Assembly (NCBI GenBank): GCA_021014945.1
Contig: MU266347.1
Location: 1 to 64,000, forward strand
DNA length: 64,000 nucleotides
Source of the DNA: Leucogyrophana mollusca
Lineage: Eukaryota; Basidiomycota; Agaricomycetes; Boletales
Direction of reading: 5' to 3'
Every line of letters begins with the position of its first letter. Position 1 is the first letter of the stretch. This document shows positions 1 to 64,000 of the stretch, one piece after another. Both the position numbers and the translations under genes were made by a program. A model generated the notes under the pieces. It was not told the origin of the DNA. It made no database searches and was given only the letters and a program-made list of their open reading frames with translations.

Positions 1-165
1 TGCTACCCTATTACTTTTGTAGATATTTGTTTCTCAGACTAGCGGAATGATTGTGAGTCCGTTGTCGACTGAATATCAAACCGCTGATTAAATGTCATCA
101 GATATCAGACTTAGTTTGCGCTGATACATGGATATCCTTATGTTATCCTATTACTTCTGTAGATA
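1..165. repeat. Degenerate direct repeat of 25 bp upstream of ELP6
   Basis: Two copies of a 25-bp AT-rich sequence, at about 1-25 and 141-165, share the core CCTATTACTT and end in TGTAGATA. They differ at three positions. The rest of 1-330 contains no convincing coding sequence and is presumably the promoter region of the ELP6 gene that starts at 331. Function is unknown; the repeat could be a binding site or chance. Confidence 0.4.
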
Positions 166-330
166 AGCCTATATACGATTTACCTTGTTTGTATCCGCTT
201 GTCAAATCCGTCTGGAAATAGCAGCACCTCCCCGATTTCCTGATGTAGTGATTAACTGTCATGATCGAGATCTCGCGTCCCTAACCTATTGAAACTTCTA
301 TGTACTACGTTCCGCTCCGTTTCAACAACA

Positions 331-1240
331 ATGTTTCCGCCATCTGCGCTGCTATCCTCCCGCAAACTAATTCTAATAACAGACGAACTTGCGGCTCCAG
401 CTGACTTCCTGCTGCATCGGTTTCTTAGTACTAAAATAAGGGAAAACAAGACGTCTCGCTGCATTGTTCTATCGGTATCAGAGGATTTCGAGCGATGGAA
501 GGCGATAGCTGCAAAATCGGTGAGTTCTGCGCGTTTATATCGTCTTTTGAGACTCGCTAATCACTTGAGGCTTGATCCAGAACCTCAGCCTGTTTCAAAC
601 CTCCCCGGGCGAAAATCTCGTGTTCATTGACGTCCTGGCGAAAGTGCAGCCTCCGTCACACCACGAGGAGAAAAGAGAGATTGATGCGTTCTTGTGCCCC
701 ATCTACGATCTTCTATCGTCCGCCCTTGCGCCATCCGAGGAACACAGGGAGACTCTAGTGATTTTGGATGATATCGCCACGCTTCAATGGCTCGGGTTTA
801 CCTCTATCGATCTTACGCGCTTCTCTCGCAGTTTGCGGAACCTATGTGCAAAGGTGAGTTGGTCAAACCAGTGCTTACTCCGACTCTCAGATTAGATATA
901 GGCAGACGCGACTCTTATCATCCGACATCATTTAGTAAACCCTCCCGAAGTAGAGCCATTGCTACAGCACCTCTTCCAGCTCTCGTCGTATCACATCGAA
1001 GTGAGGCCACTTGCCAGCGGCCGCAGCGGTGCCGTCAGCGGAGAAGTGCGTAGGCTTCTACATCTCCCAATGTTCTTTCGTGGAGTTGATACGGTGGGGT
1101 TGCAGGTTTGTCTCCATTTAGGGCCAGCTGAGGGAGACGCGACATGTCCCCTCACTTCTCGTGCTGGTGCTATCCAGTACCGGCTGACTGATGGCGGGGC
1201 GATCTTCTTCGACAAGGGCACGAGTGGAGGGGTGTTGTAA
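331..1240 (+). CDS. ELP6: Elongator complex subunit Elp6
   Basis: Four exons, 331-519, 581-853, 902-1045 and 1106-1240, join in phase with GT..AG introns of 48-61 bp to give 246 residues, the size expected for Elp6. Elp6 is one of three RecA-like, ATPase-fold subunits of the Elp4-5-6 ring. That ring binds tRNA and supports Elongator in modifying wobble uridine in the cytoplasm. The N-terminus shows the Elp6 pattern: a hydrophobic strand LILITDE, then APADFLLHRFL and CIVLSVSEDFERWKAIAAKS. A second strand, ENLVFIDVL, and a Walker-B-like TLVILDDI follow. No P-loop is visible, as is usual for Elp6. The ATG at 331 is the first in frame. The second intron acceptor was chosen at 580 because the nearer AG gives a stop. 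Confidence 0.85.
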
Positions 1241-1750
1241 CGAAGATCCGCGTCCAAGATTCCCCGTACTTCGGCAACGATGATGATCTATCTTCGCGGT
1301 GCCCATTTCCCTCTGTCGTGCCTGATCAGAGCGAGGACACAGGGGCATGAAAAGGATGCACAGCTTGCGCCGAGAAAGCACGACACACTGCTGCCGACCA
1401 CCCGCATTCAAGCGCCAAGAGAAAGTACTTTGTCTCCTCGCTATGTTAGGGGGGATCAGTGCTCTGTTCTCTATGACCGAGTTGCAGCCAGGGCGAGAAC
1501 CGGGCTGCGCGGGATATGTTGTTCGAGTTATCATTCCCGTAGTCGGTCTCCTGCCTTGTAAAAATATACCTCAAAACTCAGGAATCTATGGGTTTTCTCT
1601 GCACCTCAGCGACTGTCAGATCGTTCGTAGCCAGGTAGCGAACTTTGACACCTTCCATTTTAGGAGGATGAGTTTCGGGGCAACAATTAGCGCCGGTAAC
1701 GTCTTTACCTTTGCTACGAATCACCATCTCCCCGGGCCAGTGCTTGCTGC
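1241..1750. other. Intergenic, ELP6 to TRS65
   Basis: About 510 bp between two genes on the same strand. Short open frames are present, but none has recognisable protein features or splice signals linking it to a neighbour. I see nothing else here. It presumably holds the ELP6 terminator and the TRS65 promoter. Confidence 0.4.
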
Positions 1751-4739
1751 ATGGCGGAATCTACGTTCGAGCAGCTCTTCGGTTCTTGCGTATTAGAGCT
1801 CGTGGTCCCAGATACATCTATTGAATTTCCAGAGCAAGAGAACACAGATGACTGGCTCAATAGGTTGAAGGCATCATATGTTGAGAGAAAGCAAGCGTTC
1901 TTCGGTGAGGTACATGACTCTCTTTCATGTAAATGATCGCCAGGCTTACAATTAGAACAGACGAACAACTCCGTCTCCTGCTTACAGTACAGGTCAATCA
2001 TCCATCCTCCGACGCCCCACCCGATCCCTTTCATCCGCCCCAGCATCTGCTGGACTTCCTAGCACACGTTCAGGTGTCTCTCGAAGCGACTTACATATCG
2101 CAGAAACCCACTTCAGCTTCTGATGTACCACAGTCAGCTCACCTGACGGCGCCTCCGCGTTCCACGTCCGTAGGTCAGACGAAACCACGCCCCCTCTCGC
2201 TGCACCCTTCAATATTTCCCCCTCATACGCCCAATCCGATCCCGTCGACTGCTGAAGTCGACCGCAAGTATGTGCAATCGGAAGGAACCTTGCTGCTTGC
2301 CGCCATATGGGGCCAGAGAGCCTCCGAGAATTCTCGTGAGCGCTTCGCGCTGCTGTTCTCTGAGTCGAGGAACGCCTGGATAGCCGTATACGAGCTCTCC
2401 TTGATTGTTTGTAAGCACAACTCAGACGTACGCGCGATTTTCAGTTCTTGAGCTCACTGCAACAATTCAGCATTCCTACGATTGTCTTTCAATGATCCCC
2501 TCCTTTGCTTGACGGCGTCGACAACGCTGCGTGACAAGGCCCTCTCGCTGTCTCATGCGAACCACCCTTTTGTTGCGTTTCTGTCACAAAGAGGTAAACT
2601 CTCAGCATCGATGGCTTCGGTCTCCGAGTCTGAAAAGGACAAGGAGGCGGAGGCCACGGACGATGATGATGACTTGACTGGTTTGGAAGAGGTCAACTTG
2701 TTGGATGGTTTAGCCACTGGTAGGTTCTCATTCAAGCTTTCAGTAGATGGAATTCACAACTAAAATGCCATCGTTTGTGAAGGCACTAACTTTTCCTCGG
2801 AAGCTGAGCGTCTTTATTTGCCCTCAACGCGACTGGGAAATCAGAGTCGTCGCCAACTATTCTCTCTTCCTCCTGTTGCATCTACATCCCCATCTTCCCC
2901 CTTACCCAGTTCGAAACGCGCGCCTCACAATACCCTTCGCAAGTCGTTCCGCAGGATCCTACAAACTGTCTCAGGTTTCCGCGTCCGCATGCGGACCGTC
3001 TTCGTGCCCTACGTCCTCTTCCCTGGCACAAACTCTGACGGGGACTCGGACGACGACCCCAACGGCACCCTCGAAGAGCGAGAGGCAGGCAACAACGAGC
3101 GCACCGTTGTTCTCTGCGTCGAGGTCGAAAACTCTGGAGAATCTGGCCCGGGTGTCGGCTTCTCTGTTGAGCGCGTGGATGTCAAAATCGGCGGCGAAGG
3201 CGCGACTGCTAGACTTATAGGGTGGGGAGAGGGCGCTTTCGACTCTGATGCTGAGAAGCATATGTTTCCCTTGCCTGTGGGCTCGATGGAGCAATATAAT
3301 CTCCTTTACGCCGTATCGTTCTTGAGCTCACCTGCTGAAACGGATGGCTTGTCGCTGGCTGGTCGTAGTCAGGGAGCACACGCGGCCCCTGGCCATCATT
3401 CGGAACTGCAACGGGCAGTGACGATTAACATCTTTGGAAAGCCCTACATTGCCAAGGCCCACGATAGCGATGTGCCAGAGGAGGAACAAAGTGGCGTGCT
3501 ATCCTACCCTACGGAAACGTTCTCTTCGCGATGGAACTGCATTCTCGACCTTTCAACTCGTCCACAGGAAGAAATCTTCGACGCTTCTGATCCATGGGCA
3601 GGTAACAAGAATGCCCTTCCCGAACCCCCCTCCCCTTTCCCCGGCCACTCTGCAGTCACATCCGCCTTTCACACCTCCCCCCAGCCAAAGCTCCAGCCCC
3701 AAGCTATCGCCGGCAGCAAACGCCACACGCTTCCAGGAAACATAACCGCCCTCCGCGCTATCAACCCCGCCGCGAACTTCCGCCTCTCCCTGCCCCAGCG
3801 AGACGCCTCACCGAACCTATCGGGAAAGCTAGCATATACCCCACCGTCTGTAGCCTTCGCCCGCTCGCCGTCGACGACCTTTGGCATGCCGCCGCCGACT
3901 GCTTCAGTGAGCGGTGGATTCGACGCGGGCTTCCCTGAGCCGCATGCGGCGGTGATGCCCCAGACCCCGGCGTATCCTGCATTCCCGCCGGTTGCTGCTA
4001 TGCCACCTACGCCGTACTCCCACCCGCCGATAGGAAGTCAGCAGGGTGCTTTTGGTCCTAGCGTCGAAATTAGGAGGGACCGCGGTATTGCTGCGTTGTC
4101 GCCGCAGACGCCCGCGCCCACCGTCGTTGGGGGCGCTTTCGATCCATCGCAAGAGGCCCCTCCATCTGCGGGCGAGCCCGTCGTTGTATCAGTCGGGCTT
4201 CTGCCTCCACCAAATGCTTCAGCGTCGTCAAGGAAGATATATCCGTCTGATCACTTTACGCTGGACATATTTGTCTTCAACCAGAGCACGTGGACGAGAC
4301 GATTTGAGGTGAGTTGTCCGGATACGAGTCGGCAGCGGCGCAAGAAGCTCGAGGAGAGGAAAGGCCCAAATGGGAAGACGACACTTGAGGAGCTAAAGAG
4401 CGCGTTGGTCCCTCCTGGTATTCTCCCGTTGCAAAATCGAGTTCGAGTAGGGTAGGTCGTCTTTTACTTGTGCTAACTTGTGGACTCGATATTAACTTCT
4501 CGCTGGAGACCGCTGCGCCCGTCGACTTGCCAATCGGTCCGCATGGATTTTTTGGCGGTAGCACCGGGGTTACACTCGGTTGATCTGCTCACCCTTACCG
4601 ACATTGAAACCGGTTTCTCTGTCAACCTGAGGTATGTGTTTGGCACATCTTTCTGGCACGGGACAACGTTCTTACATATTTGTGGACCAGATCCGTGATG
4701 GACGTCGTCGTCCACGAACGGGAAGTTGATAAGGAGTAG
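1751..4739 (+). CDS. TRS65: TRAPPII complex subunit Trs65-like protein
   Basis: Multi-exon gene for a TRAPP trafficking subunit of the Trs65 family, a TRAPPII-specific component acting with the Rab GEF at the late Golgi. The diagnostic part is in the large exon of about 2.8-4.45 kb: KSFRRILQTVSGFRVRMRT, EEREAGNNERTVVLCVEVEN, then GWGEGAF and MEQYNLLYAVSFL. A Pro/Ser-rich disordered linker (about 3.6-4.2 kb) precedes the C-terminal domain. The last exons read SVMDVVVHE and stop at 4737-4739. The first exon, from ATG 1751, reads VLELVVPDTSIEFPEQE, fitting an N-terminal beta-sandwich. I could not fit the first intron in phase: the donors near 1908 do not match the frame entered near 1935. The exact 5' structure is therefore uncertain, while the gene identity is secure. 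Confidence 0.8.
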
Positions 4740-4987
4740 GCGCTGGCTGCGGGCGCATCTCCGCCTCTCTGTTTAGCACCAGCGCTCGGCGTTCTTTCTT
4801 GATACGCGAATCAATTGATACGATATGCATAAGAAAAGCGTGAGGGAGAACATGGAACTGCAAGACAGAAGTGGGTAAAATAGACAAGAATAAAACAGGG
4901 CAGCACATAACAATGACAGCTAGTCATACACTGAATATAAAAAAAGGCGATTACGCATGGAACACCTAGTCATACGGGGTCAACGAC

Positions 4988-5706
4988 CTACACCCACTGG
5001 ACCTTGTCCCAAGCTGGGTCCTGCAGGAACGCGCACAAGACCTTGCTGCCGGTCTGTGACGAACGGGGTGTAAGTTGACGGGATTGATAGGGTGGCGGGG
5101 GAGGATAGGCATACCTGGAGGAGGGGGTGGCCAGCAACGACGCTCAGGAAGCGCTCTAGGCCCTCCCTTCGGTTTTCAATGACCTCATCAGAGAATCTAT
5201 TGGTAAAGACCTTGCCAGGAAGGGGAGGAATGTTGACGCGAGTAGATTCGCGTTCGAGGATATCACGGAACGCCTCAAAGTCCGAGTAACGGCGCCGAAC
5301 GAGTGAGTGGCGCAGTTTGAACGCGGGGATGTTTGTCTGGTGTCATACAGAGAGGTACGCCTCAGAGGGTGCTGGGAAGCTACCCATCGTCATCCTGACT
5401 CACCTTGCACACGATCTCGTAGTCGGTGTACATTTTGCGGCCAAATCCTACGCCAAGGATAAATTCAGCGACCACGACAGTCGAGTGAGCCTCTGCGTTC
5501 TTACCATGTGTCTGGGGGTTTCGCACTTCGATCTCTAAAAAGCTTTCTGGGACACTATACATTTCCTCAATCTGAAACGCGCTTGCTCGTGTTTATGCAG
5601 GAGACGATTGAAGATGATATGATACTTGACTTACGGTCTGTTCTCGCCCGGTAATGCGGGGCTCATCGAACGCAGTGCTCCGAGCGAAAGGCGACACTGC
5701 GGCCAT
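4988..5706 (-). CDS. SNX3: Sorting nexin Snx3/Grd19 (PX domain)
   Basis: Minus-strand gene from ATG at 5706 ([20 protein letters not shown]) to TAG at 4988-4990, with short introns. It encodes a small single PX-domain protein. The PX start reads [16 protein letters not shown] and continues with YTDYEIVCK. The phosphoinositide-binding [10 protein letters not shown] motif follows, then NIPPLPGK and [18 protein letters not shown]. The protein ends [15 protein letters not shown]. This order and length match Snx3/Grd19, which binds PI3P on early endosomes and sends cargo into retromer recycling to the Golgi. It lies tail-to-tail with TRS65, the stops being about 250 bp apart. No unusual residues were noticed. 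Confidence 0.88.
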
Positions 5707-5837
5707 GGTTATTGTGGTGGTTGTACAGAATAGAGAGGTTATTATCGCAGTCGCAGTCACGCACAGCAAAGCTCCTCGTCACGTCACATCCTATTATGTC
5801 ACGTCACATCATAGGTCCCTCCTTCAAAGGATCGGCC

Positions 5838-7752
5838 ATGACCACGAATCCCTCGCACATTCTCATAGCCCGCAATTCGCGAGGAACTAATAACCCTTCC
5901 GCTTCACTCAGCTCACCAACGGAAACCCATGCCGCTGCTGCAGGTATATTCAGGTCATCTGGCTCGCCGCCATGGCTGCTCGAAGAGTGCGAGACGGATG
6001 ACATCGTTTCCGAGCTCAGTTTATATGATACCGACGAGGCAATTGAGATCGACGATACGTTCACGAGGAACAACAGGTTCCCCGGGACGGTCAAGATTGT
6101 AGTTGAAAGCACTACCTTCTGGTGAGTGCGCGGTGGCTCACATATGCGCTGTTTCACTAATATCGTGGGCACGTACAGGGCACACAAGGAGGTGCTATTC
6201 TTTGCATCTCCGTTCTTCGAAGCCGCTCTTAGCGGCAGCTGGCTTGAAACTGGCCGCCCGCCATCACTGTCATCGGTCATCACTATCTCACAGCCGCCGT
6301 CTATTCCGGGCGAGAAAGGCATAAATGAAGTTCCTACTGAGATGACATTCACACCCGAGGAGCCGGAGGACTCGCCCATTGAAGTGAACCTTCCCAGGAA
6401 ATCCAGTGATACCAGTGGCACCAGCGAGAGTGAGGATAGTGACTTGGATACTTTCCATGATGACCACCAGAAAGTCCATGCCCGAAATAACAGCCTGGCT
6501 AAGCTACAAGGCGAAGGCGAAGGCAATACAAAACACGATATCCCGCAAGCAAAAGGGAGACAAAAATCTGAAGACAGAGTGCCTCCAAGAAGGACGTCGC
6601 ACTCTGCGAATGCGGCTGCACGAAGGCGCCAGAAGACAAGCGGGCATGACGCCGTTATAGTGTTAAAGGAAGAGAGAGTGGGTATATGCTCGTAGCCTCT
6701 CGTGGCACGTCCACTCACCCAACGCCCAACCAGGCCAGCACCTTCCACGACTTTCTCAAGTTTGTATACCCCCAGTAGGTGTTATTGTCGTCCCCGATCA
6801 GCGGACACTGAACGGACCGTCCTAGCCTGGAATGTACCATCACATGGAACAATGTCGAAGGTCTTATGAATATCTCGCATAAACTCTGCGTGCCGACACT
6901 ACAGCAAGAATGCTTGACATTCCTGCTGACCCACGCAGCCGGGAAGCCCATTAAGGCCATGCGTATTGCTGAATTATTCGAAGAAGAAGAATTATACCGC
7001 GAGTCGAGTCGCTTTGTTCTGGATAATCCTGGAGGATGGTCGGAACAGGAGCTCAGCACCCTTAGCCACGATACCTTACTCAAGCTTGAAAAACGGTCCG
7101 TCTTTTTACCTTCTCTGCCACTACGATTGACCAATTCGTACGATACAGCCGAAACTGGTTCCTTGAACGCGTTCTAAAGCTCGGACTAACTCCACTTGCC
7201 AAGGAGTATCAATGTGTACGCATATATGCGCCCTTTGCATCTATTCCAGAAAGACTTATGTTACGCAGTGCTCAACATGCCCGGACTCGGTGAACTGCGC
7301 ACGCCTCTTGGAGGAAAAATGGAGGCAGGCATATAATGCCGTCTTCCGATTCGGTAAGTTCTTCATCCGAGGTTGTATTAACTCCCCCGCTCAACCACTA
7401 TTCCAGGTCCGTGCCAGCCTTCAATGGTGTATCGTTACCTGCGAAACTTGGAGGGCGTCAGCCCGCCGCTATCACTCACGCATCTCGCGTGCCAGACCAC
7501 AGCTAAGGCGTTCACTGCTACTCGTAAGCGGCCCAGCCCGTCTTTTATTCCCTCATACCAAGACCATTTGCCACAGTTTTCGACAGGATGTTCTCGCTGG
7601 GCATTCGAAGCGAGGCCGCTGTGGCCCCGTTAGGTGCCCGCGTCGCTGCCGTTGCAGCTGCTGCCACAGGCCCTCGTCGCCATTTCCTATTCTGCACCCT
7701 CAAGCCCGAGAAAAATATACCTCGCAGCAAACGTTCCCGCGAGCTGCTCTAG
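5838..7752 (+). CDS. BTB/POZ domain protein
   Basis: Starts at ATG 5838, 131 bp from the divergent SNX3 start, so the two genes share a short bidirectional promoter. Exon 1 ends at 6121 and exon 2 starts at 6179, making TGG-GCA-CAC across the junction. The BTB fold is seen in VKIVVESTTFWAHKEVLFFA followed by SPFFEAALSG. It is interrupted by an acidic Ser/Glu-rich insertion (about 6.3-6.65 kb) and resumes with STFHDFLKFVYP. A helical BACK-like region follows: CVPTLQQECLTFLLTHAAGK, IAELFEEEELYRESSRFVL, then LLEEKWRQAYNAVFRFG. The stop is at 7750-7752. The insertion within the BTB fold is notable. BTB proteins often serve as Cul3 adaptors or oligomerisation modules; nothing here decides which. 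Confidence 0.8.
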
Positions 7753-8214
7753 ACTATTTATCGATCAGCATTGCTGTCCATCTCGTGCTCATCTGTACGC
7801 CTAGACTTCCTCTCGGACATATCGTGTATCACTTCCGATTGACGCCTAGTATGTATCCCCATTCTATGTAGTTCTACATATTTCGCACGTCCGCCTGGTA
7901 TCAAGTACGGGTATCCACTAATGCTAAAGAAATATTGCTAAAGAGAATAAAGAAATGAGTGCAATGAGTCTGACGACAGGGGATCCGGGAAAATGTATGG
8001 AAGAATGAGCCCGGCCTTGATCGAATGGATGCATAAAGTACGAAAACAGTGCGCACAAGAAAAATGAGGTCGTCAGGCCATAAGGATATATCACCAGTGA
8101 ATCCAATAAGCATCAAATCGGGAGGCCAAAATAACGATGAGTGGGCATACAGCTGAACGAATATGGGGAATACAATAAGATAGAGAAATGTCCTTGGAAA
8201 GCGAGCGAACGCGG
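7753..8214. other. Convergent intergenic region
   Basis: About 460 bp between the convergent 3' ends of the BTB and RhoGAP genes. It is AT-richer than its surroundings and holds only short, unsupported open frames. It presumably carries both 3' ends. Confidence 0.4.
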
Positions 8215-11200
8215 TCAACGCGGTTGAGAGGGAGATTGGAAAATGGATGTCGCATTTTCAACGAGCCACTCGACCATCAGAGCTTTACCAGCCATATCGC
8301 TGAATTCGGCCCCTGGGTCTCTGGAACGCATAAGGGTGGCTGCAAGGCAGGCCGTGAGCTCAAAAGAAGGCTCGAGAAAAGATTTGCACTCACGTCCAAA
8401 CACGACACCCAAGTTCCTTGCGTTCATGAGATTCCTATCGCTATGCTCACGTACACTACCGTACATTTCATCAGATACAAACGTTTCGAGCTAAGCACAC
8501 TGCTTACCGATACAAATGCAATACTAGCAGGCGCAAGGTCTGATAATGCTCCGTCGGTAAGCGATTCACCAGTTCTTGCAGCATTTTCGTTTTCATAGCA
8601 GGATCTTTAGATCCGGCGGCCGAAATGAACTCCTCGTGCAGGTCATACGTTAACAGGGGCACGGGCAAGGTCCGGAAGTACGTCTTCAAAACAGACGTCA
8701 CGCTGCAGATATCGTTGAAGCGATCGGTGTCCCTCAGATCGAACGCAGCATAGTCGCCTCGTTCAAATAGCTGGGTTATGACCTTGGTCTGTCCGGAACC
8801 ACCCGTTTTCCGGTAGATCCCCTCGTAGTCGAGAGCTTCGGGAGGTCAGTGATTGGGTGAACAGGCGAGGCGCATATACTCACCAAGTGTTTCCACGGCT
8901 TCTATACATTTTTCGACAATGACAGGGACCTTGCGTTCGCCCCATCTGCAGTCAGATTTGACTTGCTCAATCAACTCGCGACCAAACATGGATGGCGCTA
9001 ACGGACAAGTCAGCTTGGTTGTACCAATCATGATTTGAAAAGACAACGCACGAGAAGGGGAAATTTGCCCAGGGCCGTGATGATCCTCCCGAGCACTCGG
9101 ATGTTGCTGCGAGCATAACGTCTGCACTAGATTCACACAGCGCGAATGGACCGAAATATGACACCCTGAAACACACGCGTCAGCTGATTCCGGCGATATA
9201 AGATGGGACAACGCACCTGAGCACCGAAGCTGCGATCCTCCCCAAAGTTTATCACCACAATGATCGCACTTAGTGAATCGCAGCGCGCTAGCTTGGTGGA
9301 AGTTGTGCTCCGGATGGGCCTTCCCTTTATGATCTCCAGAGGAGAGCGATATGTCTCGGCCCCGCGATCCAGGCCACTTGATGAATTTGGGTTTTGACAT
9401 GGGCGTCGCGTCTGGTATATCCTGGCGATGTACCCTCCCGACCTTAATTTCATGATCCTCCCCAAGGGTAGACGTGCTGGGTGCCGATACAGCGAGAGAT
9501 GGCAACTCGGGCTGGGGACGATTCCGGTCGAAAGACGTGCTCTTCTTCTCTCGGATATGAGGTTCTTCCCTGGCCGAAACGACATCCAGCGTGGGTGTGC
9601 CAGAACGAGAAGACTCGATGCGACGCGCATATTGAGCACTCAACTGAGCCAACTCCTCGTTGCGTGCATTGAGGAACGTGGTTTCTTCTAGGAACTGCTC
9701 GCGGGAAGCTTTTAGTTCTGCTACTTCCCGAGCCAACGTCTCTCGTTGTTGAGTGAGGGGAATGAGCTCGTGTTGGTACTGCGTCTTGATGGTGTCGAGG
9801 CGCATCGTAAGCGACCGGCTCATATGAACAGTTGGCACTTCCCCAGAGCTTGCGACGCTAGAGGAGCTGTTGGGTGCCGAGTCAGCCATTCTGAAACACG
9901 CCACAATTCTTCACGGTACCTTTTCGAAGCACAAAGCTCTGCTACCTCAGCTATGGTCATGTCCTTCTCCACTTTCAGCTTCGACAAGTCATTCGCGAGC
10001 CTATCCAAGTTGTCCGAGAGCTCTGCAGAGAGTTGTTTCCGAGCTTCTTGCTTCTTGGCTTCGCCGGTCAAGGCCGTCAACTTGGCAGCCTGCCCAGAAA
10101 GCAGTATTCTCAGACGAATGACCTCTGCTTCGGCGTTGCGTCGGGCTATCAGCTCGCGGTCGTACTCCTTTTGTGCCACAGTAAGCCCTTCGATGTATTG
10201 CTGACTGGCCCTCTGCAAAAATTCATGAGCAAAGGTCAGTCAGCGACCTAGCGCGACGCACCTTGGTTCCATCATACTTATTCTTGAGGTTCAAGAACTC
10301 CGTCTGGCGTTGTTCCATCGCACTAAGCATGATCTCAACCAGCCCCTTATCGAACTTCATTTGCTGCGTGCCTCGCTCTTTCGAGTCCGCGAGAGCTTCT
10401 TGCAGACGCCGGATCACCAGCTCATACTTGTCGCTGGAAAGGGGCGAGCTAGTGGTCGATCCAGGAGAAGTGACTGTAACACGCGTAGCCGAAGGGACAA
10501 TATTAAGCGACGCGTTGGAATCGAGCCTTTCCCGCCTTGTCGCACCATGCCCGTAAATCGACGGGGACTGCGATTCCGACGACGAGCGACCCCGAGACGC
10601 GAACTCTCGGGACATACTCGAAACAACGTCGCCGGCTTCAGATCTGAGGGCGTCAAGCGCACTCAAAGTTTGTTGGCTTGCATGGGGCGATGGAGTGGCA
10701 CCGTTCATTGCCTGGCTGCTCGGAGGACTTGGTAGGCTATCGGGGTCGCTGACCTCCTCGGCTATCGGCGATACAGTGGATATTGGAGGGACGTCATTCG
10801 CCGGCTTCGCAGGTTGCTGCAGTGGTGAGATACTCTCTTTGCGCGGATCAGCAACCTGATCCAGCGACTTCAGCGACGGCAGCCCCCCCACCGACTTGAA
10901 AAAGTCAGAGAAGTCGCCCCCAGTCATCGAGAAACGGATGGGGGGTAAAGCAGGAGTAATGAACGTTGCGACCGAGGTACGTTCCACCGGAGACGATTCA
11001 TCCGACTCGTTCGAGTTCATTTGCGATGAGGTTGACATATCGGGGTCAATGTCGACCCTCAGTTCATGGGGACGTGTTTTGGGCTTTGGCTCTTTTGGCG
11101 GGGGAGCGGGGGGAGCATCAACCGGCGAGGCAAGGTCACTGGGTGATTTGAGCCCATTTTCGGCTTCAGCCTCAGTGTCAGTGCCACTTTCGACATTATG

Positions 11201-13148
11201 TGGCACATCAGCGGGATGTGAGGGCGATGTCGGGGTCATCAAGCCTGAACTTCTCGACTGTGGCGTCATCCCCCCAAGGTGCGCACCATCGAGGCGGAGT
11301 GCCATGCCATTGGGGAGACCAGCAGGAGAAGGTCTCCCATCCGCAAGATGACCATGACCATCACTGCTCATATCTGAGGAATTCAGGACGTTATTAAGGC
11401 TGTCCGATCGTGCGGGGACTTTTTCTAGGGTAGCTTTCGAGCGGGCGGGGAGGCGTAAAGGAGTGGTAGGGCGGCCGAACGGAGGAGCGGACTGCGGGTA
11501 ATGAGGGTCAGACGACGCGGACCGCGTACGCATCGAGTCTGGTGTAGCTCGACCGTTGTCGGGTGGAGCGGGGGACGATGAAGGAGAGTGGTAGATGGTG
11601 GAGCCTGACGCGCTATCGCGGAGGAGGCTGGTGTTTGACCCACGACGGGATGAAGCGTCCGGGAAGAAGGCTCTCGAGGGAGACGGAGCCGCAGGGGACT
11701 CACTCCGCACAGGCAAAGTATGTGATCGTATCATGCTCTCTGGCGCAGTGGGCCCCGGGGAAGTCGAAGGACGCGACAAGTTGCGGTACTCCAGGGCGAG
11801 CCCAGGGTTGACCGAGCGTCGTTTTTCATTGCGCGGAGTGACTGAGAGCGGAACGCTCAGGTTCGGACTCTCCGGTCTATCTGCGGCAGCTTCTTTAATC
11901 TCCTGCTGACCCTTCTTACCAAACAGTATGTTGAGTGGCCGGACGCCGTCGTCATAGCTCTTCCTCCTCTGCAACGAGCCACCAGGCCCGGAAGCAGACG
12001 ACGGTGTCAGATGCGCTCCCATACTTTCCGGTGGTGATGACGATTGTAGGTATTCTAGTGATGACGTGGATTCCGCTTGGCTGAGAGACGCAGGATGGGT
12101 AAGTGGTGGGTTGTCAGAAGGTGAATTTCCATTTGTGAGAACTGTGTGATCAGAGTTACCATCTGCGTCGGTATCGGGGGGAGCGATTGTTACAGAGAAA
12201 GATTGCGACTCTGTAACATCTGATGAAGGGTGAGGCGATGATCTACTGGGCTGTATTCGTTCTGGACTCTCCGTTATGATGGAAATCGCTGCCGGCGGGG
12301 CTTTGCGAGTGGGGGTTTGCAGCGTATCATCAGTGAGAGGCAGTGATTTCCGCTTACGAATCGGTGTTGATGATACTTCAGGTGGTTGGGTATTTAAACT
12401 ACGCATCGAAGGTGTCTCACGAACCGTCGTCGCTGACGCTTTCGACCGGATGGAAGACGGCGGTGACAAAGCCGACGACAGCCCCAAACCCTAGCAGAAA
12501 AACCCATCAATCCAACACTGGTGACCTCAACGACACAACAAACATACCCCATTTTCCTTCAGGTGTTCACGAGCCTCGCTTTCGCGCGTCGAGGAAGATC
12601 CGCTTCCCCCTGCGGCCTTTTCCCGCTCGCGCTTTTTCTGCGCGTGGCGCCTGATCCTTGCCATGCGGTCGTTGTGACACTTCATGCAATAGATTCCCTG
12701 ACTTGTCTTGGCGAAGACTAGTTCGTCTATTCGATTATGGCAGACTTTGCATTTGAAGCAGTGGGCATGATACGAGTCGTCTCCTGTCATAATAGCCTCG
12801 TCGAGGATCCGTTGGTGGCAGACGTTGCAGTTATACGAGCAGTTCGCGCAGACGGGGGAGCCATCTGATAGCAGCAGCAGGTTCGTGTCTGCTGTTACAC
12901 GGCCCTGGCATTTGGCGCATTTGAAGCAGTCAACGTGGAAGAAAGATTGGCTGTACTCGATGTCAGTGGGTTTGAACAACATGATGGTGGTGGAGCAATC
13001 CCGCCGCCTTCCTGGTGCAGGCGCCGAGCGGTGCTTACCCAAACGCTACAACCAGGCCTCCACTCTCGTTTACTGCGGATTCTTTGCAGCCGGGACACGT
13101 CCTGTTCTCGATCGCTGTGAGCGGATCGGCGCCGCCGTGGTTCGCCAT
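8215..13148 (-). CDS. LIM-C1-RhoGAP protein (Rga1/Rga2-like)
   Basis: Long minus-strand gene from ATG 13148 (MANHGGADPLTAIE) to TGA at 8215-8217. The order is two LIM zinc fingers (CPGCKES, FHVDCFKCAKC, CANCSYNCNVC, AHCFKCKVC), then a roughly 750-residue Ser/Pro-rich disordered exon (about 10.2-12.5 kb). A coiled coil follows (ELIARRNAEAEVIRLRILL, then an NDLSKLKVEKDM-type heptad region). A C1-type domain comes next (about 9.15-9.31 kb; HNFHQASALRFTKCDHCGDK and HISVHSRCVNLV), and last a C-terminal RhoGAP domain (about 8.26-8.95 kb; EGIYRKTGGSGQ, TYFRTLPVPLLTY, NLMNARNLGVVFG). The RhoGAP arginine is present in YRKTG. By family, this should switch off Rho/Cdc42 GTPases in polarity and wall growth. 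Which GTPase it acts on cannot be read from the sequence. Confidence 0.85.
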
Positions 13149-14712
13149 TGATTTATCGAGCGTCGTCGGGGACAATGTCGCCAGCATAATTTATCCACCA
13201 AAGTGGTTCGTTTCCTTCGTCACGGGCGAGAGAAAGCGAGAGAAAGTGGGGCAAGCGCACGTCAGGGTATGAGAGCCAGATTGTCGCGTCCTTGGGATGA
13301 CCGAGAGTGCGTCGAAACTACCGCTCGGTATAGGCTGTAGTTTCTGTGGAAAATAACGGAGAGGATATTGAGAATTAATGGACGCTCGCCGTTGTGGGAT
13401 GAGGTGGAGATATACGACGAGCGGTTGGTCGGATTTCAAGCCTGGAACTGGGAGGTCGCTAAGCGCGAACGACCAACCAATCGCAACAATTACCAAATTA
13501 ACGAGAAATCAAAACATTTTTCATTTTGGGAATTTATTCGGTGTAATGTCACACGACATATCCGTCACGCTCACTGCTCACTTGACCTCCAACCAACACC
13601 AGCTGGCTGGCCTTTACAGTGGCCATTAACATCGACGGCCGGCGATCGCGATAGAGCGAATCACATGGCCGCGCCCATCGGACAGTATGGCCTCCTTATT
13701 GCAATATATTTCACCTTCGGCCAACGGTCCTCCGCTGTGGAAGGTATCATCATCTGCTTTGGTAGGCAAGCTGAACAGTCACACTTTTGACCGGGTATGT
13801 CACATATCATGATGCCATGTAACTTCCCGAATTGCTATCTGGCTAGACTTCCGGGTCAGGTTAAACCGAGCCAGTCAGGCGCTCACTATTGCGACTTTTG
13901 GCGATTCCGCCCAACCCCCGAATTCACGATCATATCCACCGATGCAACGAGGCAGCTCCTATTGTCGTTCGTCGCCTTGACATCTAAGCCCGGGAAAACA
14001 CATACATACGCTTGGTGAGAAAACTTGGCTGTGGATTGTAGGGATGCGCTGCGCGTAGTTGGGTGGCGCTGCACTGGTGACTGGTCCCATCGTTGTAAAC
14101 CCCTCTGATCGTAGCAATCGCGTCACACCCCGAGGTCTTTACAAAGAAAAGACCTTTGTTTTCTTCGTTATCTGCCATCAATTTTTTGTCAATCGCAGTG
14201 ACCTCCCATCAAACAGCTGGCAGTTTCATGCACACGCTGTACTTCGCAGTTTCGTCATAAGGTACGATCTGAAGACGCGAGTGTCTTTTGTCGGGCGCTT
14301 GTCTGGTCTCATGTGAACAAAACATCCCAAATTGGTTGCGGGTGCTGTTAGTGGTCCGTGCGCGTAGGCAGCGTGGTATATAAGAGTCGTGTCTTTCGTT
14401 TATATTCCCCATCTCTTGTGCTCGGGCATGTACTGTCGCCAGTGAGGTTTCTACCGAGGCACAGTCTTTTGCTGATTGCAAATTACACATCCGAACCCGT
14501 CTGTTAGCTTCGGCTTTCAGCAATTTTTGAAAACCCACTCAATTATATTGAGTTTCCTTGTAGATATCATATTTGGGCAGTGAGCAGGAGGAGAACATTG
14601 GTTTCCTATGTACACAATTGTATATCTCGGAGTGCGAAATATATTCATTATCATCTACATCCTTGCTTTCGTTGCGTGAAGTCTTACGCTGATCTTGTTC
14701 AACTTGAGGTCA
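13149..14712. other. Divergent intergenic region, RhoGAP to KTI12
   Basis: About 1.56 kb between divergent genes. A TATATAAG sequence at about 14377-14384 points toward KTI12 but is 330 bp from its ATG, so the link is weak. No RNA gene or conserved reading frame was recognised. Confidence 0.35.
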
Positions 14713-15858
14713 ATGGCATTGATCACGATATCGGGGTATCCATCATCGGGAAAGTCAAGGAGAGCTCTCCAGATCAAAGAACATCTCGAGAAACGACTGC
14801 AAGATCCCACCTACGCCGGGCCCAGTCTCAAAGTAACCATCCTCTCCGACGACCTCCTCAACATTGATCGAAAGGCCTACAATGGTGCGCACCACTGACC
14901 AACGCATCTAGCATCTAACATCCCACCAGAAAGCTGCTCCGAAAAGCCCGCGCGCGGCGCGCTCTTCACCGCGATGCAGCGGCAGATGGGCCAGGACACG
15001 ATCCTGATCGTTGATTCCCTCAACTACATCAAGGGATTTCGCTATCAGATGTACTGTGCCGCCCGGGAGCTCAAATTGCGCGTGTGTACGGTGCGTTTCA
15101 CTCTTTTGATTTTGATGAAGATGGGTTTTCCTTTCCGCGTGATCTGATGGCGTAGAAGTAGGTTTACGTGGTAGCTACGCCTGAGCTGTCCAGGGAGTGG
15201 AATAGTGCGCGGCAGGATGGGCGAGCGTATGCTCCAGAAACGTAAGTCACGCCACTAAATTGGGGGATGTGATGTGGGGCTCATGTTGGTGCCCCACAGC
15301 CTGGAGAATCTGATCCAGCGGTACGAGGAACCCTCATCTATGGTCCGATGGGATTCACCACTCTTCACGATAACTTGGTCAGACGATGACGTCCCCGCAG
15401 AAGGCATCTGGCAAGCAGTAACAGCAGGGAACGTTAAGCCCCCCAACACCGGAACCCAAGCAGTCCGTCGACCCCTTTCCCCTTTGAATTCTTCTTCCCC
15501 ATTGACACCATCTTCTATCAAGGTCGCAAAAGCGCCCACAGACGCGCTCCGCACGCTCGAGCACACAGCCACCACCCTCGTCTCCGCCATCATGTCCGAG
15601 CAGGCCGCTTCCCAAGGCTCTTTCACTGGAGGCCCGATCGCACTTGCGCTCTCATCTACATCCACACACAAACCCCGGATATCATTACCGTCCCGTAATA
15701 TTACACTATCAGAGCTCCAGCGCCTGAAGCGGCAGTTCGTCACCGTACATAAAAAAGCTATCACCCTGGGGACGACGGAGAAAGGCGCGGTGGACTGGAG
15801 TGAGGAGAGTGTGGCTGATAAATTTGTAGCTTATCTTGAGGAGAATCTGAAGCCGTGA
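14713..15858 (+). CDS. KTI12: Elongator-associated protein Kti12
   Basis: Four exons join in phase: 14713-14884, 14930 to about 15090, about 15160-15240 and 15300-15858. The N-terminus MALITISGYPSSGKSRRA contains a Walker A P-loop (GYPSSGKS). The next strand carries ILSDD, and the next exon VDSLNYIKGFRYQMYCAARE, both typical of Kti12. The C-terminal part, from LSELQRLKRQFVT through FVAYLEENLKP, is the family's tRNA-binding helical region. Kti12 is a P-loop ATPase that binds tRNA and is required for Elongator tRNA modification, connecting this gene functionally to ELP6 at 0.3 kb. An in-frame ATG at 14695 is possible, but 14713 matches the usual start directly before the first strand. A Ser/Pro-rich insert (about 15.46-15.55 kb) separates the two halves. 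Confidence 0.88.
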
Positions 15859-15890
15859 CCCCACCACGCGCAATCTCGAAGTGACCCCCT

Positions 15891-18884
15891 TCAAACCTTG
15901 ACCGCTCGCCAGAATGAGGCATACCTTGGATGTTCGTCAGTCAAAAGATGAAAGAGTGTGTAGATGTTGTCTACGCACATATTGACCCGGTCAAGGGGTA
16001 CCTCAGGGCCTGTGCGGACCCCGAGAGCGGTAACTACAAATCCCTTGCGTTCGAACCTGCCACACCTGCGTCAGCACCATGCACGAATATCACACACAGT
16101 TGAACTCACACTTCATTATACCACGGCCTCCTCGCCGCCGACCGCCAAAGGACGAAACCACCTCGGGCAAGCACACGAGCAAACTCGTCGACTTCCTCGT
16201 CGACCTCCTTAGACCCTGGTGTAAACCAGTCAAGGTGATCCATAATGACCGCCCGAGTGAGGGACCACGTCGCCAGCCCACGGAGTACACTATTATATGA
16301 TGAGCCCCAGGAAGTCTGAGGTGAATGAAGGCACGCACTTGATTATGGAATCAGTATGCAGCCGGAATGCATCCATCGCTTCACCGTTGTTGGCCCTTAG
16401 AGCTTCGAAGCCCGGTCGGGTAAGGTATGCAGGACACGAAGACGGGGTATAGTGGCCCAACAGCGTCTGCTCACACATACACACAATCAGCGAGACGAAC
16501 GACGCGACAGCCAAGTCACCCACAAGCGGATAAAAGTATGCCCCATCCTTGAACGAATACGTAGACGCCAGCGGGTCCAGCGTATCCCTCACAAACTCAT
16601 ACACAGACCCCTCATCAAGCAGCATCCGCCGCTGATTCAGCGGGACGCCCAGCGCGTTCCAGCAGAATACCGGACTCTTGAGCAGCGCGACCACGACGGG
16701 GTTAAGGAGGACAGGACGGAGCTTCTCTCGCCATATTTTCTCCTGCTCGGGTATACTGCTCGCGTAACAGAGCGCTTCCGCGTCCTTTGACACGCCGGCG
16801 AGGGAGAATATGAGCTTGGCGAGACGGAGTGCCCATCCGCTATATCCGCTGAGATAGAACGCAGAGGCGAAGGCGCCGTCGTTGAGGTGCCAGAATTGGT
16901 AGGCCATGGAAGAAAGGAGCGGGGAGATCCTGGAATCGAGGAGCGCACGGAAGTGGGGGTGACGGCCTTCACCGAACATGGCGAAGAAGTCTTCGTAGTT
17001 GAGATTCTGGATGGCAGCTAGTTTCAGCTCCAGAAGGTGGTTTTGACTGTGGGTGGGGTTGTTAGCACTGAAAATTTAGTTCAACCACGCTGGGGAAACG
17101 CACCAGGGGTTCATATCCACGCAGTGGATCTGTATGGTTTGTCAGGAGTGGTGGGATGGAGAAGCGTGCATGGCACGTACCCTCGTTGGCCGCGCTGCGA
17201 TTGCGTAGTGAAGAGCGTTGTCCCCAGCCGACGTGATGACCAGTATGGAGTCATCCCGGCTTAGATCAAGATACTTCATATCTTCCATTGGATCCTCCTG
17301 GATTGAATCAATATTCGAATGACCATTCGGGAGACCCGAGAATGAACATACCCAGGTAAAGGAATATATAAATGTCCTAAACTCCTTGTGCACCGGCTGC
17401 TCGTAGTACGGAAGCCGCCACGGCTGTGGACCCCAGGTCATGATAATCCGGAGGAGCCAGAGCTGCGCATACTCACCTTGCCCACCTGATAATGGAAAGA
17501 ACTGAGGGGCGGTGTGATGTTCACGACTGTAGCAGCACCTTCAAGCTGCAGTTCAATGGCAGCCTCGCCGATTTCCAAAGGAGGTATATGCTCCATGGGT
17601 TTCACCGCGACGAGCGAGGCAGGCGAGCAGTTTCCGATCACGTTCCCGCCGTCCACCTCAAAAGCATGACAGAAGCGAGAAACATCGCACGAACGTGAGC
17701 GCCCCAGCCAGATATAGTACGGGCTGCTTGTAGTTCAGCAAACACTTCTCCAAGGCAAGCAGTTGACCCACATTCGGACGATAAATGGAATGAAGAAGCG
17801 ATTCCTTCCATTGTAAGATTTGACCTAGCTCGTTGTTTAGATCTGGGAATGCGACGGTGCTGGGGCGCACGTACCGTTCCGAATTTGTATTCCAGGTAGT
17901 CGCGCCTGTGAGGGGAAAGCGAGACGTGGTCAAAGTCAAACCAGATCTGCCAGAACCACCGGCTGAGCCATCCACATTCTTTGCTCGTGCCGCCAATGGC
18001 CTTCTCGTGTAAAGAGGGCTGCTTCCCAGAGGTATAAAAGTCGGCGACGCCGAGAAGTCCGTCTTCTGGAGAGAGCACGTAGTCTATGCGGTCTAGCAGA
18101 GCATAGAAATTGGGTATCTGCGACCAACCCAGTGAGACGTTACCAATGAATACAAGATTGATGCGGAGACGATCTGACTTACCATAGATAGTGAGTAACT
18201 TAGCGTAATGAAACCCACGCTTCCCTTTGGATCATTCTGTGCCCACTCCGGAAGGGAGAATTCGGTTGCGTCCTGGCACAGAACGGTGATGTTCGTCCAG
18301 CCTTTCTTCGCAAAACGCTCACGTGCGACTCGGAGCAGTGGTTCGCACAGGTCAATCAGGTATATGGCATCGAACGACGAGACAGGGAAGTGCTTGTCCA
18401 TGAGCTCGATGTTATGACCTTTGCACCGATCTGAGCATGCATATATACATCATAAAGCAAGGAAAGCCCGACTTACCCGTTCCACCACCAATATCAACCC
18501 AGACGAGCCGCTTCTTTGGGGATGCCTTGCGCATAGTACGGAGATGGCTGGCTGAAAGACTGAGCATGGTGTTTCGGCCTCGCAAAAGCCCGTTTCGGGT
18601 TGCATCATAGACATCGGCTTGACCTTGGTAAAACTGCCGCCGGCGTGAGCGACTGTTGGGATATGAATTGCAAACACAAATACCTCCTCCAGCCTGGTTC
18701 GCTGGTCCGCATCGCCAATTGGCCGGATGAAGCAGTGCCAAATGAACTTCAGCTGTGGCTTGATGGCCTGAGTGACAGTGGTAACAGCGAGGACTGATGC
18801 CACTACTATAAGGATATATGCGGACAGGACCGATGATCCAGTGTAGACGTTTATGAAGGCATTAACATCTCTATACAGGCTCAT
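15891..18884 (-). CDS. BTA1: Betaine-lipid (DGTS) synthase Bta1
   Basis: Minus-strand gene from ATG 18884 to TGA at 15891-15893. An N-terminal membrane segment (SAYILIVVASVLAVTTVT) comes first. A class I SAM methyltransferase domain follows, with VWVDIGGGTGKS as motif I, then IYLIDLCEPLL and ITVLCQDATEF. The second half is the DUF3419/BtaA-type aminocarboxypropyl transferase: MFGEGRHPHFRALLDSRISP, SMAYQFWHLNDGAF, then VIMDHLDWF. The last exon contains LDRVNMCVDNIYTLF, a position where the family carries a related RVNM motif. Fungal Bta1 fuses both activities to make diacylglyceryl-trimethylhomoserine from diacylglycerol and SAM in the ER, often as a phosphate-saving substitute for phosphatidylcholine. 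The methyltransferase-first order is that of fungal enzymes. It is tail-to-tail with KTI12 with only 32 bp between stops. Confidence 0.88.
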
Positions 18885-21052
18885 TAATCAAAAAGCACAG
18901 ACGGAGTTGAAATTTCACGAACCTCCAGCGAAAATAAAGTCCAGCAAGACACACTAGCAGAAGGAAGGCGTAAAGGGGGGTAGATTGTTGCATTTCGTCC
19001 GCCACCGAACCATGTTAGACATCCCTCTCTTTAAAGCACAAAAGAAAGATAGTGGCTCTAAGGTCCCTTCACAAATGCGCCGCGTACAGAGTAGTTTTGA
19101 ATTAAATCCGCAGCCAATCGCAAAAAGCAATGCGCCATTCATACGCACGAGCTTGGCCCGAGCGCTGTGAGTATCGGATAGGCGGTAGTTTCTCGCGCCT
19201 CGGACGAACGTGCATCCCCTGGAATGTGTGTCATGATTGATTGGGAGCGATAGATGATTCGAAAAAAAGAAGGGAATCGTTGGATTGCGATCGGGCTGTG
19301 ACCATCGATTACTCGTGAGCGTTTGTAAATCCGTAGAAGGTTCAAAATTTCGAGGGTGGATGGTGTACCTTAGACTCGAAAATCACGTTTCAGCAAAAAT
19401 TGGAACAAATGCGCTACAAAAGAGGACGTCTGAAACATCGCAAACAAACCCATTACGGTGGCACGAAAGCATAGAAGCAGAAATTTCAGTTGAGTGTGGT
19501 GATGTGGTCACACTGCTGGGATAGCCTAAGGATAAGAGGATTTCCGCGGTCGCCGGCGGCTCGGTTGCGCTTCTGGCTCCAGTTTACGCAAGTATTTGAT
19601 AGTAGACGACATGCATTCGGAGCACGACCTGGCAGAGATTCTTTCCGCCGAGCGAGTGCAAGCCTGAGCGAAAGTCCAGGGGATATCCTGAGGACCTGAA
19701 ATTATAGGAGTAAGCGGGTACCTATCCAAGGACTGCTCTAAGTAGATTTCTCAGTGGAAAACCAGTGGAACAGCAGCCAAATCAACCAAACTCGGGTAAA
19801 TAGCACCATCGATGTGCCAGGGTGGTGTCAGAGTATGCCGCCACTGATGGACTCGGGTAAATTTGCCAATGAACAACCGTGAACGTGACGAACGTTTGTT
19901 TAGGTTTGTGTGTCGACGGCCTTGACATTAAACAGAACCAAATAAATCTACGATTCCTGCCGCCGGCCCCTTGCCCGAGCATTTAGAATTTGGAAACAGT
20001 TACTTCGAGGAGCTTAGAACGGTTCTTAGTTCAAAATCATACGATATACGGGGGTTACCAACGTTCTCGTTGGACTCATGTGGTATTGAACCAGGACGGG
20101 GAGCCAGTAACCGAGTTGTTGCATTGACTTGCCAAGAGGAAGGTGCGTGGTGGTAGGGTCGAGACGTGTTAATTTGTCGGCTCCCTAACTTCGATGGACA
20201 ATGGTATCGATGAGGAGACGTATTGTGGCGATGGTAAGTCGACACAACGGGACGAGCTTGGCCGACGGTGCCTCTAGGCGTCGATGCGACTTCTCGCGCG
20301 GTCTGAACTGGTGTTGGAAAATAACCATGTCCGATGATGATTATGGGTCACAGATGTCCCTGGGTAGAAGATGTTCTCCGGCTCTGACGGACGCATGACG
20401 GACCTCAATGTACGCTCATGGCCTTGAACAGCAGACGGTAAATGGTGTTGAGTTAATTCTGTGCTCATGGGTCCTGTCAGAATCGGTACGCGGGGAGTAA
20501 CATCAGTCGCCCTGTCAATAAACTAGTTGTAAGCATAGCGACTGACCAGTCCGAGCACGTTTACCTCGTGATGAAGGAGACCCTCACGCATGGCTTGGGT
20601 GCCCTGAAGGAAGTCGCCCACGCAAGCTCCCCATCTGGTGTCGTGTGGTCCACAGTATGAGTATAGCCCGAGCGATTAGTGTCGACCTTACACGCAGCAG
20701 TGGACATTGGACAACAGTGGCACACTGGAGTGGCCAAGAAAGAACAAAAGGGTAACCAGTACGATCAGCATTCCCGTTTTGGGAACCAGGTTATTGGCGC
20801 TTGGTCGGGGGCAGTTCCCTCAGACCTAATCTTGTCTTTTCCTTCCATCTCCTTCATTCCCGCTATAAGCACGGTTCTGCCGTTCATCTGCAGCAGCTGC
20901 CTATACGACCTATAGTGTTGCCACGCACCAACCCAGGCCCCCGCTGATTGCACTGCCGCTACACCAAACCTCTGGGAACTTCATACCCACGCACAAGCCC
21001 CCGAATTATTGTGTCGTAGCGGTGAAACCCCACTAATTCTATCAAGTCAAAT
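18885..21052. other. Divergent intergenic region, BTA1 to ELL
   Basis: About 2.17 kb with only short, compositionally unremarkable open frames. I found no tRNA, no convincing exon chain and no repeat. It presumably holds the BTA1 and ELL promoters. A low-expression or non-coding transcript cannot be excluded. Confidence 0.35.
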
Positions 21053-23430
21053 ATGCCTCTGCCCAATGGTGCCACTCTATCTCTCCAAGGGCACTCGCGC
21101 CCGGGAGATTCTGTGCAATCCAAGCCTAAGCAAGCCATGATCGTTCGGATGTCCACAGAGACGCTCGAGGCGCTTGAATCTTTCCCCAACTGCCCACCGA
21201 TGGACTTCGAGTTCGGAGAGAACCCAGTTAGCCCTATCTATAGCGAATCTAAGTTCTCGCTATCTGACATGTGCTACAGGGCATCCACATCGGAGAGACT
21301 TTCTTCGCGATGCGGCCACTGAAAGAGACCACACCGCACGAAATATATTTGCGCTCGGCTTCCGCGGCAAAGCCAATGGCGCCCCTCAAACTATATGCCA
21401 ACGTTACCGGAAAGTTCATCGTTGAACGTCAACTTGGAGAGAAAGTTACCGACAAGGTCCGACAGCAAACTAGAGTGGCTAAGGAAGAGCGTTCGGAGCG
21501 TCGAGCGATCTTACTTGACACGCCTCCTGTACCTACCAATAGTAAAGGAGTCAAGCGAAAACAACCCGGGTCATCTACCGCCACCAAGAAGGCAGCACAT
21601 AGCGACTCGCTACGGGTCCCATCTGCCTCCACGTCTGGTGCAACACCAACGCGCAAAGTGTCTCCTCTGCCTCAGGTCCCACCGTCAAAGTCCGGCAACT
21701 TGGCCGTGCGGAACCGCCTTATCCATTGTCTCGCGCTCACCCCTCGGCTGGGAGATGAAGTTATCAAACTGGTGGGCGGCTCTAACCCCGATCCCACCTC
21801 GCGGGCAGACCTGGTTGATATCCTCGAAGATGTGAGTTCGTACTTGATCCTCAATCGTTCTTGTACTAATAGTAGCGTTTGCTAATCCAAGGTCGCGGAG
21901 CAAGCTCCCGCCAAGAAGGGAGATAAGACACCCCGTCCTTGGACCCTCAAAGCCTCAACCTGGCTTGAAGTCCGGCCGTACCAGTGGCCAAGACTGGCGG
22001 ATTCGGAGAGGGTTACTATGGCTCGGCGGGCCCGTGTAGCTTTCAACCAAATGAAGATACCCGAGTCAGACCCTGCTTGGGAGCATGTCCGTTATCGTGA
22101 CCCAGCGCCAAACGTGTTGGGACCGCCGCCTCCAACCAACGCCGCAAAATCCATTGCTGGTCCTAGCGCGTCCTCATCCTCTGCACCGCCCAAAGCCGAG
22201 GCTAAGCGGCCCGCAATATCGAAAGATCCCAAGCAGAAGGCGAGGACAGAAGCTGCGAAGGGCAAGGGTGAGATTCTTATGAAGGACGAGAGTGCCAAAG
22301 TTCCGCGAGTGAGCGCAATTAGGCGCGAGGAAGGGGAGCGTTCTGCAAGCCCCACGCCCAGCAATAGTTCAAAATCCGCCACACGGCGACTTCCTGGTTC
22401 GGGGTTCAAGGTGGTAAACAAGACGTCTCCTCAACCTTCTGCTGGTTCTTCGGACAATACTTCGAAGAAGCCTGCAGGCCCGGTAGATGCACGTTCCTCA
22501 CAGAGACCCCCGCCCCCACCGTCACTACCAGCGAAGCCAGCGCCTCCAGTCGCGCCTCCCGCTGCTACCCAGGAGAGGAAGTCTAACGCGCCGGCTGCTG
22601 CTGCCCAGATAACGAAACGACCAAGAGAACCTGTGTACGAGTCAGATAGAGAGAAGGATAGAGATAAAGATAGAATACCCAAGGAGAGAGCACCAATACC
22701 CGCCGCTGCGAAGCGGAAGAATGTCGCACAAGAGAGTAATGCTACCCCGGACGACTCTACCCCGAAGGGCGTTAAACGGCGGAAGACGGATGAAGGATCA
22801 GTGCCAGTGCCAGTCCCCTCATCGGCCTCTAAAGTGAGAGACTTGTCACTCCCCAAGAAACCAGTGCAGGACCTGTCGCCGGCCCCTCGCCCCAAGATCA
22901 AGAAGGAATCATCTCCACTCCCTCCACCGTCATCGTCGTCCTCGCATTCCCAGGACAAGGTGGCATCGCCACTATCACAACCTCCTGCAAAAGCCGACCG
23001 ACCTAAGGCCAATGGAGTAGTAGCCAAGAGTCGACGGAGATCACCCATCTACACTTCTTCAGAGGACGAAGGGGAAATACCCCAGCCACGAAAGCGTGAT
23101 GTTCCTCCTGTGGTGGCACCTCCGCCGACCAACGGTCGTCACACCACTGCACAACGTCCGCGAGCTTCACACCCCATTACCAAAGACCACAGTTCTCTTC
23201 GGGCACGATATAACGCAACTTACTCCGATTACCTGGGCAAATTTACGCAAATAGTTGCGGAAAAGAGGAAGCTTGAGGCTCTCCTCAATGGGGACTCTGA
23301 GGGCGAGCTTGACGTGATGGGCCCAGAAGAGCTGGCGAAGCTCAGTGCGGAGTACCAGGCCCGAAAAGAAGAGCTAGAGAATATCCACGAGATGTTCAAG
23401 AAAGGGAAGAATGGTTCGGCGTCGGACTGA
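21053..23430 (+). CDS. ELL: RNA polymerase II elongation factor ELL-like
   Basis: Three exons, with introns at about 21219-21281 and 21831-21895. Both restore the frame, giving ENP-GIHIGETFF and EDV-AEQAP. The N-terminal ELL domain shows MPLPNGATLSLQGHS, QAMIVRMSTETLEALE and PHEIYLRSAS. A winged-helix-like stretch follows (RNRLIHCLALTPRLGDEVI, RADLVDILEDVAE). A long Pro/Ser/Lys-rich disordered middle (about 22.1-23.15 kb) leads to the occludin-homology helical hairpin (LRARYNATYSDYLGKFTQIV and LAKLSAEYQARKEELENIHE). ELL proteins stimulate Pol II elongation, usually with an EAF partner. The domain order and both signature ends support the call. The disordered linker is the most variable part in this family. 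Confidence 0.83.
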
Positions 23431-23621
23431 TTGAACATAGACTCGGGACAAGGAACCACTTCACTCGACTGGATGGAATCTTGGCATGAACTGACTCGTA
23501 TGCCTATTGTATAACCTATCCTGTGTTCGTTTACCTTCTCAGATCTTTCGTTGCACATAATCTACTGTCCATCCCAGTACCTCTCACCATACTCTCCGAG
23601 ACCAACAACGTTGAAAATTCT

Positions 23622-25355
23622 CTATTCCGCGCTGACCTGCGGTTTCGCTTTGAAGAGGTAGTGACCGACGCCCCACCTGCAGCATAGTCAGCAAAGCTCG
23701 GCCTCTTGAGAGTATGTTACAGGGGATGGACTGACTCTTCGCCACCATTCAATGCAAAGAGCTCAGAGCAGGCCATGTAAAAGACGCGGAATCTGGACAG
23801 TATCAATTGATGTTGAAACGGACGTGTCACAAGTAGAACAGCACCTGTAGAATGCTTTTCTTCCCTCTTCTTTGCTGAGACCCTTGGCTTCGGCGTCGCT
23901 CTCCAACTCAGCGAGCCCTTTGGGGCCATTTCGATCTTGTTTCTTCAGCCAGTCTTCGAGGGTGCGGGAATAATGACGACCATTGATGTACCAACTTCTG
24001 ATGAGGGTCAGGTCCGACTGGAAATATGCCTGCGGGGAGTTGATAGTCAATTGGATTTCATTTCAACGCGTGATGGGGTCTTGGTACGGACGAAAAGGTC
24101 ATGAGAAGGCATCGTCCCTCCTAAAAAGTGACCTGCATCAGGGACCATGCAATGAATTGTAGCTTCCAATAACCAGCGCACCAGAGAAGAAAGTTTGCGC
24201 CATCCAGCCATCCCCTTCCTCAAAGTGATATGGAGTTGTCTTGTGGCAGAATATGTGGACAAAAAGCAAGGCGTCGTCTGGGTGCTCAGGGGAGGTTGGA
24301 CGTAACCAGGTTGATACTTTGCGGAAAAGCGTCTCGTAGTTTTTCATGTGTTCAAACATCTTACAGGTGATCCGATTTCTGTTAGTGCTCATGAGGATGC
24401 TGATGTACACCTACCTCAATAGATATGATACGGTCAAATCTGAGGGTGGTTTAGCACAGGGGTAATGGTATTAAACCAGCACGAACCGCTTTCCATCCTT
24501 GAAGTCGAACGTGTTCACGTCTGCAGTGACAATCTTAGGCGCAGGTGAGGAATACGAAAGGTGTCCCGAGTGAAGAAATTACTTGGACGTTGGTTATGCC
24601 TCTCGCCTTCGCAGTGGAGTCTATGTATGTTTTCTGCGTCGCAGAGTTGGACAATCCTGTGATGCGAGCCTTGGGATATTTCTACAATGTTTAGATGTTT
24701 AGTGGGTGGGTGTGCCACAGAGGCTGGTGAGACGCACTGCAGCGAGGTATAAAGAAAGACTACCCCACCCTGGAGGCTGTCAGTCAAGAATCACTTCCGG
24801 ATATAATATCGTATACCGCATCCAAGGTCCAAGATGTCGATGCCATCTTTCAACTGCGCTTTCTTGCAGTAACTTTCAAGCATGAGAACTTCGGCCTCCT
24901 CCAAGCTCTCCCTACCGGTGGGATATAAGCAAGAGGAATACTTTGCGAACGGGCCCAGACATGACATGATGAATTTGGTGGACACCTATCGAGCCCGAAC
25001 GCGTCAGTTAAATTGATAATCGTGACCAAGATGAGGGATAATGAGACAACGTGCTCGCCACAGGGTACTGACTTCGTAGTGTTGCTCATTGGCCTTGTGG
25101 GTCACGTCCGCAATGGTGTCACGGGCTCGGACCCCTTCTATCCATGCCATTTTGGCAGCATGGTTGGCCTCAAACGATCCATGCTCTATTTCGCGCAGTC
25201 TTTGGCGACAAAGCGCGCGAATGACCAGACGGAGGACAAAATCCGGAATCAAGCCCTGTGGAAACAATCACTTGTTGGAAGTAAGAGCCGGGAGACCAAT
25301 GTTCCACTACCTTGTCGAGGAGGTCATACCCAACCTGCAATGTACTTTCTAACAT
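23622..25355 (-). CDS. CFA-synthase/coclaurine-NMT-like SAM methyltransferase
   Basis: Minus-strand gene from ATG 25355 (MLESTLQVGYDLLDK) to TAG at 23622-23624, split into many short exons. SAM motif I is assembled across an intron as LDLGCG-WGSLSLYLAA. It is followed by ITGLSNSATQKTYIDS, then FDRIISIEMFEHMKNYETLF. Upstream, KFIMSCLGPFAKYSSCLYP and the Glu-rich LEEAEVLML are typical of cyclopropane-fatty-acid synthase folds. Downstream are FVHIFCHKTTPYHFEE and, at the end, WGVGHYLFKAKP. This set matches the fungal/plant coclaurine N-methyltransferase-like branch better than bacterial CFA synthases. The substrate cannot be told: it could be a lipid double bond or an amine. It is divergent from MDM31, 368 bp away. 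Confidence 0.78.
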
Positions 25356-25723
25356 CGTAGTCGTAGAGGAAGGTTAAAAGGTCTCATATTTTACTTCCCC
25401 TGCAGCTACTCATTTGACTGTGACAGGTCCGATCGTTAGAAAGAAGTAAGCGAGACATTCTGTAATTTTCGATTGAGTGCAGACTCGAAGCCGATCCCAA
25501 TGGCAAGCAGACAGAAGGGCCATCATTTCGAATTTTGGCGTCCAATTCCAAGGTTGGCCGAGAGACAATCATGCAAACCGAGGGTAAGGAGGAGGAAGAG
25601 CTCCGAGACTCGGGATTGTCGCATGGAGGATCGGCATGAGCGTGAGAACTTCTTTCCTCCTCAGGCGTGTCATGACGTCCACCTCATTTTTTGGTTGTGC
25701 TCTCGATCGGCCATGTTTCCAGC
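25356..25723. other. Bidirectional promoter region, methyltransferase/MDM31
   Basis: A 368-bp divergent spacer. No clear TATA box was seen for either gene. Nothing else was recognised. Confidence 0.35.
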
Positions 25724-28315
25724 ATGTCTCTGGCTCTCAAAAATATAAACCTCAGCCTTGCGAAGCGCTCGAGCGACTTGCTCCTTCGACACTCCAGTCG
25801 TGGCGCAGTCCAACCTGCTCTTGACCGCTACAGCACAATCCGATCGTTCTTCAAGCGGCAGATAGTCACACCCGCTTCAGGTGAGGCCCTCCAGCAAAGG
25901 CCTCATATACACGCGTCTCTGGGGCCTTTACAACATCACAGATGTCGCCGTGATATATCTTTGCACTTTGCGCAGCACGGTCGCTGGCAGAATCGGTTCG
26001 CACATTCAGAGGCTAACCGGGGGGACAAGACGAAGGGCTCCAGCTCCGTACACGAACAGGAGGCTAATGAAACTGGACTTCACAAGAACGACGGTTCCCC
26101 TCACCCAGCCGGAAACAGTGCCCATGGCCCACCACTCAATCTCGAGAACTATCCCCGGCTTTATCGAAGACTAGCTCTCTCGCTCTCCCATTTACATCGT
26201 CCGACTCGCGAGGACTTTCTAAAAGTCACCACCAACTTTTGGCAGCGCCTTCGAATCCGCTTCAAATGGTTTACTATTCGGTCATTTCGGAGGTTCAACG
26301 CAGACGATATATCTGCTTTCATAACATGGTTCCTGATGAGCCAAACATTGTGGATACTAGTCGGGACGTACGTTACCAGCCTTTCATAGGGTTTCGTTAG
26401 TTAACATGATCTTCTCTTATAGAACGACGTTCTTTTCTGTCATTTTTGCCACGGCTAACAGTCTGCGCTTGCAAGGTGGGGTGAATGCTATCTTTTGGTT
26501 TATTGTTCTGACAGCCGTCCTTAGAGCACGTCGCACGTGCTATCAGCAACTATTTAACCAGCGAGACAGGAGTCACCGTTATATTCGAATCAGCCATTGT
26601 TCCTAAATGGAAGGATTCACGCATCTCGTTCAAGAACGTGTATATATCCCGACGACCCATGTCTTCGTCCACGGCTTCTCGGCGTCGCAAGGCTGCTGGG
26701 CATAGGGCCGCGATAGGATACGACGTCAGCAGTCATCCCGCGTACAATGACTCGGGAGAAGACGAAGACGAGCCGGTCGAGAGCAATGCTGAAGAGGATG
26801 TCAATTACTCTATGTTCGATCTGAATGTAGACTCTATCGACGTCACTTTATCCCTCCAGCGGTGGTTGAACGGAAAGGGTCTGGTTGAGGATGCCGTCAT
26901 CAAGGGCGTGCGTGGTGTGCTAGGCAAGTGGTGATGCGTGGCGAGCCTCGCTTCCTTGTTTGCTTATGCGCTGTCCAATTCAGACCGGCGGTCAGTATTC
27001 TGGGATCCTGAACACCCACTTGATCCCGCGACCTTTCGCCATGTCGAACAACCAGGGGACTTTGAACTAAATTCGCTTCAATTTGAAGACGTCTTGCTCA
27101 CCGTGTACCAACCGGGTGACTTCAGGCCATATACGGCTTCAATATTCCGAGCAGATATACGAACATTTAGGAAACAGTGGCTATTCTACGATTTTCTCTG
27201 CGCTGAAAACGTAGTTGGCCAGTTCGACAACTGCCTGTTTAGCTTACACAAACCCCAAAGCATTGGCAGAACTACGGACCAAGACCTGAAAGATGGGAAG
27301 TGGTCTCGTATGGTAAGCGTGTCCGTGACTCTGAAATGCTTTCAGTACTCACTTGCAAACTACAGTCGAGAATCCGCATTGATGGCGTCAACATCGATCA
27401 TCTACAAAATTCCACCACCCAAGAAGGTCCCATTTCTTGGATTACCTCCGGGAAAGTGGACGCTGTCCTCGACATCAAGTTCCCTCGCGATCCAGAGGAT
27501 GAATTTGCCTTTAACGCCATCTTAGGGGAACTGGCGGATGCTATAACAACCGCTGCCTCGGCTTCCCTCTCCATCGAACGTATACCCGGTCAGAGGGAGC
27601 TTGCAAAGCCTCCCTTGACAGCCCCGTCGACTGACGATACGAGCCAGACCGCTGATGTTCCGAGAGTTGTGATCGACATAGATCTCAGATTTAGAGACTT
27701 GAAAGCTGCTGTGCCGTTGTTCACGCAGGATCTTTCATACGTGAACAGCGCTCTAATACGGCCTATCGTTGCTTTTATGAAGTCAGTATGACCCTCGTGC
27801 TAGTGCAGCGAAAAGCTGATGTGTTTATAGTGCACACCATACCCTGGTACCCATCCATTGCAAAGTGGTCAAGAATCTGAGCGATTTTGATGGAGCTTGG
27901 ACGGTAAGTCCTGGTTGTGTTTACGCTGTCTCATTCAACTCATGGATCACATAACAGATGTGGGAAAGTAAGATATCATTTCTCATTCCTTTTGACCTGT
28001 ACTAAATTTATTGTCCTTCAAGCGGGCCTCATGGATGAAATTTCACAAAAGGTACGTATCAGGCTTCGACTCGCGCTACATGTGACCAACTATTGTCTGC
28101 ACCAGACCTATGATGCTTTAGCATTCCACGTCTCACAGGTCAACCTTAACCGACGCGTTAAAGCTGTCAGCATATGGAGCCTGCAGATGACGGCCAGCGC
28201 GATGTTGTCCGCTCTGCGGAACCTAGTGGACCCGATGGCGGTTCAAGTACGAGAGCTACGAGAGCTTTACTATGTGAACGGGGTGCCATATGAGGCACTC
28301 GTCCCGGGGCCATAG
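25724..28315 (+). CDS. MDM31: Mitochondrial inner-membrane protein Mdm31/Mdm32
   Basis: Starts at ATG 25724 (MSLALKNINLSLAKRSSDLL), an Arg/Lys/Ser-rich, acid-free N-terminus typical of a mitochondrial presequence. The first membrane segment is FITWFLMSQTLWILVGTTTF. The family core follows: TVIFESAIVPKWKDSRISF, KNVYISRRP, then YSMFDLNVDSIDVTLSLQRW and GLVEDAVIKGVRGVL. Further on are VLLTVYQPGDFRPYTASIFR, RFRDLKAAVPLFT and ALIRPIVAFMNAH. It ends NGVPYEALVPGP with the stop at 28315. Mdm31 and Mdm32 are paired inner-membrane proteins needed for mitochondrial shape and nucleoid stability, linked to lipid homeostasis. The sequence does not let me choose firmly between the two. A small Glu-rich insertion follows SRRP (about 26.67-26.8 kb). 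Confidence 0.85.
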
Positions 28316-28757
28316 CTGTTTATCTGGCAGCTGACTTCTATGATATCACCTATCACCTCACTTAAAAATATTCCTCCGCGTCGGCAGGGATTTTCACTAA
28401 ATGAAGAGCACGCCACCCCGTCCTCCGTGTCAGTGGTATGTTGTCTCCCCATGGGGAAATTGTGATGCTTCCCATTCTACCACGCAGTGATAAACTATGG
28501 CGGACATTGACGCCATAATGCGTTGTTCTCATCATGGGATGTGCGGATAACGGCACAAAAGGGGATTCCGTCACGATTTACTCGATCCGTGCTATTTTGG
28601 ATACTTCGGCGTCCAAACCACCTAATCATGAGTTCAAGGGAGTGCGGCTGGGTGCTTCGTGTGATCGTGGTATCTGGACGCCGGACTCCAATGACGAGTA
28701 TAAGTTCTAACCTCCCAAATCCCTCACCCCTTGGTGGCTATCTCGCCGGGTCCTTCT
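28316..28757. other. Intergenic, MDM31 to sugar transporter 1
   Basis: About 440 bp of spacer. No supported gene, repeat or strong TATA box was seen. Confidence 0.35.
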
Positions 28758-31666
28758 ATGAGTTTACACACTACCGCTTCCGCGCCTTCGAGGTATTCCT
28801 CAACATCCAATGAGAAAGGTGATGGTGATGAGAGCAGGGAGGAGCGTATTAATGATTGGTCTGGTTTGAACCTGGCGGAGATGGAGGGCCGTGTTGGTTT
28901 CAAGGGGCTCTTCCAGAACAAATTCGTGTGAGTGGCCAAAGGAGCATCCGCTTTCATTGCAGACTGACGAGCGGACGCACATTTTCTTTGCTCGATGCAA
29001 CAGGTCGGGTGTGGCTATGTTTGCGACACTCGGAGGATTCGTGAGTGATTGTTGTTCAAGATGAGATGTAAACCGATTCGTCACCTTCTATACATCACAA
29101 CGGAACATAGCTTTTTGGTTATGATCAGGTTGGTTCTCAGCCTCGGCCTCAGAATACGGTTAGTTGACAATGTGCAAGGGAGTTGTTAGCAATGTGCTTG
29201 CCATCGAATCGTTTGGCGCAGCGTTTCCAGAAATATATTCTGATGCCTCTTTGAAGGTAAGTGAATGATGATTAACGTTTTGTTGTTTTTTCACATCTTC
29301 CCTCATAGGGGTGGTATGTTTCAACTCTCCTGATAAGTTCGTCGCGCGTTGAACCAGATTATTACGGTTGTCGCTAACGCGGCGTCATTGTTTAGCTGCC
29401 TGGCTCGGTTCTCTCCTCAATGGCCCCGTTTGTGACAAAGTACGTCGCTGGTATGCCACCGATTTACCAGAATTAATGCAATGGTGTAGATTGGGCGGAG
29501 GAGAGATATCATGTGCCTTGTTGTCATCTTCCTCTTTGGTAGTGCCTTACAGACAGGTGCAACGGCTTCGGGTGAGTCTGTTGTGTCGACAATGCTCTAC
29601 AAACCGGTTCCTAATTGCATGCCTAGCTTATCTATTTGGAGGTAGAGCCGTTGCCGGAATTGCGGTTGGCGCCTTGACCCATGTCGTTCCAATGTACCTG
29701 GCTGAAATATCTAGTGCAAACATCCGGGGAGCATTGGTTGCACTCCAGCAAGTAGCAATTACATTCGGTGTACGTCCCTTGACTACGCTGTGTTCATTGG
29801 TTGCTGATAGCTGTATTCAGATTCTTGTCAGCTGTAAATCCTTTATCTCTTACCTTCTCTCATGGCCTAAACACCACTCCCTCCAGACTGGATTGCTTAC
29901 GGGACATCCCATATCGGTGGGACTCGCTGCGCACCTGAAATACCCTACTCCGGTCCCCTTTTGAACGGCAGTCCTACTTTCGACCCGTTTAACGATGTCC
30001 CTGCCGGCGGCTGTACAGGACAGACACAGGCTTCATGGTTGGTTTTATCATGTCCCTCCCTTCCGCACCTGGTACTTAATGACATTAAATAGGAGAATCC
30101 CAGTGGGCGTACAGATGTTCCCCGCCTTAGTGAGCAAAGATCCGCGACTTGTAAAGGAGCATTTCTGATGGGGTCGGACAGTGCCTCGGGTTTGGCATGA
30201 TATTCATGCCCTACTCTCCCCGTTGGCTTATGGAAAAGGGACGGGATGACGAGGCTATTCAAACTTTGTCTCGTCTTCGCTGTAAACCGGCGGATGCGCT
30301 GTCCGTGCGCTTCGAATATTTGGAGATCAAAGCCGAAATCCAATACACCAGAGAGGCAAGAGAAGCAGCGTACCCGAATGCTGGACGCGTCAGGCACCTT
30401 GTCAACAACTATTTGATGCTTGTTTCGAGTTGGCCAAAGTTCAAGCGTCTCGCCGTCGGATGTCTCGCCATGTTTTACCAGCAATTTGTGGTCGGTATTA
30501 TCGTGCTGAACCCGATTACCTTACGAACTCACGACGAATTTGCAGGGCTGTAATGTACGTTAAAAATTATACATGAGCAATGTCCTTGGTTCACATGTGC
30601 TTATGTTTGGTACGTGTTAGGCAATTATCTATTATGCTCCTACCAGTGAGTTTGTGTATACCTCTTGGCCGCCTCCTCGGCTCATTGATAAATACCTCTG
30701 TAGTCTTTGGTCAACTGGGACTGAACCCGAACACAACTTCCTTGCTTGCTACCGGCGTTTATGGAGTGGTCAATGTATGCCCGTACATTCTTTTGGTGTT
30801 AATCGAACTCATGGATGTTGGTTGCCCCCAGTTCCTTTTCACATTTCCAGCTGTTTTTCTCCTGGACAGCGCGGGCAGGCGCCCACTCCTTATGTGCGGT
30901 GCTGCTGGTTGTTTCGTGGCTCTGGTCGTAGTAGGTTCCCTGGTTGCCGCTTTCAGCACGGATTGGCTCAGTCATCCTACCGCTGGGCGCGCGGCGATCG
31001 GTGAGAGTGACACCTGGCATGATCTAACTCGAAAACGCTAACCGTTTGGATAGCATTCATATTCCTGTACGACGTCAACTTTTGCTACTCTTGGGGCCCA
31101 ATTGGATGGGGTGCGAGTTCCTTTGTCGATTGCGCCTTCTGACGACTGATATCTCCCTGTCGAACCCCAACAGTCTTGCCGAGTGAAATCTTCCCCTTGC
31201 ATCTGCGGTCGACTGGGATCTCGATCGCGGTTTCGACCGCCTGGATGGCAAACTTGTGCGTCCTTGGTGTTTCACGTTGTCTCCACCGGAAGTAACTCAT
31301 ATCGCTGTCCAGCATCATTGGCCTCGTATCCCCGATGATGTTAACCCAGATTGCAGACGGAGGAACGTACTACTTCTTTGCTGGTTTCGCCGCGTTGGCT
31401 TTCTTCACTACCTGTGAGTCTTGTCGTTTTACTCTATATTGAACCTCCTGACAATACTGGACAGTGTTCTTCATCCCAGAAACGCGAGGCAGGGTGAGTT
31501 ATATGGGGGGCTCTTCCTGGTCTATTGCTGACGCTACACCCAATTCTAGACCCTTGAGGAAATGAATGCTGCATTCGGAGACCACGCGACTGACAAGGAA
31601 CGAGAGCGGATGGAGGCCATATGTCGTGACCTCGGACTGCCGGAAAAAGCTTTACTCGCAGCTTGA
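28758..31666 (+). CDS. MFS sugar transporter, tandem copy 1
   Basis: Intron-rich gene for a 12-helix major facilitator of the sugar/H+ symporter family (PF00083 type). The first ATG in frame is 28758. The cytosolic N-terminus contains the SGLNLAEMEG and GLFQNKFV elements shared with copy 2. Family signatures in order: GGFLFGYDQG, IGRRRDIM after helix 2, VGALTHVVPMYLAEISSA, SHIGGTRCAPEIPYSGP, SPRWLMEKGR (usual PESPRWL site), AIIYYAPT, SAGRRPLLM and FFIPETRGRTLEEM. The C-terminus is KERERMEAICRDLGLPEKAL. Exon junctions check in phase where tested, such as Y-WIAYG across the intron near 29.88 kb, so it looks intact. By family it imports a hexose or related polyol at the plasma membrane. The substrate cannot be assigned. 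Confidence 0.85.
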
Positions 31667-32242
31667 TTTGCGTTCACGTCCAATCCAGACCTATAATCGT
31701 ACAATCTGTTTTCTTGTGTCTCTGCTTACCATAATTTGCCATCGATAATGGCACGCTGAGCGCCAAGTAGGACTAGGTAGGACCAAGGGAGCAGGTGAAA
31801 CGCGAGTCAATGACGGAGCCTTTGTGTACATCCCATTGCCAACTTAGCCTGATCTCTTTACCAGACACCGGGACCCCTCGTGATAGCATGATTGGCGAGC
31901 TCCTTGGGGGCCTTTTTATGGTTCACATTACCTGTCCACTGTTTCCATCGACGTCGTGCCACCATGGGTGACCGGGAATAAGCCGATGGAGACAGCATGG
32001 TGCTCCGCAATAACCCGTTTAACGTATGTCATTTTCTGTAAAACATGAGGTCGAGAAAGCGGGGCTAAGGGGCGGCTAATATATGGCCGCGTGATCATGT
32101 TAACCGGCGACCGAGGTGCTCGGGTATAATGATGTCTTTCGAAACGACTCCAAACCCACCGAGCCTATAAATTATGGCCGTCCGAATATCCCGTCCCTTC
32201 GCGACCAGCTCACAGAACCCTCAGTATACCAGGCTGCCTACG
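31667..32242. other. Spacer between tandem sugar transporters
   Basis: About 0.5 kb between the two transporter genes. It holds no gene fragments of a third copy that I can see. A TATA-like box lies near its right end and is listed separately. Confidence 0.4.
32166..32172 (+). promoter_or_regulatory. TATA box of sugar transporter copy 2
   Basis: The sequence TATAAAT lies 2-8 bases before an ATG at 32174. If it works as a TATA box, transcription starts roughly 30 bases downstream. This excludes the 32174 ATG and favours the next in-frame ATG at 32243. Confidence 0.5.
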
Positions 32243-35124
32243 ATGCCTTCAACGAGCTCACGATATTCCACGACATCAAATCCTAAAGATGATGAAGAGG
32301 ACACCAGGGAGGAGCAAATCCATGATTGGTCTGGGCTAAATCTAGCACAGATGGAGGGTCATGTTGGCTTTAGAGGGCTATTTCAGAACAAATTTGTGTG
32401 AGTGGTCACAGGGAGACCTTTTTCGTTACAGACGAATGTGACGCGCGAACGCGCTTTCCGCGTTTTTAATACCATAGGTTGGGTGTAACATGCTTTGCGA
32501 CGCTCGGAGGATTCGTGAGTGGTTAATAATGAGAGGACACAAACAGGCTCACCAGTTTTCCATTCCGTGATCAAACGTAGCTATTCGGCTACGATCAGGT
32601 TAGCTTTACTGGCTCATAGGACAAGGAGCAAACGGATGACCTGCAATATTTGGCAGGGAGTTGTTGGCAATGTTCTCGCCATCGAGTCATTCGGTGCAGC
32701 GTTCCCAAAGATATATATGGACGCGTCTTTGAAGGTACAGAAACTAGTTGGTAATAATCTCTTTTCTAATAACATAGGGTCATAGGGGTGGTTTGTCTCG
32801 ACACTCCTGTTAGGTTGGTCCCCGATTGAAACGGCACCTCACACTCACGCTGAAGTACCATAACCTCGATTAGCTGCATGGTTTGGTTCGCTTCTTAACG
32901 GCCCAATATGCGATAAGGTGGGTTGCCCGTCACTTAGATCTTGTGGTGGCTGATGAAGAGCTGTAGATCGGGCGACGGAGAGATATTATGTGCAACGTTG
33001 TAATCTTTCTCCTGGGTAGCGCCCTACAGACAGGCGCGACATCTCCTGGTAAATCTAATCCCTTGGGAAAGCATCTGCATCCCGGGTCTTAATCACAATT
33101 ATAGCGTACTTGTTTGGCGGCAGAGCGGTTGCGGGGCTTTCAGTTGGAGCCCTGACTCACGTCGTTCCGATGTATTTGGCCGAAATATCAAGCGCAAATG
33201 TTCGAGGATCACTAGTCGCACTGCAGCAACTATCAATAACTATGGGTGTATGTCCTTCATGCCATGGTTTTCTATGGATGAACGCTGACGGCAAACATCC
33301 AGATCCTCGTCAGTTGTAAGTCTGAGTCTGCACGAACCTCGCCCTCGATAAACATAGTTTTCCTAGATTGGATCGCTTATGGGACGTCGCATATCGGTGG
33401 AACTCGCTGTGCGCCTGAAATACCCTACTCTGGACCCCTTCTCAACGGCAGTCCTACTTTTGACCCGTTTAACGATGTCCCTGCTGGCGGTTGCACAGGA
33501 CAAACACAGGCTTCATGGTTAGTATGAATACTTTCGCCTTTTCCCGTACTAACTGTAACATCAATGGAGGAGAATCCCAGTTGGCCTGCAAATGTTTCCG
33601 GCTCTAGTAAGCACGATATCCGTGTTTTTTGAGGGTAGCTTTCTGATGATGGGGTAGTGCCTCGGCTTTGGAATGATGTTCATGCCCTACTCTCCCCGTT
33701 GGCTTATGGAACAAGGACGAGAGGAGGAGGCTATTGAAACACTCTCCTTGTTGCGTCGCAAGCCTGCTGATGAGCTTTCCGTTCGATTCGAATTCCTAGA
33801 GATCAAGGCCGAAATCCGATATGCCAGGGAAGCACGGCAGGCGGCATACCCGAATGCTGGACGCGTCAAGCATCTTCTGAACAACTATCTCATGCTTGTG
33901 TCGAGCTGGCCGAAGTTTAAACGTCTCGCCATCGGATGTCTAGTCATGTTTTATCAGCAATTTATGGTATGCAGTTTTGCCGGATGCTCATCATCTTACT
34001 CACGATCAAGACTTTCAGGGCTGTAACGTGAGTTGGTCTTCGTTATTTTAGCCAATTCAGGCGTGCTCATTCCATGTAACAGGCAATCATCTACTATGCT
34101 CCGACCAGTGAGTTACTATGTTTTGTCATGCGTGGAGTTCAGCTCTTATACCGCTCCAGTTTTCGGACAGTTAGGACTAAATCCAAATACGACGTCTTTG
34201 CTTGCCACTGGAGTGTACGGGATAGTCAATGTATGTCTATCAAACTCTCTGCTCGCCTGAGTCGAGCTGAATGATCGTGGCTGTCACTAGACTCTTTCGA
34301 CATTGCCAGCTGTTGTTCTTCTCGATAGCGTAGGCAGGCGTCCGCTCTTGATGTGCGGTGCTGCCGGCTGCTTCGTATCCCTAGTTATTGTAGGCTCTCT
34401 CGTCGCTGCCTTTGGCACTGATTGGCCAGCTCATCCTACGGCTGGGCGCGCAGCCATTGGTAAGTGGGAAACCCAAAGGCTTTGCCTTTGGCATGCTAAC
34501 AGCGGGAATAGCATTTGTTTTCTTGTACGATGTTAACTTTTCCTACTCTTGGGCCCCGATCGGATGGGGTACGAGTTTCCGTTCTGGCCCTATCATCCGA
34601 TTGCTGACAAACGTTCGTTGTGCCCCTGACAGTTCTGCCGAGCGAAATCTTCCCATTGCATCTGCGATCCACCGGTATCTCGATCACAACATCGACGACT
34701 TGGATGGCAAACTTGTGCGTCCCCAGTGTTTGGAGCCGTTCTCACAGGGACTGACACGCCTCTGTCCAGTGTCATTGGCCTTGTCTCCCCAATAATGTTA
34801 ACCAAACTTGCACATGGAGGTACTTACTACTTCTTTGCTGGGTTTGCCGTCTTGGCTTTCTTCACCACCCGTGAGTCCTGGTTCTTTTCTTCATGTGCGC
34901 TACACCTCATGATGTGATGTAGTGTTCTTCATCCCCGAAACTCGGGGCAGAGTATGTTTTTCTACGAAGTTCTTTTCCTTATCCACGCGCTGAACCCATT
35001 TTTCTAGACCCTCGAAGAGATGGATGCTGCATTTGGCGATAATGCGACTGACAAGGAACGAGAGCGGATGGAGTCTATATGCCGCGACCTTGGGCTGCCA
35101 GAAAGAGCTTTGCTTGCCGCTTGA
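32243..35124 (+). CDS. MFS sugar transporter, tandem copy 2
   Basis: Paralogue of the transporter just upstream, same strand and same exon order. Landmarks are conserved: GLNLAQMEG, GGFLFGYDQ, IGRRRDIM, VGALTHVVPMYLAEISSA, SPRWLMEQGR, VGRRPLLM, VLPSEIFPLHLRSTGISI and FFIPETRGR. The tail again reads ERERMESICRDLGLPE. An in-frame ATG at 32174 would add 23 residues. I chose 32243 because it aligns with the copy 1 start and because a TATA box sits directly before 32174. Introns differ in sequence while exons are strongly alike, pointing to a tandem duplication that is not very recent. No break was found. Differences between the copies in the exofacial loop and in the helix 10 segment (ITTSTTWM against IAVSTAWM) could change affinity; this is inference. 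Confidence 0.83.
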
Positions 35125-35617
35125 TTGGCGGATCCACGCCGAGCGCTGACGATGCAACAATCATCATAATAGCAAAGCCGATCAGAAAAGCCGTAACTAC
35201 TGGCCCAATGAACAATGGGATGTAGTTACCCCCAGAAGGGCATGCAACCCGGATGCAACTTTAAGTGTAAGTACAACTGCTTAGGCAGACTGCGTAATTT
35301 CTGGCCGGTCAGTCACCTGAGTAGCGAGCGAGGATTGCTTTGAAGTCAAGACTGAACCCAGGGATAGACAAGCAAACGCTGCGCCCATATATCCAGGTCG
35401 TAGTAGTACAAGATAATCAGAGGGAAAAGTTGGAAACGTAAAGTCAAGCTAGTAAATGATTGAAATAGTACCCTGCTCCCCGATTGCGGCAATATACATC
35501 TCCGAGGCCACCTATGCAATCAGCGGCTCTAGATAGCCATGGTCGAGCCATCTTCGGGCTGGGACTGTGGTTACTGGTCACTTGTGCAAAAGTCGAGGAA
35601 GAGTCACTCACGATTCC
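35125..35617. other. Convergent intergenic region
   Basis: About 490 bp between the end of transporter copy 2 and the stop of the minus-strand repeat gene. No further repeat unit of the neighbouring array was recognised beyond 35618. Nothing else was seen. Confidence 0.4.
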
Positions 35618-37326
35618 CTAAGCTTTCTCAACACCGGCGACGTCCCTCGCAGAGTAAAGCCAGTTAAAGTCTGTCCCTGTTGCCCACCCCACCACACCAG
35701 GAGCATCTCCGGGCTGTGTAGCGCTATAAATTATGCGATTGGGTGGATATGGGTACGACTTACAGCTTGGGCAGCCTGCTTATCGGGTAGAAATAATTAA
35801 TCCTCTGCCACAAGATATAAGGCTAGGACAGAGGCTTACGGCTTCGTGGGTCTTCTCAACAGCGGCGACGTCCTTTGCAGAATAAACCCAGTCAAAACGG
35901 TCTGTCCCCCACCCGACCACGGCAGGAGCGTCTTCGAGCTATGGGCAGCAGCCAGTCATGCATGTGTCTGGACTAGTTTAGGGGTGAGACTTACCGGCTG
36001 CGGAGCCTGCTTCATGGTATTATCCTTAAGCAGTTTGTCTCAGATGGAAGAACAAAGACAACAGCTTACGGTCTCTCCAACCTTCTCGGCGGCGGCAACC
36101 TCCTTCGCAGAGTACACCCAATCAAAGCCTGACCCTGTTGCCCATCCAATCACGGCAGGAGTATCTTCAGTCTGCGTGGAGCTGTTAGTTATGAATCTTT
36201 AAGCTGGGGGGCGCTGCTTACAGCTTGTGGAGCCTGTTATTGGCAGCAGCATTGAGCGACTAGGCTTAGTTGTAGAACGAAGACATTGCCTTACAGTTTC
36301 CTGAGCCTTCTCAACGGCGTCGACTTGCTTCGCAGAGTAGACCCAATCAAAGTCCCACCCTGTTGCCCACCCAATCACGGCGGGAGCATCATCATGCTGC
36401 ATAAAGCTTTCAGTTGCGATTTTTGGACCGAGGTGGATGTTACTTACAGCTTGTGGGATTTGCTGAATGGCGCCAACCTCAGGAGCTTGTCTCGGATCGT
36501 AGAACAAAGGCAAAAGCTTACGGTTTCTTTGACATTCTCGACGGCGGCAACTTCCTTCGCAGAGTAAACCCAATCAAAGTCCCACCCTGTTGCCCACCCA
36601 ATCACGGCGGGAGCGTCCTTGGACTGCATAGGACCTTCAGCTGCGCTTGTTGGACCGAGGCGGTTGTTACTTACAGGTTGTGGGACCTGTTTGATGGCGC
36701 TAACTTCAGAGGCTTGACTCAGATTGTGGAACGAAGACAATAGCTTACGACTTCCTTGACATTCTCGACGGTGGCAACTTCCTTCGCAGAGTAGACCCAG
36801 TCGAAGCCGGACCCTGTTGCCCACCCGATCACGGCGGGAGCATCGCCGCGCTGCATAAAACCTTCAGTCGCGCTCGTTTGGACTGAATGTTACTCACAGC
36901 TTGTGGGGCCTGCTCAATGGTGCCAACCTCAGGAGCTTGTCTCGGATAGTATAACAAAGGCAAAAGCTTACGGTTTCTTTGACATTCTCAACGGCGGCAA
37001 CGTCCTTCGCAGAGTAGACCCAATCAAAGTCCCACCCTGTTGCCCACCCAATCACGGCGGGAGTATCCTCGGACTGTGCGGAGCCCTTTGGTCACGCGTG
37101 TTGGGCTCGGATGAAGGAGTTGCCGTAAACAAAGGCAGTAGCTTACCTGAGCCTTCTCAATGGCGGTGACATCCTTCGCAGAGTAAACCCAGTCAAAGCT
37201 GGAGCCTGTTGCCCAGCCAATCACTGCGGGAGCGTCTTTAAGCTGTGTATGAATTTCAGTGGTGCACAATCGATCTGAAATGGTGAGTTGACCTACAGTT
37301 TGCGGGGCCTGCTCGATTACATCAGC
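35618..37326 (-). repeat. Tandem repeat array, about 225-230 bp unit (exon plus intron)
   Basis: Eight units share a coding part (rc of GCAGAGTAGACCCAATCAAA and its variants). Six of the seven spacings are 224-230 bp, and the spacing nearest the unique domain is shorter (about 170 bp). Both exons and parts of the introns are alike between units, so duplication copied exon and intron together. The left-most units (35.6-35.9 kb) are the most diverged. This is a protein-coding array, not a satellite. Confidence 0.85.
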
Positions 37327-37964
37327 CTGAGTAACTTAGCCTAGGTTAAAGAATAGAGATAATAGCTTACGGTTTCTTGAGCCTTCTCAAGTGTCTCCAT
37401 CAACTCATGCGCAACACCAGCGCCCACGTCGTGGACGGGATCATAGCCACTATCAGCCATCTTCTTACGAAGAGCCTTACCATCAGCCTTGTCAACCTTC
37501 ATTCCATTTGGCGTCAGTGTAGAATAAGGATACGCGCAAAACTGACTTACCCGGTAACGGTCCAAATAGACGGTACCGCAAACGCAGCACTCGAGCTCGT
37601 GAGGTGTCGATGTGTTCCGGTGGGGGTGTGTAAGAGCGTTGATCATGAATTTCTTGGTGTGCACACCAAGCTTGAGTCCGGTGCCCACGAAGTCGTCGAG
37701 TCCAGAAAGTTTACCGCAACCATGGCAAACGTACTCAGGGGTGGTGAGGGCATGACCTTTGACATCAAAGGTGGAGAAGTCGACGTCGAGGAGGGTGGAA
37801 AGTCGGTTGGACTGCTTAATGTCGATCTTCCACAGATGGGCACCTTGGGGAAGGAGCTTCGGCTCTACTTTCCGGAGGGCGTTGCTACACAAAGGCCAGA
37901 ATCAGTGCGACTGACAGCCACGACCACTAAAGACAACTGACACGGGAGATTGAACTGCAAGCAT
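35618..37964 (-). CDS. Unassigned Cys-pair protein with tandem repeat exons, paralogue 1
   Basis: I do not recognise this family. Minus-strand exons: 37942-37964 (MLAVQSPV), 37551-37884 (334 nt) and 37371-37496, then eight repeat exons at 37147-37242, 36972-37073, 36749-36850, 36522-36623, 36295-36396, 36070-36171, 35840-35938 and 35618-35713. Every repeat exon is 96-102 nt and phase 0 at both ends. The stop replaces the last residues of the final repeat. The N-terminal domain has CHGCGKLSGLDDFV and ELECCVCGTVYLDRY, two Cys pairs suggesting a zinc ribbon. The repeat is about 33 residues, around APAVIGWATG, FDWVYSAK and a VAAVE helix. In-frame microexon candidates (37297-37326, 36898-36927, 36675-36686, 36448-36477, 36222-36233, 35995-36009, 35764-35778) encode short PQA-type linkers. 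With all included, the protein is about 475 residues. No signal peptide or membrane segment is seen. Confidence 0.7.
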
Positions 37965-39642
37965 TGCGATGAGTCGTCTGTGGGTCGGGAAGCTTCCTTG
38001 AACTCTTGCTTTACTGCACAGACATAACCTCCCTTTTATACCTTTGTCGTAGTGCGACATCCATTGGTGTGCTCGCGCCACTGTCCTTGGTCAACTGAGG
38101 TCCTGACATGATGCATAGAATGCACGAAAGGGACCTGTCCACACTTCCATTCACCTTGTCAAACCACTATGTCATGAAAGTGCGCCCCTCACCCCTGGCG
38201 GTCGATTCAGACATCCGTCTGCTACATCTCCAGAGCATACCAGGGCGGTATGTGCTTGCTGACGAAAAGAGTGCCTTTCTCATTCATGCGTCCTGTCCAT
38301 TACCGTGCCTGTTCTCGCCGTTGAACCTTACGCTGTGACACGAATCGCAGAATTAATTCCCTATTTGGGCCTTGTGCTTGTGAAAGGACCTCGGCGAACA
38401 TAAGGGTATTCCAAACCGGCGCCAAGCCTCCCCGCTCGTCGCCCGAAGTACAGGGTTTAGTGAGTTGGAGTTGCGACAGCGAACTTCGAGGCACATGTGA
38501 GTTGTGCGAGATACTTGTTTTTCACCATCAAGGAACAGTGATGATGATGGCAATGATGATGTGGCAATTGTGTGCGACGCGTACGATGTACCATCCAGTG
38601 CCTGGCACTGTGGACAGTGAAGTCCATGTGCCCTGTTGCTCATTGCAAATTGCTGAACCGAACTCGGAAATCGCTATGGGTGCAAATTGTAAAGATTTAC
38701 GGCACAAAGGAGGCTGACAACTTCAGGACGCACAGATAGTGAAGAAAGGCCCCGACTTATCCAGCATGTAGCTAAACTTCGGAAAGGCGTTGAAGGTGAG
38801 GATGGTTATTTCTCTAGTTAGTTACGCAGTCGACGGTAGTGACAAAATCAACGAGGGCTAGTCCCTGATCATGACTTCGCGTGTAGCGTAAATATGAGGT
38901 GCAAGGATAGAAGAGGAATGTGCGCAGTGATACTTGAACGACGGTCTGCGAGCTCCGGTCCGTCTGGATAGTCAGAAAGTAGCCTTCACCATTGCCACAG
39001 TTCTGGGGAAGTTTCTGACATGAAGTCATTGTGCCATCGCTAGCTCCTGGTTGAGTGTGTCGAGATCACGCAGAAAAGTACACGCGGACTTGAGCTAGTT
39101 GGTTAACTCATCGTAAACACCGAGCAGTATTAGCCAGCGCTAATCGGTAGTTCGTTGGGTGCGGCTGCGTAGTCTGGGTTGTTGGTGGGTGTTGTCGCGC
39201 AGAGCTTTGGTATGGCCGATGGCATGTATGGAGCAACGAGTTGGCTCACAGACGTGTTAAAAGCGACATTGAGATGGAGAACAAAGAAAAACATTGAAAA
39301 GATGCTGGCCAAATTTCCGAGCAGGCTGCAAGATAGGTCAAAGTGCAAAATTGGAGTTAAGCTTAGCCGCGAGCCCACCACTTGCGTGAGTCACGTGAAA
39401 TATTCTAGAAAGACCCCATGAAGGCCCTCTTCACGGGACAACGAATTACATAGTACATTTCGACTTTACAAGTACAACAACATGTTTCGAGACATGGACT
39501 TGGGGAATCAACAGGTAGGGGCTGGGCAGATACATTCAAGATCGTATGAAGAACGAGAAACCTGGAATTGATGGGAAAACTCGTGTATGGCGGAGATGTC
39601 AGACAACTCAAGGCTGAGGTGGAAAATGAAGCCTGCAGACAC
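37965..39642. other. Spacer between the two repeat-gene paralogues
   Basis: About 1.7 kb. The right-hand side of the 37.96 kb gene (on the minus strand its upstream region) carries a TATA box, listed separately. The remaining open frames, such as those at 38.1-38.7 and 39.1-39.4 kb, show no family features. No further copy of the Cys-pair domain or of the repeat was seen. Confidence 0.4.
38035..38041 (-). promoter_or_regulatory. TATA box of repeat gene paralogue 1
   Basis: TATAAAA on the minus strand lies about 70 bp before the ATG at 37964. It is followed by GGG, as in the paralogue (TATAAAAGGG in both), so the core promoter is shared. Confidence 0.65.
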
Positions 39643-40369
39643 CTAATAGGCCGTGCTGCATTCTTCAATAGCGGCAATGTCCTTCGCCGATCGCCCCCAC
39701 TCGTCCGAAATCCACTGAACCATGGCAGGCTCATCCTCGTGCTATATGTACAGTCGTACGGTGAGCATTGCGAGTTGGACAAGATTTTATGAGCGGTCGC
39801 TTACAGTTCGTTGAGCCTGCTCAATGGCTGCGACGTCCAGAGCAGAACGTTCCCACTGCTGATCAGATATCCACTCAACCAGGGCGGTAGCACCTTTAGA
39901 CTGGATATCCAAACTTGAGTCATATTTTGGGTGACGATTTACAAGAAGTTGCTTACAGTTTTCTCGGCCTGCTCGATAGCTGCGACATCCAGAGCAGAAC
40001 GTTCCCACTGCTGATCAGGTGTCCACTGATACAGGGCGGTAGCACCTTCAGACTGCATTTCCAACCGTGAGTCGTATTTGGGGTGAAGGATCAAAAGAAG
40101 TCGCTTACAGTTTGCTCTGCCTGCTCGATAGTGGCAACTTCCTTCGCAGATCTCCCCCAGTCCTCGCCACGTTGGTTCCAAATGTACNNNNNNNNNNNNN
40201 NNNNNNNNNNNNNNNNNNNNNNNNNNNNNNNNNNNNNNNNNNNNNNNNNNNNNNNNNNNNNNNNNNNNNNNNNNNNNNNNNNNNNNNNNNNNNNNNNNNN
40301 NNNNNNNGCAGATCTCCCCCAGTCCTCGCCACGTTGGTTCCAAATGTACGTGCCAGGAGCATTCTTAGT
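39643..40369 (-). repeat. Tandem repeat exons of paralogue 2 (about 152 bp unit)
   Basis: Units of one 96-99-nt phase-0 exon plus a 56-63 bp intron recur with a spacing of about 152-162 bp. Two central units (39805-39900 and 39957-40052) share long identical stretches, indicating recent duplication. The spacing is shorter than in paralogue 1 because no microexon-bearing intron lies between most units. Confidence 0.75.
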
Positions 40370-41130
40370 CTGGTGACAGTATAGCCTTTAGTTGTGCGTG
40401 AAACAACGTCACACAAATAACCACTTACGGTTTGCTCAGTCTGTTCGGGAGCAACAACGTTCAGTCATGTGCTTGGCGCGGGGTACACCGCTCACTTACC
40501 GTTTGTTCAGCAACAACCTCCGCCGCCGGGCGTTCCCAGCGCTCAAAGCTGGTCCACCCGGGAGTAGCAGCAGCGCCTACTTCGTGGCGCGGGTTATAGC
40601 CACTGTCGGCCATTCTCTTACGAAGTGCTTTCCCTTCCTCTTTGTCAATCTTCAAACCGCTTGACGTCAGGCGCGGAATGTGGCTATGAAGAGAAAGTAC
40701 GGTGTACCCGGTAGCGGTCCAAATAGACGGTGCCACAGACGCAGCATTCAAGTTCATGAGGCGTCGATGAACTGCGGTGGGGACCCGTGAGGGAGTTTAT
40801 GATAAACTCTTTGGTATGGACACCGCGGCTGAGTCCGGTGCTCACGAAGTCGTCCAGTCCGGAAAGTTTACCGCAGCCGTGGCAGACGGACTCGGCGGTG
40901 TTGAGGACATGACCTCTAAGATCGATAGCGGCGAAGTCGATGTCCAGGAGGGTGGAAATACGATCGCACTGGTTGTCGTCGATCTTCCATAGATGGGCGC
41001 CTTTGGGAAGTAGTTTTGGCTCTACCTTTCGGAAAGCGTCACTACACCGTTACGAGGGCCAGGTCAGCGCAGTCAACAGCTAGCACAACGGGGAGAAAAA
41101 AACTAACACAGGGGATTGAACTGCGATCAT
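39643..41130 (-). CDS. Unassigned Cys-pair protein with tandem repeat exons, paralogue 2
   Basis: Paralogue of the 35.6-38.0 kb gene. Exons: 41108-41130 (MIAVQSPV), 40708-41041 (again exactly 334 nt), 40500-40649, a 12-nt microexon candidate at 40429-40440, then repeat exons ending with 39957-40052, 39805-39900 and 39643-39741 (stop at 39643-39645). The exon at 40109-40369 is interrupted by an assembly gap. The N-terminal domain keeps VCHGCGKLSGLDDFV and ELECCVCGTVYLDRY, plus GKALRKRMADSGYNP. The repeats differ from paralogue 1: WISDQQWERSALDVAAIEQA in place of WATGxxFDWVYSAKxVAAVE. The first repeat (GWTSFERWERPAAEVVAEQT) sits in the third exon. Collapsing the gap flanks gives about 302 residues. 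I infer a zinc-binding head plus a protein-binding repeat tail. The function is unknown. Confidence 0.68.
40188..40307. other. Assembly gap of 120 N within a repeat exon
   Basis: The bases just left (40146-40187) and right (40308-40349) of the gap are the same 42-bp sequence. Removing the gap and one copy leaves a single 99-nt phase-0 exon (40109 to 40369), like its neighbours. The gap is therefore either an assembly artefact from overlapping contig ends or hides extra repeat units. Confidence 0.9.
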
Positions 41131-41194
41131 TGTGAGGTCTGTGAGACGAGAGGCTCTGTTGTGTGGTGGTTTCGTCGCATCAAAATAATCACCC

Positions 41195-41201
41195 TTTTAT
41201 A
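41195..41201 (-). promoter_or_regulatory. TATA box of repeat gene paralogue 2
   Basis: TATAAAA on the minus strand, about 65 bp before the ATG at 41130 and followed by GGG, matching the paralogue's promoter. Confidence 0.65.
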
Positions 41202-41859
41202 CGTTTATCGCAGGAGGTCATACACCCCTTTCTGCTCATCTGTGTGAAGCATCATGCATCTGAATAATTCGTATCACCGATGGAGGTTCTGTTGGAATAG
41301 ACACTTAGTGCTTCTCTGTGGTCTCACCCTGCCACACGGATGTCCGTTCCCATCGAGAGCCAGTGTAATCTGAGCAAGAACCCCACGGAATGCGCTCAGG
41401 GGGTGATCGGGATGTTCAACAAATGTTACAGGTGCTATCTGTGTAAATTTAGCGCTGATGTTCTGTTTGTTTGACAATTACCCACTCAACACCCGCCGCG
41501 CATTCCCGAAAGATGCTCAAGTGCTCACCATCACTGTGAAATCATTTTTCGAGGCCTTCGAAGTCAAGCAGATATACATTCACTTACTTAGAGCTAGAAT
41601 CTTGACTCGGACAAACGCGAAGATGAGAAGGCATCCTAAATCTGCCCTACAGTACGTTTTCATCCTCGGTCAAAGTTGTTAGTAATCAACTGTGCACAAG
41701 TGGATCCGAACAACATTTCATCGTTGACATGGACATCTCAGCACTGCCACGATACAACCACGCCGACGTCTCGCGTCTTCCTTGCGATGGTCTTTTTACT
41801 GCCTGGACCGCAGGACCGAGTGCACATGTTCGACATGCTGTGATTATGTAGGCGGAGAC

Positions 41860-41866
41860 TATATAA
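41860..41866 (+). promoter_or_regulatory. TATA box of C2-like gene
   Basis: TATATAA about 42 bp before the ATG at 41908. The distance suits a very short 5' leader and supports that start. Confidence 0.55.
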
Positions 41867-41907
41867 TGGACACAGCACTAGTGTCAGCCTGAGGCAGCGA
41901 GCGTGCA

Positions 41908-42808
41908 ATGGCAAACATTTCCCCAGTAGATCCGTATGTTTCGATTCTTTGTCTTGGCCTTGCTTCCACTGAACGGTGACATTGAAACTTGCAGACATTC
42001 GGCCCTAGTACTGAAAATACCGAGTAAGTCCGTTACATTCTTTTGTGCCAGCAACTTACAGGTTCGGTTGCGAGGGCAGGCATCAAAGCAAGCGAACTCC
42101 CCAAGAAGATCGGAATCTTCAGCGGCCATTTCTACGTGCAGCTAAAACTCAACGAGGAAATCCACAGAACGACGCTGCAGCCCAGCACAAAAGAGGCCAA
42201 CCAAGCTATCAGATGGGATGAAAACAGCTATTTGTGAGCAAACATGTTCTGCAACACTGACCTCCGTGATTGATTCTGGGCCAGTGGTCTGGACAGTGGG
42301 CTGGAGTCGCTGATGGCGTCTAATCTCGAAGTTTCGATATTTGCTCGCCGCCCATTGTTCGGTGACTTAGAGATTAGAAGAGCGAAAGGCGACAGCATCG
42401 GTAACCTTCTAAGAGCTGGGCCGGATGAGCGTGAGTGGATCCGTCCGGGTAAATCTTCACTGGGCTGGGACTGATTATGTTACCCAGCTGTCCGACTAGA
42501 CCTCTTCTTGCCAGGAGGGGATATCAAACTTGGAGAGGTAGAACTGTTTATTTCCTGTTTTTCACCGACGAGCTTCTCGACGGGGCCACCCCGAAGGGGC
42601 ACATTTTGAAAGTTGCCTGAGAGCGCAGAGTAGCCTCCCACGTCTGCTCACCGTAATCTTCTTGAATTGAATCGATTAGATGTATGACCATATGCTTGTT
42701 CTTGCCACGCGTGATCGCCGATCAGTAGTTGTCGGATCGGGCAGGCGTGGGTTGCAAAGTGGTGAGTGCTCTATAACGGCGCCTTGTCAGGAGCGTGGCT
42801 CAGTATGA
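41908..42808 (+). CDS. Small C2-domain-like protein
   Basis: Six exons (41908-41933, 41995-42023, 42062-42233, 42285-42430, 42488-42537, 42680-42808) join in phase throughout to give 183 residues. The beta-strand order looks like a C2 domain: VLKIPSSSVARAGIKASELP, FSGHFYVQLKLNEEIHRTT, AIRWDENSYF, NLEVSIFARRPLFGDLEI and VRLDLFLPGG. C2-like modules of this type (FYVQLxxNxxxxRT ... WxExF) are, to my knowledge, common at the N-termini of fungal NLR-like and P-loop proteins. Ca2+-binding Asp clusters are not obvious. A P-loop GTPase gene follows on the same strand, so this may be a separated N-terminal module. The last exon (from 42680) is less certain than the rest. Confidence 0.6.
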
Positions 42809-43590
42809 CCCACTCGTCAGATACCCCGCGGCGTGGGCCAATAATTACTCCATTCCAAAGCTCTGGTGAAGGTCAACGAGGCTGTGCAGCTCGAATTGGC
42901 CGTCTACATACCAGGAAATATAAATACCAGGGTTGAACGTTGAACACGATGGGCATGGTCAATCCTAAGATAAAAGCGGGTTCATGCTCCTATCGGAAAG
43001 GCCGGTCGACATCACTAGCACCCGCGTTACGTTCTCAGCGGCTCTGAGTCGGGGACGTAAGAACGACACCCCCGGGGGTCACGGCTTGTAGACGTAGTTT
43101 ACTTACTAGAAAATGAAGAAGGTATGGAGCTTCGCATTCGTTAGATATCGGAGCTCACCTCATATCGGATCATAATTATCTGTGATGTAGCTTGGGCTTC
43201 CATGCCTTGCCTTAACCGCGTCGCGCTCGGCACACCACGGCAATGGAACGAGAGGTGTACGCACGGAATACACGTTTGAAGCTTGCGGAAGACGACTTCA
43301 ATATGGCTCGTGCGCTTAGCGCACTCGATCATTCCAATACAAATACCCTGCATTTAATCGGGAGGAAGGTGTGTCCTGCAAGAGCACGTCTGCCTCGAAT
43401 ATTGATCGTATGACTGTTTCACATTTACCGGGTCAACGTCTTAGTGCAAGGCGCGATTCATATCGCTGGTCGTCGTAGCTACACGGTATAAAGGCGAGCA
43501 TCTGAAGTGGTGGCAGATTAAAACCCACACGCCTTGTTTCTCCTCGCCACTCTCCTGAGCGACCTCGCTGGTCACATATCTACCATCCAG
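42809..43590. other. Spacer between C2-like and GTPase genes
   Basis: About 780 bp with no further exon of either gene that I could fit. The downstream gene's own TATA box lies near the end, suggesting two transcription units. Confidence 0.4.
43487..43492 (+). promoter_or_regulatory. TATA box of GTPase gene
   Basis: TATAAA followed by GG lies about 100 bp before the ATG at 43591. It argues that the GTPase is transcribed separately from the C2-like gene upstream. Confidence 0.55.
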
Positions 43591-45176
43591 ATGCCGAATC
43601 AAAAGGTGAGCTGGCCCCAGTGGGCAGCTTCCACGGTCTCCTTGATCTCAGGCGGTCTAACTGACGACGACGGATCCGCGAACTTGAAGACAAATGAAGG
43701 ATCACGATCCAAACGCGACGGCAAGGAGGTACGCCAGTTCCCGCTGCGCCCCGCTGCGCCCCACTCAGACGGCCAGCACTGACAATCAGCCGCAGCCAAA
43801 AGTACCGATGGGTGCAGGTGCTACGGAAATGAAAAATATTCCACGAGGCGCAAGTTCCAACGTGAGTGCCTGAACGCTCCATGAAGTGCACAACGCCGAC
43901 CATATTGATACTCCAGGACTCGCGGAATGTTGTGGTATTTGGGGAGAGTGGTGTGGGGAAGAGTTCTTTGGTAAACATAATAGTCGGGTCTGGAGTTGCG
44001 AAGACGTCCAGTGGAGCGGCTGGCTGCACCTTCGACTATTCCCGCCACGAAGCCATTATAGACGGACGGCCGTTCGGTATCTGGGATACAGCGGGACTGG
44101 ATGAAGGGGATTATGGGACGGTCCCTGCGGCAAAGGCAGAAGAGAACTTGAAGGGGCTTCTACGTGATCTAGTGAAAGCCAACGGGGTTGACCTCATCGT
44201 ATACTGCGTCCGCGCCACGCGAGTTCGCAAAGCGTTACAGAAGAACTACAACATCTTCTACTCCGCCATCTGCAGGAAAAAGGTGCCCATCGTGATCGTC
44301 GTTACTGGGCTGGAAAACTACGAGGGGGAGATGGACGGATGGTGGAGAGACAACGAGAAGGAGTTCATGGCACTCAACATGCGTTTTGACGGCCACGCAT
44401 GCGTGACGACCCTTGATCTGAATGTGGTCAAGTCGGACATCCTCCTCGCTCGTCGCGAAGAGTCGCAACGAAAAGTTCGGGATCTTATCGTCAGCCGCTG
44501 TTCAAGTAGACGCTGGAGCACAGACGGACGGACCTGGTCGAATGCCGCCATCTCTGGCATGCGATCCATCACACGCTCCCAGAAGCGCCAAAGTCCGACC
44601 GCACCGAATGTCATACTGTGCGACATCACCGCTCAAGAAACACGCCCAGCTGTGACAAAGCCTCAAAAGTATACAGTGGACTTGGTTGCCAGCGGAGGAG
44701 TACTCCGTATATTTCGCATTCAAGACATGGCTAGAGGGAAAAAGCTCGTCAAGAAATTGTCGACAGGACTCCTGATCTTTTGTGCAAGCGAGGACCAGCT
44801 CAACGACACCAGGCCGTTAGACCAGTTCTACGTGTCCTACGGCGGGGAAATCACACCGATGATTATTGTGATCAAAGGTACCGAGTCCCAGGGGTCAACA
44901 CAGGACCGAATCAAGTCTCGTCTCTCAGCCTCACTAAGAGAGAATGTGGACGTCTGCTACCTCAGCGAGGCCGACGGAGCGAAGAGACAGCTGAGAGAGC
45001 TCATAAAGCTTCGCTGTCTTGATATTGGCGATGATGTTGGAGCTTATAGCGACGACGATGCCCACAGTCGCTCTTTTTGCTGCTTTGGCAGAGGTAAAGG
45101 GAAGACAGTAGTGACAAGAAACGAGGGCATGGATTTTCTAACACGGTCGAAGATATGGACCCCGAGAAATCCGTAA
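43591..45176 (+). CDS. P-loop GTPase (AIG1/dynamin-like G domain) with degenerate second half
   Basis: Exons 43591-43728, 43790-43861 and 43917-45176 join in phase to give 489 residues. The G domain starts near residue 71: NVVVFGESGVGKSSLVN holds the P-loop (G1), and GIWDTAGLDEG is the switch II DxxG (G3). G4 is non-canonical: where NKxD is expected, the strand reads VIVVTGLEN. No membrane segment is seen. The second half (about residues 300-440) again has the strand pattern of a G domain (VDLVASGGVLRIF, LSTGLLIFCASEDQLND, MIIVIKGTES) but no P-loop, so it may be a pseudo-GTPase domain. The tail is Cys/Lys-rich (SFCCFGRGKGK). A shorter first exon ending at MPNQK is also possible. Related G-domain proteins are expanded in mushroom genomes, with no settled function. 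Confidence 0.7.
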
Positions 45177-46154
45177 ACAGCCCAAAGGTCGCAATTCTGC
45201 GCTTGTCATGGCCAACGACCGTTTTTATTCATATTTTGGCGGACACAGACATACTTATGAATGGACCCCTGGTAGAACTGATTTCTCTCGGGATTGGAAG
45301 AAACGACATTAGAAATTGGCACCTTGTAGACTTGATTTATATCACATATCATTATTTACCTATTTACCCATCCGTATCACTATATATATTATATATCACC
45401 ATGTCACCATCTTTTGAAGAGTCGGTCCAGAAGGACTTCTGCGAAAGAAGACGATCACTAGCGACGTCTGCGGTTACTCACGAACAAGTCCAAATAAATC
45501 ACCATTAAAGTCTTCACGTCACAGCTTTTACTACCGTCGACGACTCGGAGCAGCCCAAGCAGAGCCTGAGTGGGGGCGGGGCCTTAGTCCCTTGGAGTCT
45601 TACACCAGTCACTGAGGACCATTGCACCGATGACCATTGTGCTTGTAACGTGGATCTAGAAGCAAAGGGATGAAGCGGTATATACCTGAGAACGTTGGGG
45701 TCAATGGACGCCGTCATGGACGGTGCGGTCGCATTTGTATGGGTTGGGTTGAGTGACCCACTTGTCTCGAAGTGGGGGGTGGCGTGGATCTGCGTACAGC
45801 GCATTGATGCGACTCGCATAGCGCCTTAACCGACGAATAAGCAGGAGTGTCTCCGGTGCGACGGTGCGCAAAACTAAGCTGCAAAATATTGTTCGACCGA
45901 CCCTCGTTGGGGCTGCATGATACACTGCTGAGGTTCAATTCTTTTTAAACCGTGATTTTTGGTGCACGTGACTTAGACGCGTCGTTACCCAAACCTTAAT
46001 CACGCGCCGGCGTGCATTCCAACTCATCGTTGACTGATCGTGTCAGTCTCCTATCCCAAACAGTATAAATATCCTCGAACATTTTCTTGTTCGCCATCTT
46101 CCATTCATCCCACTATTGCCTAAATCCACATACAAACACCAGCTTCTTATTACA
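45177..46154. other. Intergenic, GTPase to coiled-coil gene
   Basis: About 980 bp. An AT-rich stretch near 45.38-45.41 kb (TATATATATTATATATCACC type) may belong to the GTPase 3' region. A TATA box for the next gene lies near 46064. No supported gene was found. Confidence 0.4.
46064..46071 (+). promoter_or_regulatory. TATA box of coiled-coil gene
   Basis: TATAAATA about 84 bp before the ATG at 46155. It fits a short leader and supports that start. Confidence 0.55.
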
Positions 46155-47957
46155 ATGTCTTTCCATCTCGACACTGTCATCATTCTCGCTGGCGGCGTGT
46201 ACAACTCGACATCGGCGGCGACCAACGTGAAGAGCACCGCCAAGAAGGACCATCGCGGCCAACGCAGCCAAGCCTTCAAGGACACTTTCGGCGCACTCTG
46301 GTCGACTTACCAGGCGGTTGAGCAAGGACAGACTCTCGAGCGGAAGAAGGATCGCATCTTCTGGAAACTCGTATCTGAGATCGGTATCGGCATAATGTAC
46401 CGACACATCGTCCTCGCCAACTCGCCTGCTCGCTTCAAGTCACTCAGCCACCAGCACGCCGCCGTCAGTCAACTCATCAGGCCGCAGGTAGCACGTCGGG
46501 ATGTTGGACTGGAGCTCTATGAGGAGGACCCGCTGACAGCTCAAGTCAACGCCCTCACCCAGCTCCGGAACAACGACCTCCTCGCTTTCGAACGGACGCT
46601 TCTTGAAAAGGACTCTACAATCGCAGCCCTGTCCGACCGGAACGACCAGTCGCGTATGCAACTCCAAATAGATCTCGAGGAAGCGCACACGAAGGCCAAC
46701 GATGTCCGTACCGCGCTTGAGGCCCTGTATGACAAGGACCTCGCCAAGACCAATACGATTTCGGCCCTCCGCCAAGCCCTCGCTTCCGTCGCCCGCCGTC
46801 ACGAAGAAGACCTGGTTATGTTCCACGACAGTCTATCCGCGAAGCAGAAGATTATCGACGACTTGACCAGCAAGCTCGAATCAGGTGCAAAGCTCCGTCT
46901 GGATCTGGAGGACGCCCGCACCGAGGCTAGTAACACCGCCATCACAATCGAGAACCTCACCGACAAGGACCTCGCCAACACCACCATGATTTCAGGACTC
47001 CACAAGACACTTCATTCTATTGCCCGCCGTCAAGAGCAAGACCAGCTTATGTTTCACGAGGATCTTTCCGCGAAGCAGAACGCGATCAATGACTTGACGA
47101 GCGAACTGAAAAAGACGAAGGACCTCCTCGCTTCCAAGACCAACGAACTGGAGGACCTTCGGTACGAGAAGGAGATCCTACAAGAGAGGCCGCTAGCCAG
47201 GCGCCGAGCGTGCATGAAGGACGATAAGATCGCAAACTATCGTGAAGTATCGCAACTCAAGGATACAATCTTGCTCCTCGCCAAATCCAACGCTGCGCTC
47301 GAAGCTGAACTTGCGGCACTTACTTCGGTCGGCGATCTTGCTCCAGAAAATCCGGTCAGTTGTGTTTTTGACGAGGGCATCATCTCACCGGAGCCTTCGC
47401 CGTCTTCTTCGTACGCCCCTTCTTTTACTGGCGATGGTATCGTCTTTCGGTCACCTGTGGACAACACCCTTGACGAGGGTCATCCGCTGGTCCCCCCATA
47501 TTCGGACGTCAGCCAAAGTTCATTCACCCATTGCACCTCTTGGGATCTTACCGACCTCTTTGAACAACCCGACACTCCCCCTTCCTTTTCCGCCACCCTC
47601 AGCCGCGACGTCAACACCCTCCTCAACAGCCCGACTTCACCCTCACCTTCCACCTCCGACGCCAGAAACAACGTCATCCCGGCGGACATCTTCACCGATG
47701 TACCCCGACTTCACTTCCACTTCTCGCCAGCCATCACACCTCCCATCCCATCATCCGCGCACACCCTCCCTTCCACTTCAGATGCGACGCGTCCTATATG
47801 TCCGCTGAAGACCTCAAAAGTCGTTCTGACACCGCTTAGACTGCCCCTGTGGCCCCCACTGGTCGAAGTGGAGAAAGACGACATCCCTTGGACGCGCAAG
47901 CGCCTCAAGTCGCAGCTCGAACCTTTCCGAAAGCTCAAGAAAGCACGCCTTGCATGA
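46155..47957 (+). CDS. Intronless coiled-coil protein with 77-residue repeats
   Basis: A 600-residue single-exon frame from ATG 46155, in a window where most genes are intron-rich. Not assigned to a known family. The N-terminus is basic (STAKKDHRGQRSQAFKDTFG). Residues from about 140 to 400 form a long coiled coil built of about three units. Unit starts near nucleotide 46575 (DLLAFERT), 46809 (DLVMFHDSL) and 47040 (DQLMFHEDLS) are 234 and 231 bp apart, that is 77-78 residues or 11 heptads. Each unit carries an LSAKQ-type and a DKDLA-type element. The C-terminal third is Ser/Pro-rich and disordered (SPEPSPSSS). It ends with a basic KRLKSQLEPFRKLKKARLA, a possible nuclear localisation signal. 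Missing introns could mean retroposition or recent origin. Confidence 0.65.
   Translation: MSFHLDTVIILAGGVYNSTSAATNVKSTAKKDHRGQRSQAFKDTFGALWSTYQAVEQGQTLERKKDRIFWKLVSEIGIGIMYRHIVLANSPARFKSLSHQHAAVSQLIRPQVARRDVGLELYEEDPLTAQVNALTQLRNNDLLAFERTLLEKDSTIAALSDRNDQSRMQLQIDLEEAHTKANDVRTALEALYDKDLAKTNTISALRQALASVARRHEEDLVMFHDSLSAKQKIIDDLTSKLESGAKLRLDLEDARTEASNTAITIENLTDKDLANTTMISGLHKTLHSIARRQEQDQLMFHEDLSAKQNAINDLTSELKKTKDLLASKTNELEDLRYEKEILQERPLARRRACMKDDKIANYREVSQLKDTILLLAKSNAALEAELAALTSVGDLAPENPVSCVFDEGIISPEPSPSSSYAPSFTGDGIVFRSPVDNTLDEGHPLVPPYSDVSQSSFTHCTSWDLTDLFEQPDTPPSFSATLSRDVNTLLNSPTSPSPSTSDARNNVIPADIFTDVPRLHFHFSPAITPPIPSSAHTLPSTSDATRPICPLKTSKVVLTPLRLPLWPPLVEVEKDDIPWTRKRLKSQLEPFRKLKKARLA
46575..47160 (+). 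repeat. Coding repeat of 231-234 bp within the coiled-coil gene
   Basis: Three tandem units, the last partial, as judged by GACAAGGACCTCGCC at 46731 and 46962 and by the recurring MFH(D/E)-LSAKQ segment. The period is a multiple of 21 nt, so duplication keeps heptad register. Confidence 0.7.
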
Positions 47958-48749
47958 ACGACTTCCTTTGCATTTTCTCGGCGGATATCTCGAAAGTATT
48001 ATTTGTGAGTACTCGATTCCACTTTCGTTTGCCTCCTGTCCTAATAGTCTCCCGGCCTTAGGCACACGTACCTGACATTACTACCCATCCCTATGGCTTG
48101 CGCCACATCCACCTACCCCACATCTCTACTAGACGATATCGGGTGAATACAAGGCGACAATCGGCTGTTCTTGGACCGTTCACCGCGTCCGTTCAAGTCA
48201 GACCTCGCCTGTGTGCTGTCAATGTCTCCCTGCACTTCTGTTAGTACTCTCGCTTTTCTTTCGTTCCCGTGAAACTCATGGCTACCGCAGTATCCACTAT
48301 CGGATCACAATGTCGCAGGGTGTCTGAGTTACTACTCACCAATAGGCATCTCGTTCTTGGACCGTCAAACGCGTCCGATCGAGCTGCTCCCTGGAGGGAT
48401 AGTAGTATCGCCCATATCGCTTTTTCTCCTTTAGACTCGTGCCGAATGCATTTCAGCACTTCCATCATCTTCTACATATCTATCCCCTTACGATTTGTCT
48501 CAACTACCATTATTGGACGATGTCTTGTTACTTGTAGGCCAGATTCACATAGCCCAGTCCGTGTTGTTCGATACCAGATGAATATGACAATGTTTGCGAT
48601 CTTCGTACTTCCAGAACAGTGGCACTCGGGCTATAAGTGTGAAGCTTCGGTGACTCGAGCGACTGTGGTTGATATAGTATCAGTTAGATAAGTTCATCAG
48701 CAAGTATCGTGAATATACGTATCCATTGATACACGCACCGCCAATCTCC

Positions 48750-48830
48750 TGCCAATCCCAAAGTCCGTATCGATGACTCGGATCATCGCAAATCTTGATC
48801 GTAAACTTTGGTCGACGTTTCGATCGAGGG
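48750..48830 (-). repeat. Dispersed short repeat, copy 1
   Basis: The reverse complement contains ATCAAGATTTGCGATGATCC and then GAGTCATCGAT, matching copy 3 at 59.1 kb, and ends in a shared GATTGGCGGTG element. It is likely a small non-coding repeat; terminal structure was not resolved. Confidence 0.5.
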
Positions 48831-49509
48831 GTAAGAAGAAGGATGTGCATTGATTTGCACAATGTTTAGGGTACACGAGGAACGATTCGATCCGCCCTCC
48901 GCCAAGTTGCGTTGGGCTGAACGTTGAACGTTGAACCCCGATCATCTTCCACTCGCTGCACCAACGGAGAACCATACGTCAGTCAAGTACATGGTCAGGT
49001 TGCGTCTGCCGTGATTCCGATGACAGTTGCGTCCGCACAGTGGTCGCATTTTTCCCTTTGAAGCTCCGATCAATTTTGCCGATTTGCCGAGCGGACCACG
49101 ATCGAACCCTTCTGTTCCTCCACGTCCTCCCCACTGGCACTCGTGACAACGGTCTAAGCTGGTCCAATGGGACGAAGTCGGTAGTTCCACGCCCGCTCCT
49201 CAGCGCCAGCAGCGTAAGGTAGGGCCGCCCTGGGATCATTTATCTAGGTACCTCAATGCTTATCAGCACTCTCGTGTGGTATTAGCACCTCCATCGGGAG
49301 GAAGTCTGCCTCCGCCTGTCAGAAACAAGCCCTGTAAGTAGATGCTCACTTGCAATGAAGATATATCTGAGCTTTGCGGACGTTAACACGGTCGAATCAA
49401 CTTGGCAGCCCTGCAGACCGCGGTCTTTGCACGTTCGTAAATTACTAAAGGTATTTCCCCTATCAACGTCCACAGCAATAAATCATGAATATTTGTATCG
49501 ATATGAAAC

Positions 49510-49557
49510 GCTTTCCGTATCGATTATCGTCGCAAACCTTGATAGAGGTTTCGATGC
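49510..49557 (-). repeat. Dispersed short repeat, copy 2 (partial)
   Basis: A shorter, more diverged relative: GTATCGATTATCGTCGCAAA then CCTTGATAGAGGTTTCGATG, in the same orientation as copy 1, 0.75 kb away. Confidence 0.4.
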
Positions 49558-51269
49558 GTAAAACTCTCGTCGGAAGAACACTGGAAGAACAAACATGCTG
49601 TTTTTGAGGGTGGATGAGTAACAGACCCTCGAGTTCCATCAGTAGGATCTACAGAGATAAAGTTACCTTTAGCGCTAGATAAACTCTCCATAAGCAACTG
49701 CAAGCTTAGAAGTCGGAACTTGTGGGCTTCTGGGCTTCTGGGCAGGGGAAAGTGATCACCAGGACGATGTGTGATTGCCAAAGGTATGGTACCAACGTGA
49801 ATATAAGGAAAGGGAACGTGTATCTCGGGAAAGACAAAGTCCACCAAACATTGAAACAGGATGGACTGAGTTCCGCACAATGGTCACAGGGTAGACCTGC
49901 AGGAAAGAACGGGGGCCAAGATGCAGACTTGACCCCATATTCCATTGCATCTATCGTGACAATGCCACTGTGACAGGAGTGGGGGGTTACTAGACCCTCT
50001 ACCCGTGCGGGTCGCCTCGTCGGAATCTCAGCGGTCACCATAACTAACCATAAAGGAAGGCGGTCGGAATCAAGCACTGTAAACGCTCAACAAGTCCTCG
50101 CGGTTCCGTGGTACTTTACGCCACCCACATCGCAATTCCGCTGGCATCACCTTTGGGTCAACCTATATCATCGGATCAGCGCACTTAAGTTAGTGTATCA
50201 ACACGCAGGTGCGGCTGGGCTGGTTAATCTCATCAATCTCGAGCGTTAAGGAGAGGAGAGCTAGGGAACAAGAGGGAAAGCGTGGAGGGCGAGGTGCATG
50301 CATGTACACTGGCTCGGCGTACAGTACCATGGGACTGGGTCTTGACAATGAGGCGTGGCTCTACCAGACGGCCCGAGAGCGGACTGTGACGGATTTCGAC
50401 TCCTGAAGGCCGAGGATCAATGAAGGCGAGCTTGAACTTGACAGGAAGAGCGTGTAGAACATGCAGTATAAATCGAGTATGTAGGAATGCGCACCAACGC
50501 AAGTGCAAACATGAGAGGATAGCACGACGTGACGGAGAACGCTCAGAGTACTTGATCAGATGATTCCCAGCAGTTCTGAAAGTCCATAGCACGGACTCGG
50601 GCTCATCGGCGTGAGCCGCATCGAGTAACCCACATCCCGAGTCTGGAAGCAACGTGATGGGCAGACTCGACAGTGGCATTACTGCACACAGACGAAAATG
50701 AAAATCCAGAGTGTTGGATATCGAATATCGACGCCAGGGGGATAAAGCGATATAGAGGCTCTGCGGCTTCGTTGTAACAATGAAATTGGATAATGCATAT
50801 CTGGGCGTAGTACATACCAGAGCTCGGAGCTCGGAATTCCGGCGAGACGAGCCGCGGAGGCTTCCGTGTGCACGAGAAACTGGGGCTTTTGCTCCTCACA
50901 GGTAGTTTTTGGGCCGGAAGTTGTGGCGGCTTCGATCTAGAAGAGCCCCTATACCTGGAGCCTGACAAGCCAGTGGGAAAGATCAGAGTGGGAAGAACCT
51001 TCTGTGGATAGAGGTGGTGATCAATAATCAGAAATCGAGAGGTCGAGATGTTTGCGTGGAGCCACAGGAGTGCAGGGACAGACAGGAGTAATCATTAATA
51101 CGAGCTGTGCGAGCTTTCTGAGTGAACGTACAAGCACGTACGGCCCTGATTAACGATATGTATGTGTACCGCCTTCAAGTTCGGACCCCACACGCAGCGC
51201 GATCGAGAACGTGGCGCCTGTGTTCTGTTGAAGAGTAACCCATGGAAAGCCGGGACTCAGATCTGAGGA

Positions 51270-51925
51270 TGCGGTGAGACGACCCAGGGGCACACCAGAC
51301 CTCGACTCTGATCCTGACAGGCCTGAATATCAGTGACAGTGAGGCGGCATTCCGACGAGCAGCTAAATTACTCTTTGTGGCGCAGAGGGGCGCATATCGA
51401 GGTCCGATTAGAAGTAGAAGGGAGTCGTTGGGTGATTAATTCCCCTGAGGCGGCGCCGCTTCGCTGCGCATGGCGGAAAGAACGTAAGCAAGTCGAAGGC
51501 GACGAATCATTAATCAATAATCAATCACCGAACGGTGCAGTGCAACTAGTGCAGAGCGATCCGACGCAGCGAGGACGATGACGATGACGCGCAGATTAAC
51601 ACGATAGAAGAGCACAGCACGACCGAGAGCCTGAACGTGCTGTGTAACGTGTAGCGTGTTCACCCGAGGCGTATGCCTATTACCTTCGGCCCACGCAGCA
51701 CCGGAAGTGAAATGTCGATTCTGAATCTGATGGAGTGATCCAGGGGCACATGGCTGATCGACGCCGCCCAGATCGATCTCGAGTCTGACTCTGACCTGAG
51801 GCTTCAGACGCAGTCGCGAAGTAGGATTACTCTTTGCGGCTCAGAGGGGCGGTTATCCAGGCCCGGATCCGAAACAGAGCGTGGTGGTGGAGTGAGCAAG
51901 GCGGCGCCGCTTTGCTGGCTAGTGG
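51270..51925 (+). repeat. Diverged direct duplication, about 200 bp units 460 bp apart
   Basis: Unit A (about 51270-51473) and unit B (about 51730-51925) share, in order, CCAGGGGCAC, a GACTCTGA element, ATTACTCTTTGYGGC, CAGAGGGGCG and GGCGGCGCCGCTT. They carry no shared reading frame, so this is non-coding or decayed sequence. Confidence 0.5.
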
Positions 51926-52300
51926 ATACCCCCAAGCGTTCGAGTCGAGGCCTGAGGCCTGATTTTCAAGAAACGAAGCTCTGAGACCGGCGGTGCCCAG
52001 AATCCAGAAACGAAGCTCGAGGCTGAGGGGTGCATACACGCTCGATCGCGTGCCGCCACTAACAGCAATAATGGAAGACGAGGCTGTGCTATAGCTAGAA
52101 TGTAAATTGAAAGACCCAGATCGGGAAAGCGCGCGGAACGAGCGCACTTACCTGGTAGTAGATGAGCCTTAATGGCGTCGGCTTCGAATATTGTCCCGCT
52201 GCTGTCCCGGTCGCGTGCTCACGTGCGTCGCCAATTGCAACAAGTATTGGCAACTGGAAGAAGACCCACGCCAAATGAAAAATCAACGTCGGTTCTGATT

Positions 52301-52592
52301 GACAAAGTGAGTAACGACCTTACCAGCAAAGGGGCCGGAATGGAACAAGCTCATCTCGTTGCTCTCCCGGTCCCGGAAAATCAACAAAAGAATGAAATGC
52401 ACGAAGAGCTCGTGATATGCTGCAATGGCACGGTTCCGATGGGCAAAGGGAGTAACGACCTTAGCTTACTAGCAAATGGGCCGGAATGGAACTTAAGCTT
52501 CATCTCGTTGCTCTCCCGGTCCCGAGAAAATCAACAAAAGCAAAAGAATGAAATCAGAAAATGCACGAAAAGCGCGTGACATGCTGCAATGG
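52301..52592 (+). repeat. Tandem direct duplication, about 130-150 bp units
   Basis: Unit 1 (about 52301-52428) and unit 2 (about 52441-52592) share GAGTAACGACCTTA, GGGCCGGAATGGAAC, CATCTCGTTGCTCTCCCGG, AATCAACAAAAG and ATGCTGCAATGG. Unit 2 has small insertions that are not multiples of three, so coding conservation is unlikely. Confidence 0.65.
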
Positions 52593-53935
52593 GGTTCGCC
52601 GTACTTTGGGTTCGGAGCTGTGCGACTCGGAGACGTACCGGCCGTGACCTGTGAGCTTCTTCCATCTTGCATATGGATCCATGAAACGTACTCGGACCGT
52701 ACCTCGCATGGCGGTGCCCAAGTCCAACCTTGTGAGCAGGGAGTACGTGTATAATGTACTGCATCTGCATTACATTACTAGCTGTACGAATTCAGTGAGA
52801 AAATTTAGATAAAATGGATCCGAGCGCGATTCGAAGGGTCTGAGGAGCTCGTCGTGGTGGAGACCCTCAGACGAATAGCGAAAAGGCGGGATTTGGAGCT
52901 GTGGAGCTATTGTATTGATTCGGGTTGCAACTCCAGTGGGATCGAGCTTATTATGCATGCGGCTGCATGAATATGTGCGTCACGAGCGAAAAACTTCGAT
53001 TGTATTGGAGTGGCGGTCGAAACGTATTCAGGCTGTCCTGTCCTGTGATGTATCGACCCCGAGATCCTGTCACCGCCGTTTTACATGTTTTACTGTTACA
53101 TGTTTGCGCCACCTCCACCTTCCTGAGATAACGCCAGCTGAGCCGGAGAGGCCAATGGCGTAAAGGAGCGAGGTGGTGGACTGGCAAATCCTGGAACACT
53201 CAGACGGGGTAGCGTCCTGTATCATATGTAACGCTGTGTCCCGTTCAAATGCACCGTTATCTCTCGCTCCGACTCGACTCCACACTCCACGGATTCAGAC
53301 GTCAGAGCGAGCGGCGCAAAGTCAATCGCAGTTTCAGAGCTTCGTGATGTCGATGAGCACATAACTCAAGCAAACGGCGAATGGCGAAACGAACGGTGGA
53401 TTTGTGCCAGGAACGCTCCCTTACTAGCACTTACCAATCGCGAAGTCTGACTCTGAAATTTGAATCGTCGGCCAGATCTCCGAGGACGTTGATCCTGAAC
53501 GTTGATCATCAGAGACCCACGGAACCCCAGTACGTCCCAAGCCCAACGAGATTATAGCATACACCAGTTCTACGCGGTACATACTACAGTAGCGGTGTGG
53601 ATGAAAAGTAAAATGCCCGATATCCCGTGTAAGAGTAAGAGTGAAAAGTCATCCACTGGCCCATGTAGAATCGTCAACGGGTAGTCAAAGTCGTCGACTC
53701 GAGTCTCGTAGTGAAAAGTCGTCAACTAGCAGTAAAAGTCATCGCCCTATAGTCGGTGCAGAAAAAGCCGGAAAAACCATCGAGAGCCAAAGCATACTGT
53801 CGTTAAAATTAGCATAAAATATCTCATGTACAAGCCTTGCCCTCCGTCGAGGGCAGGCGGCGGGTGGCTGGGCGGCCTACCTCGTCTTGAGTGGCCGGCA
53901 CCACCCACATCATCCGACCTACAACCCGAACCACC

Positions 53936-55321
53936 TCAAAAAACCCACCACCTCGCCTTCCTCCCCTTCCCTTCCGCACTCACACTCCCGTCCTCCTCCA
54001 GGCTCCCCGGCGGCGCCCCGAGCCCCGCGACGCTCGCAAAGCTGACGTACCCCGATACCTGGCGGCACGCGAGCGACGCTGTCTGTGCGTCAAAGGGCTG
54101 ATTTGCGTAGGATCCGCGTGGGTGCGGTTTGGGGTGGTGAGGCGAGTGATTTTGGGGCGGGTGTTTTTGGTGGGAGGGGGAATTTGAGTGTGGGGAGTGA
54201 TTTTGCGGCGGGTGGGGGGAGCGGGTTTGTGGAGACGAGTTTGCGTGGGGATGATAGTGGACGTGCTGTGGCGAGGGAGACGACGGTGGTGAGGTGTATC
54301 GCGCCTTTGCTGGCGTGCCGGGTGAGGGAGGAAGGGGAGTCATCATCCACGGGGACGGTGGCGCTTGTTTTGGATTCGGGGATGCGACGGTTGACGTTGC
54401 GTACTGTGCCGACGAATAGGATGCCGGGGGTAGAGGTGGCTGGGCGGCTGATAACGACTTTGTGTGTCTGTGCCTGGGCTGCGGCGGTGGTGGGGTACAT
54501 GGGCCATTTGAGTCGCGGTCTGGGGCGGTCAGGCCTGTTGAGCCAGATGTGCGGGAGTTGGAGAGGGAGCGGGTCGACGATGGCGGTGAGCCTGATGAAG
54601 ACTGTGGGAATGTCGTGTGTCAGCGCCGCACACGAGCAGGAACGAGAACGAGACTGACCTCGGCAGACGACGCCAGCTCTCTTTTCACCTCCTTCATCCC
54701 GCGGTGGAGGACTCGCTCCAGACGGGACCGCAGCACCGCCTCGTGTGGTGCGTCATAGGAGTGGGGATACGACGAGGACGGGGAGGACGACATGTCTTCT
54801 GGGTACGACTCTTTCTCCTTTGAGCGCTGGGTGTGGGAATATGACTCGGAGGGGGCACGCGAGCGGGGGATGGCGGTGGGCAGCGAGGCGTGGGCGCGGC
54901 GGTAGGTCCGCCTCGAGGGCGTGCTGGTCCCCGACGCCGACGTCGAATTTGAGCGGAGCAGCTGGGAGTACGATTTTGACTCATCTGCGTCAGGCACATA
55001 CTGCGTGTGGGCATGGGACGAATTTCTGCGTGGGACACGGAACAGCAGCGAGGGCTGGAAGAAGATCTCGTCGTCGTCGTTGTCGGGGTGGTCCGAGCGC
55101 TGCCTCGAGCGTGAGCGTGTGCGAAGGGTAGCGTCTTTGCGGAGGGTATCGCGGAGGAGGCGCTCTGAGCGGGACGAGGGCCGTGGTGGCGGTGGGGAGT
55201 GTGGTGCTGGTACGACGACTGACATTGCGAGCGTTGGCTGGGCTCGCTGTTGGGGCGATAGCTTGTTCGTCGTTGGGAGAATGCGGGACTTGGAGGAGGA
55301 CGGGGTGGAAGGTTGGGTCAT
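53936..55321 (-). CDS. Disordered Ser/Pro-rich protein with conserved C-terminal GYVSFASVAGLG motif
   Basis: Two exons. Exon 1 starts at ATG 55321 (MTQPSTPSSSKSRILP) and ends near 54660 with a GTCAGT donor. Exon 2 starts near 54602 with SSSGSPPSSTRSLSNSRTSG and runs in one frame to TGA at 53936-53938. The protein is rich in Ser, Pro and His and almost entirely disordered. The only structured-looking parts are an N-terminal SRSERLLRDTLRKD element, an EAVLRSRLERVLHRGMKEV helix and, near the end, FDAQTASLACRQVSGYVSFA followed by SVAGLGAPPG. This last motif looks like a conserved fungal short motif, but I cannot name a family. The helix plus SERLLRDTLRK suggests a binding partner. A competing open frame overlaps exon 2 on the same strand; I rejected it. 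Confidence 0.55.
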
Positions 55322-57964
55322 GGTTCGAGTGTGCCCAATTTATTTAGACCCGGCTCGATATGCCAGCCTCGTTTGCACCACGAGGACGATGTGCACGCAG
55401 CCGGCAGAGAAAAAGCAAAAACGAGTTCCTTGCCTTGCATGTGCGCATCCCTCGTAAGTGATATACTGACACGCCACGGGTAATGCCGTCACCCCAGTTT
55501 CCAGGGAGTCTAGAACGAACGTCGATATAATGGAACAACGTGGGGAATAATATAAAAACCCTTGTCACATCGCCGATGAGATTTCCCTTATTTGGACATG
55601 GGGCTTTGTTTTTGAATTTCGTTGGGGTGTCGTCACGGTGCTGGTGTGACTTACAATGTCTGTTTGTACACCGGAGGTATATGTTGCGACTCGGGCTGCG
55701 AGCGCGCGACGGCGACCATGGCGAGCACGACACGCCGGGAATTGCCTGGTTCGCACCATGCTGTCGGACTCCGAGGACGGCCGCGCATATCCCCACCCGC
55801 GTCATGTTCCGGAAACATATATCATGCATCGCTCTCATGTGACAATATAGCAATCACATTCCCCGGTGCGTATTGACGTCGCACTGCTGCGTCAGTTATC
55901 GTGCCTCTGCCTGCAAATTCCACCTGCGTCAATTTTGCGTCACCCTTTCTGCGCTTTTAGACGATCCACGAGCGTGGAAGACCGCTGTGGAGTCCCTTTT
56001 ATCGTCGACTTGAGCTTCCACTTCCCCGATTCATCCACGACGTCACGCTGTGCGCGCTCCGTCTCGCTCTCTTTGTACGTACCCACACACACACGCACAC
56101 ACTCCGATGCAGATATCACCTTCCCTTGCTCCCCGGATCATTCGTCGTCGTGGATGACCTGACGCTGTGTCCACCCACGACGTATTGCCTGACGCCCGCT
56201 TTAATAAACAGTCAGCAGTCGTCATTATTAAGCACCATCCCGCGCCGTTGCGCCGCGTCATAAGCATCATCACCCCTTCACTACATCACACAACACCCCG
56301 TCACCATGCACGAAAGCCGCACAGTAACAACACGCAGTCCTCACCGCACATCACCGCTGGTAAGTTCAGCTCGCACTGCCTGGCGCTAGCACACCCATCA
56401 CCTGATGCACACACGAGTGAAGATGGACGCCAGCATCGTGGTACCGCACACTGCTTAGACCAGGATCCGTGATTTTTTTGAGTTTCGAGCTAGATGCAGA
56501 TGACTCGCTTTCCCACTTTCCGTTAAGTACCCCGGTCCCGCACCATCCTGGCGCCCACTTACCCCATTCCATCTTCCGCTCTCCACTAAGGCTCTTTGTG
56601 TACCTCAGTTACAGATGTACGTACACCCCCTCCAATCCCATCGCGACGAGCTTATCCTGACTCAGCATCGCCGAACGAACCTTATTTATTTCTGCGTCTC
56701 ACCATGCGTATCAATAGCCGTCATCTTCGACTCTCCGTCCGCGCCATCCAATGGGCTTATCGTGATGGGCATGCAACAGACCTGCACAGACCCGTGCTTG
56801 CCTGTGCCAACACCACTACCTCGGTCGTATCTATCGGTTATCATCTAATCGTTTAATGAAATCTAGGATGGTCGATGGAAAAGTCGAGATGCAACCCGAA
56901 GTCTACTTATTGTGGTACTGCTGATACGGGGTTTGATTGACCTGACTCTGAGGCCCTGAAGGACGTTTCTGGCTCGGATTTGGGTAATACACTTCTCGAT
57001 TCTGAAGTTCTTCAACCAAACTTCAACGCCCCAGTTCCTGTCATCCTGTCACTGCGCCAGATTTTAGGCCTGATGCAGTACTGAGTACATACCAACGTTT
57101 TCGCCATTGGCTCGCATCGCTCCCACTTTCGCTGAGCGTCAGTTTGGATGTCCCGGTGATCAACTGGACTGTTTACTCAGGACGCCAGATATGTAAGTAG
57201 GTGCCAGTGACGGGGCGTCGTTTTCGCCATTCGACGCCCCTGTGGACACAAGTTGGAAGAGAATTAGAAGTTTGAGATGCAGATAGCGACGTCCTTCCCC
57301 ACTCCAATATTCATTCGCTCTTCGGCAGCCAAACGGTGTTGCGCCACGGTAGCCAGCTACGTCTGAATACATGCATGCCTTCTGTAGGCATGTACCCCGA
57401 ATTCATTTCGCCAGGTATATAAATCATTGTACGTCCATATGCATAACAGGCTCCTTCACTTCTACTTGCTTGTTTACACAGGCTCTGCCGATATCCCACT
57501 CCACAGCGATCACGACACCCTGCCTTCGCTGCGTACGTTCCAACCGAAGGCTCGAATAAGCACGTTCCATCTCCCCAACTGGCCTTGGACCACTGGCTGT
57601 GCGCCTCGAAGTGACTCGCTCTACCATTCTATCTATCTTCGAATCCAGCTCGGAACCGCTGTATGTAGTAAGTCCATCCGACGCATCCATTCCAATCCAC
57701 TCAGGAATATATCGCGGCAATTTCGCCAGTGGTAGCGTGCGTGCGCGGTCCTGGTTGAGCGGTGCGCCGCACAGGTGACCGTTCCAGTCGGGTGCGGATG
57801 TGGGTGCATGGAAGCGCGAAGCTGGGACTCGGAGATAGCGATACATGAGTGGTGAATGGTGAGGTTTTGAAATTATTCATTCGATAACGTTTGCGAATGT
57901 ATATCGTGACTACGTCCCAACAGATGGCCCAACCCTCGCGAGCGTATTTTTACCTTTTTACCAC

Positions 57965-58965
57965 CGGCAGCCCTACGTCCCAGTTCCGTTGCACAATCGC
58001 CTGCGCGAAAGAGTGGTTAGGAAGGATGTACCTATCTTTACTAAGCATCCTTTCGCTGATGCCGTGCGTAGTGACTCGGAGGTACCTCCCGCCGCTTTCG
58101 TTTTCCGAGTAACCTTGCCGGATGCGGACAGGGACAGCAGGATACGTCCTGGATCAGAGACCCCCAGGTACTTGTGTTGGTGAGCTCTTGCTCTCCAGAT
58201 CAGATGAACGGGCAACGGCGAGCGAAAAGCTGTCTCGCATAGGTTCGTACGCGGCGCGGCGCTACATATACTCTCGGGAGGTGCTTCCTCACATCTGATC
58301 ATGACAGGGCTACGCTACACGATACAACGAACTCGCGATCAAGCCTACCCCAGCTATCCCTTCCTCATGACGCGACCCGCGCCAACCCTCCGGCGCCACC
58401 CCGGTCCCTAAACGCACGGCGATACCGACTCCTGGTCATTCGGACATCGTCCCTGTGATCGATCGCTTTCCCTTCTCAGAAGCTCCGAGTCTCACCGCAC
58501 GCGAAAGCTTCCTCGGCGCCCAAAGTACCTTTATCGCTGGCAGCAGCCCTACGCCCCAGCCCCGCTACACAATCGCCTGCGCGAAAAGAGTGAGCAGCAA
58601 GGATGTACCTATCCCTACTATCCACCCTTTTGGTGATGCCGTGCGTGGTGAAGTACCCCACTGCTTTCGTTTGTCAAGTAACTTTGCGCATAGATTCGTA
58701 CGCGGCGCGGCACTGCATGTACTCCCGGGAGGTGCTTCCTCACATGACAGGGCTACCCTACACGATACAACGAACTCGCGATCAAGCCTAACCCAAGCTA
58801 TCCCTTCCCCACGACGCGACCCGCGTCAACCCCTGCGGCGCCACCCCGGTCCTAAACGCACGGCGATACTGACTCCTGGTCAGGCGCACATCGTCCCTGT
58901 GATCGCTTTCCCTTCTCAGAAGCTTCACTCCACGCGAAAGCTTCCTCGGCGCCCAAAGCAACTTT
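57965..58965 (+). repeat. Tandem direct duplication of about 0.43-0.57 kb
   Basis: Unit 1 (about 57965-58536) and unit 2 (about 58538-58965) share GCACAATCGCCTGCGCGAAA with one change, GGATGTACCTATC, GATGCCGTGCGTRGTGA, CGGGAGGTGCTTCCTCACAT, ACACGATACAACGAACTCGC, GGCGCCACCCCGGTC and GCGAAAGCTTCCTCGGCGCC. Unit 2 lacks about 140 bp of unit 1. Frames are not preserved between units. Confidence 0.75.
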
Positions 58966-59093
58966 AATCTATCGTCATCGTCTGATGGAAGAAGCGGTCC
59001 CGATCGAGCCGTTCCTCGCGCACCCTGAAGCTGACGATGCTGTAAATCGAAATCGATATCATTTAATGCCCATTTCCCTGTGGTTCCTCAAAC

Positions 59094-59190
59094 CCATTGG
59101 TCGAAACCGCGATCAAGGTTCATGATCAAGGTTTGCCATGATCCGAGTCATCGGTCATCGATGCGGGGTTTTGGATTGGCGGTGTGTGGA
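59094..59190 (+). repeat. Dispersed short repeat, copy 3
   Basis: It contains ATCAAGGTTTGCCATGATCC, GAGTCATCGGTCATCGATGC and GGATTGGCGGTGTGT, matching the reverse complement of copy 1 at 48.75 kb. Within it, a GATCAAGGTT element is itself repeated 15 bp apart. Confidence 0.5.
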
Positions 59191-59962
59191 TTGGATCGAT
59201 GAGGGCGTGTGTTCTGTGTTCACGACATACGTGCATATGTACATATCGACGAACGTATCTAGCTGATCCTATATCAACCCCGGTCTTCCGATTCATCATC
59301 GAAGCTACGCCCTGTTCTGTCGACTGCAGAGACGCTCGTTGGCAGCCCCTGTGAGTCGTGACGCCCTGTCGATGATCCGCAGTCACGGTGACTTGAGCTT
59401 GAGCTCGGTTGGCGCCAGGCTATGCGTCTTGCTGCGTTTGTCATGGATGCACGGCGCTCAGCTCAGTTTACCATGCTATGACTCTCCTATTCCCATCGAC
59501 TCACGGGGAAGTCAGGCTAATGGAACGTGGAGGATTTGCTGTATCTGCTAGACGAAGGTGCGTGAACTTCGAAACCGGTTTTCTCTATCTTAACTTAGGT
59601 ATATATGCCCCTGTCCCTGCCATTAGCACTGGTGACCTTACCAAGAGCGTTGATAAGAAGCACACAGCCCTATCATGCGACCACCGGTCTCCTATCCAGA
59701 GGTTGACCTGCACTAACTCACTGCGTGCATGATATCTCGTCCACAGCTGCCTCGTGGCATACACACTCCCTTGGGAATACATTTCGCGCCCACAAAGCTT
59801 TCTTCGACATGTGTACACACCGTTTCTGCACTGCAGAATGCTGTGAGCGCGCTTCGTCGCATCCAACACATCGGCTCTGGAGGTTCACGCAGCACACCTC
59901 TGTGATCCCATATTTTACACAACCACGCACCCTACTCCGCGGCCCCGTGCACACTCCCTCGC

Positions 59963-60508
59963 TCAAGCTCCTCCCTGCATCTGACCCCGGAAAAGCCGGA
60001 GCTCCTTCGCTATCGCAAGGGATACGTCCGACGAGCTCCCGTGGTGGAGGTACGCGTCCTCCAGCTGCTTGCAGAGCGTCATGACCCCCGCGCGGCTGAC
60101 TTCGGGCGGAGGCGTGGGTGCGGGTGCGGTGTCTGCTGCGTCCCCGTTGTGGGACTCCGCCCCAGCGGCTTCGGATCTCCCGGCTGCGCGGTGCGGGGCT
60201 TCGTCGGCATCGCTACCCTCGACCATTTCTCCAGTCTGGGAGTCCCTTTCCTCTGGGGGGTCTGACGTCGGCGGCGTCGGCGTGTCGCGGTCAGAGTTGT
60301 TGCCGGTGGTACTGGGGGTAAGACCGTTAGGCCCAGGGATATCCCACGGTTTCTGAGCTTCAGCGAGCATCTTGAGCTCGACGGTGTCAATCAGCTGCGA
60401 GCGTATCTGTGTAGGCTTGTCACTGACCTGATGGCGGACGGAGAGGTGATGGTGGTCGTGGTCGTGATGAGACCGCCGTCTAAACGGCTTCAGGCGAGCC
60501 ATATGCAT
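59963..60508 (-). CDS. Hypothetical 181-residue protein
   Basis: Single-exon frame from ATG 60508 (MHMARLKPFRRRSHHDHDHH) to TGA at 59963-59965. I recognise no domain. It has a His-rich basic start, a helix RSQLIDTVELKMLAEAQKPW, a long acidic Pro/Thr/Asp-rich middle and a C-terminal helical segment (VMTLCKQLEDAYLHHGSSSD and SLAIAKELRLFRGQM). The change from disordered to amphipathic composition and the good codon usage make it look real. It is nevertheless short, lies in a gene-poor area, and may have further exons upstream. Frames on the opposite strand here are of similar length, so coding status is uncertain. Confidence 0.4.
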   Translation of the reverse strand: MHMARLKPFRRRSHHDHDHHHLSVRHQVSDKPTQIRSQLIDTVELKMLAEAQKPWDIPGPNGLTPSTTGNNSDRDTPTPPTSDPPEERDSQTGEMVEGSDADEAPHRAAGRSEAAGAESHNGDAADTAPAPTPPPEVSRAGVMTLCKQLEDAYLHHGSSSDVSLAIAKELRLFRGQMQGGA

Positions 60509-62831
60509 ATGCTGCGTGGTGACCAGGCTGTATCAGCAACAGCAACGTGCCTCATGGCAATCCCGTTGCGGTCATTGTGCGTCGTACAGCCCATGCGAAG
60601 TAAGTGCTTTTCCTCAAATTGTCGTATTTCGTCAGCGTCGATGCGGAATAACGTACGCGTTCTTACAAGTATCGAAGTCTCGTTGCGGGCATTTACGCGT
60701 GTATATCGAGCAGGGTGGCTTTCAGGGGCATACTTCGAACCCATTGTATGCATTTGATAAATGTCAGTTATGGCAGACTGGGCGAACGTGGACAGCGGCA
60801 AACGTGTTCTGAGGTAAAGGGCAATCCCTTGGTCTCGCCACTACTAGTTAGGGTGTCGGGTCACGACCGCGAAATACCCAGCATTGACAGCTAACACTTC
60901 TTCCTGCGTCCCAAACGCTTGTCCCTCCCTGGCACACAGGACTCTAGTGGGTACGACGCCCGAGACGATTGCGCTCTGCTAAAACGGCCTTCACCGCCAA
61001 CCTTCTCGGCGCCCTCGCACGCAAGTGGGTCCGACCCGCTGTGACTCTGACGACGTTACGCCATGGTGAGGGCTGAAATTTGAAAGGCGGGCTGCGGATG
61101 GTGGCGTCCGGGATCCACAACTGCGGCCCTGACTGATAATGACGTATGGCGTGCGACCATGCTTGGAGGGTTAATGAGTTTCGGGGGAGTTTTGACTTGT
61201 GAGGAGGGGTGTAGAGCTCGAGGGTACGGAAGGTCAGTGTTGACTGGTGTTTGGATGGGGTTCTTAGGTTCAGTGCCGGGTTATAATGTGTAGACATGTC
61301 ACGGTGACGGGGGTGAACATTGAACATTAGGTTATTGCCTCCTACAATGCATTGATATTGGGATTGTGGACAGCGGCTGTACGTATTAGGAGGTTTCGTG
61401 TGCGTTCGTCGAGAGGTGTACCATGGAACGTGGTGAACGGCTGAAAATGGGACCGGCCGTGGTTTCGATGCTGGGTGCCCTGGTCAGACGAAAAAGAACA
61501 ACTTCAGCAACCTCCCGACGAATTGTGGCGGGGGCTCCCGAAATTCTCGTTATTGTAATGCCGGGCTACCTGATATTCGCTCTTTGAGAACCGTTGTACT
61601 GCGATCCGTGGGAACCTAGCATATTCGATACATCACTATCCCGCCGCGCGTCGGTCTTGGGCTTTCCCTTCCTTGCATTCCAACGCTCAGAGGCTCGGAA
61701 TATGGAAGGCCCTAATCTTGACTTGAAGAAAGTAGAACCTTAATCTTTGCCACAGCAACCTGATTAGACGACGGTTGGCATGAACCAGAACCAGCGCGGT
61801 CGACTTATCTTCATGTCTGGGGCGAGGAATACCAAGGGCGGCGTATAGCGCTCCTGGATGAGTGGCTCCTTCCTGTCTACCCAGTGGTTATCACGTGACC
61901 GAGTGGTCGTCCTCCAAGCCCAAAGAACCGAACAACTGCAAGGATTTTCTATGACTCCACGATGAGCGTGAAAACGATAGGAGTAATCGAGGATCGCCTT
62001 CGACATCCACGACGTTGGTGTCGCATGGACCCAAGAAAATCAAAGACCTGGGGTACAAGCAACTCGCAAATCGCAAATCGCGGCGGCCACATCAATCAAC
62101 GTCTAAATCTGAATTGGTGTGGGGAGCCCTGTAGGCACTCAGTGTGCTGGTTGTGGTCCGCCTTCTCACGACTCTGGACAGTGGACATGGGAACAATTTG
62201 CAGCTCGCGTGGCAACCTTTGCAGCAGTGTCAGTAATGACCGCGCCCCACGCTTGTTGATATGCTTGAAACTCGGCTGCTGATCGCTGAGCTCAAATGAA
62301 CGACTGGTCGAAATACTCACGATGCTTCCTTGTCCATCAGAATGATGATCACCACGATCTACAAGGGATTTAACTGTTTTTTTTTGGCCACTCACCAACA
62401 GCAAGCAAGTGGAGCTCTCCACATCCTCGAGTTGAGATTAACATTGTTATGTTGGTGTGGAGAAAATCACCGCTGGAGAAATTTTTCGATGCCGAGACGG
62501 CTTGAGCTGAGGATAAATAGACGGATTGCGGCTGGCTATCGGTCCAATCGTTTCTACCGCCCTCGCCGCCCAGTTCCAGCAGTGTGTTGTAAGACCGCAG
62601 TCAAGCTTCACCTTGAAATGAAGTGCTGGCTATTCCTGAATTTCCTGATTGAAGGGGTCCGTTGGAGCGAGCGTGGGTGAAGTGGCGGGTGGCAACACAG
62701 ACCAAGGTACAGGCCTGGACTCGGAAAGGTAAGACCTTGTGGAGCCATCTATATTTTTCAGTTTCACGCGCTGGGCATCCTCATCTTCACGCCCAGCCAC
62801 CTTAGACCCCCAAGGGTTCCTTTTCTTCGTT
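60509..62831. other. Gene-poor region upstream of the PC-esterase gene
   Basis: About 2.3 kb with short open frames only. A GTGAACATTGAACATT short repeat occurs near 61.31 kb, and a poly-T run of nine lies near 62.38 kb. No gene, RNA or transposon feature could be supported. Confidence 0.4.
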
Positions 62832-64000
62832 ATGAAGCCTCGGTTTTTGTCCCCGAGAGTCATCGCCCTTGGCGGGCTCGTCACTTTCACTGTCTCGATC
62901 TACACATTCTCTTCGTCTGAGTATGCTTTCCGCCTGAAGAATTGGTCGTCATCCATATTCTCAGAGCGCCAGAGAGGCTCATGCTCGCCGGAGGCTTGGT
63001 CGGATGGCAAATGGATGTACCACAAACATACCAACCTCACCGAGATGACCAAGCCTGAGCAGTCTCTGGAGTTCTCTGGGCTAGGGGGTTGTGCCGCCGA
63101 CCGCGAGTATTTCTGGCACCTTGGCTCTGACCACTCAGAGACCTGGGATATTTTCCCGGACGTTGCGTCATATGAATGGGCCCCGTCGTATCACTGCGAT
63201 GCGCGTTCGCTGGATCGTGCAGGCATGGTCAAAGACATGGTCGAAAAGGGCGGGTGGCTGTTACTGGGTGGTACGCGCTTCGTCGCATTCGTCGTCGCCA
63301 TGTTCTCACATTGTCTTAATTTCAGACTCTATAACTGAGAACCATTTCTTCTCACTGTCGTGCCTGCTATGGCCCCACGTCCGTGCGACGCCCAACTATA
63401 CCGAAAACCCATACTTTGATCGCGCGTGGCCACAGAATTTATACCTCTCTCCCTCGTCTCCCCTACTCTCCGAACTCGAGCTTCCTCAGGGTTTCTCTGT
63501 CGAGAGCACACCCCTCGTCACATTCCGCCGCATCGACCTTCTCTTGAGCCAAGACGACCTCACACAGCTCTACCGCTCGAGCGTGCTCCCCGGCGACAGT
63601 GAGACCCAGGATCCCAGTACGCAGCGTGGCAATGCCACTCTCTTCAGCGAAGAGCAGACCTGGTCAATGTCACCAGCTGAATACATGCCGATGTTCCTTG
63701 CCCCGCTTCCCGAGGCCAACTACGGCACGCTTATAGTCAGTACCGCTGGACACTGGACGACGACGCTATTCAGCGCATTCCGGGACGAGGAAGCTGGTCA
63801 GGAAGCTGGGTATGGCATCGAAGGCCTCCTTGCATTTTTCAAGGAAGCAATGCGTACCTGGGCTGGCCAGGTCCAGGATGCGCTTAACCAGTATCGCAGG
63901 GATGGTGGGACGATGCAGAAGCAAATTATAGTGCGAGCCTACCTCCCCGGTCACGACAACTGCCACAACATCAAATCCCCCTGGCCATCCATGCCCAGCC
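62832..64000 (+). CDS. PC-esterase/TBL-like membrane-anchored acyltransferase (3' end beyond window)
   Basis: Starts at ATG 62832. An intron at 63271-63325 joins GWLLLG to DSITENHF in phase, creating the catalytic GDS motif exactly at the junction. The N-terminus MKPRFLSPRVIALGGLVTFT is one uncleaved membrane segment (about residues 10-27), giving a type II Golgi protein. SCSPEAWSDGKWMYH resembles the Cys/Trp-rich TBL entry motif. Block 1 is the GDSITENHFFSLSCLL serine site. Further on are NYGTLIVSTAGHW, then YLPGHDNCHN, where DxxH supplies the other catalytic residues. This arrangement is shared by fungal Cas1-like and plant TBL polysaccharide O-acetyltransferases, so O-acetylation of a wall or extracellular glycan is likely. 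The C-terminus is cut by the window end. Confidence 0.75.

Follow-up and report, generated by a model that had tools for sequence, protein, structure and literature searches.

Tandem PF26731 genes in Leucogyrophana mollusca join a conserved cysteine-pair head to arrays of short tryptophan repeats

Introduction

What kind of protein pairs a small cysteine-rich head with a string of short tryptophan repeats, and how does such a string arise? The question is raised by two adjacent genes, A and B, of the wood-dwelling fungus Leucogyrophana mollusca. Both lie on the minus strand, and each encodes a Cys-pair head followed by a string of short Trp repeats. They fall in the first 64,000 nucleotides of contig MU266347.1 (assembly GCA_021014945.1), the window to which all coordinates refer. 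Judged from their sequences, they are paralogues in tandem and belong to the PF26731 family, seen so far in fungi; this anatomy and family assignment are well supported. As to what the proteins do, we tentatively favor an intracellular adaptor in which a zinc-stabilized head carries a multivalent array of Trp-hairpin ligands.

Structure of the gene pair

Gene models, including exon joins, were read from the DNA sequence together with the public protein models P0001 (gene A) and P0002 (gene B). On the minus strand, gene A starts at an ATG (37964) and its TAG ends at 35618; for gene B the corresponding positions are 41130 and 39643. Exon 1 (23 nt) and exon 2 (the head) have the same lengths in both genes, and exon 2 encodes CHGCGKLSGLDDFV and ELECCVCGTVYLDRY. 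The shared 334-nt second exon of the initial annotation is borne out (37884-37551 in A, 41041-40708 in B), as is the shared third exon with its GKALRKxMADSGY motif. The sequence TATAAAAGGG is found at 38040-38031 (gene A) and 41201-41192 (gene B). The 32.3 Mb genome holds two copies of the head (E <= 0.001). Features and their basis are as follows.

Gene A (minus strand)
37942..37964, -, exon 1 (MLAVQSPV, 23 nt); gene model, layout as in gene B
37551..37884, -, exon 2, head domain PF26731, 334 nt; gene model, alignment, precomputed annotation
37371..37496, -, exon 3, 126 nt, VDKADGKALRKKMADSGYD..., end resembling the helix part of a unit (METLEKAQET); model, P0001
37297..37308, -, predicted micro-exon 1, 12 nt (APQT); splice-block pattern, in P0001
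37147..37242, -, unit R1, 96 nt; gene model, P0001
36972..37073, -, unit R2, 102 nt, R1-R2 spacer without micro-exon; gene model, P0001
36898..36909, -, predicted micro-exon 2, 12 nt (APQA); splice-block pattern, in P0001
36749..36850, -, unit R3, 102 nt; gene model
36675..36686, -, predicted micro-exon 3, 12 nt (VPQP); sequence only
36522..36623, -, unit R4, 102 nt; gene model
36448..36462, -, predicted micro-exon 4, 15 nt (QIPQA); sequence only
36295..36396, -, unit R5, 102 nt; gene model
36222..36233, -, predicted micro-exon 5, 12 nt (APQA); sequence only
36070..36171, -, unit R6, 102 nt; gene model
35995..36006, -, predicted micro-exon 6, 12 nt (APQP); sequence only
35840..35938, -, unit R7, 99 nt; gene model
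35764..35775, -, predicted micro-exon 7, 12 nt (AAQA); sequence only
35618..35713, -, unit R8, last exon, 96 nt, TAG stop versus CAG in R1/R5; gene model
Gene B (minus strand)
41108..41130, -, exon 1 (MIAVQSPV, 23 nt); gene model
40708..41041, -, exon 2, head domain PF26731, 334 nt; gene model, precomputed annotation
40500..40649, -, exon 3, 150 nt, IDKEEGKALRKRMADSGYN... plus unit U0 (WTSFERW); model, P0002
40429..40440, -, predicted micro-exon, 12 nt (TEQT); splice-block pattern, in P0002
40109..40369, -, unit U1, 99 nt after gap flanks are collapsed; gap analysis
39957..40052, -, unit, 96 nt; gene model
39805..39900, -, unit, 96 nt; gene model
39643..39741, -, last unit plus stop, 99 nt; gene model

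The repeats had been described as single exons of 96-102 nt in phase 0. This holds for all eight repeat exons of gene A, where 16 of 16 exons, counted from exon 3, start in phase 0. Gene B departs from it in its first unit, U0 (PGWTSFERWERPAAEVVAEQT), which sits inside exon 3; its four repeat exons measure 99 (across a gap, once collapsed), 96, 96, and 99 nt, all multiples of three, and its exons, too, begin in phase 0 from the third onward. Identical 42-nt stretches flank the 120 Ns of the gap (40188-40307). Collapsing them gives a unit exon of 99 nt that stays in frame, so the gap probably arose in assembly.

The coordinates and unit exons of the initial annotation stand, but it overlooked predicted micro-exons of 12-15 nt, seven in gene A (7/8 spacers) and one in gene B (1/4 spacers). 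The block, sought as [CT]AG, 12 or 15 nt, then GTRRGY, a pattern drawn up after such blocks had been noticed, is present in 8/8 spacers of 121-131 nt versus 0/4 spacers of 56-73 nt. Three micro-exons appear as peptides in the public models: APQT and APQA in P0001, and TEQT in P0002. Gene finders thus partly missed this run of small exons, and P0001 contains two of the eight gene A units before reading through into an intron and stopping. Given that early stop, the real product of gene A may be shorter than modeled here. P0001 also has four extra residues (GSAQ) between R1 and R2, as if an acceptor 12 nt upstream were used.

A fungal head family

Precomputed annotation places Pfam PF26731 on P0001 and P0002. 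A head profile search recovered 39 proteins, 35 of them carrying the same accession, and all those with organism names are fungal (Tulasnella, Leucogyrophana, Pluteus, Exidia, Calocera, Orbilia, Arthrobotrys, Dactylella, Hypoxylon, and Beauveria), a range from Orbiliomycetes to Boletales; one protein search scored only the 7998 candidates with the most shared words. The earlier statement that the genes belong to no named family therefore needs amending insofar as the head has an accession; it survives insofar as a full-text search for PF26731 found no paper. Literature searches likewise found none for the head motif GKLSGLDD or for "RBP protein", the UniRef name of P0020. The accession covers nothing on the tail, units, exons, or function, and we know of no function for the family.

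Across the 38 heads aligned (the truncated P0011 was omitted), C53, C56, K58, S60, G61, L62, D64, and H75 are invariant. The first Cys pair is thus present in 38/38 and the second, C99 and C102, in 36/38 each. The core reads C-x-x-C-x-K-x-S-G-L-x-D...H, plus two CxxC pairs 42 residues apart; a glycine directly follows the first pair nearly always and the second often. Against a Pfam set lacking PF26731, the heads gave only matches below cut-off, and P0001 and P0002 gave none at E <= 1. An NCBIfam scan of 38 members returned only weak matches (17 listed families with E <= 0.1; lowest E 0.0057), among them several small zinc-binding models, including zinc ribbons. Pattern matches in bacterial and archaeal contigs (48) and in viral contigs (64) yielded no relative by tblastn.

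Tail units and their number

Each tail unit is centered on two tryptophans 4-8 residues apart, recurs with a period of about 33 residues, and has a helix half with conserved positions SAK, V25, and E29. A W-x(2-7)-W dyad occurs in 23 of 37 tails (P0011 and P0039, which yielded no tail, were dropped beforehand); 2000 shuffles gave 14.7 on average and never more than 22, in a test that treats related proteins as independent. Some of the 14 tails without a dyad look like truncated or wrong models; those of Pluteus P0019, Calocera P0032, and Orbilia P0037 may be real. Among the members examined, tails have 0-1 dyads in Orbilia, Arthrobotrys, Hypoxylon, Beauveria, and Exidia and 0-4 in Tulasnella; gene B has five and gene A eight. 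This comparison, with counts from 0 to 8, supports the initial suggestion of a growable tail. The pattern read from these sequences, with one dyad in many relatives and a tandem series in some basidiomycetes, is new here.

Twenty relatives were listed unit by unit; they were picked with the dyad in view (P0035 shows none by the listing pattern) and are not a family sample. As the dyad, that pattern settled on WATGW in three units of gene A and on WGAGTGW in one unit of P0003; there the outer pair stands 8 apart. Similarity is far higher among units of one protein (52 pairs, mean score 94) than among units of different proteins (383 pairs, mean score 28), in a hand-picked sample of 30 units from 10 proteins that excludes the one-dyad ascomycete tails. 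The tails of the two proteins are acidic (pI 4.3 and 4.6). Maximum 19-residue hydropathy is 0.59 and 1.01, and because the scan revealed no signal-peptide-like or membrane stretch, we place the proteins inside the cell. A string of six gene A units matched TetR_C_41 above its cut-off (E 4e-8, 33.9 versus 27 bits), along with ten weaker Pfam matches; we ascribe the TetR_C_41 match to the repetitiveness of the query, since P0001, with two units, gave no match at E <= 1.

The tail could instead be a folded solenoid of stacked hairpin-helix units that forms one recognition surface or a spacer. The regular period and the conserved helix-half positions would suit such a fold, and AF2 models each unit as a pair of short strands plus a helix. 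Yet the AF2 model of P0001 is poor (mean pLDDT 45.6, units below 50), so it lends slight weight to the hairpin-plus-helix unit itself. Moreover, unit length, Trp spacing, and linkers vary among relatives, which a tight solenoid would tolerate poorly, and many relatives have a single unit. We consider a solenoid possible but unlikely.

Head fold and zinc binding

The confidently predicted head fold is that of a relative, Orbilia oligospora P0020 (36% identical to P0001), modeled by AF2 from 38 sequences with pLDDT 91.0 and pTM 0.84. Two helices lie between the CxxC pairs. Foldseek and VIA-align comparisons with solved structures found no match, zinc ribbons included, and the best Foldseek hit among viral models had E 0.19. 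The family thus combines a confident fold prediction with no solved relative or function found in our searches. A designed Pizza chain from a PDB sequence search (E 0.0064) was not recovered by profile search, and Mcr-1, the best PDB profile hit (E 1.2, 22 residues with GLDDF), is attributed to chance. In the P0020 model, residues 112-113 and 119, around the W112..W118 dyad, are assigned as bridge residues; the chain end ranks with the least certain stretches of the model, its final block of ten averaging 76.

We infer from the sequence that the four head cysteines would hold one zinc ion. The initial annotation had read the head as a zinc ribbon, classically two CxxCG knuckles. The two conserved CxxC pairs, often followed by glycine, keep that reading plausible; however, 42 residues and two predicted helices separate the pairs, and no solved ribbon matches the fold, so a classical zinc ribbon is not established.

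Alternatively, the head may be an enzyme, with K-x-S-G-L-x-D...H as an active site beside a structural zinc and the tail delivering it to substrate. K58, S60, D64, and H75 are retained in every aligned head, more polar conservation than a structural metal knot seems to need. Pfam, NCBIfam, and structure searches, however, provided no convincing enzyme fold or family match, and we regard this explanation as rather improbable.

Comparison with fungal NLRs

Among the titles listed in searches on the taxon, tryptophan repeats, hairpins, and symmetric or tandem exons, none was relevant, those on NLRs aside. PMC4986451 describes fungal NLRs with WD, ANK, and TPR repeats of high internal conservation. 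As in those proteins of filamentous fungi, the C-terminal tandem repeats here closely resemble one another, but the units of gene A are under purifying selection overall, and P0001 and P0002, which lack any Pfam match, have no NACHT, NB-ARC, WD, ANK, or TPR. The spliced gene A model consists of head, exon 3, and units only, with neither NACHT nor NB-ARC. A close parallel to the micro-exons is that of Tuber melanosporum NACHT-ANK genes, whose 3-bp mini-exons (original: Iotti et al. 2012) are mentioned in PMC4986451, PMC9815663, and PMC10197012. In both cases, tiny whole-codon exons sit in a repeat region where splicing could vary and keep the frame; the Tuber genes belong to another protein family, and the predicted micro-exons here are 12-15 nt with at most one per unit.

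Another reading takes the units for amyloid signaling motifs such as those of fungal NLRs, with the head as an executioner that they trigger. Amyloid signaling characterizes fungal NLRs, as PMC9815663 states, and short repeated motifs C-terminal to a small domain, patchy among filamentous fungi, would fit. Own-genome searches with the A or B units, however, found only the queried gene and one match at E 1.08; each missed the other gene's units, so they are weak for diverged copies. Amyloid motifs would be expected in a second, receptor protein, and a bare amyloid motif is unlike the unit's helix half. Overall, we judge an amyloid role improbable.

Selection and growth of the array

The head and the units are under purifying selection: dN/dS between the head exons of A and B is 0.13, and pooled pN/pS among the eight gene A units is 0.37. 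Among six units (15 pairs each), exons are on average 79% identical versus 64% and 60% for introns; shuffled introns reach 47% and 43%. These values, with exons more alike than introns, argue that the repeat layout exceeds chance. Copying of units together with introns is clear for U2, U3, and U4, partial for U6, and not seen for U7; U2 and U4 are 94% identical in the exon and 95% in the first intron. The array apparently arose by repeated copying of a tail motif, present in one or a few copies in several relatives, putatively through duplication of exon-intron units, and the pair thereby illustrates how a fungal protein repeat array can expand.

Neutral tandem duplication, with the array as dispensable padding, would likewise copy units and introns partly together and could account for the TAG stop at the end of R8, in the position that CAG occupies in R1 and R5. 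The pooled pN/pS, the unbroken frames of the models, and retention of the dyad in many distant relatives make pure neutrality very improbable.

Proposed function

A GW-type Argonaute hook, in which the tryptophans dock in Argonaute pockets and the head resembles the Argonaute-linked Stc1, draws on the GW/WG dipeptides of such hooks, on GW in units of gene A and Tulasnella P0003, and on Stc1 (PF12898) being the most frequent weak Pfam match (3/14 members, best E 0.028), but is hardly credible given a score below cut-off (13.8 versus 24.8 bits), a glycine before the first tryptophan in only 13/41 dyads from relatives picked with the dyad in view, and a head fold without a match among solved structures.

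In the intracellular adaptor that we favor, each Trp dyad would close a small beta-hairpin followed by a helix, and each hairpin would be a ligand for the same partner, so that tandem copies could increase avidity or bring several partners together on one molecule. The conserved job would fall to the head, which may bind or catalyze by means of its K/S/D/H set. The number of units could change in frame, by duplication of whole units or by skipping of exons, and the micro-exons may set linker length. A broader picture, which we offer as an unlikely conjecture, is that of a zinc fold of fungi, with no relative among solved structures, joined to a C-terminal Trp-hairpin ligand that became an exon-cassette array in some basidiomycetes, where hairpin and micro-exon linker are duplicated or skipped as a unit to give a recognition or scaffold protein of adjustable, splicing-tunable valency outside the NLR world. 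Because the tails range naturally from no copy of the motif to eight, placed here in separate exons, valency is testable with existing relatives.

Structure of genes A and B

Both genes of the tandem pair are carried on the minus strand, with gene B upstream of gene A, and each is preceded by TATAAAAGGG, which lies 76 bases before the ATG in gene A and 71 bases before it in gene B.

37964 to 35618, minus strand: gene A, predicted, 18 exons, 456 residues
41130 to 39643, minus strand: gene B, predicted, 302 residues once the N-gap flanks are collapsed

The gene A model comprises exon 1 (23 nt, coding MLAVQSPV), the head exon 2 (334 nt), exon 3 (126 nt), eight unit exons measuring 96-102 nt each, and seven micro-exons, six with 12 nt and one with 15 nt. 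All 16 exons from exon 3 on start in phase 0. The initial annotation of a gene pair with single-exon repeats was sound. Gene B shares the first three exons, but its first unit is fused into a 150-nt exon 3, beyond which lie one micro-exon and four further units. A 120-N run inside gene B (40188-40307) is flanked on either side by an identical 42 nt; because collapsing these flanks yields an in-frame 99-nt unit exon, the run looks like a failed contig merge.

Leucogyrophana is a member of the Boletales with a wood habit. Its public protein model P0001 (BV22DRAFT_163358) matches gene A at 98% identity across 87% of the query, and P0002 (BV22DRAFT_1117214) corresponds to gene B. Set against 35618-38060, P0001 looks like a partial model of gene A: its start, at 38060, is upstream of TATAAAAGGG, and it includes two of the eight units before running on into the following intron, where it stops.

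The initial annotation assigned the pair to no named family. The head does belong to a real, so far fungal family (Pfam PF26731), which is uncharacterised, and no function was found for it. A short member from Orbilia oligospora, P0020, is named "RBP protein" in UniRef; a search for the basis of this name found none.

Tail units across relatives

By sequence comparison, the array represents the amplification of a motif that many relatives hold once or a few times in their tails. Two closely spaced tryptophans occur in 23 of 37 tails (shuffled mean 14.7, maximum 22, in 2000 shuffles) and the dyad is missing from the other 14. The chain of P0020 ends with the dyad itself (VFLWFSPSNWTF), and the Exidia dyad is GWPDTFDWTYYARR. 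Gene A has eight units, gene B five, and Tulasnella P0004 four (RWAGYWKAR); three are found in Tulasnella P0003 (GWATGTGFDWKRL and similar) and environmental P0017 (LWPSCWTYTP), two in the family member P0008, and none to two in the remaining Tulasnella proteins.

For 30 units selected from 10 proteins, the mean likeness score was 94 within a protein versus 28 between proteins, so the arrays formed or were homogenised locally. The top between-protein pair joins gene A and Tulasnella P0003 (score 85; shuffled maximum 48 in 200), above the best score between gene A and gene B (66), which points to GWATGxGFDW being an old form and to drift in gene B. Alternatively, convergence or transfer could account for the likeness of gene A and P0003.

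Selection and unit copying

The head has a dN/dS of 0.13 between A and B, and the eight gene A units a pooled pN/pS of 0.37. Both tryptophans and 12 other unit positions, including F16, Y20 and S21, are invariant in gene A; the most variable are 1, 2, 15 and 32, and the loop between the tryptophans includes positions 14-15.

Mean identity between gene A units is 79% for exons, and 64% and 60% for introns, against shuffled-intron baselines of 47% and 43%. The introns of U2, U3 and U4 clearly resemble one another (72-95%), and the first intron of U6 is 71-76% identical to theirs. Because the U7 introns are at or near noise (46-62%), these alignments demonstrate copying of whole exon-intron units only for the middle of the array. 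The closest exon pair, U2 and U4, stands two units apart (exon 94%, first intron 95%, second 74%) and might be the trace of a two-unit duplication or conversion.

Micro-exons

Genes A and B have 12 spacers between them. Eight measure 121-131 nt, each with a [CT]AG/12 or 15 nt/GTRRGY block, and the block is absent from all four spacers of 56-73 nt. Across both strands of the window the pattern occurs 33 times (0.26 per kb). The pattern was defined after the blocks were seen, and the gene A copies are duplicates rather than independent; A and B, however, are well diverged. Three predicted micro-exons are read in the public models: APQT and APQA (P0001) and TEQT (P0002).

The two genes are alike in style to the Tuber melanosporum NACHT-ANK genes with 3-bp mini-exons (described in PMC4986451, PMC9815663 and PMC10197012) but have no domain in common with them. 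According to a 2024 paper, functional micro-exons were previously undescribed in filamentous fungi (PMC11121469), although the truffle work is a micro-exon report predating it.

Possible mode of action

Since a hydropathy scan of both proteins detected neither a strongly hydrophobic N-terminus nor a membrane stretch, we would place them inside the cell. The tails are acidic (pI 4.3 and 4.6), and the head pI is 8.6 for gene A and 6.3 for gene B. The best reading is an adaptor, assuming the predicted splicing: a putatively zinc-stabilised head would perform a conserved task, hairpin-like tryptophan units would bind a presumed partner, and unit copy number would set avidity.

AF2 models hint that the unit may form a hairpin. 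The good model, which belongs to a relative 36% identical to P0001, is that of P0020, with bridge residues 112-113 and 119 around W112 and W118; the poor model of P0001 has strand pairs then a helix in the units. Searches of the source genome (32.3 Mb in 545 contigs), one set using the gene A units as queries and the other those of gene B, returned only the queried gene and one match at E 1.08; each missed the other gene's units, which leaves room for diverged units elsewhere, for example in a receptor.

Neighbouring genes

Other open frames were observed around the pair:

26512-26931, plus strand: partial mitochondrial MDM31/MDM32-like gene (E 1e-43)
30155-30550, plus strand: open frame with CLGFGMxFMPYSPRWLME (Pfam Sugar_tr, E 1e-9)
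33658-34023, plus strand: similar open frame with the same motif
43866-45173, plus strand: long open frame encoding a GTPase domain (MMR_HSR1 E 1.8e-13, AIG1 E 4e-7)

A Pfam scan of a later frame (34394-34792) gave no match. The two similar frames upstream of the pair are probably tandem sugar-transporter genes, the Pfam match coming from the first.
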